Virus record (IMG/VR): IMGVR_UViG_3300034684_000018
Coordinates: 1 to 43,380 of that record
Length of the DNA stretch: 43,380 nucleotides
Strand: one strand, 5' to 3'
From: a virus
Numbering within the stretch: position 1 is the stretch's first letter; the number at the start of each line of letters is the position of its first letter. Below the pieces are notes generated by a model. It saw only the letters and a list, made by a program, of their open reading frames with translations. It was not told the origin of the DNA and ran no database searches. This document shows positions 1 through 43,380 of this stretch, piece by piece. The position numbers and the translations under genes are program-made.

Positions 1-1
1 A

Positions 2-148
2 CTGATAGTGAGAATATCACAAATTGAAACAAGGATATTAGCCATTGAAGGTATTGTGGATATAGCCAATACCAAAATTAATAATTTAGCACAGAATTTA
101 ACCCTTGGTGAATATGAAATTCCTGTATTAGGGGTGATTTCAGTATGA
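2..148 (+). CDS. Baseplate J-like protein, C-terminal part (cut by window start)
   Basis: The open frame runs from base 2 to a TGA at 146-148 and gives 48 residues ending LGEYEIPVLGVISV. The segment RISQIETRILAIEGIVDI is typical of the C-terminus of PBSX XkdT/baseplate-J wedge proteins, which join the tail tube to the baseplate periphery. The start lies outside the window. The stop overlaps the ATG of the next gene (ATGA), as expected in a tail operon. The N-terminal part of what is probably the same gene is at the right end of the window (42603-43380). The two pieces together fall about 40 residues short of the usual length of about 350, so a small piece is probably missing (inference). Confidence 0.8.
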   Translation: MIVRISQIETRILAIEGIVDIANTKINNLAQNLTLGEYEIPVLGVISV

Positions 149-846
149 AAAGAACTGCTGACTTAATTTCATATTTACCGCCAATTTTTCAAGGGTACAA
201 AGAATACAAAAGTATCATGGATACTGAAAATCATGAATTTCAACTGGTGTTTGATACATCTGAACAAGTGCTAAACAATATATTTATTCAAGATTGTAAC
301 CTTGAAGGAATTAAAAGATATGAAGCAATCTTAAAAATCAAACCATCTGCAAATGATACCTTGGAAACAAGAAAATTCAGGGTTCTTTCAAGATGGAATG
401 ACGAAATTCCATACACATGGAAAACATTGTTGGCAAAACTTGATTCCATTTGTGGTAAAGATAACTATTCAATCATTCTTATAAATGATGAATATAAAAT
501 TCAGCTTGAAACCCATATTGGGGTATATGGGGGCGTTGATGAACTAAATCATGTATTAACAACAATGCTTCCATGTAACCTGATTATTATTTCACACAAT
601 GTTTTGTATGGTGGAAATGAAACACCTTTATATCTTGGTGTTACTTTATCTGAAAGCATTCATTATGTTTTATCTTCTGATATAAAAGGTGAATTTTCAA
701 TTTCATCAGAACTATATGCTGCATTAGTTGCAAGTAATTCATTAAAATATGAAATTTCAAATGATATTGTGACCAATGAAAGCATAGAAGGTGAAGCTTA
801 TACTGTCAATGTTTCAATTATTGGTATGCAATATGAATTATCTTAA
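145..846 (+). CDS. XkdU/YmfQ-like tail protein (DUF2313 type)
   Basis: This 233-residue protein begins MKRTADLISYLPPIFQGYKEY, the pattern of PBSX XkdU and Mu gp48-like baseplate proteins that follow baseplate J. The segment around residues 70-100 (TRKFRVLSRWNDEIPYTW, then LLAKLDSICG) matches the family's central region. Its start overlaps the baseplate-J stop by ATGA, and the fibre gene follows after 21 bases. It probably forms part of the baseplate wedge beside the fibre attachment point. The residues after about 160 are rich in Ser, Ile and Val and probably form beta structure. The assignment rests on gene order plus the N-terminal motif. Confidence 0.75.
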   Translation: MKRTADLISYLPPIFQGYKEYKSIMDTENHEFQLVFDTSEQVLNNIFIQDCNLEGIKRYEAILKIKPSANDTLETRKFRVLSRWNDEIPYTWKTLLAKLDSICGKDNYSIILINDEYKIQLETHIGVYGGVDELNHVLTTMLPCNLIIISHNVLYGGNETPLYLGVTLSESIHYVLSSDIKGEFSISSELYAALVASNSLKYEISNDIVTNESIEGEAYTVNVSIIGMQYELS

Positions 847-867
847 TAAAGAAAGGTGGAAAGTTAA

Positions 868-2646
868 ATGGGTAGTTTTAATAGTACAATTATTACTGCA
901 AAAGGCCATGCACTAATGGCAAAAGTTGCTTCAGGTGCAAGTATGCAATTCACAAGAATTCGTACTTCAGATTATCAATATCCTGCGGGAACAAATTTTG
1001 AAGGATTAACAAGCTTATCAAGTGTAAAACAAACAACCCTTGTTTCAGGTGTTTCAAGAATTAATGATGTTGCGGTAAAAGTAAGTGGTGCTTTTACCAA
1101 TGCAGAACTTTCAACAGGGTATTATTTAAGGAATATCGGTTTATATGCTATTGACCCACAAGAAGGTGAAATCCTTTATTCTATCACAACAGCAATTCAA
1201 CCTGATTGGATTCCCCCAAACAGTGGAATTAGTGCTTCAAGCATCTTAATTGACTTGATAACAGTTGTTTCAAATGCTTCCAATGTTTCTGTTGATGTTG
1301 ACCCAAATGCAACTGCAACAGTATCACAAATTCAAGCCTTGGAATCTAAAATTGCTGATGTAAAGGGCTTTGTTGGCTACAATGAAAATGATGTTTATGG
1401 TGTGGAAGTTGATTTTGAAAATAAGACTTTTACCAGGCTTGCTGGCGCAATTAATAAACTTCCTGGGGTTGATTTTAATGGAATCAATGCCTTTGGTGGA
1501 AGAAAAAGATGCAGCTTGACTGATGATGGAAAAGTTCTTGCTTATTATGGTGAACCAGGATACAGTGAAACTGGTGCAACAACAGTTGAAATTACAAAGA
1601 ATTCAGTAACTTATCCAGTTGGAACAAAGGTTCAGTGCATGGTGGAACAGCCAAAATTCTATTATAAAGTTGTTCCAATTAAACTTTCACCAATTACTGA
1701 TGGTATTGGCTATCATTTAAGAAAAGCAAGATATTATGTTTCTGATTATCCAAAACCAGGATTCAAGATTCACCCTGCGTTTGTCAGAAACGGTGTTGAA
1801 AAATCTAAAATTTATCTTCCCGCTTATGAAGCTTCAATCTTTGATGTTTCAGCAAATGCTTATTTATTTGCTGATGAACAGGTTGCAGACTTCACAGTTG
1901 GAACAGGTGATAAACTTTGTTCGATTGCCAATGCAAAACCAGCAAGCGGTTTGACACAAAACTTGACCAGGGCAAATATGAGAAAGCTTGCAAATAACAG
2001 GGGTGCTGGATGGCAACAGAAAGATGTTTTATGTGTTTCAGCAACTCAAATGCTATTTATGATTGAATATGCGGCTTTGAACATGCAAACAGCCATTGGT
2101 GCAGGTGTTACCAATAAAGTTGATGATGCTGCATCAAACATGGCTGAACTTACTGGTGCAACAGCAAACCTTGGTAATGCTTCAGGTGCGGTTACAAATA
2201 CAAATGGTTGGACTGTTATTTCTTACAGAGGTGAAGAAAACTTCTTCGGTAACAATTGGAAGTGGGTTGACGGTTTGAATATAGAATGTAACAACCTGCA
2301 TTATGCTTGGTATGCTGACAACAGCTTTGCGGATGATATAAAAACAGCACCTTACAAAAATGCAGGTTTTACTTTGGCAAAGGCAAATGGTTATGTTTCA
2401 GCCTTTGGTTGGTCAGAAACTTGTGATTTCTTGTTCTTACCTACTGAAGTGCTTGGAACTTCTGCTTTACCTGTTGGGGATTACTTCTATCAAAATGCAG
2501 CTTATGGAGGTTTCTTGGTCGCTCGATTGGGCGGTGATTGGAATAGTGGCTCGGGCGCTGGTGGTTTCTATTGGAATGTGGGTAATGCTTCTTCTCTTCG
2601 GACTCGGGATATCGGCGGCGGGGCGGTGTATGTTCCAGCGGCTTGA
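868..2646 (+). CDS. Tail fibre / receptor-binding protein, DGR target
   Basis: This protein has 592 residues. Residues 1-150 (MGSFNSTIITAKGHALMAKV, then GYYLRNIGLYAIDP) resemble the tail-collar fibre N-terminal domain that anchors phage fibres to the baseplate. A short helical linker (about 155-170) follows. The C-terminal 400 residues are rich in Gly, Trp, Asn and Tyr and end in a C-type-lectin/FGE-like fold typical of DGR targets (WADNS, FGWSETCDFLFLP, GGFLVARLGGDWNSG, GGFYWNVGNASS). Residues 548-588 are the variable repeat. Mutagenic homing into them would retarget adsorption. The ribosome site is GAAAGGTGGAAAG. Several shorter open frames inside the gene are shadows. The protein probably binds the host surface (family knowledge plus the adjacent template and reverse transcriptase). 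Confidence 0.9.
   Translation: MGSFNSTIITAKGHALMAKVASGASMQFTRIRTSDYQYPAGTNFEGLTSLSSVKQTTLVSGVSRINDVAVKVSGAFTNAELSTGYYLRNIGLYAIDPQEGEILYSITTAIQPDWIPPNSGISASSILIDLITVVSNASNVSVDVDPNATATVSQIQALESKIADVKGFVGYNENDVYGVEVDFENKTFTRLAGAINKLPGVDFNGINAFGGRKRCSLTDDGKVLAYYGEPGYSETGATTVEITKNSVTYPVGTKVQCMVEQPKFYYKVVPIKLSPITDGIGYHLRKARYYVSDYPKPGFKIHPAFVRNGVEKSKIYLPAYEASIFDVSANAYLFADEQVADFTVGTGDKLCSIANAKPASGLTQNLTRANMRKLANNRGAGWQQKDVLCVSATQMLFMIEYAALNMQTAIGAGVTNKVDDAASNMAELTGATANLGNASGAVTNTNGWTVISYRGEENFFGNNWKWVDGLNIECNNLHYAWYADNSFADDIKTAPYKNAGFTLAKANGYVSAFGWSETCDFLFLPTEVLGTSALPVGDYFYQNAAYGGFLVARLGGDWNSGSGAGGFYWNVGNASSLRTRDIGGGAVYVPAA
2509..2632 (+). repeat. DGR variable repeat (VR)
   Basis: This 124-bp stretch at the 3' end of the fibre gene aligns without gaps to 2717-2840 at a constant offset of 208 bp. 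By hand I count 24 mismatches, every one opposite an adenine of the downstream copy (20 A to G, 2 A to C, 2 A to T) and none at a template G, C or T. It encodes fibre residues 548-588. The template-to-variable changes include Asn to Asp, Ser, Gly, Leu, Thr or Tyr, Ser to Gly, Thr to Ala, Gln to Arg and Arg to Gly. Homology stops abruptly on both sides. Confidence 0.95.
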
Positions 2647-2993
2647 TGAAGTAATTTAAAACTCAATATACGGGCAAACAGATTATGCAATATGGTTAAA
2701 CAAAAGAAGTTTCACCAGTTTCTTAGTCACTCAATTAGGCAGTAATTGGAATAATGGCTCGAACACTGGTAGTTTCTATTGGAATGTGAATAATGCTTCT
2801 TCTAATCGGAATCGGAATATCAGCAGCAGGGCAGTAAATGCACTTAAACAAAAAAACCCTGTTAAAATCATGTTTGCCCTGCCTCTTGGCAAAACATAAA
2901 AATTATCTAAACCTGTATTGGTAGGTTTGAAAATTAACTTTCAAAACCGTTTGAAGATTCGGGGTTAGTGCATACAACAATGAGGGGTAATCT
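2647..2993 (+). ncRNA. Non-coding DGR spacer, probable template RNA with hairpins
   Basis: This is the 347-base gap between fibre and reverse transcriptase. It has no credible gene and holds TR plus three inverted repeats downstream of it. TGTTTGCC (2871-2878) pairs with GGCAAAACA (2888-2896) with one bulge. AAACCT (2909-2914) pairs with AGGTTT (2923-2928). TTTGAAA (2926-2932) pairs with TTTCAAA (2939-2945). The second and third share bases and so exclude each other. In studied DGRs the RNA 3' of TR primes and guides reverse transcription, so this part is a candidate for that role (inference). No T-run terminator is seen here. Confidence 0.55.
2717..2840 (+). repeat. DGR template repeat (TR)
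   Basis: This is the non-coding donor copy for the variable repeat. It lies 71 bp after the fibre stop, in the same orientation, and 153 bp before the reverse transcriptase. It holds about 38 adenines, many in AAT/AAC or AGC/AGT triplets in the frame corresponding to the fibre, so adenine mutagenesis hits the first two codon positions and avoids most stops. In established DGRs this region is transcribed and copied with adenine-specific errors into cDNA that replaces VR. Confidence 0.94.
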
Positions 2994-4052
2994 ATGAAAA
3001 GATATGGTAATTTATACAGCAAAATTTATGATATGAATAATTTAAAATTTGCCCACAGAAACGCAAGAAAAGGGAAGGGATGGTATAAAGAAGTAAAAAT
3101 GGTTGATGCAGATGAAGAATATTATTTGAAGTTGCTTCAAGAAATGCTCATAAATAAAACATATAAAACTTCTGAATACGAAACCTTTCTTAAAAAGGAG
3201 GGCTTGAAAGAACGTGAAATTTATAAGTTACCATACTTCCCTGATAGGATTTGTCAATGGGCAATTATGCAAGTTATTGAACCTATTCTGATAAATAACT
3301 TTACCAAAGACACCTATTCAGCCATTCCAGGCAGAGGAATTCACCTTGTAAAGAAGCGGCTGATTAAAGCAATTCAAAATGATGTTCCTGGTACACAATA
3401 TACTTTGAAGCTTGATGTAAAAAAATATTATCCAAGTATAAACCATGATATTTTAAAAGCCAAGTATAGGCGAATTTTTAAAGATGATAACCTTCTTTGG
3501 TTACTTGATGAAATTATTGATTCCACACCTAGTGATACAGGAATTCCTATTGGGAACTATCTTTCACAGTACAGCGGTAATTTTTATCTTTCATCTTTTG
3601 ACCACTGGATTAAAGAAGTCAAAAAGGTGAAGTATTATTTTAGGTATATGGATGACATTGTTATCTTTGGAAGAACCAAAGAAGAACTGCATCAACTAAA
3701 ACATGATATTGAAGAATACTTAATGAATGAACTGAAGTTGACTATTAAGGAAAATTGGCAGGTGTTCCCCACTTTTGTAAGGGGTGTTGATTATGTAGGA
3801 TACAGAACCTTTTTAAACTATTCTCTATTAAGAAAATCAACATGTAAAGCTTTCAAGCGCAAAATGCTTAATATTAGGAAGAAGTGCTTAAATGGTAAAG
3901 GTATGACATTTTCTGAATGGTGTTCAATCAATTCTTATAAGGGATGGTTGATGTGGTGTGATAGTTATAGGCTTACTGAAAAATATATTGCACCAATTCA
4001 GTCTTTTGCAGATGATTACTATAAACATAAAATTAAAAGAAAGGTGGATTAA
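2994..4052 (+). CDS. DGR-type reverse transcriptase
   Basis: This 352-residue protein is the right size for a DGR reverse transcriptase. Motif A is LKLDVKKYYPSI (around residues 141-152). The DGR-specific motif 4 is GIPIGNYLSQ, with I186, G187, S191 and Q192 matching the (I/V/L)GxxxSQ signature. The catalytic YMDD is at residues 218-221 in FRYMDDIVIF, and VDYVGY lies downstream. There is no maturase, integrase or endonuclease domain, so it is not a group II intron or retrotransposon enzyme. It is expected to copy the TR RNA with errors at adenines and feed replacement of VR. The ribosome site GAGGGG lies 8 bases before ATG. It is followed at once (2 bases) by 4055. Confidence 0.94.
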   Translation: MKRYGNLYSKIYDMNNLKFAHRNARKGKGWYKEVKMVDADEEYYLKLLQEMLINKTYKTSEYETFLKKEGLKEREIYKLPYFPDRICQWAIMQVIEPILINNFTKDTYSAIPGRGIHLVKKRLIKAIQNDVPGTQYTLKLDVKKYYPSINHDILKAKYRRIFKDDNLLWLLDEIIDSTPSDTGIPIGNYLSQYSGNFYLSSFDHWIKEVKKVKYYFRYMDDIVIFGRTKEELHQLKHDIEEYLMNELKLTIKENWQVFPTFVRGVDYVGYRTFLNYSLLRKSTCKAFKRKMLNIRKKCLNGKGMTFSEWCSINSYKGWLMWCDSYRLTEKYIAPIQSFADDYYKHKIKRKVD

Positions 4053-4054
4053 AA

Positions 4055-4321
4055 ATGGTCAATTATGGAACTGTAAAAAGTACAGTAAAACCAAGTGAAC
4101 TTGTAATTGATGAATTCAATGTTTGGGTTCATACCAATATCATTGAAGTAAGTGAAAATATTGGTGGAGAAAATGAATTTATTGGCTTCCAATTTGATTG
4201 TGTTCAGTATGGTAAAGATGAATATATTAAGTTGATGTCAAAAAAGAATCAAAGCTTGGAACAGCAAATAACAGATTCACAACTTGCCCTGGTTGAATTA
4301 TATGAGAGGATGGTGGTATAA
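4055..4321 (+). CDS. Small tail-end protein of unknown function
   Basis: This 88-residue protein has a good ribosome site (GAAAGGTGG). The N-terminal 60 residues (KPSELVIDEFNVWVHTNI, EFIGFQFDCVQYGKDEY) look like a compact alpha/beta fold. The last 25 (NQSLEQQITDSQLALVELYE) look like a coiled coil. Small proteins of this shape are common between the fibre and holin genes of PBSX-like phages of Bacillota. It is too short and of the wrong composition to be a convincing Avd accessory protein of the DGR. It lies 2 bases after the reverse transcriptase and its TAA directly abuts the ATG of 4322. The function is not recognised. Confidence 0.7.
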   Translation: MVNYGTVKSTVKPSELVIDEFNVWVHTNIIEVSENIGGENEFIGFQFDCVQYGKDEYIKLMSKKNQSLEQQITDSQLALVELYERMVV

Positions 4322-4435
4322 ATGGCAAAGATTTATGCTGATTTAATCAGAAAAGGACTAAAAACCATTGATGATGTGCCTGAAAGAATTAGGGCTGAAG
4401 TTCAAGCAATTTTGGATAGTGAATCCAATGCTTAA
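4322..4435 (+). CDS. CD1375/XkdX-like small phage protein
   Basis: This is a 37-residue protein starting MAKIYADLIRKGLKTIDDVP and ending in SNA. It has the MAxIYAxLIxxGxKTxDDVPxxxR pattern of the very small CD1375-like proteins found after tail fibre genes in clostridial and Bacillus phages. Its ATG directly follows the preceding TAA, which suggests translational coupling. A related small protein follows at 4470, so the two look like a tandem duplication. The role is unknown; by position it may help tail-fibre assembly. Confidence 0.75.
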   Translation: MAKIYADLIRKGLKTIDDVPERIRAEVQAILDSESNA

Positions 4436-4469
4436 ACTTTTATTATTTTTTATGAGAAAGGATGTAGAT

Positions 4470-4598
4470 ATGATGGCAATTATCTATGCAACTTTGATTG
4501 TTAAGGGTAAGAAAACTTTTACTGAAGTTCCTGACAAAATCAAAGAGCAGGTAAGACAGGTTTTAATTGACCTGGAATGTGAAGAATTGGCTGCTTAA
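4470..4598 (+). CDS. Second CD1375-like small phage protein
   Basis: This 42-residue protein begins MMAIIYATLIVKGKKTFTEVP and ends with two alanines. It repeats the layout of the 4322 product: an IYAxLIxKGxKT motif, then VPxxI(R/K)xxVxxxL. The start at 4470 is chosen because GAAAGGATG lies 8 bases upstream. The in-frame upstream extension (from 4368) lies inside the previous gene in another frame and is spurious. An ATG at 4473 is equally possible. It is the last gene before a terminator. Function unknown. Confidence 0.7.
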   Translation: MMAIIYATLIVKGKKTFTEVPDKIKEQVRQVLIDLECEELAA

Positions 4599-4615
4599 TA
4601 ACAGATTCTTCAAAC

Positions 4616-4648
4616 CCCCTTGCAGTTATATGTGAGGGGTATTTTTTA
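4616..4648 (+). terminator. Intrinsic terminator after the fibre/DGR group
   Basis: The stem CCCCTTGCA (4616-4624) pairs with TGTGAGGGG (4631-4639), with two wobble pairs and a GTTATA loop. A T-rich run (ATTTTTTATT) follows. It separates tail genes from the lysis genes. Confidence 0.65.
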
Positions 4649-4666
4649 TTTTGGAAGGATGGTGGT

Positions 4667-4981
4667 GTGATGACAGTTGAAGTTGCACTTTTAATTTCAG
4701 GTATTTCAGTTGCATTTGGAATTTATGCTGGTGTTGCAAACCTCAAAAGAAACCAAAAATTTGATGATAAAAAAGATGCCACTGAAATGACCACAGTTAT
4801 TGTGAAACTTGAAAATATCGGCAATGGCATCACTGAAATCAAAAGCGAAATGTCAAATGTTAAAAATGACATTAAAGAGGATAGGGAAAGAATTATCAGG
4901 GTTGAAGAATCTGCAAAACAGGCGCACAAAAGGCTTGATTCCCTTGAAAAATATAAAAAACTTGGTGATTCACATGAATAA
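4667..4981 (+). CDS. XhlA-like lysis-associated membrane protein
   Basis: This protein has 104 residues (GTG at 4667, or 103 from the ATG at 4670). The hydrophobic N-terminus MTVEVALLISGISVAFGIYA can span the membrane once. It is followed by a long charged coiled-coil segment (about residues 40-100: ENIGNGITEIKSEMSNVK, ESAKQAHKRLDSLEKYK). This resembles PBSX XhlA and similar proteins encoded next to holins. GGAAGGATGG lies upstream. Its end overlaps the 4974 holin-like gene. It probably acts with the two small membrane proteins in timed lysis. Confidence 0.6.
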   Translation: MMTVEVALLISGISVAFGIYAGVANLKRNQKFDDKKDATEMTTVIVKLENIGNGITEIKSEMSNVKNDIKEDRERIIRVEESAKQAHKRLDSLEKYKKLGDSHE

Positions 4982-5192
4982 GTCAAAGTTTTCAAAAGCA
5001 ATTGTAGCAGCAGTGGTATTGTTAAATACAATTTTCACTGCTGCTGTTCTTTATGTATTTTTAAAAGTTGGCAGTGAACCAGTCACCTTAATTGGTGCTT
5101 GGTTTGCTTTCACAACAGGTGAATTGTGGATGCTTTCAAGTATCAAAAAGACCAAGGTTAATAAAAAGGAAGGTGAAGATTATGAAAATTAA
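4974..5192 (+). CDS. Small holin-like membrane protein
   Basis: This 72-residue protein has a basic N-terminus (MNKSKFSKAI) and two hydrophobic segments: residues about 9-28 (AIVAAVVLLNTIFTAAVLYV) and about 36-55 (PVTLIGAWFAFTTGELWML). A basic tail (KKTKVNKKEGEDYEN) follows. This is the topology of a small two-helix holin or holin partner. The ATG overlaps the end of the XhlA-like gene and its own end overlaps the 5182 start. The position just before a second membrane protein and the endolysin supports a role in lysis. Confidence 0.55.
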   Translation: MNKSKFSKAIVAAVVLLNTIFTAAVLYVFLKVGSEPVTLIGAWFAFTTGELWMLSSIKKTKVNKKEGEDYEN

Positions 5193-5391
5193 TTGGAAAC
5201 AGAAATTGACAAGCAGAAAATTTTGGGCAGCAGTCACAGGTTTTGTTACAGCAATATTGGTTGCTTTCAAGGTGGATAAGCTGACCATTGAACAAGTAGT
5301 ATCAGTTATTTCTGCAAGTGCAGTCCTGATTGCTTACATCATAGGTGAAGGAATGGTTGATGCTGCAAGAATAGGAAAGGATGAAGAATAA
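5182..5391 (+). CDS. Holin-like membrane protein
   Basis: This 69-residue protein has a basic start (MKINWKQKLTSRKFW) and two hydrophobic segments, about residues 16-30 (AAVTGFVTAILVAF) and 38-56 (QVVSVISASAVLIAYIIGE), with a charged end. This size and layout fit class II phage holins. The N-terminus (NWKxKLTSRKFWAAVTG) resembles holins of clostridial phages. The ribosome site is AGGAAGGTGA. The ATG overlaps the previous gene and the stop overlaps the amidase ATG (TAATG), so it is tightly coupled to the endolysin. Confidence 0.7.
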   Translation: MKINWKQKLTSRKFWAAVTGFVTAILVAFKVDKLTIEQVVSVISASAVLIAYIIGEGMVDAARIGKDEE

Positions 5392-6446
5392 TGTCAAAAT
5401 TAATTGCACTTGATGATGGTCATGGTATGCAAACAGCAGGTAAAAGAACACCACCAATTCCTGAACTTGGTGGTAGGGTTATTCATGAAAATGAATTTAA
5501 TCGTGAAGTTGTAAAGTATTTGGATATTGAATTGAAAAGGTGTGGATTTAAAACATTATTGGTTGCACCAACAGATGCAGATACACCTCTTTCAACAAGA
5601 ACCAATCTTGCAAATTCAAAGAATGCAGATGCTTATATTTCCATTCATTACAATGCTTTTGATGGAAAGTTTGATGCTTATGATCCAGAGGGTCTTTCAG
5701 TTCATATTTACCCTGGTTCAAAGGAAGGAAGAAAACTTGCTGAATGTGTTATTAAATACTTAAAGCAAGGAACACCACAAAAAAACAGGGGTATCGTAGA
5801 AAATAACTTCCATGTATTAAGGGAAACAAAAATGCCTGCAATACTTTCTGAAAATGGCTTCATGGATAACAAAAGGGAAGCATTATTGATGGTTAATATT
5901 GACTTTCAAAAGGAAGTTGCAAGAGAACATGCCCAAGGTATTTGTGAATATTTTGGTGTGAAATATGTTCCTGAAAAAACTGAACCTTCCAAACCTTCAA
6001 CTGGTGTATTATATAGAGTTCAAACAGGTGCTTTCAAGAACAAAGCTAATGCTGACAAATTACTTGCTGATGTAAAATCAGAAGGGTTTGACACTTATAT
6101 GGTTCAATCTAAAGATGGACTTTATAAAGTTCAAGTTGGTGCTTACAGTGTGAAATCAAATGCTGATGCTATGGCTAAAAAATTGAAAACAAAAGGTTTC
6201 AATGTTTACATTACAACTGAATCAGGTTCACCAGTTACTTCTTCACCTGCACCAAGTAAAACATTAAAGGTTGGAAGTAAAGTAAAAGTCAAACCAGGTG
6301 CAAAAACTTATACTGGTGGAAACCTTTCAAGTTTTGTTTACAATACTGTTTATGATGTCATTCAGATCAGTGGAAACAGGGTTGTAATTGGTAAAGGAAA
6401 AACAGTAACAGCAGCAATCCACAAAGATAATTTACTTGTTCAGTAA
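5391..6446 (+). CDS. Endolysin: N-acetylmuramoyl-L-alanine amidase with SPOR domains
   Basis: This 351-residue enzyme cuts the amide bond between MurNAc and the stem peptide. Residues 1-190 form an Amidase_3 domain. The zinc ligands are H11 in DDGHG, E33 in HENEFN and the His of YISIHYN, and the catalytic Glu is in AILSENGFMD. Residues about 203-275 hold two SPOR-like halves (YRVQTGAFKNKANADKLL and YKVQVGAYSVKSNADAM), which bind denuded glycan. Residues about 288-351 (LKVGSKVKVKPGAKTYTGG to the end) look like an SH3-type wall-binding domain. There is no signal peptide, so it depends on a holin, which is the gene directly upstream. Confidence 0.93.
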   Translation: MSKLIALDDGHGMQTAGKRTPPIPELGGRVIHENEFNREVVKYLDIELKRCGFKTLLVAPTDADTPLSTRTNLANSKNADAYISIHYNAFDGKFDAYDPEGLSVHIYPGSKEGRKLAECVIKYLKQGTPQKNRGIVENNFHVLRETKMPAILSENGFMDNKREALLMVNIDFQKEVAREHAQGICEYFGVKYVPEKTEPSKPSTGVLYRVQTGAFKNKANADKLLADVKSEGFDTYMVQSKDGLYKVQVGAYSVKSNADAMAKKLKTKGFNVYITTESGSPVTSSPAPSKTLKVGSKVKVKPGAKTYTGGNLSSFVYNTVYDVIQISGNRVVIGKGKTVTAAIHKDNLLVQ

Positions 6447-6455
6447 TGAAATATC

Positions 6456-6479
6456 TGTTACTATTGTGTTACTAATGCA
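6456..6479 (-). repeat. Pair of 11-bp repeats (ATTAGTAACAC type), left of attP region
   Basis: Read on the minus strand, two units ATTAGTAACAC and AATAGTAAC lie in tandem at an 11-bp period, 10 bases after the endolysin stop. Related pairs occur at 6630-6648 in the same orientation and at 25522-25544 and 26856-26874 in the opposite orientation. CATTAGTAACACAAT (15 bp) is shared exactly with the copy behind the small terminase gene. Confidence 0.6.
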
Positions 6480-6498
6480 TGTGATTTTATGCATTTTT
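6474..6498 (+). terminator. Hairpin with T-run after the endolysin
   Basis: The perfect 7-bp stem AATGCAT (6474-6480) / ATGCATT (6489-6495) has an 8-base loop. T's at 6494-6498 follow. The stem is AT-rich and may be weak. It overlaps the 11-bp repeat pair. Confidence 0.4.
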
Positions 6499-6586
6499 AC
6501 AGTTCATTAAAATTGAACAAACCCTTGAACTATAAGGAATATCAGGGGTATAATTTTGAACATATCTATGATATAATATTTCTATA

Positions 6587-6628
6587 AAGACCCCAAATGC
6601 TTGAATTTTCAAGACTTGGGGTCTTATT
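6587..6628 (+). terminator. Strong bidirectional terminator between endolysin and integrase
   Basis: The 10-bp stem AAGACCCCAA (6587-6596) / TTGGGGTCTT (6616-6625) has an inner CTTGAA/TTCAAG extension. T's lie on the right and A's on the left, so it can end transcription from both convergent directions. Confidence 0.8.
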
Positions 6629-6629
6629 T

Positions 6630-6648
6630 GTTACTAATGTGTTATTAG
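6630..6648 (-). repeat. Pair of 11-bp repeats at the integrase 3' end
   Basis: Read on the minus strand the site is CTAATAACACATTAGTAAC, which overlaps the integrase stop codon (Ile-Thr-His-stop). The same 19 bases occur exactly, on the plus strand, at 25522-25540 over the small terminase stop. Confidence 0.7.
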
Positions 6649-7650
6649 TTCAATTGCTTCTTTCAATTCTTCAAGTGTTTTATGAGTGTAGACCCTTTCA
6701 CCAACTTCTTTTGATTTATGACCCATCATCAAATCAATGCAGACTTTATTTGCACCTGCTGAATCAAGTCTTGACCTGAAAGTGTGTCTACATTCATGTG
6801 GTGTATGTTCCATTTCAAGTTCATTCATTATTGAATTCCATATTTCATAGTATTTGGGGGTTGATACTTTCTTCCCATTAATCGAAAATAAGTATTCATT
6901 TCCTTCTTCAACCCTTCTTTGAACTAATTCAAAAATCTTTGAATGTATAGGAACAATTCTATTTTTTCCTGATGCTGATTTTGTTCCACCTTGAAAAGTT
7001 CCTTGATCTAAATCTACATTTTCAGTTTTCAATCCCAATAGTTCACTTATTCTGAACCCTGAATATAAAAACACCAGGACTGAATCAACCCAAGGTTTAT
7101 CTTTAATCTTCCAAACCTTTTCAACTTCTTCATCAGTGAAAGGTCTTTTCTTTGTTTCAGGTATTGGATCAGCAGTTGTTAATGGTGCATATGATTTGTC
7201 AATGACATCAATTTCAAGTGCAAACTTATCAAGCTGACCAAATAAATTCTTTATTGCCCATTGGGTTGAATATCCCCTTCCACAATTATCAATACAATCC
7301 TGCATGTGAAAGGACTTCATTTCTTTATACTTCATCTTATGATATTTCTTACAGTGTTTGAATGCTGATTTTAATGAAGATTGTGATGATTTACCCATCT
7401 TTGGCATTTTCTTTTCTTGGAATAATTCAAACAGTTCTTCCATTGTTGTCTTTTCTGCATCTATATCCCAAGGCGATTTATTGTATTCAGCAAGTAAAAT
7501 CATTCCTTCTTCCCTGGTTGTAGTGTAACCAATAGAAAGATATATCGGATGACCTTTGTCATTCCAACCTATTGTTTTTCTAACAGCATATGGTTTTCTT
7601 CTGTTACCTGATAATTTGACAACAGATCCATATCCATTTGGATTTCTCAA
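6634..7650 (-). CDS. int: Tyrosine-family site-specific integrase
   Basis: This 338-residue recombinase carries out integration and (with a partner) excision at attP. The N-terminus (GYGSVVKLSGNRRKPYAVRK, then GYTTTREEGMILLAEY) is an AP2-like arm-binding domain as in Tn916-type integrases. A core-binding helical domain spans about 65-165. The catalytic domain has Arg in SGFRISELLGL, H285 and R288 in HECRHTF, H311 in GHKS and the nucleophile Y321 in RVYTHKT, so the set is complete. The start is TTG at 7650, supported by AAGGGGTGA 7 bases upstream. It is transcribed toward the endolysin and is last in the minus-strand lysogeny group. Confidence 0.95.
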   Translation of the reverse strand: MRNPNGYGSVVKLSGNRRKPYAVRKTIGWNDKGHPIYLSIGYTTTREEGMILLAEYNKSPWDIDAEKTTMEELFELFQEKKMPKMGKSSQSSLKSAFKHCKKYHKMKYKEMKSFHMQDCIDNCGRGYSTQWAIKNLFGQLDKFALEIDVIDKSYAPLTTADPIPETKKRPFTDEEVEKVWKIKDKPWVDSVLVFLYSGFRISELLGLKTENVDLDQGTFQGGTKSASGKNRIVPIHSKIFELVQRRVEEGNEYLFSINGKKVSTPKYYEIWNSIMNELEMEHTPHECRHTFRSRLDSAGANKVCIDLMMGHKSKEVGERVYTHKTLEELKEAIELITH

Positions 7651-7674
7651 ATTTTTTCACCCCTTGTAAAATAG

Positions 7675-7740
7675 GGGTTGAAATGGTATAATATTTTGAA
7701 TCAATCGGTAACCATTTCAACCCTGAATTTCAATGGTTAC
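7675..7740. promoter_or_regulatory. Nested inverted repeats upstream of the integrase
   Basis: GGGTTGAAATGGT (7675-7687) and ACCATTTCAACCC (7711-7723) form a perfect 13-bp inverted repeat. GTAACCATT (7708-7716) and AATGGTTAC (7732-7740) form a second one sharing the middle arm. The cluster lies just before the integrase ribosome site. Possible roles are control of integrase expression or binding of an excision factor. No confident promoter was found for the integrase. Confidence 0.5.
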
Positions 7741-7747
7741 AATCAAA

Positions 7748-7782
7748 GATCCTTGGTGCTGCAACACCAGGGGTCTTTTTTT
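7748..7782 (+). terminator. Hairpin with T-run between integrase and 7785 gene
   Basis: The 11-bp stem GATCCTTGGTG (7748-7758) / CACCAGGGGTC (7765-7775) has two wobble pairs, a CTGCAA loop and a T-run to the right. It ends plus-strand transcription clearly. On the minus strand the trailing TTTGATT is weaker, so leftward reading into the integrase may be only partly reduced. Confidence 0.6.
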
Positions 7783-7784
7783 CT

Positions 7785-8237
7785 TTATAGGACAACTTTC
7801 AAAGGTGTTGATTGTGGTTTCAACTTCTGAAAATAATCAACCAGTTGTCCTGCACCAATTTTATCATTGGTTTGCAATACAATTGTCTTATCTTCATCAG
7901 AATGGTAATTAATAATCACAAAGTGAGTTTCAATCTTCTTTTCTTTGGTCTTGACCCTTCCACCCACCATTGCACCCAATAAACCAAATGTTGCTGCACC
8001 AATAATCATTCCTGGTGCTGATTGCTTGACTATCTGTTGCATTTCAACTTCATTCTTATAATCAATAAGTGTTAGTTTTGAAAGGTCAATTTCAAATTCT
8101 TGTTTTGTAGCTGCAACAATCAAAGTCAAACCTTCATCAGTTAATTTTACAACCAAATCAGCTTGTTCTTGAATTGGTAGTCCTTCAACATGGGTTGCAC
8201 CAATAACTTTTCCCTTCACTTTTTTCCTTCCAAACAT
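7785..8237 (-). CDS. Unknown lysogeny-region protein with a glycine-zipper segment
   Basis: About 150 residues from the ATG at 8237 (MFGRKKVKGKVIGATHVEGL). That start is chosen over 8258 because GGAAAGGTGA lies 9 bases before it and the longer form overlaps this site. The N-terminal half is beta-rich and may be PH-like. A glycine-rich hydrophobic stretch (APGMIIGAATFGLLGAMVGG) in the middle could insert in or lie on the membrane. The C-terminal part (HFVIINYHSDEDKTIVLQTN) is again beta-rich. It sits between integrase and the ImmA-like protease, where phages often carry lysogenic conversion or superinfection genes. Function not recognised. Confidence 0.6.
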   Translation of the reverse strand: MFGRKKVKGKVIGATHVEGLPIQEQADLVVKLTDEGLTLIVAATKQEFEIDLSKLTLIDYKNEVEMQQIVKQSAPGMIIGAATFGLLGAMVGGRVKTKEKKIETHFVIINYHSDEDKTIVLQTNDKIGAGQLVDYFQKLKPQSTPLKVVL

Positions 8238-8273
8238 AAAAATCACCTTTCCTTTCATTAAATTTTATATTTC

Positions 8274-8547
8274 ATCTTGAACCTTTCATTTATCTTGAAC
8301 CCCTTAAAAGTATTGATTTTATAAGGTTTTGAATGGTGTGGGGTTCAAGGTTCAAGGTATATCTCTATATATTCTTATTTTTAGAGTATATTTATATAGT
8401 TCTTATTAAAATTATGTTAAATTAAGTTATGTATATAATAAATTACTACAAACTTGAACTTCTTGAACTGACAATATTCAAACCCTTAAAATATAAGGCT
8501 TTCAATCGGTTCAAGGTGTTGTTTTCTATGTTGAACCTATCTTGAAC
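8274..8547. repeat. AT-rich region with a GGTTCAAG / CTTGAACC motif array (copy 1)
   Basis: The gap between the 7785 and 8526 genes (288 bases) has no gene. It carries many copies of a GGTTCAAG-type motif in both orientations. Reverse copies are ATCTTGAACC at 8274, TATCTTGAACC at 8291, CTTGAAC at 8453 and 8462, and TATCTTGAAC at 8538. Forward copies are at 8341, 8349 and 8507. A central AT-rich block (about 8360-8450) separates them. The last copies run into the 3' end of the ImmA-like gene and so encode its C-terminus. The same motif array occurs at 23658-23963. Confidence 0.75.
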
Positions 8548-8969
8548 TTATGTTGACCCACCCTTAATTGGATTAGGCTTTCATGACATCCATATATCAT
8601 TGCAAGCTGACCAGTGGTCAATTCCTTATATTCTTCCAGGTCTTCATCACTGATCAGCAAATTGACAGCAAATTTATTGGCTTCAACTTCAAACTTATTA
8701 ATTGACATATAAGTTCTTTCCCTTAAAAATGGTGTGTTTGAATTTGGATGTAATAAAGCATGACCAAGTTCATGGGCAGCAGTAAATAATCTTTTGTGTT
8801 CAGGAAGATTACAGTTGATATGGATGAATTTTTGTCTAAAAGCAGTGTTGTAATATCCATTTATACTTCCAAGTTCTTCAAATAAGACAATAATTCCAAG
8901 ATGATCAGCAAGTTCAAATGGATTTCTTGTCTGATACTTATTCACTAATTTTGAAATAATCTTATTCAT
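8526..8969 (-). CDS. ImmA/IrrE-type zinc metalloprotease
   Basis: About 147 residues from the ATG at 8969. The ATG at 8975 lies only 1 base from AAGGGGG and is unlikely. The zinc motif HELGH is at residues 66-70 in the shorter numbering. Downstream is the EVEANKFAVNLL segment with the ExxxNxFA pattern of ImmA/IrrE (DUF955) proteases. In systems such as ICEBs1, ImmA cleaves the ImmR-type repressor to start induction; here the adjacent repressor at 9000 is the likely substrate (inference). The last residues (VGQHKFKIGST) are encoded by motif-array copies, which suggests that the array has extended into the gene or been tolerated there. Confidence 0.9.
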   Translation of the reverse strand: MNKIISKLVNKYQTRNPFELADHLGIIVLFEELGSINGYYNTAFRQKFIHINCNLPEHKRLFTAAHELGHALLHPNSNTPFLRERTYMSINKFEVEANKFAVNLLISDEDLEEYKELTTGQLAMIYGCHESLIQLRVGQHKFKIGST

Positions 8970-8999
8970 ATCCATACCCCCTTGATGTAATCAAATAGT

Positions 9000-9455
9000 C
9001 TATTTTTTATATTTATCAGGGGTAAATTTCTGTTTAGCAATCAACTTTCCCATCTTCAAACTATTCAAAAGACTATTCTTCAATAAATCCCTTGTTTCAT
9101 CATCCAAGATTTCACCATCAAACATTAAAGCTTCCTGGTAATTATCAAGTTGTTCCAATAAGAAATTCATGGTTATAGCAATATCCTTCTTATCCCTATT
9201 TGAAAAATCTTCACACCTTTGAACATCCAGTGCAAGTTTTTCTTCATCAGGTAACTTCCTGAACTCTGTTTTCCCAAGTAACCAATCAACTGAAACATTA
9301 AAGTAATCTGCAACTTGTGACAGTTTGTCAGAATTGGGTGAACTCTTATTCCACTTATATAATGTTCCTTTCCCAAGTCCAAGTTCGACTTCTAATTTTG
9401 ATACAGTAATATTATTTTCTTCACATAACAACTGAATTCTTTCCAGTATGTTCAT
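9000..9455 (-). CDS. CI/ImmR-like XRE repressor
   Basis: About 151 residues from the ATG at 9455 (MNILERIQLLCEENN). GAAGGGGGC lies 9 bases before it, whereas the TTG at 9473 overlaps that site. Residues 1-62 form an XRE helix-turn-helix (ITVSKLEVELGLGKGTLYKW, then DKLSQVADYFNVSVDWLLG). The remaining 90 residues are helical (RDKKDIAITMNFLLEQLDNY and beyond) and may serve dimerisation; there is no LexA-type Ser/Lys self-cleavage domain. This fits inactivation by the neighbouring ImmA-like protease. It probably binds the CTGAA palindromes upstream and shuts the plus-strand early promoter. Confidence 0.9.
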   Translation of the reverse strand: MNILERIQLLCEENNITVSKLEVELGLGKGTLYKWNKSSPNSDKLSQVADYFNVSVDWLLGKTEFRKLPDEEKLALDVQRCEDFSNRDKKDIAITMNFLLEQLDNYQEALMFDGEILDDETRDLLKNSLLNSLKMGKLIAKQKFTPDKYKK

Positions 9456-9483
9456 AGCATTTGCCCCCTTCAAAAAAATTTAT

Positions 9484-9497
9484 CTGAAAATATTCAG
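9484..9497. promoter_or_regulatory. Operator 1 (CTGAAAATATTCAG)
   Basis: This 14-bp palindrome has CTGAA/TTCAG-type arms. It lies between the repressor start and the divergent promoters and is one of four related sites. Confidence 0.75.
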
Positions 9498-9506
9498 CAA
9501 AAACTA

Positions 9507-9534
9507 TTGACATACTGAATTAAATCAGTATAAT
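9507..9534 (+). promoter_or_regulatory. Early rightward promoter
   Basis: TTGACA (9507-9512), a 16-base spacer and TATAAT (9529-9534) are both perfect consensus hexamers. Operator 2 fills the spacer, so a bound repressor would block polymerase. It points to the 9718 gene and the early operon. Confidence 0.85.
9514..9529. promoter_or_regulatory. Operator 2 (ACTGAATTAAATCAGT)
   Basis: This is a 16-bp near-perfect palindrome placed inside the spacer of the rightward promoter. Its arms match the other operators (CTGAA and its complement, with one arm reading ATCAG). Confidence 0.8.
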
Positions 9535-9537
9535 ATA

Positions 9538-9566
9538 ATTATAGCTGAAATAATTCAGCAAATCAA
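9538..9566 (-). promoter_or_regulatory. Leftward (repressor) promoter, proximal
   Basis: On the minus strand, TTGATT (9566-9561), a 17-base spacer and TATAAT (9543-9538) form a promoter directed at the repressor. Operator 3 occupies the spacer, which suggests autoregulation. Confidence 0.7.
9544..9559. promoter_or_regulatory. Operator 3 (GCTGAAATAATTCAGC)
   Basis: This 16-bp palindrome has 7-base arms that pair exactly (GCTGAAA has one central mismatch zone) and is the best of the four sites. It sits in the spacer of the leftward promoter. Confidence 0.8.
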
Positions 9567-9613
9567 AAGGACTTCCTGAATACTTTCTATATAATATGTG
9601 GTGAGATACTATT

Positions 9614-9642
9614 ATAATAGATTATTTTCAGTGAATTGTCAA
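9614..9642 (-). promoter_or_regulatory. Leftward promoter, distal
   Basis: On the minus strand, TTGACA (9642-9637), a 17-base spacer and TATTAT (9619-9614) give a second possible repressor promoter upstream of the first, with a half operator (TTCAGTGAA) in the spacer. It could serve for establishment or for maintenance. Confidence 0.5.
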
Positions 9643-9651
9643 TAAATTTTG

Positions 9652-9665
9652 CTGAATTATTTCAA
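9652..9665. promoter_or_regulatory. Operator 4 (CTGAATTATTTCAA)
   Basis: This site is related to operators 1-3 with one arm imperfect at the last base. It lies downstream of the rightward promoter, within the leader of the 9718 gene. Confidence 0.6.
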
Positions 9666-9717
9666 CAAAACTATATTTTTTATTCGACAAAATGTCAGAA
9701 AGGAGTGCAATGGATTA

Positions 9718-9903
9718 ATGAATGAATTTGAAAAGGCAGTAAGAAAGGCATTGATTGACAGGGATATGAAGCTTACTGACTTGGCTGATGCTATTGGAAT
9801 AAGTCTAACTTATTTATATGACATTCTTAATGGTAACAGAAAAGCAGAGCATCAGAAGAAAAAAATTATTGAAATTCTTGAACTTCAAGAAGATTTTGAT
9901 TAA
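9718..9903 (+). CDS. Small XRE/Cro-like DNA-binding protein
   Basis: This 61-residue protein starts MNEFEKAVRKALIDRDM. The helix-turn-helix is LTDLADAIGISLTYLYDILN (about residues 18-37), followed by a basic segment (NRKAEHQKKK). The start at 9718 is chosen because translation from the upstream codon at 9649 would cross operator 4 and lacks a ribosome site. AAAGGAG is at 9699-9705. A two-codon frame, ATG-GAT-TAA (9710-9718), ends on the start codon (TAATG), which may couple initiation. As first gene of the rightward transcript, divergent from the repressor, it probably acts as a Cro-like antagonist. Confidence 0.8.
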   Translation: MNEFEKAVRKALIDRDMKLTDLADAIGISLTYLYDILNGNRKAEHQKKKIIEILELQEDFD

Positions 9904-9917
9904 GAAAGGATGATGCA

Positions 9918-10091
9918 ATGAAAAAAATCTTGTTTGCATGGATTGAACAGATCATTCAGTTTGACACAGAAGATGAAAGGCAGGACTTCATTAAAAAGAC
10001 AAAAGGTATGAAGGTTGTTAAATCCTTTGAACAAGATGGTAAATACAACCTTCATGTCAAAAGACCTTACAACAATAACAAAATGAAATGA
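9918..10091 (+). CDS. Small early protein, unknown
   Basis: This 57-residue protein begins MKKILFAWIEQIIQFDTEDE and ends KRPYNNNKMK. Its ribosome site is GAAAGGATG. It reads as a small alpha/beta protein with a basic, Asn-rich tail. It lies 14 bases after the Cro-like gene and 15 bases before the next XRE gene, in the same transcript. Small proteins at this place in clostridial phages are often early regulators, but nothing diagnostic is visible. An antisense frame in the same stretch is a shadow. Confidence 0.65.
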   Translation: MKKILFAWIEQIIQFDTEDERQDFIKKTKGMKVVKSFEQDGKYNLHVKRPYNNNKMK

Positions 10092-10106
10092 AAGGAGAAG
10101 TGAAAA

Positions 10107-10505
10107 ATGAGTTTTGCAGCTAATTTGAAAAAGGCAATGGATGAAAGGAATATGACACAAGCTGAACTTTCAGCATTAACTGGAATTGGTAAATCTTCAA
10201 TTAGTCAATATCTATCAGGAAAGAATGAACCAAATGAAAAGAGAAAAGAAAAACTTGCAGAAGCACTTGATTGTTCAGTGGCTTTCTTGAATGGATTAAC
10301 AAAATGTAGTGATCCAACAGATGACCCAAATGGTCTGAAAAATGTTCCAGTAGCAGAAGCAGCAAAAAGACTTGGTAAATCAGAACAGTTCATCAGGGTT
10401 GGACTTCAAAGAAGAATACTTCCATTTGGTGTTGCAGTCCAGTTGTCATCAAGGTTTAGTTATCATATTTCACCAAAGCTGCTTAATGAATACATTGGTG
10501 AATAA
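10107..10505 (+). CDS. XRE regulator with a second helix-turn-helix domain
   Basis: This 132-residue protein has two parts. Residues 1-70 form a canonical XRE domain (MTQAELSALTGIGKSSISQY, LSGKNEPNEKRKEKLAEALD, CSVAFLNGL). Residues 78-132 (NVPVAEAAKRLGKSEQFIRV onward, then SSRFSYHISPKLLNEYIGE) look like an excisionase/MerR-like winged DNA-binding unit. The pairing suggests a regulator that contacts two kinds of site, or an excision factor. The start follows AAAGGAG by 9 bases. It is a candidate excisionase because no separate xis gene is evident (inference). Confidence 0.8.
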   Translation: MSFAANLKKAMDERNMTQAELSALTGIGKSSISQYLSGKNEPNEKRKEKLAEALDCSVAFLNGLTKCSDPTDDPNGLKNVPVAEAAKRLGKSEQFIRVGLQRRILPFGVAVQLSSRFSYHISPKLLNEYIGE

Positions 10506-10513
10506 AAGAAAAA

Positions 10514-10545
10514 GCACCAAAGGAAATAGCAGTTTCCAAAGGTGC
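10514..10545 (+). other. Hairpin after the two-domain XRE gene
   Basis: GCACC (10514-10518) pairs with GGTGC (10541-10545), and GGAAA (10522-10526) with TTTCC (10533-10537), separated by symmetric AAA internal loops. There is no T-run, so it is more likely an RNA processing or stability element than a terminator. Confidence 0.4.
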
Positions 10546-10597
10546 AAATGGAAAAATATACTTGCTTAAATTATATGTGAAGGGGTGCAAAAAATCA

Positions 10598-11119
10598 ATG
10601 ATCAAACTTACAAAGTTATCTGCTGCACTTAAAAACTTGAACTTTGTTGCTTGGATTAAGAAGAACAATCACGATTATATACTTTCAAATTACTTTATTT
10701 TAAAAACAAACCAAGAGATCAAAGGAAGTGCATTGACAAAATTAATATCTTTACTTGAAACTGTTCCCCAAGAAGGTCAAGGAATTCAAAACAGATACAA
10801 TCACAGAAAAGAAATGACAGAAGTGGAAATGGAAAACTTGCTTAATCTTCTTGAATGTAAAGATAAAAGACCAGTTCATTTTACCAACTTGATTTATCAA
10901 ACTGACAAGGAACTTTTTTCAATATTCAAAGGTGAAGATTACATCTTTGTTAATAAAAAATATCTTGATTTGATAGACCTTTATGAAAAGAACATTGAAA
11001 TATTTGGAACAAAGAAAGTATCACCAGTATATTTCAACAAAGATAATGAAGAATTAATGATTTTACCAGTAAGACTTGAAGAAAATCCATTTTATTTGAA
11101 AGGTAATAACCATGATTAA
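10598..11119 (+). CDS. Early protein of unknown function
   Basis: This 173-residue protein begins MIKLTKLSAALKNLNFVAW. The ATG at 10598 is preferred because GAAGGGGTG lies 10 bases upstream. The product is a mixed alpha/beta protein (NHDYILSNYFILKTNQEIKG, ECKDKRPVHFTNLIYQTDKE, and FFGTKKVSPVYFNKD-like segments near the end), with no membrane segment and no catalytic motif that I recognise. It overlaps the helicase gene by 8 bases, so the two are translationally coupled. It may be a partner of the helicase. Confidence 0.65.
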   Translation: MIKLTKLSAALKNLNFVAWIKKNNHDYILSNYFILKTNQEIKGSALTKLISLLETVPQEGQGIQNRYNHRKEMTEVEMENLLNLLECKDKRPVHFTNLIYQTDKELFSIFKGEDYIFVNKKYLDLIDLYEKNIEIFGTKKVSPVYFNKDNEELMILPVRLEENPFYLKGNNHD

Positions 11120-12455
11120 ACTATATCCACACCAGGAAGAAGCACTGAATCAAACAAAAGATTTCAACAGGGTTGCATATTACCTGGACATGGGTCTTGG
11201 AAAAACCTTTGTTGGAAGTGAAAAGATGAAAGAACTTGGAACTGACCTGAATATCTTGGTATGTCAAAAGTCATTAATTCCAACCTGGATTGAACACTTT
11301 AAAAAGTATTATCCACAATATGAAGTCATTGACATGACAGTAAAAAAATCATCACAGTATTTTCTTGAAAATCAAAATCAGATTGGAAAGTGTGTCCTGG
11401 TTGTAAATTATGACCTGATATTCAGAAGAAAGTTCTTCCTTCAATTAGAAAATTACACCCTGATGTTGGATGAAAGTTCAATGGTTCAAAATGAAAAAGC
11501 TAAAAGGTCAAAATTTATTCTTCAAATGAAACCTGACAATGTAATTTTACTATCAGGAACACCAACATCAGGGAAGTATGAAAACCTATGGTCACAAATT
11601 CATCTTCTTGGGTGGAAGATCAGCAGTGAATTATACAACAAGCAATATGTTAATTGGAAGAAGATTGAAGCAGGAGATTTCCCACTTTGGGTGGTTGATA
11701 AAGATGAACCTTATAAAAATGTTGATAGGTTGAAACAAAAGCTTCGTGATCATGGTGCAGTATTTATGAAAACAGATGAATGTTTTGAACTTCCTGAACA
11801 GACTTTCATCACAATCAATGTTCCAACATCAAGGGAATATAGGAAGTTCCAAAGGAATTCAATCATCACAATTGACACAAAGAACTTGGTTGAATTTAAA
11901 GATGACAGTGACTTTTGGGGTAAATCAGATACTTCAAACAATGTTGAACTGATTGGTGATACAACATTAACCAAAAGATTATATTCCAGGATGTTATGTG
12001 GTCACTACAACAAGGACAAGCTGAAAGCATTTGAAGACCTGGCATCCAGTACACAAGATAGACTGATTGTATTTTATAACTTCAATGAAGAACTTGCAGC
12101 ATTAAAGAAAATTGCTAAAAAGTTGAACAAACCTATTTCAGAAGTTAGTGGACAAGTTAAGGATCTGACTAACTATGAAAATGAAGATAATTCAATTACC
12201 TTCATCCAATATCAGGCAGGGGCAATGGGGTTAAATCTTCAAAAGGCAAATAAAATAATATATTTTACCCTGACTGAAAAAAGTGAACTATTTGAACAAT
12301 CAAAGAAAAGAATTCACAGGATTGGTCAGACAAACAACTGCTTATATTACTTGTTAATTTGCAAAGGTAGTGTGGAAGAAGACATTCTTCAAATATTAGA
12401 AATGAGAAAGGACTATACAGATGAACTATTCAAGGAATATATCAATAAGGAATAA
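11112..12455 (+). CDS. SNF2/SF2-type DNA helicase or translocase
   Basis: This 447-residue protein shows all main SF2 motifs. Q-like YPHQEEAL is at the N-terminus. Walker A DMGLGKT is at residues 26-32. The motif II equivalent is LMLDESSMVQ (DESS in place of DEAH). Motif III is LLSGTPTSGKYENLW. The C-terminal RecA lobe has FIQYQAGAMGLNLQ (motif V) and QSKKRIHRIGQTN (motif VI), the SNF2 pattern. It probably acts as an ATP-driven DNA translocase in phage replication or recombination. It lies upstream of nuclease and recombinase genes. Its 3' end overlaps the 12421 gene by 35 bases. Confidence 0.9.
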   Translation: MIKLYPHQEEALNQTKDFNRVAYYLDMGLGKTFVGSEKMKELGTDLNILVCQKSLIPTWIEHFKKYYPQYEVIDMTVKKSSQYFLENQNQIGKCVLVVNYDLIFRRKFFLQLENYTLMLDESSMVQNEKAKRSKFILQMKPDNVILLSGTPTSGKYENLWSQIHLLGWKISSELYNKQYVNWKKIEAGDFPLWVVDKDEPYKNVDRLKQKLRDHGAVFMKTDECFELPEQTFITINVPTSREYRKFQRNSIITIDTKNLVEFKDDSDFWGKSDTSNNVELIGDTTLTKRLYSRMLCGHYNKDKLKAFEDLASSTQDRLIVFYNFNEELAALKKIAKKLNKPISEVSGQVKDLTNYENEDNSITFIQYQAGAMGLNLQKANKIIYFTLTEKSELFEQSKKRIHRIGQTNNCLYYLLICKGSVEEDILQILEMRKDYTDELFKEYINKE

Positions 12456-13104
12456 AAGAAGGTTAAGAAACATCATAATTTCATGGTTGATTGTCCTGGT
12501 CATTGGTTTCATGATTGGCTTCGGTATCGGTAAAGTTGGACAAGCAGATTCAGTTGAAGCACTTGCACAGTTCAGTGAAGTTGAACCTTATGGAACTATT
12601 GATGGAAAAACATTCAACTGGGGTTTAGCTGAAAATTGGAAAAGTGGTGCTGAACTTGGGTTCATTCCCCTGGAAGTTGAACTTGATGAAGAACTTCAAG
12701 AATTCATTTACTGCTTGTCATACGGTTACAACATAGATTATGCATTTGTAATGGGATTGATTGAAGCAGAAAGCACCTATCAAGTTGATGTGGTTAGTTC
12801 AACCAATGATTATGGGTTAATGCAGATTAACACAGTCAACCATGAATGGTTAAAAGAAAAACTTGGTGTTACAGACTTCCTTGACCCATACCAAAACACC
12901 AGGTCAGGAATTTACATACTACGAAACCTATTTGAAAAGTATGAAGATCCTGAAAAAGTATTGATGGCTTATAACATGGGTGAAACTGGTGCAAAAAGGC
13001 TTTGGGATAAAGGAATTTATGAAACTGATTACACCAACAAAGTTATTAAGAACATCATGAAAATAAAAAATTATATCAATGAAAGGATGGAAAACAATGA
13101 GTAA
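12421..13104 (+). CDS. Membrane-anchored lytic transglycosylase (SLT type)
   Basis: This 227-residue protein has a basic start and a single hydrophobic helix at about 18-36 (NIIISWLIVLVIGFMIGFGI), a signal anchor. The outer part carries a lysozyme-like SLT fold: VMGLIEAESTY with catalytic E117 before S118, then NDYGLMQIN (the GLMQI motif) and VLMAYNMGETGAKRLW (the AYN motif). It cuts the glycan strand. It lies inside the replication module rather than the lysis or tail operon and overlaps the helicase gene. It may act early at the cell envelope, for example in remodelling or exclusion (inference). Confidence 0.85.
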   Translation: MNYSRNISIRNKRRLRNIIISWLIVLVIGFMIGFGIGKVGQADSVEALAQFSEVEPYGTIDGKTFNWGLAENWKSGAELGFIPLEVELDEELQEFIYCLSYGYNIDYAFVMGLIEAESTYQVDVVSSTNDYGLMQINTVNHEWLKEKLGVTDFLDPYQNTRSGIYILRNLFEKYEDPEKVLMAYNMGETGAKRLWDKGIYETDYTNKVIKNIMKIKNYINERMENNE

Positions 13105-13420
13105 TCAAAACCAGGTTCAAATATTTGAACAACAACACATTCAGGTATTCAAGCAATTAGCAGACATCACCAAACAAAAAAAGTTAATTGAAGAACAGGA
13201 AAAGAAGGTTAAGGAACAACTTGAAAAAGCAATGGATGCTTATGACATCAAGTCAATTGACAACCAATATATCAAAATCACCAGGGTAAATGGCAGCATT
13301 TCTACTTCAATTGATTTGAAAGCATTGGAAAAAGAAGAACCTGAACTGTATGCTGAATTACTTGAAGATTATCCAAAGGTTACAAACAGAAAACCATATT
13401 TGACATTCAAGGTGAAATAA
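13097..13420 (+). CDS. Small coiled-coil early protein
   Basis: This 107-residue protein runs from the ATG at 13097 (MSNQNQVQIFEQQHIQVFKQ). GAAAGGATGG lies 6 bases upstream and the longer form from 13079 is not supported. Residues 1-55 form a long amphipathic helix with many Gln, Lys and Glu. The C-terminal half (DNQYIKITRVNGSISTSIDL, then KVTNRKPYLTFKVK) is beta-rich. Proteins of this layout accompany VRR-NUC and Sak4-like genes in phages and may assist them. It overlaps the transglycosylase gene (ATGAGTAA). Confidence 0.65.
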   Translation: MSNQNQVQIFEQQHIQVFKQLADITKQKKLIEEQEKKVKEQLEKAMDAYDIKSIDNQYIKITRVNGSISTSIDLKALEKEEPELYAELLEDYPKVTNRKPYLTFKVK

Positions 13421-13423
13421 AGC

Positions 13424-13840
13424 ATGGCATCAGAAAAGCTGTTTGAAAAGAGAGTTGAAAAGTACCTTCATTCAATTGGTGTATATCAAGCAGGTACACC
13501 TTCCCACCAAATGAATGTTGAACAGATTGGATGGTTTACAAAGATTTGGGGTGGTGGTTTTCAGAAATCAGGAATTCCTGACTTGATCCTTTGTGTGAAT
13601 GGTATCTTCATGACAGTTGAATTGAAAGCACCAAAAGGAAGACCTTCGGAACTTCAAAAGATGAATACAGCAAGAATTAATCAATCAAATGGAATAGGGA
13701 TTATTTTATACCCTGATGGATTTGAACAGTTCAAGAAAATTATGGAAGGGGTGATGACTTGCAAGTATCACATTCAAGAATTGACTTATTTAAAAGATGC
13801 CCATTCAGATACAAAATGCGTTATATTGATGGACTATTAA
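13424..13840 (+). CDS. VRR-NUC domain nuclease
   Basis: This 138-residue protein has a compact PD-(D/E)xK nuclease core: KSGIPDLILCVNGIFMTVEL then KAPKGRPSELQKMNTARI. The IPD Asp, the VELKAPKG Glu-x-Lys and the downstream Gln match the VRR-NUC family (Holliday-junction or flap nuclease-like). The N-terminal helix (SEKLFEKRVEKYLHSIG) is also typical. The last 27 residues overlap in another frame with the start of the next gene. It probably processes branched recombination or packaging intermediates. Confidence 0.85.
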   Translation: MASEKLFEKRVEKYLHSIGVYQAGTPSHQMNVEQIGWFTKIWGGGFQKSGIPDLILCVNGIFMTVELKAPKGRPSELQKMNTARINQSNGIGIILYPDGFEQFKKIMEGVMTCKYHIQELTYLKDAHSDTKCVILMDY

Positions 13841-15684
13841 CTTTACCGCCTGATGAAGCAGCACACCCCTTGATTATTGGAACAGCAATGCATACTGGAC
13901 TTGAAAAGGGTGTGGATCAAGCAATAAAAGAATATTTAATGTCATACCCAATCATTACAGATAGACATATTGAAGAAGCAATGAAGCTTGAAAAGGTAAT
14001 ACCAAAGGCAGCAGCTATGCTTCCACAGGGTGAATTTGAAGTCAAAATTGATAATGAAGACTTCATTGGATATATTGACCTTCTTGCACCTGCAAAAGTA
14101 TTTCAAAGAGAAGTTGAAGTTCCAAACCAATATGACATTTATGACTTCAAATATTCCAACAATGTTTTTAACTATAAGAAGTCACAACAGCTTCACTTGT
14201 ATAAATACTTTTGGGAAAAAGAAAACCCTGGGAAGTTTATCAGGAAAATGTACTTCTTATTTGTACCAAAGACAAGCATTAGACAGAAGAAAACAGAAGA
14301 CTTATATCAGTTTAGAAAAAGACTTGCTGATGAATTGGACAAGCTTGAACCACAACTGGTTGAAATTGAATATGATCCTTCAAAGGTCATTGAATTCATG
14401 GTTGATGTAAAATATGTACTGGAAGCAGAAGACTTCCAAAAAGATGAAAGTTATTTGTGTAACTTTTGTGAATATCAAGATTATTGTCAGAAAGGATGGG
14501 ATTATATGTTACTACCCAAAAATGAAAGAAGAAACATTGAAAAAATAGAAAAGAAGGTAATTTGGATTTATGGTTCACCATTCAGTGGAAAGACAACATT
14601 TGCAAATAAGTTCCCTGACCCATTGATGTTGAACACTGATGGAAATATCAAATTTGTTGATGCACCTTATATTGCAATCAAAGACCAGGTGACAGTTGAA
14701 GGAAGATTGACCAAAAGGAAACTTGCTTGGGAACTATTCAAAGAAGTTATTGCTGAACTTGAAAAGAAACAAAATGACTTCAAGACAATCATTGTTGACT
14801 TACTTGAAGACACTTATGAACATTGCAGACTTTACATGTATGACCAAATGGGAATTACCCATGAAAGTGATGACAGTTTCAGGGCATGGGATAAAGTCAG
14901 AACTGAATTCCTTTCAGCTTTGAAGAAACTGATGAACTTGGACTATGAAAATATTATCCTTATCAGTCATGAAGATACATCCAAAGACATCACCAAAAAA
15001 GGTGGGGATAAGATTACAGCTATCAAACCAAACCTTCAAGAAAAGACAGCAAATAAGGTTGCAGGTATGGTTGATATTGTGGCAAGGGTCATTGCTGATG
15101 GTGAAATAAGAACATTATCATTCAAGACCAATGAAGTAATCTTTGGTGGTGGAAGGCTTACATCATCAACAAATGAAATTCCACTTGATTATGATGAATT
15201 CCTTGAAGTTTATGAAGAAGCAAACAGAATTGCAGTTGCACAAATGAAAGGTGAAGCACCAAAGAAAGAAGCTTCAAATAAGACCACAGAAGACAGAAAA
15301 ACAAGAAGTAGAAGAAATACACCACCTACCCCTGAAACTGATGAAGAAGATGAAAATATGACTTCTGATGACCAAGATGAAGTAGTTGATGAACCTGAAA
15401 ATGAAGTTGAAGAAGAAACAGATGAAGAATTTGAAATTCCTGATGATCTATCTTCATTAACAGTTGCAGAATTAAAAAACTTGGCAGAAGATTTGGGAAT
15501 TGACACCACTGATTTAAGAAGAAAGAAAAACCTTATTGAAGCAATTGCAGAATTAAATGCTGATGAAGAAGTTCAAGAAGAAACTGAACAAGATGAACCA
15601 GTTAATGAAGAAGTTGAAGAAGAAACTGAACAAGAAGAAAAACCAAAAACAAGAACAAGAAAAAGAAGAACAAGGGGTGAATAA
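13759..15684 (+). CDS. Fusion of Cas4/RecB-like nuclease, RecA-like (Sak4-like) ATPase and SAP domain
   Basis: This 641-residue protein starts at TTG 13759, supported by GAAGGGGTGA. Residues 1-250 form a Cas4/AddB-like nuclease: SHSRIDLFKRCPFRYKMRYI with C14, Asp in IGYIDLLAP, the DFK motif in IYDFKYSN, QxxxY in SQQLHLYKY, and C234, C237 and C243 (CNFCEYQDYC), which with C14 can hold an Fe-S cluster. Residues 265-480 form an ATPase with Walker A GSPFSGKTT (272-280) and the Asp of TIIVDLLED. A very acidic linker follows, then SAP-like LSSLTVAELKNLAEDLGI (around 568-600) and a basic end KTRTRKRRTRGE. It probably couples 5' end resection to strand annealing. A DUF669 partner lies downstream. Confidence 0.88.
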   Translation: MQVSHSRIDLFKRCPFRYKMRYIDGLLTLPPDEAAHPLIIGTAMHTGLEKGVDQAIKEYLMSYPIITDRHIEEAMKLEKVIPKAAAMLPQGEFEVKIDNEDFIGYIDLLAPAKVFQREVEVPNQYDIYDFKYSNNVFNYKKSQQLHLYKYFWEKENPGKFIRKMYFLFVPKTSIRQKKTEDLYQFRKRLADELDKLEPQLVEIEYDPSKVIEFMVDVKYVLEAEDFQKDESYLCNFCEYQDYCQKGWDYMLLPKNERRNIEKIEKKVIWIYGSPFSGKTTFANKFPDPLMLNTDGNIKFVDAPYIAIKDQVTVEGRLTKRKLAWELFKEVIAELEKKQNDFKTIIVDLLEDTYEHCRLYMYDQMGITHESDDSFRAWDKVRTEFLSALKKLMNLDYENIILISHEDTSKDITKKGGDKITAIKPNLQEKTANKVAGMVDIVARVIADGEIRTLSFKTNEVIFGGGRLTSSTNEIPLDYDEFLEVYEEANRIAVAQMKGEAPKKEASNKTTEDRKTRSRRNTPPTPETDEEDENMTSDDQDEVVDEPENEVEEETDEEFEIPDDLSSLTVAELKNLAEDLGIDTTDLRRKKNLIEAIAELNADEEVQEETEQDEPVNEEVEEETEQEEKPKTRTRKRRTRGE

Positions 15685-15686
15685 TC

Positions 15687-16019
15687 GTGACAAACTATGA
15701 AAAATTTATGAAGTTGCTGCATGACAAAGGTCATGTTAAAGCAATGAACACAGCAGTAAATCTTTCACCAATGGAATTCCTTCCTGATGAAGTGAAACCA
15801 TCAGTAATTAAAAGTTGTGTTGCAAGCTATATTTCAAACATATTAGCAAGAGATCCTGAAATCAAAGAAGTATTTGATAGGGCAGCTTGTGACATGATGC
15901 TTGAAAAAGTCTTGAATGATTTGGACTTAAAGAAGGATGAAAACTTCAAACCAACACCACAGGACTTGTTTGCAAAATCAGTTGCAGATGCTTTATTCAG
16001 TAACATGTTCAGGAAGTGA
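15687..16019 (+). CDS. Early protein of unknown function
   Basis: This 110-residue protein starts at GTG 15687, with GGGGTGA 6 bases upstream. It is mostly helical (MTNYEKFMKLLHDKGHVKAM, PSVIKSCVASYISNILARDP, ACDMMLEKVLNDLDLKKDEN) and has no recognised motif. It is 2 bases after the nuclease-ATPase fusion and 4 bases before the next gene, so it belongs to the recombination operon. It is probably cytosolic and may be an accessory factor, by position only. Confidence 0.65.
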   Translation: MTNYEKFMKLLHDKGHVKAMNTAVNLSPMEFLPDEVKPSVIKSCVASYISNILARDPEIKEVFDRAACDMMLEKVLNDLDLKKDENFKPTPQDLFAKSVADALFSNMFRK

Positions 16020-16023
16020 TTAA

Positions 16024-16362
16024 ATGGCTGATGTAATAAGTTTAAAAGATGGTAGTACAGAAGTAATATTTCAACCAAAAGATTTTCATTACTTAATTGA
16101 AAAGCATATGGGATATGATGCAGCAGACTATTTTGAAAAGATGGTTGATGAATTACAGGAAGAAGCAGATTATACAACAGCAAAAGTGAACACTGACCTT
16201 GGATGTTATGAAAGTTCACTTGAAAGCAATACAGCTTGTTTCCAAGAAATATTGGAAATCATGGAACAAATGAAGTCTATTCTTGAAGCACCAAGGATCA
16301 ATAAAAAGAAATTATTCAACTTGATTGAACAAGTTGAAAAAGAAATAAAAAATCAAATCTAA
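16024..16362 (+). CDS. Early helical protein of unknown function
   Basis: This 112-residue protein begins MADVISLKDGSTEVIFQPKD. The rest is mainly helical with a heptad-like C-terminal part (CFQEILEIMEQMKSILEAPR, then KLFNLIEQVEKEIKN) that may form a coiled coil. A conserved-looking FHYLIEKHMGYDAADYFEKM lies near residues 21-40. It follows 15687 with a 4-base gap and precedes the DUF669 gene by 32 bases. The function is not recognised; it probably acts in the same recombination group. Confidence 0.65.
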   Translation: MADVISLKDGSTEVIFQPKDFHYLIEKHMGYDAADYFEKMVDELQEEADYTTAKVNTDLGCYESSLESNTACFQEILEIMEQMKSILEAPRINKKKLFNLIEQVEKEIKNQI

Positions 16363-16394
16363 AAAAATATAAGAAAGGTAAAGGTGATTTTATA

Positions 16395-16850
16395 ATGGCA
16401 AATTTATGGGATAAGTTTGATGAAGCAATTGATACAAAGGGATTACAAGAAGATGTTAAGGAAGCAGCAGAAAATGGAACTGGTTCATTTAAGGAAGTTC
16501 CTCATGGTGAATATGAAGTTGAAGTTAATAAGATGGAACTAATTGCATCCAAGAAGGGTGACCCAATGGTGACAATTTGGTTCAAGGTTGTAAGTGGTGA
16601 GTATAAAGGTAGCTTAATCTTCTTCAACCAGGTAATCACACAAGGTTTCCAAGTCCATATTGTAAATGAATTACTTCGTTCAATGGACACTGGACTTGAT
16701 ATTGAGTTCAAGTCATACAAACAATATGGAAACCTTCTGATGGATGTAATGGAAGAAATTGATGGACAACTTGAATTTGCATTGAAGTATGGTGAAGGAA
16801 AGAAAGGTTTTAGCACCTATGAAATTACTGATGTATTTGAAGTAGAATAA
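16395..16850 (+). CDS. DUF669 family protein (probable ssDNA-binding partner of the ATPase)
   Basis: This 151-residue protein has the DUF669 pattern: ANLWDKFDEAID at the start, PHGEYEVEVNKMELIASKKG, DPMVTIWFKVVSGEYKG, LIFFNQVITQGFQVHI and a C-terminal LEFALKYGEGKKGFSTYEI. Phage DUF669 proteins have an OB-like fold and usually sit beside Sak4-like recombinases, with which they are thought to act on single-stranded DNA. The fusion protein at 13759 is the likely partner. The ribosome site is GAAAGGTAAAGGTGA, a doubled site. Confidence 0.85.
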   Translation: MANLWDKFDEAIDTKGLQEDVKEAAENGTGSFKEVPHGEYEVEVNKMELIASKKGDPMVTIWFKVVSGEYKGSLIFFNQVITQGFQVHIVNELLRSMDTGLDIEFKSYKQYGNLLMDVMEEIDGQLEFALKYGEGKKGFSTYEITDVFEVE

Positions 16851-16853
16851 TTT

Positions 16854-16895
16854 CCCCTGGTCAGGGGTGATTTAAAAAAATTATTGCACCCCTGA
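16854..16895 (+). promoter_or_regulatory. Competing hairpins between the DUF669 and polymerase genes
   Basis: CCCCTG (16854-16859) can pair with CAGGGG (16862-16867), or TCAGGGGTG (16861-16869) can pair with CACCCCTGA (16887-16895). The middle strand is shared, so only one can form. There is an A-run in the loop but no T-run. It could be a regulatory switch or an RNA processing element that separates recombination from replication genes. A TTGACA at 16921 has no well-spaced -10 (14 bases to TATACA). Confidence 0.4.
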
Positions 16896-16963
16896 CCCAC
16901 CTACTTCCCCATCATTAGTATTGACAGAATTTCTTAAACTTATACAGAAAGGATGTGAAGAAA

Positions 16964-18700
16964 ATGTTGTTCTATGACTTTGAAGTTTTCAAATATGATT
17001 GGTTGGTTGTAGTTATAGACATGATGAAGAAAAAAGAACATGTAATCATCAATGATCCTGATGCACTTAAAAAATTATATGAAGAAAATAAGAATGAAAT
17101 TTGGGTTGGATTTAATTCAAGGCACTATGACCAATATATCTTAAAAGGCATACTTTGTGGATTTGACCCTAAAAGAATTAATGATTATATCATTGTCAAA
17201 GGAAATCCAGGATGGAGATTTTCATCACTATTAAGGAATGTAAGACTTATAAATTATGATGTTATGACTGGAATTGACAGGGGTTTGAAAACTTTTGAAG
17301 GGTTCATGGGTAATGACATCAGGGAAAGTTCAGTTCCCTTTGATATAGATAGGAAGCTGACACAAGAAGAAATTGAAGAAACAGTGAAATATTGTAGACA
17401 TGATGTGGAACAAACAGTTGAAGTTTTCCTGGAAAGGAAAGATGACTTTGAAGCACATTTGGGATTGGTGAAGCTTGCATGTGAAGGAAAACCACTTGAT
17501 CTGTATTTACTTTCAAAGACAAAAGTTCAACTTTCATCAATCATCCTTGATGCAACAAAAGTGGATCGTGATGATGAATTTGACATTGACTTTCCACCTA
17601 CTTTGAAAATTGAAAAATACAAAGAAGTTCTTGATTGGTATGCAAATCCTGACAACAGGTGTTATGTAAAGAAAAATGAAAAAGGAAGAATGGTAAAAAA
17701 TCAGCTTGAAATTATGGTTGCAGGTGTTCCCCATGTATTTGGTTGGGGTGGTGTTCATGGTGCAATAGACAAATACAATGGTCAAGGTTACTACTTGAAT
17801 ATGGATGTGGCTTCCCTATACCCTTCATTGATGATTAAGTACGACCTGGGAAGTAGAAACATGAAAGACCCAAACAAGTATGAAGAAATTTATCATACCA
17901 GGCTTAAATATAAAGCAGAAAAGAACCCATTGCAGCTTCCATTAAAGTTGGTACTGAATGGTACTTATGGGGCAATGAAAGACCCAAATAATCAATTATA
18001 TGACCCAAGACAAGCAAACAGGGTGTGCGTATATGGTCAATTACTGTTACTTGACTTAATTGAAAAACTTGAACCCCATTGTCAAATCATTCAATCAAAT
18101 ACTGATGGTATATTGGTCAAGCTTCCTGATGGTTCAGATGAAACATTTTATTTGATTGATGATATTTGCTATGAGTGGGAAGAAAGAACTGGTCTTGTAC
18201 TTGAATTTGAAGAATTCAGAAGGGTGTTTCAAAAGGATGTAAACAATTATATTGTTGTAACCCCTGATGGAAAATATCATTCAAAAGGTGCTTATGTAAA
18301 GAAATTAAATAGTTTGGATTATGATCTTCCAATTGTGAACAAGGCACTGGTTAATTACATGGTTCATGATATTCCAGTTGAAAAGACAATCAATGATTGT
18401 GATGAACTGAAAGAATTTCAATTGGTTGCAAAGGCTTCCAGTAAATACACTCATATTCTTCATGGTGACAAAATCTTAAATGAAAAAACAATTAGAATAT
18501 TTGCTTCCAATGATCCAAGAGATAAAGGGGTTAGAAAAGTTCATGCTAAAACTGGAAAACCTGCAAAAATACCAAATTCACCTGAAAACTGCTTCATTTA
18601 TAATAACACAGTTAATGGTGTAAAAGTACCAAATAAGTTAGATAAACAATTTTATATAGATATGGCAATTAAGAGATTGAAAGATTTTGGGGTGGTGTGA
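16964..18700 (+). CDS. Compact family B DNA polymerase
   Basis: About 578 residues from the ATG at 16964. The GTG at 16955 is too close to the AAAGGA site. The exonuclease domain starts at once with MLFYDFEVF (Exo I, DxE), GFNSRHYDQYIL (Exo II-like) and YCRHDVEQT (Exo III). The polymerase domain has motif A NMDVASLYPSLMI, motif B LKLVLNGTYGAMKD and motif C SNTDGIL. It is shorter than cellular family B enzymes and resembles phage replicases. Motif C has Asn for the first of the usual two Asp residues (DTD), which may be a feature of the subfamily. It works with the primase-helicase at 18764. Confidence 0.93.
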   Translation: MLFYDFEVFKYDWLVVVIDMMKKKEHVIINDPDALKKLYEENKNEIWVGFNSRHYDQYILKGILCGFDPKRINDYIIVKGNPGWRFSSLLRNVRLINYDVMTGIDRGLKTFEGFMGNDIRESSVPFDIDRKLTQEEIEETVKYCRHDVEQTVEVFLERKDDFEAHLGLVKLACEGKPLDLYLLSKTKVQLSSIILDATKVDRDDEFDIDFPPTLKIEKYKEVLDWYANPDNRCYVKKNEKGRMVKNQLEIMVAGVPHVFGWGGVHGAIDKYNGQGYYLNMDVASLYPSLMIKYDLGSRNMKDPNKYEEIYHTRLKYKAEKNPLQLPLKLVLNGTYGAMKDPNNQLYDPRQANRVCVYGQLLLLDLIEKLEPHCQIIQSNTDGILVKLPDGSDETFYLIDDICYEWEERTGLVLEFEEFRRVFQKDVNNYIVVTPDGKYHSKGAYVKKLNSLDYDLPIVNKALVNYMVHDIPVEKTINDCDELKEFQLVAKASSKYTHILHGDKILNEKTIRIFASNDPRDKGVRKVHAKTGKPAKIPNSPENCFIYNNTVNGVKVPNKLDKQFYIDMAIKRLKDFGVV

Positions 18701-18774
18701 TGGAACATACAGAATTGAACACAAATCCCAACATAAATAAAATTGACAAGGTGGTGATACAAGTTGTTTTTTAG
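18700..18774 (+). CDS. Possible 24-residue leader or small protein
   Basis: The short frame MEHTELNTNPNINKIDKVVI (then QVVF-stop) starts on an ATG that overlaps the polymerase stop (GTGATG), with GGGGTGG just upstream. Its end overlaps the TTG start of the primase-helicase gene by 11 bases, so its translation may couple the two genes. It has no recognised domain and may be only a coupling leader. Confidence 0.35.
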   Translation: MEHTELNTNPNINKIDKVVIQVVF

Positions 18775-20686
18775 AGGATATGTTGAAACAAAAAATAAAA
18801 AATGCATTGAAAAATTCAAAGATAGGGATGACCTTAAAACATATGAAGATGTAAAAGATTTACCTGAATTTGCAGGCATCCTTGCAACTGACACCATCTT
18901 GATTGATATAGATGACTTTGAACAAAGTGAAATATTGTTCAAAGTGGTTAAAGATAAAAAGCTTAAATGTAGGGTTTATGAAACAACCAGGGGCAAGCAC
19001 TTCTTATTCAGGAATAAAGGTGTTAAGTCGAACAGGACAAAAGCAAACCTTGCAATTGGAATAACTGCTGACATTAAACTTGGAAAAAGAAATTCATATT
19101 CTATTCTTAAATTCAAGGATAAGGAAAGAAAAATTTTATATGACACAGCAGAAAATGAAGAAGCACAAGACCTTCCAAAGTGGTTACTTCCAATTAAGAC
19201 AAACACTGACTTCATCACTATGGATGCAGGTGATGGAAGAAATCAGGCTTTATTCAACTACATACTTACATTACAGTCAAATGACTTTTCAGTTGAAGAA
19301 GCAAGAGAAACCATCAGGATCATCAACAACTATGTAATGAAAGAACCATTATCAGAAGATGAACTTGAAGTTGTTATTCGTGATGAAGCTTTTGCAAAAC
19401 CAGTGTTTTTTAAAGGTACAACCTTTTTATTTGATAAATTTGCAGTGTTCATGAAGAACAACCATCATATCAAAAGGATAAATAATCAATTGCATATATA
19501 CAAAGATGGTGTTTATGTATATGGACTTGCTGAAATTGAAGCTGAAATGATTAAACATATTCCACAATTAAACAGAGCAAAAAGGGCAGAAGTTCTTTCC
19601 TACCTGGATATTTTAATTAGAGAAAATACACCAGTAACAGAAGCAAATTGGATTGCTTTCAGGAATGGACTTTACAACATATATGATGACAGCTTTATTC
19701 CATTTACTCATGAACATATAATCACCAATAAAATTGATTGGGATTATAACCCCCATGCTTATGATGAACTAACAGATAAGACCCTTGACAGAATAGCTTG
19801 TCATGATAAGCAAATAAGAATGCTGCTTGAAGAAATGGTTGGATATACAATGTTCAGAAGAAATGAACTTGGAAAAGCATTCATCTTGACAGGTTCAGGA
19901 TCAAATGGAAAGTCAACCTTCCTGAACATGTTAAAACATATGCTTGGAAGAAGAAATGTTTCAGTCCTGGACTTGAAAAAACTGAATGATAGGTTCAGTA
20001 CAGTAATGTTATTTGGAAAACTTGCAAATATAGGTGATGATATTTCAGATGAATTCATTACAGATGCAGCAGATTTCAAGAAAATTGTTACTGGTGAAGC
20101 AATAGATGCTGAACAAAAAGGACAACCAAAGTTTGAGTTTGAACCTTATGTAAAACTATTATTTTCAGCTAACAACATTCCAAGGATAGGAAAAGGAAGG
20201 GATTCATCTGCAATATTAAGAAGGCTGATAATCGTTCCATTCAACGCAAGGTTCAGCAGCAGTGACCCTGACTTTGTACCATTCATTGGTGACAAGTTGA
20301 GAAGACAAGAAGCAATTGAATATTTAATACAACTTGGACTTAAAGCATTGAAAAGAGTTCTTATTGAAAGAAAGTTCACTGAAAGTGAACAAGTTCAAAA
20401 GCAACTTGAAGAATATGAAGAAACAAACAATCCAATTGTTGGGTTCTTCAAAGAAATTGACAGAGAAGAAATTGAAAATGAACCTACAAATGAAGTTTAT
20501 AAAAGATATACAGTTTATTGTGCTGAAAATGGCTTACAACCAATGTCACAGATTGGTTTTTCAAAGCAATTAACAGCAAACTTTGGTTTTGAAATTATTG
20601 ATAAAAAAATCAATGGCAAGAAGTACAGAATACTGATCTCAAAGGGTAGTGTAAAAAAAGATATGAAAACAGAAAAATACTTTTGA
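18764..20686 (+). CDS. D5-type primase-helicase
   Basis: This 640-residue protein starts at TTG 18764, supported by AAGGTGGTGA. Residues 1-140 look like a small primase-polymerase domain (TILIDIDDFEQSE with the DxD, RVYETTRGKHFLFRN with the His, KLGKRNSYSIL). Residues about 150-350 match PriCT and D5_N linkers (GDGRNQALFNYILTL, LHIYKDGVYVYG). Residues 365-520 form an SF3 helicase with Walker A GSGSNGKST (377-385), Walker B-like ANIGDDISDEF and the SF3 C motif KLLFSANNIP. The C-terminal 100 residues form a DNA-binding tail. It primes and unwinds DNA at the phage origin with the upstream polymerase. Confidence 0.93.
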   Translation: MFFRGYVETKNKKCIEKFKDRDDLKTYEDVKDLPEFAGILATDTILIDIDDFEQSEILFKVVKDKKLKCRVYETTRGKHFLFRNKGVKSNRTKANLAIGITADIKLGKRNSYSILKFKDKERKILYDTAENEEAQDLPKWLLPIKTNTDFITMDAGDGRNQALFNYILTLQSNDFSVEEARETIRIINNYVMKEPLSEDELEVVIRDEAFAKPVFFKGTTFLFDKFAVFMKNNHHIKRINNQLHIYKDGVYVYGLAEIEAEMIKHIPQLNRAKRAEVLSYLDILIRENTPVTEANWIAFRNGLYNIYDDSFIPFTHEHIITNKIDWDYNPHAYDELTDKTLDRIACHDKQIRMLLEEMVGYTMFRRNELGKAFILTGSGSNGKSTFLNMLKHMLGRRNVSVLDLKKLNDRFSTVMLFGKLANIGDDISDEFITDAADFKKIVTGEAIDAEQKGQPKFEFEPYVKLLFSANNIPRIGKGRDSSAILRRLIIVPFNARFSSSDPDFVPFIGDKLRRQEAIEYLIQLGLKALKRVLIERKFTESEQVQKQLEEYEETNNPIVGFFKEIDREEIENEPTNEVYKRYTVYCAENGLQPMSQIGFSKQLTANFGFEIIDKKINGKKYRILISKGSVKKDMKTEKYF

Positions 20687-20704
20687 TATGTTTTTAAATA
20701 AGAT

Positions 20705-20842
20705 TTGACTAAATTATATACTAAAAAATGGCATAAGTATAGTGTGGAATTTGACAAATACCCTTCCAGTGCAGTTGCTTATGCTTGGTTTGTTTGGGTG
20801 AAAGGCTTCAAAGGTGACCCAATTATAAAATGGATAAATTAA
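20705..20842 (+). CDS. Possible small Trp/Tyr-rich protein
   Basis: This 45-residue frame starts at TTG 20705 (TKLYTKKWHKYSVEFDKYP, then SSAVAYAWFVWVKGFKGDP). Five Trp and Tyr-rich, Lys-rich composition suggests a real protein with nucleic acid or membrane contact. No clear ribosome site precedes the TTG, and a GTG inside (20743) is an alternative. It fills an otherwise empty gap and its stop is followed at once by the ribosome site of the 20857 gene. Moderate doubt remains on the start. Confidence 0.45.
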   Translation: MTKLYTKKWHKYSVEFDKYPSSAVAYAWFVWVKGFKGDPIIKWIN

Positions 20843-20856
20843 AGGGGTGAAAATTC

Positions 20857-20982
20857 ATGGAAGATAAATGTTATGTTTGTGCTCAATATGTTCCAGAAGG
20901 AAGACAGATTTGTCCTTCATGTGAATATGAATTAAAAACTTATAAAGCAATAAAAATTAATGATTTGCAGTACATTAAATGA
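20857..20982 (+). CDS. Small zinc-ribbon protein
   Basis: This 41-residue protein has two Cys pairs in MEDKCYVCAQYV and RQICPSCEYEL (CxxC, 12 residues, CxxC), so it can bind one zinc as a minimal ribbon. AAAGGGGTGA lies 6 bases upstream. Its end overlaps the start of the 20960 gene by 23 bases. It lies in the nucleotide-metabolism group. Similar tiny zinc proteins in phages are thought to bind nucleic acid or partners, but no specific role can be assigned. Confidence 0.7.
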   Translation: MEDKCYVCAQYVPEGRQICPSCEYELKTYKAIKINDLQYIK

Positions 20983-21211
20983 TATTTATAACAGAAAAAA
21001 TCATGACTATGGTGATTCATTTGCAAAATTAAGAAATGAACTTCCAAATGCAATCCTGGTCAGGATATATGACAAATATTCAAGACTTAAAACATTAATG
21101 GAAGGTGCAGAACAAAAGGTTAAAGATGAAAGTATTGATGACACACTTATGGATTTAGCAAATTATTGCATTATGGAATTGGTAGAAAGGAAGATGGGAA
21201 ATGAATGCTAA
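20960..21211 (+). CDS. DUF1599-like (nucleotide modification associated) protein
   Basis: This 83-residue protein contains LNDIYNRKNHDYGDSF, then ILVRIYDKYSRLKTLMEGAE and DTLMDLANYCIMEL. This is the pattern of the DUF1599/Nmad1 domain found in phages near MazG and thymidylate synthase genes, helical and related in layout to all-alpha NTP pyrophosphatases. It overlaps both neighbours and sits directly before a MazG-like gene. It probably acts on a nucleotide pool or base modification; the exact reaction is unknown. Confidence 0.75.
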   Translation: MICSTLNDIYNRKNHDYGDSFAKLRNELPNAILVRIYDKYSRLKTLMEGAEQKVKDESIDDTLMDLANYCIMELVERKMGNEC

Positions 21212-21530
21212 TGAATATCAAAAGGCTGCATTAAGAACAGCTTCAAAGAATGGGTCTTATGAATTAATTTTAAATGGGGTTTTAGGTCTTTCAGGTGAAA
21301 CTGGTGAAGTTGCTGATCATGTAAAGAAATATTTATTCCAGGGTCACAACTTAAACAAACATCATCTTGCAGAAGAATTGGGTGATATATGTTGGTATTT
21401 AGCAATCACAGCAGAAGGTTTGGGTTATGACCTAGGTGCAATTATGCAGATGAATATTGATAAGTTAATGAAAAGATACCCCAATGGATTTGAGAAGGAA
21501 AGGTCACTACACAGAAAGGATGATGAATAA
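21201..21530 (+). CDS. MazG-like nucleotide pyrophosphohydrolase
   Basis: This 109-residue protein carries the all-alpha NTP-PPase motifs GLSGETGEVADHVKKYLFQG (ExxE with downstream D) and LAEELGDICWYLAI (EExxD), the metal site of MazG-type enzymes. It hydrolyses NTPs or dNTPs to monophosphates and pyrophosphate. One copy of the domain is present, as in phage enzymes. Its stop overlaps the thyX start (TAATG), so dUTP or dNTP clean-up may be coupled to dTMP synthesis. In some phages MazG also lowers the host alarmone response (family knowledge). Confidence 0.9.
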   Translation: MNANEYQKAALRTASKNGSYELILNGVLGLSGETGEVADHVKKYLFQGHNLNKHHLAEELGDICWYLAITAEGLGYDLGAIMQMNIDKLMKRYPNGFEKERSLHRKDDE

Positions 21531-22153
21531 TGAAAGCAATCAAAGCAGGTTTTGAAATTATTGATGAATTGAATGGTTCTGAAATATTGAAGAAAATTGA
21601 ACTTTGTGGAAGGGTTTGCTATAAATCAGAAAACAAAATCAAAGAAGGATCTGCTGAAAAGTTTGTTGCTGCAATAATAAGAAATGGTCATGAATCGGTA
21701 ATTGAACATGTATCTTTCACAGTCAAGTTTATTGTTGACAGGGGTGTAAGTCATGAAATGGTAAGACATAGACTTGCTTCATATAGTCAGGAAAGCACCA
21801 GGTATTGTAATTACAGTAAGGATGATTTTCAATCTGAAATCACTTTTATTGAACCATATTATTTGGCAGAAGGTTCACCAGGTTGGATGGAATGGATGCT
21901 TGCAATGGAAGCTGCTGAAAAGGCTTATTTCAATTTATTAAACATAGGTCATTCACCACAGGAAGCAAGGGCAGTTCTTCCAAACAGCTTGAAAACAGAA
22001 GTAATGATGACAGCTAATTTAAGAGAGTGGAGGCACTTCTTAAAAGTTAGAACTTCAAAGGCAGCACATCCACAAATAAGAGAAGTTGCAATTCCATTGC
22101 TTCATGAATTACAAAGACTTATTCCAGTGGTCTTTGATGATATAACTTTTTAG
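21530..22153 (+). CDS. thyX: FAD-dependent thymidylate synthase ThyX
   Basis: This 207-residue enzyme makes dTMP from dUMP using methylene-tetrahydrofolate, NADPH and FAD. The ThyX signature RHRxxSxxxxSxRY is seen as RHRLASYSQESTRY, with R79, H80 and R81. HESVIEHVSFTVKFIVDRG lies upstream, and the NLREWRHFLKVRTSKAAHPQ segment near the C-terminus completes the family pattern. Flanking MazG-like and DUF1599-like genes show a nucleotide module. The phage can thus supply dTMP for its AT-rich genome. Confidence 0.97.
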   Translation: MKAIKAGFEIIDELNGSEILKKIELCGRVCYKSENKIKEGSAEKFVAAIIRNGHESVIEHVSFTVKFIVDRGVSHEMVRHRLASYSQESTRYCNYSKDDFQSEITFIEPYYLAEGSPGWMEWMLAMEAAEKAYFNLLNIGHSPQEARAVLPNSLKTEVMMTANLREWRHFLKVRTSKAAHPQIREVAIPLLHELQRLIPVVFDDITF

Positions 22154-22174
22154 AATAAAGGGGGTTATTGATTG

Positions 22175-22381
22175 ATGAAGATTATTAAAGATACACCAAA
22201 AGAAATTCCTATGCTGACAGATGAAAGATTTGATGAAATTGAACAATTCGCTGAACTTGTTAAACCAGTTCAAAAATGGATGTTGAAAAATTATCATCCC
22301 CATTCAAAAATAATTATCGAATCCACAGGGGCAACAGTTGTTACTGATGAAATGTATATCCCCTTAAAAGTGGGTGATTAA
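22175..22381 (+). CDS. Small protein of unknown function
   Basis: This 68-residue protein begins MKIIKDTPKEIPMLTDERFD. A TTG directly before the ATG is an alternative start. The ribosome site is AAAGGGGG. It is acidic, with one likely helix (FDEIEQFAELVKPVQKWML) and a C-terminal beta part (SKIIIESTGATVVTDEMYIP). A phage-typical filler gene in the nucleotide group, its TAA directly abuts the next ATG (TAAATG). No motif recognised. Confidence 0.6.
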   Translation: MKIIKDTPKEIPMLTDERFDEIEQFAELVKPVQKWMLKNYHPHSKIIIESTGATVVTDEMYIPLKVGD

Positions 22382-22594
22382 ATGACAAGAAGAAACCCTT
22401 ATTATAATGACAGTGGTTGTCCTGATCCAACGGCATATGAAGCATTAAAACCTATTATTCAAGAAGATGCTGCACTTGAAAAGAAAGTTCATAATCTTAT
22501 AAATGTTTTGAAATTCATTGTTGAATGGGCAGGATTTGAGTTCATAGGAAGAATTAAAATCAGGGATAAAAAGTCAGGAAGGGAATTCAGATGA
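22382..22594 (+). CDS. Small protein of unknown function
   Basis: This 70-residue protein begins MTRRNPYYNDSGCPDPTAYE. The N-terminus with NPYYNxSGCPDPTAYEAL is a pattern seen in small proteins of many Bacillota phages and is perhaps structural. A helix (LEKKVHNLINVLKFIVEWAG) and a short basic end (RIKIRDKKSGREFR) follow. It overlaps the next gene by ATGA. Function unknown. Confidence 0.65.
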   Translation: MTRRNPYYNDSGCPDPTAYEALKPIIQEDAALEKKVHNLINVLKFIVEWAGFEFIGRIKIRDKKSGREFR

Positions 22595-22785
22595 AAGTTG
22601 ATTATAAAGATTTTCAAGGTAATTGTCCAATGACAGTTGAAAATATTAAAAAATATAATATTAAAGACAGTTATATAAAAAGATTTTGTGGTTATGGGTG
22701 TAGTCCAATTTGTAATGAAGTATTAATTCAACATATAGAAAGGTCAGGTAAGAAAAATGAAACCAGTAAAAACAGAAACAACTAA
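22591..22785 (+). CDS. Small Cys-containing protein, unknown
   Basis: This 64-residue protein begins MKVDYKDFQGNCPMTVENIK. It has four Cys: one in GNCP, and three in RFCGYGCSPICNEV (CxxxCxxxC). It may bind a metal, but the spacing is not a common zinc-ribbon form. The C-terminal Lys/Asn-rich end (SGKKNETSKNRNN) overlaps the next gene in another frame, so the true length may be less conserved. Function unknown. Confidence 0.55.
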   Translation: MKVDYKDFQGNCPMTVENIKKYNIKDSYIKRFCGYGCSPICNEVLIQHIERSGKKNETSKNRNN

Positions 22786-23047
22786 TGTTACTTTTGTAGG
22801 TGATGGGTGTGAACCATTACCAGGTACAAGATACCTTTGTGATGATGGGGTTACCCCTGGAATAGAAACAGTTTGGGAATTGGATGAAAAGGAAAAGCAA
22901 CAAGTGTTGGAAAGTGGCAGAATTTATTTATACATAATGGGAAGAACAGTCCAACCTTGCTTCCTTGCAACAGAATCAGCAGTGAGAATTGAAGAAGAAA
23001 GGAATGGTGAAGATGACAAAGATGATAAACACAAAGAACAGGATTGA
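22757..23047 (+). CDS. Small beta-rich protein, unknown
   Basis: This 96-residue protein begins MKPVKTETTNVTFVGDGCEP. The middle (LPGTRYLCDDGVTPGIETVW, then SGRIYLYIMGRTVQPCFLAT) is beta-rich with three Cys. The end is strongly charged (EEERNGEDDKDDKHKEQD) and overlaps the HD gene in another frame. The start has GGTCAGG-type weak ribosome pairing and overlaps the previous gene by 29 bases. Function unknown. Confidence 0.6.
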   Translation: MKPVKTETTNVTFVGDGCEPLPGTRYLCDDGVTPGIETVWELDEKEKQQVLESGRIYLYIMGRTVQPCFLATESAVRIEEERNGEDDKDDKHKEQD

Positions 23048-23615
23048 ATTATTCAAGTCAATGATGAATAAATACTATGATCAGTTACCTTGTAAATTAA
23101 ATGATGACTTCCTGGATTGGTTAATTGATGAAGGGTTCTTCACTGCACCTGCTTCAAGAAAATATCATGGTGCTTATGAAGGTGGATTATTTGACCATTC
23201 ATTTGCTGTTGCTGAAACACTAATTGAAATGACTGAAAAAATGAACATTGAATGGGAACATCCAAGATCCCCTTTCATAGTTGGAATGTTTCATGACTTA
23301 TGTAAGATTGACCAATATGAAAAGGTTATTGATGTTGAAGGTGTGGTTTACTTTGGAATGGATGAACCAAAAGGTGAAGAATATCATTTTGAGTATTCAA
23401 CAGATGGACTTCTTCCAGGTCATGGTGAAAAGTCAGTGATGAAACTTGCACAGTGGATGCAGCTAACAGAAGAAGAAATTCTTTGTATTCGTTATCATAT
23501 GGGTGCTTATGAAAAAGACACCTGGGATTACTTTGACAAGGCAATAAGAAAATATCCAACTGTACTTTGGACACATACAGCAGATATGATTGCTTCAAAG
23601 GTTAAGGATATATAA
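23013..23615 (+). CDS. HD-domain phosphohydrolase
   Basis: About 200 residues from the ATG at 23013, with AAAGGA 9 bases upstream. The HD metal motifs are FDHSFAVAE (first His), GMFHDLCKID (HD pair) and a later His in LPGHGEKSV, with IRYHMGAYE and TADMIASKV (last Asp) near the end. This layout matches phage HD hydrolases of nucleotide or nucleic acid phosphates. It is the last gene before the repeat region at 23616, and with ThyX and MazG it suggests control of nucleotide pools. The exact substrate is unknown. Confidence 0.85.
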   Translation: MTKMINTKNRIELFKSMMNKYYDQLPCKLNDDFLDWLIDEGFFTAPASRKYHGAYEGGLFDHSFAVAETLIEMTEKMNIEWEHPRSPFIVGMFHDLCKIDQYEKVIDVEGVVYFGMDEPKGEEYHFEYSTDGLLPGHGEKSVMKLAQWMQLTEEEILCIRYHMGAYEKDTWDYFDKAIRKYPTVLWTHTADMIASKVKDI

Positions 23616-23986
23616 AACCTGCACTTCCAAACCCTTCGCACAGTAGTGGTGGAAGTTGGGTTCAAGATAGGGTTCAAGATAGTTCTTGATAAAAATTACA
23701 ACTTGAACCCCTTGAAACCCTTAATATAACTATTGTTAAGGGTATCGGTTCAAGAAGTTCAAGATAGTTATAACTTATTATATAAAATAATGATTATTAT
23801 AATATATAAAAAAATAAATTAATATATACCTTAAAAATAAAGAATATAGGGGAATTTATCTTGAACCTTGAACCGTTAAGGCTGAAACCCTTGAAAACAC
23901 TCGCTTTTTATCGGTTCAAGATAAAATTAGGGTTCAAGATAGACCCTAAAAAGGTTCAAGATAATCTATAAGAAAGGACTGATTGA
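23616..23986. repeat. AT-rich region with GGTTCAAGATA array (copy 2)
   Basis: This 371-base gap has no gene. Forward copies of (G)GGTTCAAGATA start at 23659, 23671, 23913, 23931 and 23953. Partial copies are at 23746 (GGTTCAAGA) and 23757 (AGTTCAAGATAG-like), and inverted TATCTTGAACC is at 23857. The first two are in perfect 12-bp tandem. ACCCTTAA/TTAAGGGT forms an inverted repeat at 23717-23743. The centre (about 23770-23850) is almost pure A/T. Motif and layout match 8274-8547; ATCGGTTCAAG occurs at 8505, 23744 and 23910. The region could be an origin with iterons or a multi-site operator for the regulator gene that follows. Confidence 0.75.
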
Positions 23987-24532
23987 ATGTCAAAAAACAC
24001 TCAAATGATAGAAAAATATATTGATGAAACAATACAAAGATATACTTCTGAATTGAGAAGACAAGGATTATTGAAAGATAATAAAAGAACACCATTTCAG
24101 AAAACAGAAACTTTATTATATAACTACAATAATTTTAAAGCTGCAATCCAGGATAAGTATGAACAGATTGAAGCTATTAAGAAAGTAGGACTTCCAAAAA
24201 GAAGTACAAGCATTACAACCTTTTCTTCAAGTCCTACATATGAAATAAAAACTGATAGTGATAAGGCAGAAGAAAAGATTGAAGCTATTGAACAAAGCAT
24301 TCAAGTGACAAAGAACTTTATAAGTGTAATTGATGCTGCACTTGATATGCTAAAAGATGATCATTACTTTGACATAATCAGAATGAAATATTTTGAAGGT
24401 AAAACCAGGGAAGAAATTGCTGAACATTTTGATGTTGATGTTTCAACTATATCAAGAAATAAAAACAGACTTATAAATCTATTACAGATAAGGTTATTTA
24501 GTGATGAAGTGATATATCAAATATTTAGTTAA
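23987..24532 (+). CDS. ArpU/sigma-70-region-4-like late regulator
   Basis: This 181-residue protein has a long helical N-terminal part (EKYIDETIQRYTSELRRQGL, EAIEQSIQVTKNFISVIDAA). A C-terminal sigma-region-4-like helix-turn-helix reads YFDIIRMKYFEGKTREEIAE, HFDVDVSTISRNKNRLINLL. This is the layout of ArpU-type phage regulators that control late gene expression in Bacillota phages. The position just before the packaging genes supports that. The ribosome site is GAAAGG. The repeat array lies directly upstream and may regulate it or be its own target. Confidence 0.85.
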   Translation: MSKNTQMIEKYIDETIQRYTSELRRQGLLKDNKRTPFQKTETLLYNYNNFKAAIQDKYEQIEAIKKVGLPKRSTSITTFSSSPTYEIKTDSDKAEEKIEAIEQSIQVTKNFISVIDAALDMLKDDHYFDIIRMKYFEGKTREEIAEHFDVDVSTISRNKNRLINLLQIRLFSDEVIYQIFS

Positions 24533-24552
24533 AATATAAAGAAGGTGATATT

Positions 24553-24876
24553 GTGAACAGAGCAGAAAGAAGAAGAAGATTACAAAAGAAGGGTCTTCCA
24601 GTTAAGAAAGAACCAGTAGTCAATATCAAGTATAGTGATGTTCAACAGATGAAAGATGAAGCAACTAAAAAAGCAGCAGATACAGCATTCCTTTTGATGT
24701 TAGGTCTTCCAGTGTTAGTTCTTCGTGACAAGTGGGGCTTCGGTAAAGTTAGGCTTGAAAGGTTTATTGACCAGGTAATTGATATGTATGAAGCTTTCAA
24801 TGAAGGATATTTGACACTTGATGATATTCATAAGGTTATTGAAGAAGAAACAGGAATTAAAATCCTTGGTAAATAA
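24553..24876 (+). CDS. Small protein before the terminase genes, unknown
   Basis: This 107-residue protein starts at GTG 24553, with GAAGGTGAT upstream. The basic N-terminus (MNRAERRRRLQKKGLPVKK) suggests nucleic acid binding. The middle has a hydrophobic stretch (ADTAFLLMLGLPVLVLRDKW) and the end is helical and acidic (FIDQVIDMYEAFNEGYLTLD). Proteins of this form (MNRAERRR-) are commonly found beside terminase or ArpU-like genes in clostridial phages. Function unknown. Confidence 0.7.
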   Translation: MNRAERRRRLQKKGLPVKKEPVVNIKYSDVQQMKDEATKKAADTAFLLMLGLPVLVLRDKWGFGKVRLERFIDQVIDMYEAFNEGYLTLDDIHKVIEEETGIKILGK

Positions 24877-24891
24877 TGCACATATCGTGCA
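24877..24891. repeat. Inverted repeat TGCAC-ATATC-GTGCA
   Basis: A perfect 5-bp inverted repeat with a 5-base centre lies immediately after the stop of the 24553 gene. It starts the 178-base non-coding leader before the small terminase gene. Short dyads here can belong to cos or pac sites, but nothing decisive is visible. Confidence 0.3.
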
Positions 24892-24950
24892 ACATTGATG
24901 TCCTTGCCATGCGTTTATTATATATGATAGTATTATAGTTGAGTAAAAAT

Positions 24951-24990
24951 AAGTAATGATAAGTAATGAAAAATAATGATAAGTAATAAA
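24951..24990 (+). repeat. Four-unit 10-bp tandem repeat upstream of the small terminase gene
   Basis: The units are AAGTAATGAT, AAGTAATGAA, AAATAATGAT and AAGTAATAAA, with an exact 10-base period (about one helical turn). A degenerate fifth unit may lie at 24941. It is 65 bases before the terS start, a place where small terminase often binds (pac or cosB). It is a candidate TerS-binding array (inference). Confidence 0.65.
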
Positions 24991-24996
24991 ATTTAG

Positions 24997-25028
24997 ACCC
25001 TTGAACTATGTTTGTTCAGGGGTTTTTT
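24997..25028 (+). terminator. Terminator before the small terminase gene
   Basis: ACCCTTGAAC (24997-25006) pairs with GTTCAGGGGT (25014-25023) through a 7-base loop with two wobble/mismatch steps, followed by TTTTTT. It separates the regulator genes from the packaging genes, so the packaging operon may start from a promoter or rely on antitermination. Confidence 0.75.
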
Positions 25029-25054
25029 ATATTCAGAAAGGAAGGTGATATTTC

Positions 25055-25525
25055 ATGGCTAAACTTACAAAAAAGCAACAAAGATTTTGTGATGAGTATT
25101 TGATTGATGCAAATGCAACACAGGCAGCTATTCGTGCAGGTTACAGTAAAAAAACAGCAAGAAGTCAAGGACAAAGACTGTTGACTAATGTTGACATAAA
25201 AACATATATTGATGAACAGCTTGAAAAAATCCATAATGAAAAGATTGCTGATGCTAAAGAAGTCATGATCTATCTTACTTCTGTTCTGCGTGGTGAATCT
25301 CAATCTGAAATTGTAGTTGTTGAAGGAACTGGTGATGGATGTTCTGATGCAAGAAGAATGACCAAATTACCTGATGAAAGGGAAAGATTAAAAGCTGCTG
25401 AACTTATCGGAAAAAGATATGGAATGTTCACTGATAAAGTTAATGTTGAAGGTGCTGTTCCAGTTGTAATTGTTGATGACCTGGAAGATGATGAAGATGA
25501 TGAAGATGAAGAATTTGATGACTAA
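25055..25525 (+). CDS. terS: Terminase small subunit
   Basis: This 156-residue protein begins MAKLTKKQQRFCDEYLIDAN. It has the helix-turn-helix of the Terminase_2/XtmA family (TQAAIRAGYSKKTARSQGQR, LLTNVDIKTYIDEQLEK). A middle helical part (ERERLKAAELIGKRYGMFTD) serves oligomerisation, and the acidic end has many Asp (DDLEDDEDDEDEEFDD). It recognises the packaging site and recruits the large subunit. The gene follows a terminator and a 10-bp repeat array. The stop is overlapped by an 11-bp repeat pair. Confidence 0.95.
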   Translation: MAKLTKKQQRFCDEYLIDANATQAAIRAGYSKKTARSQGQRLLTNVDIKTYIDEQLEKIHNEKIADAKEVMIYLTSVLRGESQSEIVVVEGTGDGCSDARRMTKLPDERERLKAAELIGKRYGMFTDKVNVEGAVPVVIVDDLEDDEDDEDEEFDD

Positions 25526-25544
25526 TAACACATTAGTAACACAA
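25522..25544 (+). repeat. Pair of 11-bp repeats over the terS stop
   Basis: CTAATAACACATTAGTAAC (25522-25540) and the ACAAT that follows form two tandem 11-bp units. The 19 bases are identical to the complement of 6630-6648 at the integrase end. Confidence 0.7.
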
Positions 25545-25608
25545 TCATCTTCAAACCCTGATAAACAAAGGCTTTATATTTATTATGCAATAATTCAGGG
25601 TGATGCAT

Positions 25609-26859
25609 ATGGTTAAAAGAAAGAAAATATCACTTAAAAAGGTTGTCGGTAAGAATTACAATAAGTTTTGGAAGTTCAAAGGTAGATACAGGGTTGTAAA
25701 AGGAGGTCGTGCTTCCAAGAAATCAAAGACAACTGCACTTTGGTATATAACCAATATGATGAAATATCCAGGTGCAAATCTTCTTGTTGTCAGGAAGACA
25801 TTCAGAACATTAAAGGATTCATGTTTTACTGAACTTAAATGGGCAATTAACAGGTTGGGTGTTCAGGATCATTGGAAGATTACTGAATCACCATTGGAAA
25901 TTGAATATATTCCAACAGGACAGAAGATTTATTTCAGGGGTCTTGATGATCCATTGAAAGTTACTTCAATCACAGTTGATGTTGGTTCATTATGTTGGAT
26001 GTGGATTGAAGAAGCTTATGAAATCATGAATGAAGATGATTTTAATATCCTGGATGAAAGTATTCGTGGTCAGGTTGATGATGGTTTATTCAAGCAAATT
26101 ACATTGACCTTTAACCCATGGAATGAACATCATTGGATAAAGAAAAGGTTCTTTGATGCACCACCTGACCCTGATATTCTTGCAATGACAACCAACTACT
26201 TAATGAATGAATTCCTTGATGAAGCAGACAGAAAAGTCTTTGAAACCATGAAGAAAAACAACCCAAGAAGATACAGGGTTGCAGGTCTTGGTGAATGGGG
26301 AATTGTTGATGGTCTTGTCTTTGAAAATTGGGAAGAAAAGAACTTCAAACTGGAAGATATTAAGAAAATCCAAGGTATCAAATCAGCATTTGGTCTTGAC
26401 TTCGGTTATACAAATGACCCTTCTGCACTGTTTTGTGGAATGGTTGACCTTAATAATAAGGTGATTTATGTATTTGATGAAATGTACCAGGAAGGTATGT
26501 CAAATGAAGCTATTTATGAAGAAGTCACCAAAATGGGTTACAGAAAAGAAAGAATTCGTGCTGATAGTGCTGAACCAAAGTCTATTGATAGATTAAGAAC
26601 CTTGGGTCTTGTTAATATAAGGGCGGCAAGAAAAGGAAAAGACAGTGTGAACAATGGAATTGACTATATACAAGACTTCAAGATTATCATTCATCCAAAG
26701 TGTGTGAACTTCTTGACTGAAATATCAAACTACACCTGGGATAAAGATAAGTTTGGAAAGAAAATAAATAAACCAATTGATGACTTCAACCACTTGATGG
26801 ATGCAATGAGATATGCACTGGAAGACTTCATCAAAGGTGAAATATTTAGTTTTGATTAG
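25609..26859 (+). CDS. terL: Terminase large subunit
   Basis: About 416 residues from the ATG at 25609. AGGGTGA lies 5 bases upstream; GTG 25600 and ATG 25603 overlap that site. It belongs to the Terminase_3/XtmB family. The ATPase has Walker A-like VVKGGRASKKSKTTAL (Lys in place of the usual Gly of GKS), LLVVRKTFRTLKDS, and LCWMWIEEAYEI (Walker B with Glu). The nuclease has FGLDFGYTNDPSALF, RIRADSAEPKSIDRL and FNHLMDAMRYALED, which supply the acidic metal ligands. It cuts and translocates DNA into the prohead. It fits headful or cos packaging of a PBSX/SPP1-like phage. Confidence 0.96.
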   Translation: MVKRKKISLKKVVGKNYNKFWKFKGRYRVVKGGRASKKSKTTALWYITNMMKYPGANLLVVRKTFRTLKDSCFTELKWAINRLGVQDHWKITESPLEIEYIPTGQKIYFRGLDDPLKVTSITVDVGSLCWMWIEEAYEIMNEDDFNILDESIRGQVDDGLFKQITLTFNPWNEHHWIKKRFFDAPPDPDILAMTTNYLMNEFLDEADRKVFETMKKNNPRRYRVAGLGEWGIVDGLVFENWEEKNFKLEDIKKIQGIKSAFGLDFGYTNDPSALFCGMVDLNNKVIYVFDEMYQEGMSNEAIYEEVTKMGYRKERIRADSAEPKSIDRLRTLGLVNIRAARKGKDSVNNGIDYIQDFKIIIHPKCVNFLTEISNYTWDKDKFGKKINKPIDDFNHLMDAMRYALEDFIKGEIFSFD

Positions 26860-26874
26860 TAACATATTAGTAAC
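26856..26874 (+). repeat. Pair of 11-bp repeats over the terL stop
   Basis: TTAGTAACATATTAGTAAC contains TTAGTAAC twice at an 11-base period and includes the terL stop TAG. It belongs to the same family as the sites at 6456, 6630 and 25522. Confidence 0.65.
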
Positions 26875-26877
26875 AAG

Positions 26878-26911
26878 AACCTTTGAAAACATTGTTATTT
26901 CAAGGGTTTTA
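26878..26911 (+). terminator. Terminator after terL
   Basis: AACCTTTGAAA (26878-26888) pairs with TTTCAAGGGTT (26898-26908) over 11 bp with one wobble and a 9-base loop, followed by TTTTATT. Confidence 0.65.
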
Positions 26912-26942
26912 TTATATTAGGTCATAAAAAGGAAGGTGCAAC

Positions 26943-27260
26943 ATGAAGAAGGTCAATGTTCTTGGTACTGAATATACAATCAAGATTGATAATGAACTTA
27001 ATGATCCAAAGTTAAAAGAATGTGATGGTTATTGTGATGATACAATAAAGCTTTGTGTTGTCGCTGACTTTATACCTGAAACAATGTCAAAATCAAACTT
27101 GGATGAATACAGAAAGAAAGTTATTAGGCATGAACTTATTCATGCTTTTTTATTTGAAAGTGGCATGGCTGAAATGTCACATGATGAAACCTTTGTGGAC
27201 TGGATTGCAGCACAGTTCCCAAAATTACAAAAAGCATTCAAAGAAGCTGACTGCATATGA
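26943..27260 (+). CDS. Small phage metallopeptidase (HELIH)
   Basis: This 105-residue protein has a zinc motif HELIH at residues 63-67 in VIRHELIHAFLFESG, and a probable third ligand in MSHDETFVDWIAAQFPKL (Asp or Glu). The N-terminal part (MKKVNVLGTEYTIKIDNELN) is beta-rich. Small metallopeptidases of this type lie between terminase and portal genes in many Bacillota phages; their target is not known, and capsid maturation has been proposed. The ribosome site is AAAAGGAAGGTG. It is distinct from the HELFH domain in the 28773 product. Confidence 0.85.
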   Translation: MKKVNVLGTEYTIKIDNELNDPKLKECDGYCDDTIKLCVVADFIPETMSKSNLDEYRKKVIRHELIHAFLFESGMAEMSHDETFVDWIAAQFPKLQKAFKEADCI

Positions 27261-27277
27261 AAGGTGGTGAATAAAAC

Positions 27278-28783
27278 ATGTTTAATTTCTTATCTATTGG
27301 GGGTGATTATGTAAATAACATCATCCAGGAAGGTGCTGCAAATAGAATAACTGATGAAAAGTTTATTGAACTTGAAATTCAAAGGTTCAAAGCTTCAAGA
27401 AGAAGAAAAGAAATGCTTGATGGTGAAAGGTATTATGAAGGTAGTCATGACATTCTGAAAAGAAAAAGGACTGTTATTGGTGAAGGTGGAAAGCTTGAAG
27501 TTGTTGATAACCTTCCAAACAATAGAATTGTTGACAATCAATATGGAAAGATGGTTGACCAAAAGAAAAACTATTTATTAGGGCAACCTATTGCATTCAA
27601 CACTGAAAATGACCTTTATACTAAACTGTTAAAAAAGATATTTAACAAGAAGTTTCAAAGGCTAATAAAAAATATCGGTGAAGATGCACTTAATGCAGGT
27701 ATTGGTTGGATGTTTGTAAATTACAATGAACATGGTGAATTCGGCATGAAAAGATTTAAACCTTATGAAATCATTCCTGGATGGGCAGATGCAGATCATA
27801 CTTACCTGGATTATGCAATCAGAATTTATGAAGTTATTGCATATGAAGGACAAGAAGAAAGAATTGTTGAAAAGGTTGAAGTTTATGATCAGAATGGTAT
27901 TTATAGATTCGAATTAAGGGATGGAAAACTTGTTCCTGATGAAATACCTTTCAGCAATTATTTCACCACTATAACAGAAGATGGTGACCAGGTAATTGAA
28001 CAAGGTTGGAATTGGTCAAAGATACCCCTTATCCCCTGGAAGTATAATTCAAAGGAAATTCCACTGATAAGGAAGGTTAAAACCTTACAAGATGGACTTA
28101 ATACTATTCTTTCAAACTTCCAAAATAACATGGAAGAAGATGCAAGAAACACAATCCTTGTCCTGGTCAATTATGATGGTCAGAACCTTGGTGAATTCAG
28201 AAGAAACCTTGCACAATATGGTGCTGTTAAGGTTAAGACAGTTGATGGTGCAGGTGGTGACCTGAAAACACTTCAAGTTGAAGTTAATTCTGATAATTAC
28301 AAGGCTATAATTGAGATATTCAAGAAAGCAATCATTGAGAATGCAAAAGGTTATGATGCAAAAGATGACAGGCTTGCAGGTAACCCAAATCAAATGAATA
28401 TCCAATCCATGTATTCTGATATTGAACTTGATGCAAATGAAATGGAAACTGAATTCCAGGCTTCCTTTGAAGAATTGCTTTGGTTTGTTGATGTTCACTT
28501 ATTCAATGCAGGATTTGGAGATTTTGAGAATGAAGAAGTTGAAGTTATATTCAATAGGGATATTATGATTAGTGAATCAGAAGTTATTTCTAATATTAAA
28601 GATTCAGTTGGAATTCTTTCTGATGAAACACTTATTTCACAACATCCTTGGGTTGATGATCCACAACTTGAACTTGAAAGAAAGGCAGCAGAAAAGGAAA
28701 AAGAACTTGATGAATATATGAATGCTTTCAGACCAGTCAACCCAAATGAAGGGGGTCAAGGTGGTGAAGTAGATGAAGAATAG
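27278..28783 (+). CDS. Portal protein (SPP1 gp6-like)
   Basis: This 501-residue protein begins MFNFLSIGGDYVNNIIQEGA. Features of the SPP1 gp6-type portal are FKASRRRKEMLDGERYYEGS, the DNQYGKMVDQKKNYLLGQPI stem region, GIGWMFVNYNEHGEFGMKRF, the KIPLIPWKYNSKEIPLIRKV segment and the long helical GLNTILSNFQNNMEEDARNT. The acidic C-terminus follows (VNPNEGGQGGEVDEE). It forms the dodecameric ring through which DNA enters. The end overlaps the MuF gene by 11 bases. Confidence 0.95.
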   Translation: MFNFLSIGGDYVNNIIQEGAANRITDEKFIELEIQRFKASRRRKEMLDGERYYEGSHDILKRKRTVIGEGGKLEVVDNLPNNRIVDNQYGKMVDQKKNYLLGQPIAFNTENDLYTKLLKKIFNKKFQRLIKNIGEDALNAGIGWMFVNYNEHGEFGMKRFKPYEIIPGWADADHTYLDYAIRIYEVIAYEGQEERIVEKVEVYDQNGIYRFELRDGKLVPDEIPFSNYFTTITEDGDQVIEQGWNWSKIPLIPWKYNSKEIPLIRKVKTLQDGLNTILSNFQNNMEEDARNTILVLVNYDGQNLGEFRRNLAQYGAVKVKTVDGAGGDLKTLQVEVNSDNYKAIIEIFKKAIIENAKGYDAKDDRLAGNPNQMNIQSMYSDIELDANEMETEFQASFEELLWFVDVHLFNAGFGDFENEEVEVIFNRDIMISESEVISNIKDSVGILSDETLISQHPWVDDPQLELERKAAEKEKELDEYMNAFRPVNPNEGGQGGEVDEE

Positions 28784-30647
28784 TTCATATTGGAAGAAAA
28801 GATTTGAATATCTTGAACAGATTGAACATGATGAAGCTTCTTCCCTACTTCTTCAATTGGAAGAACACTACTTGAAAGCACAAAGGGAAATTGAAAGAAA
28901 GATTGAAGTTTGGTATCAAAGATTTGCAATCAATAACCAAATAAGCATGTCAGAAGCAAGGAAATGGTTAAGTAATAAAGAACTTGCTGAATTCAAGTGG
29001 GATGTTAAAGAATACATCAAATATGGTGAACAAAATGAACTTAATCCAATATGGATGAAAGAACTTGAAAATGCTTCTGCAAGGTATCATATTTCAAGAC
29101 TTGAAGCTTTGAAATTACAAACACAACATTCCCTGGAAGTTTTATTTGGAAATCAAACTGATTCACTGGATCAGTTAATGAGAAACATTTATTCTGATGG
29201 TTATTATCACACTATTTATGAAATACAGAAAGGGTTCAATATTGGTTGGGATATTGCTTCCATAGACCAAAACAAACTGGAAAAGATAATCAAGAAACCC
29301 TGGGCAGCAGATGGAAAGAATTTCAGTGATAGGATTTGGACTAATAAATCCAAATTAGTGAATGAACTTCACAATGAACTTACACAAATGACAATCCTGG
29401 GGAAAGCACCTGATGAAGCAATCAGAAATATATCAAAGAAGATGAAAACTTCCAAGAATAATGCAGGAAGATTGGTCATGACTGAATCAGCTTACTTTTC
29501 TTCTGTTGCACAAAAGGATGCTTTCAATGATCTTGATGTTGAACAGTTTGAAATTGTTGCAACCCTTGACAGTAGAACATCGGCAATATGTCAAGAACTT
29601 GATGGGAAAGTCTTTGACATGAAAGATTATGAAGCAGGGGTTACTGCACCCCCATTCCATGTTTATTGTAGAACCACCACTGTTCCCTACTTTGATGATG
29701 AATTTAACATTGGAGAAAGAGCAGCAAGGGATGAAGAAACAGGAAAGACTTATTATGTACCTTCAAATATGACTTATCCACAATGGAAAGAAAAGTTTGT
29801 GGATAAAGGTGATAAATCAGGATTGAATGAAGTTGATCCAGTTGATATAATAAAAGATGAAAGACTGAAAGAATTTAAGAAGTTTTATGAAGATTGGGAT
29901 GGAAACAATGTCGAATTACTTGCAGTTAAAGTTGTTAATCATGAGAATTTACCCCTAAAAGTTAATAGACATAAAATATCAGCACATGGTCAATGCCAAT
30001 TAAGTTATAGTGATCCTGAAATAAAAATATTGACCTTTGAACTTAATAGTGAAGATTTAAGAAGTAAAGAATATCAGGTTAAAACAATGTTTCATGAATT
30101 ATTTCATGCAAAGTCACATGACATTAAACATGATATTGGAAGTATTTCATTTAGAGATTGGGCATACCTTGATGATGTGTTTGCAGAAGTAACTGCACAC
30201 TACATGAACAAGTCAATTGGTATTACAAAAGAAATCACACCAAGTTATGCAAGACATCTAATTGATACACTTCCAAAACTTAAAAAACTTCCTGAATTTA
30301 AGTCTTGTAATACAATAGCTGATTTTGGAAAAGTTGCGTATAATTATAGGTTTTCTACTAACAATAATGCTGAATGGAAATCAATGTGGGATGCATTAAA
30401 TAAGATTGATCATAATATGATAGATTATAGTAAATATTATCTTGATTATATTACTAAAAATAAAGATAAATTAGTTGATCAATTGCTTGAAAATATGCCC
30501 CAGTATTCAGCATATAAAAATAATATGATTGATGATCTTACTAATGCTATTGATGACATAAATAATGGATTTAATATAAGTGGTAATAGACAAATGGTAT
30601 TTGAACAGGCTTTAATTATTTCAATGAATAGATTGGGGGTAAAATAA
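28773..30647 (+). CDS. MuF-type minor head protein fused to a C-terminal HELFH metallopeptidase domain
   Basis: This 624-residue protein has two parts. Residues 1-350 are a normal SPP1 gp7/Mu F head-morphogenesis protein: long N-terminal helices, then TLDSRTSAICQELDGKVFDM with C273, and APPFHVYCRTTTVPYFDD. Residues about 355-624 are extra: zinc motif HELFH (H441, E442, H445) in MFHELFHAKSHDIKHDIG and a likely third ligand E472 in VFAEVTAHYMNKS. The extra part looks more AT-rich, with many ATA, AAT and TTA codons, unlike the N-terminal half. MuF proteins with variable C-terminal effector domains are known as phage-borne polymorphic toxins. The following gene may give immunity. Delivery and target are inference. 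Confidence 0.9.
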   Translation: MKNSSYWKKRFEYLEQIEHDEASSLLLQLEEHYLKAQREIERKIEVWYQRFAINNQISMSEARKWLSNKELAEFKWDVKEYIKYGEQNELNPIWMKELENASARYHISRLEALKLQTQHSLEVLFGNQTDSLDQLMRNIYSDGYYHTIYEIQKGFNIGWDIASIDQNKLEKIIKKPWAADGKNFSDRIWTNKSKLVNELHNELTQMTILGKAPDEAIRNISKKMKTSKNNAGRLVMTESAYFSSVAQKDAFNDLDVEQFEIVATLDSRTSAICQELDGKVFDMKDYEAGVTAPPFHVYCRTTTVPYFDDEFNIGERAARDEETGKTYYVPSNMTYPQWKEKFVDKGDKSGLNEVDPVDIIKDERLKEFKKFYEDWDGNNVELLAVKVVNHENLPLKVNRHKISAHGQCQLSYSDPEIKILTFELNSEDLRSKEYQVKTMFHELFHAKSHDIKHDIGSISFRDWAYLDDVFAEVTAHYMNKSIGITKEITPSYARHLIDTLPKLKKLPEFKSCNTIADFGKVAYNYRFSTNNNAEWKSMWDALNKIDHNMIDYSKYYLDYITKNKDKLVDQLLENMPQYSAYKNNMIDDLTNAIDDINNGFNISGNRQMVFEQALIISMNRLGVK

Positions 30648-30648
30648 A

Positions 30649-30840
30649 ATGATTTATATTCCAGAAGAATGGATGAAAGATAAAAAGAATGAACAAAAAA
30701 TTCATGAAATATTTAATGAACACCTTTATACTGATTTGAATCTTGACAACAATGTTGAATTAGCAATTCAGAAATTAAATGATATAGGTGAAACTGTTGT
30801 TATTGAAAAAATAAGAGATGGAACAATAAGCATCTTGTAA
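30649..30840 (+). CDS. Small acidic protein, candidate immunity partner of the MuF metallopeptidase
   Basis: This 63-residue protein begins MIYIPEEWMKDKKNEQKIHE and ends RDGTISIL. It is mainly helical and somewhat acidic with no signal peptide, so it is cytosolic. The start is one base after the MuF fusion stop (TAAAATG), which suggests coupled translation. Base use is AT-rich like the metallopeptidase domain and unlike the scaffold gene. The stop lies inside a strong terminator. The position and size fit a cognate immunity or antitoxin protein; no motif proves this. Confidence 0.65.
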   Translation: MIYIPEEWMKDKKNEQKIHEIFNEHLYTDLNLDNNVELAIQKLNDIGETVVIEKIRDGTISIL

Positions 30841-30864
30841 AACTTACAGGGTGCTTTTTCTTTT
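30829..30864 (+). terminator. Strong terminator fused to the end of the 30649 gene
   Basis: AGCATCTTGTAA (30829-30840) pairs along 12 bp (two wobbles) with TTACAGGGTGCT (30844-30855) around an AAC loop, followed by TTTTTCTTTT. The left arm encodes the last residues and the stop codon. Confidence 0.85.
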
Positions 30865-30887
30865 GTGGAAATTTAGGGGTGATTATC

Positions 30888-30899
30888 ATGAAAGACTGA
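30888..30899 (+). other. Three-codon frame with a good ribosome site
   Basis: AGGGGTGA precedes ATG-AAA-GAC-TGA by 7 bases. It is too short to be a protein. It may be the remnant of a gene displaced when the MuF cargo was acquired, or a leader before the next terminator. The rest of 30865-30925 shows nothing else except TATAAT at 30912 without a clear -35. Confidence 0.3.
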
Positions 30900-30925
30900 A
30901 AATTCAAGGGGTATAATACATCAAA

Positions 30926-30971
30926 GACCTTATAAAAATGCTTATATGGGCATTATATAAGGTCATTTTTT
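30926..30971 (+). terminator. Second terminator between MuF module and scaffold genes
   Basis: GACCTTATA (30926-30934) pairs with TATAAGGTC (30956-30964), with an inner AATGC/GCATT extension, followed by ATTTTTTA. Two terminators within 140 bases bracket the end of the MuF cargo. Confidence 0.8.
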
Positions 30972-30999
30972 ATGCAATTTATTAAAAGTTGGTGGTCAT

Positions 31000-31275
31000 T
31001 TGTTAAAGATAAAGAAATCCAGGTTTGATGGAAGCTTTATTGTTTACAACCCTGATAACTTTGAATTGCATACCCATATTTATGCACCTAAAAGGATAGC
31101 AATACAACTAAAGCATAATGTTGAACACAGAAAACTTCCAAAGACAAATAGCATTAGATTGTTGGAAAGTCATATCAGGGTCACAAGAAATAAGAAGTAC
31201 ATTGAAATGGTGCAAAACAAGATTGATTCACTTCGTCTTTTTGGTATTGAAGACGATAAAGAACAAGACAAATAG
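31000..31275 (+). CDS. Small basic head-region protein, unknown
   Basis: This 91-residue protein starts at TTG 31000 (GGTGGT upstream) and begins MLKIKKSRFDGSFIVYNPDN. It contains ELHTHIYAPKRIAIQLKHNV and a helical part (TRNKKYIEMVQNKIDSLRLF). It is basic in the middle with an acidic end. Genes of this kind (SHIRVTRNKKYIExVxxKI) occur beside scaffold genes in clostridial phages. Function unknown. Confidence 0.65.
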   Translation: MLKIKKSRFDGSFIVYNPDNFELHTHIYAPKRIAIQLKHNVEHRKLPKTNSIRLLESHIRVTRNKKYIEMVQNKIDSLRLFGIEDDKEQDK

Positions 31276-31326
31276 GACTGGACTGAACCAGGTTAAAAAA
31301 TGAATTTGAAAGGAGATTATAAAACT

Positions 31327-31932
31327 ATGAAAAAAGAAGATTTAATTAAATTAGGACTTGATGAAGAAACTGCTGAAAAAGTAGCAAAAGCATCAGCAGA
31401 AGAATTGAAAGGATATATTCCAAAGGCAAGGTTTGATGAAGTTAATAATGAGAAAAAGAAACTTGAAACAACTGTTGCTGAAAGAGATCAACAACTTGAA
31501 ACTTTGAAAAATTCAACTGGTGATGTTGAAGCTATGAAGACAAAGATTTCTGAACTTCAAGCTGAAAACAAGAAGAAAGATGAAGCACATGCTGCTGAAA
31601 TTAAACAATTAAAAATTGATGCTGCTGTTTCTGCTGCACTTACTTCTGCAAAAGCTAAAAATGAAAAAGCAGTAAGGGCATTACTTGAACTTGATAATGT
31701 TGAACTTCTTGAAGATGGAACTGTTAAGGGATTGGATGACCAAATAAAGAAACTGCTTGAAGCTGATGATACAAAGTTCTTATTTGATACTGAAACAAAG
31801 AAAACAAAATTTAAGGGTGCAAATCCAGGAGAAACAGGAAATGAAGATCCTGATAAAAAAGTTGATGTTAGCAAAATGACTTATGAAGAATTAGCAGCTT
31901 ACCTGGAAGAAAACCCTGATGCTGAAATTTAA
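31327..31932 (+). CDS. Capsid scaffold protein (GP20-like)
   Basis: About 201 residues from the ATG at 31327 (MKKEDLIKLGLDEETAEKVA). AAAGGAG is 11 bases upstream; the longer form from 31300 runs through this site. The central part is a long coiled coil (EVNNEKKKLETTVAERDQQL and KISELQAENKKKDEAHAAEI). The LEDGTVKGLDDQIKKLLEAD segment and the DDTKFLF-like end match the phage minor structural GP20 scaffold family. It guides assembly of the capsid shell and is lost on maturation. The major capsid gene follows. Confidence 0.9.
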   Translation: MKKEDLIKLGLDEETAEKVAKASAEELKGYIPKARFDEVNNEKKKLETTVAERDQQLETLKNSTGDVEAMKTKISELQAENKKKDEAHAAEIKQLKIDAAVSAALTSAKAKNEKAVRALLELDNVELLEDGTVKGLDDQIKKLLEADDTKFLFDTETKKTKFKGANPGETGNEDPDKKVDVSKMTYEELAAYLEENPDAEI

Positions 31933-31963
31933 TTAAAATTGATAAAAGGAAAGGTGATTTATA

Positions 31964-33034
31964 ATGGCAAAATTTGATGCTAAAAGTTTTAATGAAAGAG
32001 CATTTGGAAAGTATGTTGATATTGTTCCAAAGCTGAAAAAGAATGAATTGATTAAATCAAAGGCTTTACAACCAAATAGCCAAATCAAACAGGCTTTCAG
32101 TGGTCAAACTGGTGTAGTTTATGCAACTATTCCTATGTATGGAAGAATTGATGGTGACCCATTAAACTATGATGGTCAAACTGACATTACTGCAACAAGC
32201 ACAACCACTTATGAAAGAGGGGTTGTTGTAATTGGTAGAGCAAAAGCATGGGTTGAAACTGATTTTGCAGAAGATGTTACTGGCGGTGCAAGCTTCATGA
32301 CCAATGTAGCAAAACAAGTTGCTGAATATTGGGATGAAATTGACCAAGACACATTACTTGCAATCCTTGAAGGTATCTTCAACATGACTGGTGCAGGAAA
32401 TTTAAAGTTTGTTGATGGTCATACTTATGATATTTCTGACAAGGAAACAAATAATGTTGTTGGTGCTGCAACTTTAAATACTGCTATTCAGAAAGCAAGT
32501 GGTGACAAGAAGTCCAAGTTTACAATTGCAATCATGCATTCAACTGTTGCGACAAACCTTGAAAACTTGAAGTTACTTGCTTATATGACTTACACTGATG
32601 CAAATGGTATTGAAAGACAACTTGAACTTGCAACTTGGAATGGTAGAACAGTAATAATTGATGATGGTATGCCAGTTGAAGAAGTACCTGAAAGTGAAGA
32701 AGGTGCTAATGATGGATATTACAAATACACCACTTATGTTCTTGGAAATGGTGCATTTGACTATGAAGACATTGGTGCAGAAGTTCCATATGCTATGGTT
32801 AGGGATGAAAAGACTAATGGTGGTCAAACTTACCTATACAGTAGACAAAGAAAAGTATTTGCACCTTATGGAATTTCCTTCACAAAGAAAGCAATGGCAA
32901 CCAATTCACCAACTGATGCTGAATTAAAGAATGGTCAGAATTGGGAATTAGTTCATGATGGTGGTCAAGGTGCTGCAAGAAAATACTTTGATCATAAGGC
33001 AATCCCTATTGCAAGAATTATTTCCAGGGGTTAA
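31964..33034 (+). CDS. Major capsid protein
   Basis: This 356-residue protein begins MAKFDAKSFNERAFGKYVDI. It follows a scaffold gene. Segments such as TDITATSTTTYERGVVVIGR, AWVETDFAEDVTGGASFMTN and QVAEYWDEIDQDTLLAILEG, with a later GRTVIIDDGMPVEE, match the HK97-fold coat proteins of Bacillota phages with GP20 scaffold. The ribosome site is GGAAAGGTGA. It forms the icosahedral shell. Cys residues are absent. The function is secure from order and pattern. Confidence 0.92.
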   Translation: MAKFDAKSFNERAFGKYVDIVPKLKKNELIKSKALQPNSQIKQAFSGQTGVVYATIPMYGRIDGDPLNYDGQTDITATSTTTYERGVVVIGRAKAWVETDFAEDVTGGASFMTNVAKQVAEYWDEIDQDTLLAILEGIFNMTGAGNLKFVDGHTYDISDKETNNVVGAATLNTAIQKASGDKKSKFTIAIMHSTVATNLENLKLLAYMTYTDANGIERQLELATWNGRTVIIDDGMPVEEVPESEEGANDGYYKYTTYVLGNGAFDYEDIGAEVPYAMVRDEKTNGGQTYLYSRQRKVFAPYGISFTKKAMATNSPTDAELKNGQNWELVHDGGQGAARKYFDHKAIPIARIISRG

Positions 33035-33062
33035 TTAGCTTATATCGGAAAGGGTGATATTT

Positions 33063-33527
33063 ATGGCACTTGATGATTTAAAGCAGACAGTGCTGAACAA
33101 TATCATCCAAATATTGTCAGGGTCAAGTCTATCAGAAGAACCTTTCCTCCTGGGTGTTCTGAATAGACTTGAATCCCTTGGTTATACAATCAAGGAAACT
33201 GATAGTTGGATGATCAGTTTTTCAGTACAAAAAGTTGAAAACACCATCAAGAATGATTGTAATGTTAATTCTGTTCCTGATGGTTTATATAGTGTTGCAA
33301 CTGACATGATTTGTGGTGGATTCTTATTTGCTAAAAAGCAAACTGGACAACTGGAAGATTTTAATTTGGAAGCTGCATTGAAATCAGTTCAAGCAGGTGA
33401 TACAACTGTAACTTATGCAATTGGTGATGCTTCAATGACCCCTGAACAAAGATTGAATAGTTTAATTTCTTATTTAATGACCAAAGGAAAGGGGGAATTT
33501 GCATGTTATCGGAAAATCAAGTGGTAG
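33063..33527 (+). CDS. Head-tail connector protein (gp6/YqbG-like)
   Basis: About 154 residues from the ATG at 33063 (MALDDLKQTVLNNIIQILSG); AAAGGGTGA is upstream. It is largely helical (LLGVLNRLESLGYTIKETDS, GLYSVATDMICGGFLFAKKQ) with a C-terminal helix (TPEQRLNSLISYLMTKGKGE). The order after major capsid, size and helical content match adaptor proteins that sit below the portal. It overlaps the 33503 gene by 25 bases. Confidence 0.8.
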   Translation: MALDDLKQTVLNNIIQILSGSSLSEEPFLLGVLNRLESLGYTIKETDSWMISFSVQKVENTIKNDCNVNSVPDGLYSVATDMICGGFLFAKKQTGQLEDFNLEAALKSVQAGDTTVTYAIGDASMTPEQRLNSLISYLMTKGKGEFACYRKIKW

Positions 33528-33877
33528 CTGTTAGAAAAGCAATTGAAATGACCTACACTGGAAGGTGTACTATTACAGAACATCAGAAAGTAAAGAAAGC
33601 AAATAAGTCCACTGGTTTTGAAGATAAAGTTGTTCTTGAAGACCAACCTTGCAGATTATCCTTTGAAAAGGTCACCAGTAACAGTCAAGGTGAAACTGCT
33701 GCGACAGTGGTTCAAATAGCAAAAGTCATACTTGCACCTGAAATTAAAATCAAACCAGGTTCAAAACTTACTATTACACAAAATAGGGTTACAACTGAAT
33801 ATTCAAGTAGTGGTGAACCTGCAAGATATAACACCCATCAAGAAATTGTTCTTGAATTATTTAAAGGATGGTCATAA
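33503..33877 (+). CDS. Head closure protein (XkdH/YqbH-like)
   Basis: This 124-residue protein begins MLSENQVVAVRKAIEMTYTG. The second part is beta-rich (RCTITEHQKVKKANKSTGFE, EDQPCRLSFEKVTSNSQGET, AEVILAPEIKIKPGSKLTIT-like), a small barrel as in head-closure proteins. The motif around PCRLSF is common in YqbH/XkdH proteins. It stops DNA leakage between portal and tail. The TAA is overlapped by the ATG of the next gene (TAATG). Confidence 0.8.
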   Translation: MLSENQVVAVRKAIEMTYTGRCTITEHQKVKKANKSTGFEDKVVLEDQPCRLSFEKVTSNSQGETAATVVQIAKVILAPEIKIKPGSKLTITQNRVTTEYSSSGEPARYNTHQEIVLELFKGWS

Positions 33878-34386
33878 TGTCAAAGTTCGGAAATTGCAAG
33901 TTCAACGATTTGAAAAAACTTCAAGAAAGATTGAACAAGCTGAATGAAAAAGAAATTAATGAATTCATTGAAGCTTGTGCAAAAGAACTTGCTGCAAGGT
34001 TATTGGCAAAAGTAATTAAAAGGACACCAGTTGGAGAATACCCCAAAAGTTCAGGAAAAAAAGGTGGTACTTTAAGAAGGGGTTGGACAGCAGGGAATAA
34101 AAATTGGTCAGAGAAAAATGGTAAAGTATCTGTTCATGGTATAGGTGGTGCAAGTGGTTATGTTAATAATTTACCTATTCATCACTTCGGTAACACTTAT
34201 GTTATTGAAATAGTGAATCCAGTTGAATATGCTTCTTATGTTGAATTTGGTCATAGGACAAGAGATCATAAAGGATGGGTTCAAGGAAGGTTTATGTTGA
34301 CTATATCTGAACAAGAAATTGAAAGGGATGCACCTAAAATTCTTGAAAGAAAATTGGCAAAGAAATTGGGGGAAGTGTTTAAATGA
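33877..34386 (+). CDS. HK97 gp10/XkdI-like tail-completion protein
   Basis: About 169 residues from the ATG at 33877 (MSKFGNCKFNDLKKLQERLN), with AAAGGA 8 bases upstream. It has the gp10-like pattern: helix (INEFIEACAKELAARLLAKV), then IKRTPVGEYPKSSGKKGGTL with RRGWTAG, beta strands (TYVIEIVNPVEYASYVEFGH) and RTRDHKGWVQGRFMLTISEQ. It makes the neck or tail end. It overlaps the next gene by ATGA. Confidence 0.88.
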   Translation: MSKFGNCKFNDLKKLQERLNKLNEKEINEFIEACAKELAARLLAKVIKRTPVGEYPKSSGKKGGTLRRGWTAGNKNWSEKNGKVSVHGIGGASGYVNNLPIHHFGNTYVIEIVNPVEYASYVEFGHRTRDHKGWVQGRFMLTISEQEIERDAPKILERKLAKKLGEVFK

Positions 34387-34808
34387 TAAATAAAATTATT
34401 GATGCAATCAGCATTTCCATCAATTCTGAATTTGGTGATGACTATGAAATTTATACAGAAAGTATTGAACAAGGTTTGGAAGAACCTTGTTTTTTTATTT
34501 TATGCTTGAACCCAACAAATGAACTTTTCAGAAACAACAAGTATTTCAGAACCAATCAATTTTGCATTCAATACTTCCCTTCCACAGATGAACCAAAGGC
34601 TGAATTTTATTCAGTTCTTGAAAGGTTGTATGATTGCCTGGAATTAATCACTGTTAATGGTGACTTATCCAGGGGTTCAAGAATGAAAGGTGAAATTGTT
34701 GATGGTGTTTTGAACTTCTTTGTAAATTATGACATGTTTGTTTATAAGGTTGAAGATAAAACACCAATGGAAGAAATGGAAATCAATGCTGATGCGAAAG
34801 GATGGTAA
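34383..34808 (+). CDS. XkdJ/YqbJ-like tail terminator
   Basis: This 141-residue protein begins MINKIIDAISISINSEFGDD. It contains YEIYTESIEQGLEEPCFFIL, NNKYFRTNQFCIQYFPSTDE and YSVLERLYDCLELITVNGDL, the alpha/beta pattern of phage tail terminators of the XkdJ type. The acidic C-terminal part follows. It caps the tail tube end and joins it to the head. The position after the gp10-like gene and before the sheath supports this. Confidence 0.8.
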   Translation: MINKIIDAISISINSEFGDDYEIYTESIEQGLEEPCFFILCLNPTNELFRNNKYFRTNQFCIQYFPSTDEPKAEFYSVLERLYDCLELITVNGDLSRGSRMKGEIVDGVLNFFVNYDMFVYKVEDKTPMEEMEINADAKGW

Positions 34809-34810
34809 TA

Positions 34811-35014
34811 ATGGCAAGTAAAACAAAACCTGCTGATGTAAAAGCTGAAAAGAAAGTTGAAACAGTAAAGTTTCCAAAAGAACAGCTTTTATTATCTAAC
34901 AGATACAAAAACAGAAAAGACATCCTTGGGGTATTACTTGAAGATGGAAAAGAATATTCCTTTGAACAAGTGAATGCCTTACTGGATGAATTCATGAAAG
35001 GAAAGGTGAAATAA
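34811..35014 (+). CDS. Small protein before the sheath gene, unknown
   Basis: About 67 residues from the ATG at 34811 (MASKTKPADVKAEKKVETVK), with AAAGGA 8 bases upstream. The N-terminal 20 residues are Lys/Ala-rich and flexible. The rest (FPKEQLLLSNRYKNRKDILG, VLLEDGKEYSFEQVNALLDE) resembles a small domain often found before phage tail sheath genes (YqbF-like). The function is not known. Confidence 0.75.
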   Translation: MASKTKPADVKAEKKVETVKFPKEQLLLSNRYKNRKDILGVLLEDGKEYSFEQVNALLDEFMKGKVK

Positions 35015-35015
35015 T

Positions 35016-36314
35016 ATGGCATTAGGTGGTGGAACTTTTGTCACTCAAAATAAAGTGCTTCCAGGTTCATATATAAACTTTATTTCATTGGCAAAAGCAA
35101 GTGCATCCCTTTCTGACAGGGGTGTTGCAGCAATGCCCCTTGAATTGGATTGGGGTGTTGAAAATGAAATCTTTGAAGTAACCAAAGCTGACTTCCAAAA
35201 GAATTCTTTGAAGATCTTTGGTTATGATTACACACATGAAAAGTTGAAAGGTCTTCGTGACCTATTCTTGAATATCAAAACCCTTTATGCTTACAGGCTG
35301 ACAAGTGGTGGAAATAAAGCAAGTAATGATTATGCAACTGCAAAATTCGGTGGAACTCGTGGAAATGATATAAAAATAAGCATTCAAGCAAATGTTGATG
35401 TTCCTGAAAAGTTTGATGTAAAAACCATTGTTGGAACAACTATTGTTGACATTCAAACAGTTTCAAGTGCTGATGAATTAGTTCCAAATGATTATGTAAC
35501 ATTCAAGACAGGTGCTTCCCTTGCAGTTACAGCAGGAACACCTTTAACTGGTGGAACAAATGGAACTGTTGATGGTACAGCACATCAAAACTTCTTGGAT
35601 AAGGTTGAAGCTTACACTTATAATGCACTTGGTGTTGTTACTACTGATGATACAATCAAGGGTTTATATGCAAACTTCAATAAAAGACTTCGTGATGAAG
35701 TTGGTCAGAAGTTCCAAACTGTTCTTTACAAGAAACCTTTTGATTATGAAGGGGTTGTCAATGTAAAGAATAAAGTTGTTGAAGATGAAGCTGCACTTGT
35801 TTATTGGGTAACTGGTATCATTGCAGGTTGTGAAGTAAATAAATCCAACTTGAATAAGAAATATGATGGTGAATTTACTGTTGAAGCTGACTACACCCAA
35901 GCTGAATTGGAAGCAGCTATCAAAGCAGGTGAATTTACACTTCATAAGGTTGGTTCTGACATTAGGGTTCTTTCTGACATTAATTCACTGGTTACTTTAT
36001 CAGATGAAAAGGGTGAAATATTCCAGGATAACCAAACAATCAGAGTTATTGACCAAATTGCAAATGACATTGCAGTTTTATTCAATACAAAATATCTTGG
36101 AAATGTTCCAAATGATGCATCAGGAAGAATTTCATTATGGTCTGACATAGTAAAACATCATGAACAATTACAAGAAATAAGAGCAATTGAAAATTTCAGT
36201 GATTCTGATGTTATAGTTGAACAAGGAAATACAAAGAAAGCTGTTGTTGTAAATGATGTTGTCACTGTTGTTAATACAATGGCACAGCTTTACATGACAG
36301 TTGTTGTAGCATAA
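35016..36314 (+). CDS. Tail sheath protein (XkdK-like)
   Basis: This 432-residue protein begins MALGGGTFVTQNKVLPGSYI. It has the XkdK pattern: NFISLAKASASLSDRGVAAM, PLELDWGVENEIFEVTKADF, a variable outer domain (residues about 110-180), and a C-terminal part with LYKKPFDYEGVVNVKNKV, YWVTGIIAGCEVNKSNLNKK, and NDIAVLFNTKYLGNVPNDAS. It forms the contractile outer tail, so the phage is a myovirus. The start has AAAGGTGA. The gene lies directly before the tube gene. Confidence 0.95.
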   Translation: MALGGGTFVTQNKVLPGSYINFISLAKASASLSDRGVAAMPLELDWGVENEIFEVTKADFQKNSLKIFGYDYTHEKLKGLRDLFLNIKTLYAYRLTSGGNKASNDYATAKFGGTRGNDIKISIQANVDVPEKFDVKTIVGTTIVDIQTVSSADELVPNDYVTFKTGASLAVTAGTPLTGGTNGTVDGTAHQNFLDKVEAYTYNALGVVTTDDTIKGLYANFNKRLRDEVGQKFQTVLYKKPFDYEGVVNVKNKVVEDEAALVYWVTGIIAGCEVNKSNLNKKYDGEFTVEADYTQAELEAAIKAGEFTLHKVGSDIRVLSDINSLVTLSDEKGEIFQDNQTIRVIDQIANDIAVLFNTKYLGNVPNDASGRISLWSDIVKHHEQLQEIRAIENFSDSDVIVEQGNTKKAVVVNDVVTVVNTMAQLYMTVVVA

Positions 36315-36331
36315 GGAAGGGGTGAAAGTTG

Positions 36332-36805
36332 ATGAATAATGTTACAATGAAATCAAGAGATACCATATCAGCAAAACTTGCTGAATGCTTTATCACTATC
36401 AATGGAAATAGATACAACTTTATGCAGATGATTGACTTTGAAGCAAAAGTTGATAAAAAGAAGACTAAAGTTCCAATCCTGGGAAGAATTATGGAAGGAA
36501 ATAAAACTGTTGGTCTTTCAGGTACTTTTTCAGGTACAGCACATTATAATCAATCAATTTTCAGACAGGCATTGCTTGAATACAAGAACACTGGAATTGA
36601 TGCTTATTTTGAAATACAAGTTACCAATGAAGATCCTGAATCAGCAGCAGGAAGACAAACCCTTGTTTTCATGGATTGCAATACTGATGGTGGTATTCTT
36701 TCCAAGTTTGATGCTGATGGTGAATACCTGGATGAAGAAATTTCAGGTACATTTGAAGACTTCAAGATGCCTGAATCATTTGCATTATTGAATGGAATGC
36801 TTTAA
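36332..36805 (+). CDS. Tail tube protein (XkdM-like)
   Basis: About 157 residues from the ATG at 36332 (a TTG at 36329 is possible); AAGGAAGGGGTGA is upstream. It contains SRDTISAKLAECFITINGNR, YNFMQMIDFEAKVDKKKTKV, PILGRIMEGNKTVGLSGTFS and GTAHYNQSIFRQALLEYKNT, the XkdM tube pattern with beta strands and one helix. It forms the inner rigid tube in the sheath. A terminator follows, which probably lowers expression of the next, low-copy chaperone genes. Confidence 0.93.
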   Translation: MNNVTMKSRDTISAKLAECFITINGNRYNFMQMIDFEAKVDKKKTKVPILGRIMEGNKTVGLSGTFSGTAHYNQSIFRQALLEYKNTGIDAYFEIQVTNEDPESAAGRQTLVFMDCNTDGGILSKFDADGEYLDEEISGTFEDFKMPESFALLNGML

Positions 36806-36813
36806 TAAACTAC

Positions 36814-36846
36814 CCCTACCCAAATTTAATGGGTAGGGATTTTTTT
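36814..36846 (+). terminator. Terminator after the tail tube gene, with flanking direct repeat
   Basis: CCCTACCC (36814-36821) pairs with GGGTAGGG (36831-36838), followed by seven T's. TACCCAAATTTAAT occurs at 36817-36830 (in the left arm and loop) and again at 36846-36859, so GGGTA could pair either way. Confidence 0.8.
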
Positions 36847-36877
36847 ACCCAAATTTAATAAGGAAAGGTGAATAAAT

Positions 36878-37312
36878 ATGTCAAATTTAAGCTTATTCTT
36901 AAAGAAAAATAAAAAAGTAAGAGAAAATACAACTTACCCTGCGACCAAATCATTGGTTGATGAAAATGGTAAACCATTAGAATGGGTCATCAAACCTTTA
37001 ACGACCAAAGAGAATGAAGACATTCGTGAAAGTTGCACTTATGAAGTTCCAGTTAAGGGTAAACCAAATATGTTCAGACCAAAGGTCAACACAAGTCAAT
37101 ATCTTGCAAAAATGATTGTTGCATCAGTTGTTGAACCAAACCTTTACAATGCTGAACTTCAAGACAGTTATGGTGTAAAGACACCAGAAGACTTATTGAA
37201 AGAAATGATTGATGACCCTGGTGAATACAATGATTTTGCAACATTTATTCAACAGTTTAATGGATTTACTACAAACATCAATGACAGGATTGAAGAAGTA
37301 AAAAACGAATAA
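36878..37312 (+). CDS. XkdN-like tail assembly chaperone (short form)
   Basis: This 144-residue protein begins MSNLSLFLKKNKKVRENTTY. It contains PATKSLVDENGKPLEWVIKP, LTTKENEDIRESCTYEVPVK, and KMIVASVVEPNLYNAELQDS, the pattern of XkdN tail assembly chaperones. The C-terminus (FIQQFNGFTTNINDRIEEVK, then NE) ends at TAA 37310-37312. Just before it lies an A AAA AAC slippery site in the right phase. As in phage lambda G, the short form is likely made in excess of a frameshifted longer form. It binds the tape measure protein during tail assembly. Confidence 0.9.
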   Translation: MSNLSLFLKKNKKVRENTTYPATKSLVDENGKPLEWVIKPLTTKENEDIRESCTYEVPVKGKPNMFRPKVNTSQYLAKMIVASVVEPNLYNAELQDSYGVKTPEDLLKEMIDDPGEYNDFATFIQQFNGFTTNINDRIEEVKNE

Positions 37313-37500
37313 GAGAAGATGACCCTGAATTTAATTTCATTCACTATGCAATTCAGAAATTACACTGGTCACCTTCTCAAATAGATGAATTTGTTAATGC
37401 AGATGATAACATGAAAGCATTATATTTTGGGTCAACACAAATTAAGATTGAAAATGACAAGGAAAAGAAAAAGGAAATTGAACGGAAAGCTAAACAATGA
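36878..37500 (+). CDS. Frameshifted tail assembly chaperone (long form, -1 at 37300-37306)
   Basis: A -1 slip at A AAA AAC carries ribosomes past the TAA at 37310 into a frame that is open to TGA 37498-37500 and adds about 64 residues: RIREDDPEFNFIHYAIQKLH, WSPSQIDEFVNADDNMKALY and a very basic end (KEKKKEIERKAKQ). The predicted total is about 207 residues. The added frame has no suitable start codon near its beginning, so frameshifting is the natural route. The pattern of helix with WSxxxID is common in the T part of GT-type chaperones. The gene lies directly before the tape measure, as in other tailed phages. Confidence 0.85.
37300..37306 (+). promoter_or_regulatory. Slippery heptamer A AAA AAC for -1 frameshifting
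   Basis: The zero-frame codons are GTA AAA AAC GAA TAA, so the heptamer is in the X XXY YYZ phase required for tandem slippage. The stop follows one codon later. No clear downstream pseudoknot was found by eye. Confidence 0.85.
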
Positions 37501-37551
37501 TAGGGGTCTTCTTCCCTATCATTTATTTTTTATGAAAGGGGTGAAAGACAA

Positions 37552-40170
37552 ATGGCAAGTATTAGAACACAGATTGAACTTTATGATGCTATATCAGCAC
37601 CATTGATTAATATTACCAATGCACTGAATATGACAATAAGTTCATTTGAAGATATGCAAGAAGCAGCAAACAATTCATTTGACAGTTCAAGTTTGGAAAG
37701 TGCAAGGGATTATGTCAATCAAGCAACTATTGCAGTCAATGAATTAACTGATGCCTTAAATGAAGTTGTTACCCCTGAAATCACCCCAACTGCTTCACCA
37801 GTTCAAGAACCAGTTGAAGTTCCTATCACTTGGAGAAGTGACACTTTTGATGTATTCACTAACACTGGAATTGATAGGTTTCAACAGGAAATTCAATCAA
37901 CCAATAATATGTTGAACACTTTGAACAGTACACAAGAACAAATTGCAAATCAAGCAAGAAATACTGACCTATTCCCTGATAATATGGTCAATGACTTAAA
38001 TGCAATGACTGGAAGAATTCAAAGAATACAAAGTCAAATCCAACAAATTGAAAGTAATCCAATGAACCTTGGAACTGATTTGGCAAATAGTCAGCTTGAA
38101 GAATTAAGAATGCAATTAAGTCAAGCAATTGACCAACAGGAAGACTTGAACCAAGCTATTGAAAGAATGGACATCAATGAAGCAAATCAAGCTTATATGA
38201 GATTATCACAAACTGTTGGAAATACAGAAAGATACATCAGGGATAATGTTGATGCACAAGGTCAATTTAATCAACAAATAAGGGATGGAACTTCTGCTGC
38301 AAGTAGTCTTGAAAATAAAATCTTGGGATTTGTTGCAGCTTATGCAACTATTCAATCAGCACAAAAGGTCTTGGATATATCGGACACAATGACCCAAACA
38401 ACAGCAAGACTTAATATGATTAATGATGGACTTCAAACTACCCAAGATCTTCAAAATATGATTTACTTATCTGCTGAAAGGTCAAGGGGTTCTTATGCTG
38501 ATACTGCTGATGTTGTCGCAAAATTAGGATTAAGAGCAGGTGAAGCGTTCAGTTCCAACACTGAAATAATTGCATTTGCTGAAAACTTAAATAAAATGTT
38601 CATCATTGCAGGTGCTTCACAACAAGAAATGGCTTCTGCAAGTTTACAGTTGACACAGGCTTTGGGTTCAGGTGTTCTTCGTGGTGAAGAATTAAATGCA
38701 GTCTTTGAATCAGCACCAAATGTTATTCAATCAATTGCTGATTACCTGGATGTTCCTATTGGTAAGATTAGAGAAATGGCAGCAGATGGTGAAATCACTG
38801 CTGATATAGTGAAAAATGCTTTACTTTCTGCAACTGATACAATTAATGAACAGTTTGAACAAATGCCTATGACATTCGGTCAAATTTGGACTTCCATCAG
38901 TAATGATGCTTTAATGGCTTTTGATCCAGTCCTTGAAAGATTGAATGAATTTGCAAATAGTGACCACTTCCAGGTGATGGTTGAAGGAATTACAAATACC
39001 CTGGTATTTGTTTCAGGTTTGGTCATAGAAATATTTGATTTGGTAGCACAAGTTGCAGGTTTTATTTCTGAAAATTGGTCAATTATTGAACCAATAATTC
39101 TTGGTGCAGCAACAGCACTTGGAATTTATGTTACAGCATTGCTTATTTATAATACAGTACAAGCAATCACAAATGGAATTCAAGCAATTTCAGCTTTCAG
39201 GGCAAGTGTTCATGCAGCAGCAACAATGCTTCAAACAGGGGCAACTTTTGCAGCAACAGCAGCACAACATGGGTTCAATGCAGCTTTACTTGCTTGTCCT
39301 ATCACCTGGATTATACTTGGAATAATTGCAATCATCACAGTGATTTATTTAGCAGTTGCAGCATTCAATAAATTGGCAGGAACATCAGTCAGTGCGACTG
39401 GAATTATAATGGGTGTACTTGCTGTTGCAGCAGCATTTATTGGAAACCTATTTGTAACACTGATAAATTTTGTCATTGATATATTCGTTGTTCTATGGAA
39501 TTTCATTGCAGCATTCGCAAACTTTTTTGCAAATGTATTTAATGATCCAGTAGGTGCAATAGCAAGGTTGTTCTTTGATTTGGTTGATACAGTGCTTTCA
39601 CTTCTTCAATCTTTGGCAAAAGCAATTGACACAATCTTTGGGTCAAATCTTGCAGGTTCGGTTCAAGGTTGGAGAGATTCACTTGGTGGGTGGGTAGATG
39701 ATACCTTTGGAAAAGGTGTTGAAGTTATGGCTGAATTAGATTCAAGTGACCTTCACCTTGGAAGATTTGAATATGGTGCTGCTTGGGATGCAGGTTATGC
39801 ATTCGGTGAAGGTATTGAAGACACCATTTCAAATTTTAGCATTGGAGATTTATTTGACACAAATATTCCTGATCCAAGTGATTATGCATTGGGTTATGAT
39901 GGAAGTTCTATTCCTTCCAATATTGCTGATATTGCTGACAATACTGGTGCAATTAAGAATTCAGTTGATATTTCACAGGAAGATTTAAAATACATGCGTG
40001 ATTTAGCAGAAACAGAAGTAATTAATAGATTTACAACAGCAGAAATCAGGGTTGATATGCCAGTTAATGCAACTATAAATAATGAAATGGATCTTGATGG
40101 TGTAGTTGATTATCTTGGTGAAGGTGTAACAGAAGCTATGGAAAAAGCAGCAGAGGGGGTGCATGATTAA
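37552..40170 (+). CDS. Tape measure protein
   Basis: This 872-residue protein begins [20 protein letters not shown]. Residues 1-250 are rich in Asn, Gln and coiled coil ([20 protein letters not shown]-like). Residues about 250-470 hold a tape measure domain: [60 protein letters not shown]. Residues about 480-660 have several hydrophobic segments (including [20 protein letters not shown] near 585) that may enter the host membrane at DNA injection. The C-terminal part resumes [14 protein letters not shown]. It sets tail length. It follows the chaperone with 51 bases between. Confidence 0.95.
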
Positions 40171-40847
40171 TGGCATATTATTTCTATTTAGATAAAATGT
40201 TGTTACCAATTGCACCTTCAAAGTTGCAATTGAAAATTAACAATCAAAACAAAACTTTGACCCTTATTAATGATGGGGAAATAAATATCCTGAAAAAAGC
40301 AAAATTGACTGATATTGATTTTGATGCTTTAATTCCACAAGTCAAATATCCTTTTGCTTTATACAAGGATGGATTTCAAAATGCTTCTTATTATTTGAAC
40401 AAGCTTGAAGAATTGAAAACCAGTCAAGAACCTTTCCAGTTCATAGTTACAAGAACACTTCCAAATGGAAGAATGCTATTTGATACCAATATCAAGGTTT
40501 CATTGGAAGACTACAAAATCAAGGAAGATAAAAAAGAAGGTTTTGATTTGGTTGTATCAATTAAGCTGAAACAATACAAAGATTATGGAACTAAAACTGC
40601 AAATATTACCTTTAAAGATAATAAACCAAAAGCAACAATAAATAATACAAGACCTGCTGAATCATCCCCTGCACCAAAAACAACAGCTAAAACACACACT
40701 GTTGTCAAAGGTGATACTTTATGGGGAATTGCTAAAAAGTATTATGGAAATGGTAGTCAGTACCCTAAAATTCATAATGCAAATAAGGATAAGGTCAAGA
40801 ACCCAAACCTGATATATCCAGGTCAAGTTCTGACTATTCCAGTTTAG
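40170..40847 (+). CDS. XkdP-like LysM tail protein
   Basis: This 225-residue protein begins [20 protein letters not shown]. Residues 1-150 are beta-rich (PIAPSKLQLKINNQNKTLTL, EPFQFIVTRTLPNGRMLFDT). A Pro/Thr linker follows, then a LysM at about 176-224: HTVVKGDTLWGIAKKYYGNG, then NPNLIYPGQVLTIPV. LysM binds peptidoglycan. PBSX XkdP has the same place after the tape measure and is part of the tail tip hub. Its ATG overlaps the tape measure stop. Confidence 0.9.
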   Translation: MAYYFYLDKMLLPIAPSKLQLKINNQNKTLTLINDGEINILKKAKLTDIDFDALIPQVKYPFALYKDGFQNASYYLNKLEELKTSQEPFQFIVTRTLPNGRMLFDTNIKVSLEDYKIKEDKKEGFDLVVSIKLKQYKDYGTKTANITFKDNKPKATINNTRPAESSPAPKTTAKTHTVVKGDTLWGIAKKYYGNGSQYPKIHNANKDKVKNPNLIYPGQVLTIPV

Positions 40848-40860
40848 GGTGGTGTTCAAA

Positions 40861-41820
40861 ATGGAAGTTGAACTTTTAATTCAAAATGGAAGTAAAGTTT
40901 ATATTCCAGTTGTTGAAGAAGGTATTATTTGGACAACTGAAAGAAAAGGAACACCAGGTCAATTGACATTTAATGTTGTAAAGGATGATTTAATAAATTT
41001 TACAGAAGGTAATGCAGTTAGATTAAGAGTTGACAACAAAAATATATTTTATGGTTTTATATTCATAAAGAAGCGTGACAAAGATGGAATTATTAAAGTC
41101 ACAGCTTATGATCAGATTAGATATTTAAAAAATAAAGATACCTATGTTTACACAAATAAAAGGGCAGATGAATTTATTCGGATGGTTGCTTCTGACTTCA
41201 ATTTGAATGTTGGAACTTTGGAAAACACAGGTTATAAAATAGCATCCAGGGTTGAAGATAATGTTGCTTTAATTGACATGATACAAAATTCATTGGATTT
41301 AACCCTGATGAATAAAAAAGAAATGTTTGTCTTATATGATGATTTTGGAAAACTTACTTTGAAAAGTATTCAATCAATGAGATTGAACCTGCTAATTGAT
41401 GAAGAAACTGGTGAAAATTACAGTTATACTTCAAGTATTGATTCGGATACCTATAATAAAATTAAACTGGTATATGACAATGAGAAGTCAGGAAAAAGGG
41501 ATATTTATATTGCACAGGATTCAAATAATATGAACAATTGGGGTATTCTTCAATATTTTGATACCTTAAAAGAAGGTGAAAATGGTAAAGCAAAAGCTGA
41601 TGCACTTCTTTCCCTTTACAATAAGAAAACAAGAAACCTGACAATCCAAAATGCTTTTGGAGATACCAGGGTCAGGGCAGGTTCAATGGTAGTGGTTCAA
41701 TTGAATTTAGGTGATGTAAAATTAAATAATTTAATGCTTGTTGAAAAGTGCAAGCATAAGTTCAATCTTGATGAACACTTTATGGATTTAACTTTAAGAG
41801 GGGGTGAATTTGTTGCATGA
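40861..41820 (+). CDS. XkdQ-like tail hub protein
   Basis: About 319 residues from the ATG at 40861, with AGGGTGGTG 6 bases upstream; GTG 40849 overlaps that site. It contains EGIIWTTERKGTPGQLTFNV, NAVRLRVDNKNIFYGFIFIK, AYDQIRYLKNKDTYVYTNKR and LYDDFGKLTLKSIQSMRLNL, the pattern of XkdQ/gpD-like hub proteins. The hub sits at the end of the tail tube and carries the spike. Its end overlaps the next gene's start. Confidence 0.88.
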   Translation: MEVELLIQNGSKVYIPVVEEGIIWTTERKGTPGQLTFNVVKDDLINFTEGNAVRLRVDNKNIFYGFIFIKKRDKDGIIKVTAYDQIRYLKNKDTYVYTNKRADEFIRMVASDFNLNVGTLENTGYKIASRVEDNVALIDMIQNSLDLTLMNKKEMFVLYDDFGKLTLKSIQSMRLNLLIDEETGENYSYTSSIDSDTYNKIKLVYDNEKSGKRDIYIAQDSNNMNNWGILQYFDTLKEGENGKAKADALLSLYNKKTRNLTIQNAFGDTRVRAGSMVVVQLNLGDVKLNNLMLVEKCKHKFNLDEHFMDLTLRGGEFVA

Positions 41821-42202
41821 TTTTAATGACCTATTAAGAATAATCAAAAAGGCAGCAGTTGAAGCAGTTAATGCTTCCAAACCAACAGCAATTGTTTATG
41901 GTAAAGTCATCAGCATTTCACCCTTAAAAATCAATGTTGAACAGAAAATGACACTAACTGCTGCACAATTGGTCTTGACCAGGAATGTCACAGATTACAA
42001 AGTTTATATGACAGTTGACCATGTAACTGAAAACAAAAGTGGTGGAAGTGGTGATGCTTCTTTTGCTTCCCATAATCATGAGTACAAGGGAAAGAAAGAA
42101 TTTACTGTTCATAATGGTTTAATTGTAGGTGATGAAGTGGTCATGATCCAAATGCAAGGTGGTCAAAAGTATATTGTTATTGATAGGGTGGTGAAAATAT
42201 GA
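41813..42202 (+). CDS. XkdR-like baseplate protein (DUF2577)
   Basis: About 129 residues from TTG 41813, placed 5-6 bases after GAGGGGGTGA; GTG 41804 lies inside that site. It contains HDFNDLLRIIKKAAVEAVNA, SKPTAIVYGKVISISPLKIN, and a beta-rich end (NGLIVGDEVVMIQMQGGQKY, IVIDRVVKI). This is the DUF2577/XkdR pattern, an OB-like spike or hub piece between XkdQ and XkdS. The stop overlaps the next ATG (ATGA). Confidence 0.85.
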   Translation: MHDFNDLLRIIKKAAVEAVNASKPTAIVYGKVISISPLKINVEQKMTLTAAQLVLTRNVTDYKVYMTVDHVTENKSGGSGDASFASHNHEYKGKKEFTVHNGLIVGDEVVMIQMQGGQKYIVIDRVVKI

Positions 42203-42603
42203 TTCCAGGAATGCATGGTTTTTTAAATGAAGATTTTGAAATTGAACAACAACCAAGTAGAACTTACAAAATGTATCTTGAACAAGAAGTAATCAATGGT
42301 TTTACTGATGAATTAGATGCAATGAAACAAACAATATACATGATCCTGAATACTGAAAGGTATCAGTATATTATATATTCCTGGAATTATGGAATTGAAT
42401 TAGCTGATTTGTTCGGTGAACCAGTCACTTATGTATGCCCTGAATTAGAAAGAAGAATTACAGAAGCATTGACCCAAGATGAAAGGATCTTGTCGGTTGA
42501 TGCTTTTTCATTTGATTTAAGTGTAAAAGGAAAGGTTCATGTTACCTTTATAGTACACACAATCTTTGGTGAAGTTGAAGCAGAAAAGGTGGTGAATATT
42601 TGA
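42199..42603 (+). CDS. XkdS-like baseplate protein (DUF2634, gp25-related)
   Basis: This 134-residue protein begins MIPGMHGFLNEDFEIEQQPS. It contains TYKMYLEQEVINGFTDELDA, MKQTIYMILNTERYQYIIYS, and WNYGIELADLFGEPVTYVCP with ELERRITEALTQDERILSVD, the DUF2634 (XkdS) pattern related to the gp25 wedge protein. It nucleates sheath assembly at the baseplate. The overlap with the baseplate-J start (TGATG) shows coupling. Confidence 0.9.
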   Translation: MIPGMHGFLNEDFEIEQQPSRTYKMYLEQEVINGFTDELDAMKQTIYMILNTERYQYIIYSWNYGIELADLFGEPVTYVCPELERRITEALTQDERILSVDAFSFDLSVKGKVHVTFIVHTIFGEVEAEKVVNI

Positions 42604-43380
42604 TGTATGAAGATATAACATTTGAAGTCATTCTTCAAAGAATGCTTGACAGAGTACCTGATAATTTAGATAAAAGGGAAAGTTCACCAATCTATAATGC
42701 ACTTGCACCTGCTGCTGTTGAACTTCAATTAATGTATATTGAATTTGACATTATTCTTCAAGAAACCTTTGGTGATACAGCTTCAAGGGAATATTTAATC
42801 AGAAGGGCAGCAGAAAGGGGAATTCACCCATACCCTTCAACTTATGCAATATTAAAAGGTGAATTCACACCAACTTCAATTGATATTCCTATTGGTTCAA
42901 GGTTCAGCTTACATGATTTGAACTATTATGTAAAAGAAAAAATTGAAGATGGTGTTTACCAGGTCGAATGTGAAGAACCAGGTGTAAAAGGAAATCAATA
43001 TTTTGGTGATTTAATTCCAATTGAATATATTGATGGACTTGAAACAGCAAAACTGACAGAAATTCTTATTCCTGGTGAAGATGAAGAAGAAACGGAAGCT
43101 TTAAGAAAAAGATATTTTGATACCTTCAATACAAAACCTTATGGTGGAAACAAGCAGGATTATATTCAAAAAACCAATGCCATTGTCGGTGTTGGTGCAA
43201 CTAAAGTAACACCTGTTTGGAATGGCGGTGGGACAGTAAAACTTACAATTTTGAATTCAGAATTTAACAAAGCAAGTTCAACATTAATTGAAACTGTTCA
43301 GAATGAAATTGACCCTGTTGGTTATTCAGGGAAAGGTTATGGAATTGCACCAATAGGTCATATCGTAACAGTTGATACAG
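42603..43380 (+). CDS. Baseplate J-like protein (XkdT), N-terminal part (cut by window end)
   Basis: The ATG at 42603 overlaps the XkdS stop. The frame stays open for 259 residues to the window end. It begins MYEDITFEVILQRMLDRVPD. It contains QLMYIEFDIILQETFGDTAS, REYLIRRAAERGIHPYPSTY, and ALRKRYFDTFNTKPYGGNKQ with DYIQKTNAIVGVGATKVTPV, the baseplate-J/XkdT pattern. It forms the baseplate wedge arm. The C-terminal part at 2-148 probably belongs to the same gene, but direct joining of the two window ends gives a stop, so about 0.1 kb seems missing. Confidence 0.92.
   Translation, partial: MYEDITFEVILQRMLDRVPDNLDKRESSPIYNALAPAAVELQLMYIEFDIILQETFGDTASREYLIRRAAERGIHPYPSTYAILKGEFTPTSIDIPIGSRFSLHDLNYYVKEKIEDGVYQVECEEPGVKGNQYFGDLIPIEYIDGLETAKLTEILIPGEDEEETEALRKRYFDTFNTKPYGGNKQDYIQKTNAIVGVGATKVTPVWNGGGTVKLTILNSEFNKASSTLIETVQNEIDPVGYSGKGYGIAPIGHIVTVDT

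What the first reader, a model, noticed from the sequence alone, without database searches (positions are those of the whole stretch)
2509..4052. A complete-looking diversity-generating retroelement retargets the tail fibre
Seen: a 124-bp copy (2717-2840) lies 208 bp downstream of the 3' end of the fibre gene (2509-2632). All 24 differences I count fall at template adenines and there are no indels. The downstream reverse transcriptase has YMDD and the DGR-type IGxxxSQ motif. Known: these are the defining signs of DGRs such as that of Bordetella phage BPP-1. Inference: this phage can diversify up to about 20 residues of its receptor-binding lectin-like domain during growth.
Basis: partly seen in the sequence, partly recalled or inferred. 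Interest (0 to 1): 0.88.

Follow-up and report, generated by a model that had tools for sequence, protein, structure and literature searches.

The report
Phage self-editing tail-fibre retroelement
A temperate phage carries a genuine diversity-generating retroelement that rewrites the tip of its tail fibre, and comparison with about 150 related elements shows that its copying enzyme does not mutate every template A at random: an A followed by G becomes G almost every time, while most other As vary freely.

Summary
VR 2509-2632 and TR 2717-2840 differ at 24 of 124 positions, all at TR adenines, with no indels (p = 4e-16). The RT (2994-4052) groups with DGR enzymes, and the target's predicted fold matches known DGR variable proteins (TaqVP, Mtd). 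It is a real DGR of the avd-less target-VR-TR-RT type. Relatives with the same template but different VRs show that the family is active.

Across 71 TR/VR pairs of this RT clade, A before G reads G in 434/439 cases (62/62 at synonymous interior sites; 44/45 where the stretch was demonstrably recopied). BPP-1 relatives give 13/28 and the Arawn clade 8/24. So about 13 codons are randomised, not 20, and some conserved Ala/Gly of the fold arise by near-fixed miscoding. (2) A covarying long-range RNA helix (2672-2680 with 2871-2879) brackets the TR. (3) The spacer is Rfam RT-17, an RNA not labelled as a DGR part. (4) The BPP-1-type hairpin after the VR is absent, and no Avd gene was found near the cassette. 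(5) In three relatives the TR itself is partly overwritten.

The DGR is ordinary in kind; I found no description of the near-deterministic A-to-G rule.

The parts
868..2646 (+). Target gene: tail fibre protein of 592 aa, C-terminal lectin-like domain
   Evidence: phrog_5302 tail protein E 5e-149; AlphaFold model pLDDT 88.8; best PDB folds TaqVP 5vf4 E 7e-10 and Mtd 1yu4 E 1e-4
2509..2632 (+). Variable repeat (VR), codons 548-588
   Evidence: 24/24 differences at TR adenines; 13 codons predicted to vary: 553, 557, 559, 560, 563, 568, 570, 572, 573, 577, 579, 581, 582
2614..2632 (+). IMH-like 3' end of VR (GGCGGCGGGGCGGTGTATG), fixed, not diversified
   Evidence: TGTATG against TAAATG is constant in most of the family; in L006 and L008 overwriting of the TR stops 8-20 bases short of its 3' end
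2672..2680 (+). 5' arm of the long-range helix that brackets the TR (GGGCAAACA)
   Evidence: pairs with 2871-2879; covariation in 33 distinct loci
2717..2840 (+). Template repeat (TR)
2822..2840 (+). IMH*-like 3' end of TR (AGCAGCAGGGCAGTAAATG)
   Evidence: counterpart of 2614-2632
2871..2879 (+). 3' arm of the long-range helix (TGTTTGCCC)
2875..2977 (+). Spacer RNA between TR and RT, Rfam RT-17 (RF03020)
   Evidence: 52.7 bits, gathering cut-off 40.4; present at the same place in relatives; covarying helices
2994..4052 (+). DGR reverse transcriptase, 352 aa
   Evidence: phrog_1423 E 2e-124; best PDB relative 8ub7 E 4e-32; RT tree; bRT R74 and I181 equivalents R74 and I186 conserved

Best explanation
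This is an avd-less diversity-generating retroelement in the tail module of a temperate phage with a contractile tail. The TR and its flanks are transcribed and fold with the spacer (the RT-17 element plus a long-range helix that clamps the two ends of the TR). The RT copies the TR into cDNA with errors only at template adenines. The cDNA replaces the VR at the 3' end of the tail-fibre gene, so the lectin-like tip changes. The errors are set by context: an adenine followed by G (and, in this subclade, by C unless preceded by A) is read as G almost every time, while adenines in AAT/AAC, CAA, TAT and ATC codons are randomised. The template therefore encodes about 13 variable residues, plus constant positions that exist only after miscoding. 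Shown: anatomy, adenine specificity, the context rule, diversification within the family, the covarying helix, fold similarity. Inferred: that the RT itself causes the rule, the homing steps, and change of receptor specificity.
For: Repeat statistics. RT family, PDB relative and tree. Fold of the target. Conservation of the TR/VR pair in relatives. Same-TR pairs with different VRs: adenines outside AG/AC differ 178/325, non-adenines 8/925. A before G read as G: 358/361, interior 225/227, interior synonymous 62/62, and 44/45 in recopied stretches. Helix covariation: 81 double changes against 28.4 +/- 4.7 in shuffles. RT-17 spacer.
Against: No sequencing reads were available, so activity of this very copy is not shown; L002 and L003 carry an identical VR. 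No Avd was found near the cassette and no hairpin follows the VR, unlike BPP-1. The cause of the context rule (RT or RNA editing) cannot be separated by sequence comparison.
Confidence: 0.87

Rival explanations
1. Ordinary DGR with context-free random adenine mutagenesis; the constant Gs in the VRs are kept by selection on the lectin fold.
For: Several of the constant positions are conserved Gly/Ala in the target family. [quoted passage not shown]
Against: Interior synonymous A-before-G sites are G in 62/62 (clade A) and 17/18 (clade B). The Arawn clade varies freely at the same GGCAGCAAT motif.
Confidence: 0.06
2. The constant Gs are positions that are never copied: fixed VR/TR differences as in IMH/IMH*, including inherited ones.
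For: It holds for the last 8-20 bases.
Against: 225/227 interior AG sites lie between variable codons, and in same-TR pairs AG sites flanked by changed sites, hence recopied, are G in both in 44/45.
Confidence: 0.03
3. The A-to-G rule comes from adenosine-to-inosine editing of the TR RNA before copying, not from the RT.
For: The outcome at AG is only G. A deaminase acting on AG would give the same pattern. Not excluded here.
Against: The rule follows the RT clade across phages of Clostridia, crAss-like phages and Bacteroidota genomes. It depends on the base that the RT has just copied, which is also the stronger neighbour for BPP-1 bRT (PMC12875486). No deaminase gene is part of the cassette.
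Confidence: 0.1
4. The RT belongs to a retron, group II intron or defence system, and the repeat is incidental.
For: Weak cross-hits to group II, Drt and retron profiles.
Against: All are far below their curated cut-offs. Repeat statistics, conservation of the TR/VR pair, and the RT tree.
Confidence: 0.01

Closest known systems
crAss-like phage DGRs (crAssphage LMMB, PMC7290462; cr55_1)
   Same: Order target-VR-TR-RT, no avd, IMH/IMH* at the repeat ends, tail target. cr55_1 and its relatives share the A-before-G rule: 7/7 in cr55_1 and 97% of 179 in its relatives.
   Different: RT 40-49% identical. A before C is mostly not fixed in the cr55-like clade (34% G against 91% in the window's clade). 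The LMMB paper counts every adenine as random.
Psychrobacillus phage Perkons and the [Eubacterium] eligens plasmid NC_012782 DGRs
   Same: Same RT clade (59% and 55% identity), same tail-target/VR/TR/RT order, mostly the same fixed A>G pattern
   Different: In records of cultured organisms, not annotated as DGRs in these records; useful laboratory models. In Perkons one of 3 AG sites keeps A.
Bordetella phage BPP-1 DGR (mtd-avd-TR-brt)
   Same: Adenine-specific mutagenic transfer from TR to VR, related RT (32% identity), C-type-lectin target, structured spacer RNA between TR and RT
   Different: Here no Avd near the cassette, no hairpin after the VR (3/71 in clade A; present in BPP-1), another spacer family (RT-17 instead of Phage_DGR), and a near-fixed A>G outcome at AG
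Rfam RT-17 RNA (RF03020)
   Same: Window 2875-2977 scores above the gathering cut-off
   Different: The Rfam line seen here does not call it a DGR RNA; here it is the DGR spacer, and its 5' end takes part in a helix that reaches across the TR

Membership tests
Diversity-generating retroelement (general) | TR/VR pair whose differences fall at template adenines | tested here: met
   24/24, p = 3.7e-16; same in relatives
Diversity-generating retroelement (general) | RT of the DGR lineage with the IGxxxSQ motif | tested here: met
   IGNYLSQ; groups with DGR RTs, apart from group II intron RTs; best PDB relative 8ub7
Diversity-generating retroelement (general) | VR at the 3' end of a target gene, C-type-lectin fold | tested here: met
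   Foldseek: TaqVP and Mtd are the best hits
Diversity-generating retroelement (general) | Ongoing diversification at template adenines | tested here: met
   In relatives with the same TR and different VRs; not shown for this copy
Diversity-generating retroelement (general) | IMH in VR differing from IMH* in TR | tested here: met
   2614-2632 against 2822-2840; constant through the family; function not tested
BPP-1-type DGR | Avd accessory gene next to the cassette | tested here: not met
   No ORF of 60 aa or more lies between target and RT apart from one overlapping the target 3' end, and the flanking proteins have no Avd-like family hit. Only about 38 of the window's larger ORFs were scanned, so an Avd elsewhere in the genome is not excluded.
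BPP-1-type DGR | Hairpin/cruciform just after the VR | tested here: not met
   3/71 clade-A loci against 7.9 in shuffles; the BPP-1 control is positive
BPP-1-type DGR | GC-only 14-bp element in IMH, identical in TR and VR (PMC3240598) | tested here: not met
   The last 20 bases of VR and TR differ at several A positions and hold no such run
Rfam RT-17 (RF03020) | Score above the gathering cut-off | tested here: met
   52.7 against 40.4 bits
Group II intron, retron or DRT reverse transcriptase | Score above the curated profile cut-off | tested here: not met
   TIGR04416 102 of 300 bits; Drt3a 67 of 200; retron St85 44 of 235

The most novel reading that the evidence does not exclude
In a large clade of DGR reverse transcriptases the error at a template adenine is programmed by the 3' neighbour: AG is recoded to GG with near certainty. 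The phages exploit this. The template carries many AG adenines (6.2 per TR against 0.6 in BPP-1 relatives) that make the cDNA match the VR and mismatch its own template, so that the product homes to the target and spares the TR, and constant fold residues are written by miscoding.
Probability: 0.4. Interest if true: 0.75.

Novelty: new variant of a known kind. Interest (0 to 1): 0.6.

Why it matters
DGRs have been described as choosing substitutions at template adenines essentially at random (PMC3521204, which itself notes selection and codon-use caveats), and repertoire sizes are computed from adenine counts (for example PMC7290462). In this RT lineage, found in temperate phages of Clostridia, crAss-like phages and Bacteroidota genomes, a sizeable share of the adenines is not random at all (11 of 38 in this window). 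That corrects diversity estimates. It gives a clean natural contrast for finding the RT residues that set the error spectrum, and suggests an enzyme that could write fixed and random positions from one template. The covarying helix and the RT-17 assignment help to define the RNA needed to rebuild the system, and two relatives sit in records of cultured organisms.

Tried and rejected
Extra VR copies in the window: none. Diversification visible between near-identical contigs: L002 and L003 have the same VR. Search with the crAssphage LMMB RT: no loci confirmed. The 88-aa ORF after the RT as a DGR accessory: conserved next to the RT in the clade, no relative in the phage collection; its place between the tail-fibre and holin genes suggests a tail-module gene, left open. 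Hairpin after the VR: rejected. Simple slippage on the just-copied base as the sole cause of the context rule: it fits AG but not AC. The TR-bracketing helix in clade B: no signal, but only 7 loci could be tested. Literature for a description of the AG rule: none found in the held library; one 2019 survey reports that about half of replaced adenines become G, without context. A paper on 'RNA control of reverse transcription' in a DGR appears to be cited by held papers but is not held, so priority on a TR-bracketing helix in BPP-1 could not be checked.

Full report
CHECK OF THE OBSERVATION. There are 24 mismatches, all at the 38 TR adenines, no indels, p = 3.7e-16. No third copy exists in the window. 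The RT ORF 2994-4052 has RYMDDI and IGNYLSQ.

WHAT IT IS. The RT matches PHROG 1423 (E 2e-124). Its best relative among solved structures is entry 8ub7, listed only as 'reverse transcriptase', which I take from memory to be the BPP-1 enzyme. In a maximum-likelihood tree it sits among DGR RTs, apart from group II intron RTs (the root is arbitrary, deep forks are weak, and some outgroup branches are long). The equivalents of bRT Arg74 and Ile181, residues that I recall as affecting adenine mutagenesis, are conserved. The target is a tail protein (phrog_5302). Its AlphaFold model (mean pLDDT 88.8) finds TaqVP and Mtd, the classic DGR variable proteins, as its best matches among solved structures. 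The spacer between TR and RT is Rfam RT-17. The same kind of scan assigns the BPP-1 spacer to Phage_DGR and the Bacteroides phage p00 spacer to RT-3, so RT-17 is very likely the spacer RNA of this DGR lineage.

RELATIVES. The 80 viral contigs kept carry the RT at 57-100% identity. A TR/VR pair was recovered in most of them; there are 56 distinct pairs with the window. Further loci came from crAss-like cr55_1, Butyrivibrio phage Arawn, Bacteroides phage p00, Faecalibacterium phage Lagaffe and BPP-1 relatives, and from bacterial genomes. Genome hits closest to the window's RT are Clostridia, Oscillospiraceae and Ruminococcus assemblies.

TWO KINDS OF TEMPLATE ADENINE. Among the 56 pairs of the window's clade, adenines followed by G are G in the VR in 358/361 cases. 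Adenines followed by C after a non-A base are G in 139/153. Adenines in AAT context are A 50%, G 27%, C 15%, T 8%. Three controls follow. First, interior AG sites lying between variable codons are G in 225/227, so this is not an uncopied 3' zone. Second, all 62 interior synonymous ones are G, so it is not selection on the protein. Third, in pairs of elements with the same TR but different VRs, AG sites flanked by changed sites, and therefore recopied, are G in both in 44/45 (clade A) and 22/25 (clade B), while other adenines differ in 177/282 and 364/551. These pairs share members, so they are not all independent. The rule is not universal. With genomes added, the window's clade gives 434/439, clade B 215/224, BPP-1 relatives 13/28 and the Arawn clade 8/24 (Fisher p 8e-17 for clade A against BPP-1 relatives, 9e-19 for A and B together against the Arawn clade). 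For BPP-1 bRT measured in E. coli, average misincorporation at template adenines is 30.65%, strongly context-dependent, with its special effect at AC rather than AG (PMC12875486). In the window, 11 of the 24 differences are of the near-fixed kind and 2 more lie in the fixed homing end. The codons that can really vary are 553, 557, 559, 560, 563, 568, 570, 572, 573, 577, 579, 581 and 582. Conserved residues A552, G583 and G584 stand in the template as Thr and Ser codons and arise by miscoding.

RNA ARCHITECTURE. GGGCAAACA (2672-2680), between the target's stop codon and the TR, is the exact complement of TGTTTGCCC (2871-2879) after the TR. Arms taken by sequence anchors, not by pairing, from 33 distinct clade-A loci show 85.6% paired cells and 81 double changes against 28.4 +/- 4.7 in shuffles, and the signal collapses when the partner is slid by one base. 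The anchors fitted 42 of the 69 distinct clade-A loci examined; several of the others show the same pairing with a variant anchor. The spacer has further covarying pairs. I infer that the long helix holds the two ends of the TR together and may set the limits of copying. A possible pairing at a corresponding place exists in BPP-1. No hairpin follows the VR in this clade, and no Avd gene was found in or near the cassette.

TEMPLATE DAMAGE. In L006 and L008 the TR has itself acquired VR-like, A-poor sequence distinct from the VR, except for its last 8-20 bases and, in L008, its 5' part. In L215 half of the TR is of this kind and the VR has since been rewritten from it. Unless these are assembly errors, cDNA sometimes homes into the template, and the untouched 3' end marks the IMH* boundary.

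MECHANISM, SHOWN AND INFERRED. Shown by sequence: anatomy, adenine specificity, context rule, diversification within the family, helix covariation, fold similarity. Inferred: an RT-level cause (dC inserted opposite A once the neighbouring G has been copied), the homing steps, receptor switching, and the idea that AG adenines mark the cDNA as matching the target rather than the template. Slippage on the just-copied base, as proposed for BPP-1 at AC, would explain AG>GG here but not AC>GC.

SETTING. The window is most of a temperate phage genome with integrase, repressor, terminase, portal, tail sheath, tape measure, baseplate, holin and amidase genes. The DGR lies between the tail fibre and the lysis genes.

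VERDICT. A real DGR, ordinary in kind, belonging to a lineage with a programmed error spectrum that I could not find described.

Noticed in passing
L006:3728-3845, L008:1140-1250, L215:4258-4373: The TR itself carries VR-like, A-poor sequence over part of its length, as if mutagenised cDNA had homed into the template; assembly error is not excluded.
   Followed up: partly
L115, L125, L137, L168: Two VR copies upstream of one TR in clade-B elements, so one template probably serves two target genes or domains.
   Followed up: no
L345 (NC_012782.1:241-9434, [Eubacterium] eligens ATCC 27750 plasmid): A listed plasmid of a cultured gut bacterium carries phage tail, holin and recombinase genes and a DGR of the same clade (RT 55% identity) with the fixed A>G pattern; it looks like a phage-plasmid.
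   Followed up: partly
window 4055-4321: An 88-aa ORF (phrog_18126, unknown function) follows the RT in nearly all relatives of the clade and had no match in the phage collection.
   Followed up: partly
window 42600-43380 and 1-147: A baseplate gene runs off the right end, and a likely C-terminal piece of it (reading frame 2) opens the left end: the record is probably a circularly permuted genome lacking a short piece (frame 2 read by eye).
   Followed up: partly
clade B and Arawn clade TRs (L092-L171, L172-L203): A before T after a non-A base is read as T in about 40% there but about 11% in the window's clade: another lineage-specific bias.
   Followed up: no
window 21530-22153: Thymidylate synthase ThyX-type gene in the early region (Pfam Thy1).
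   Followed up: no
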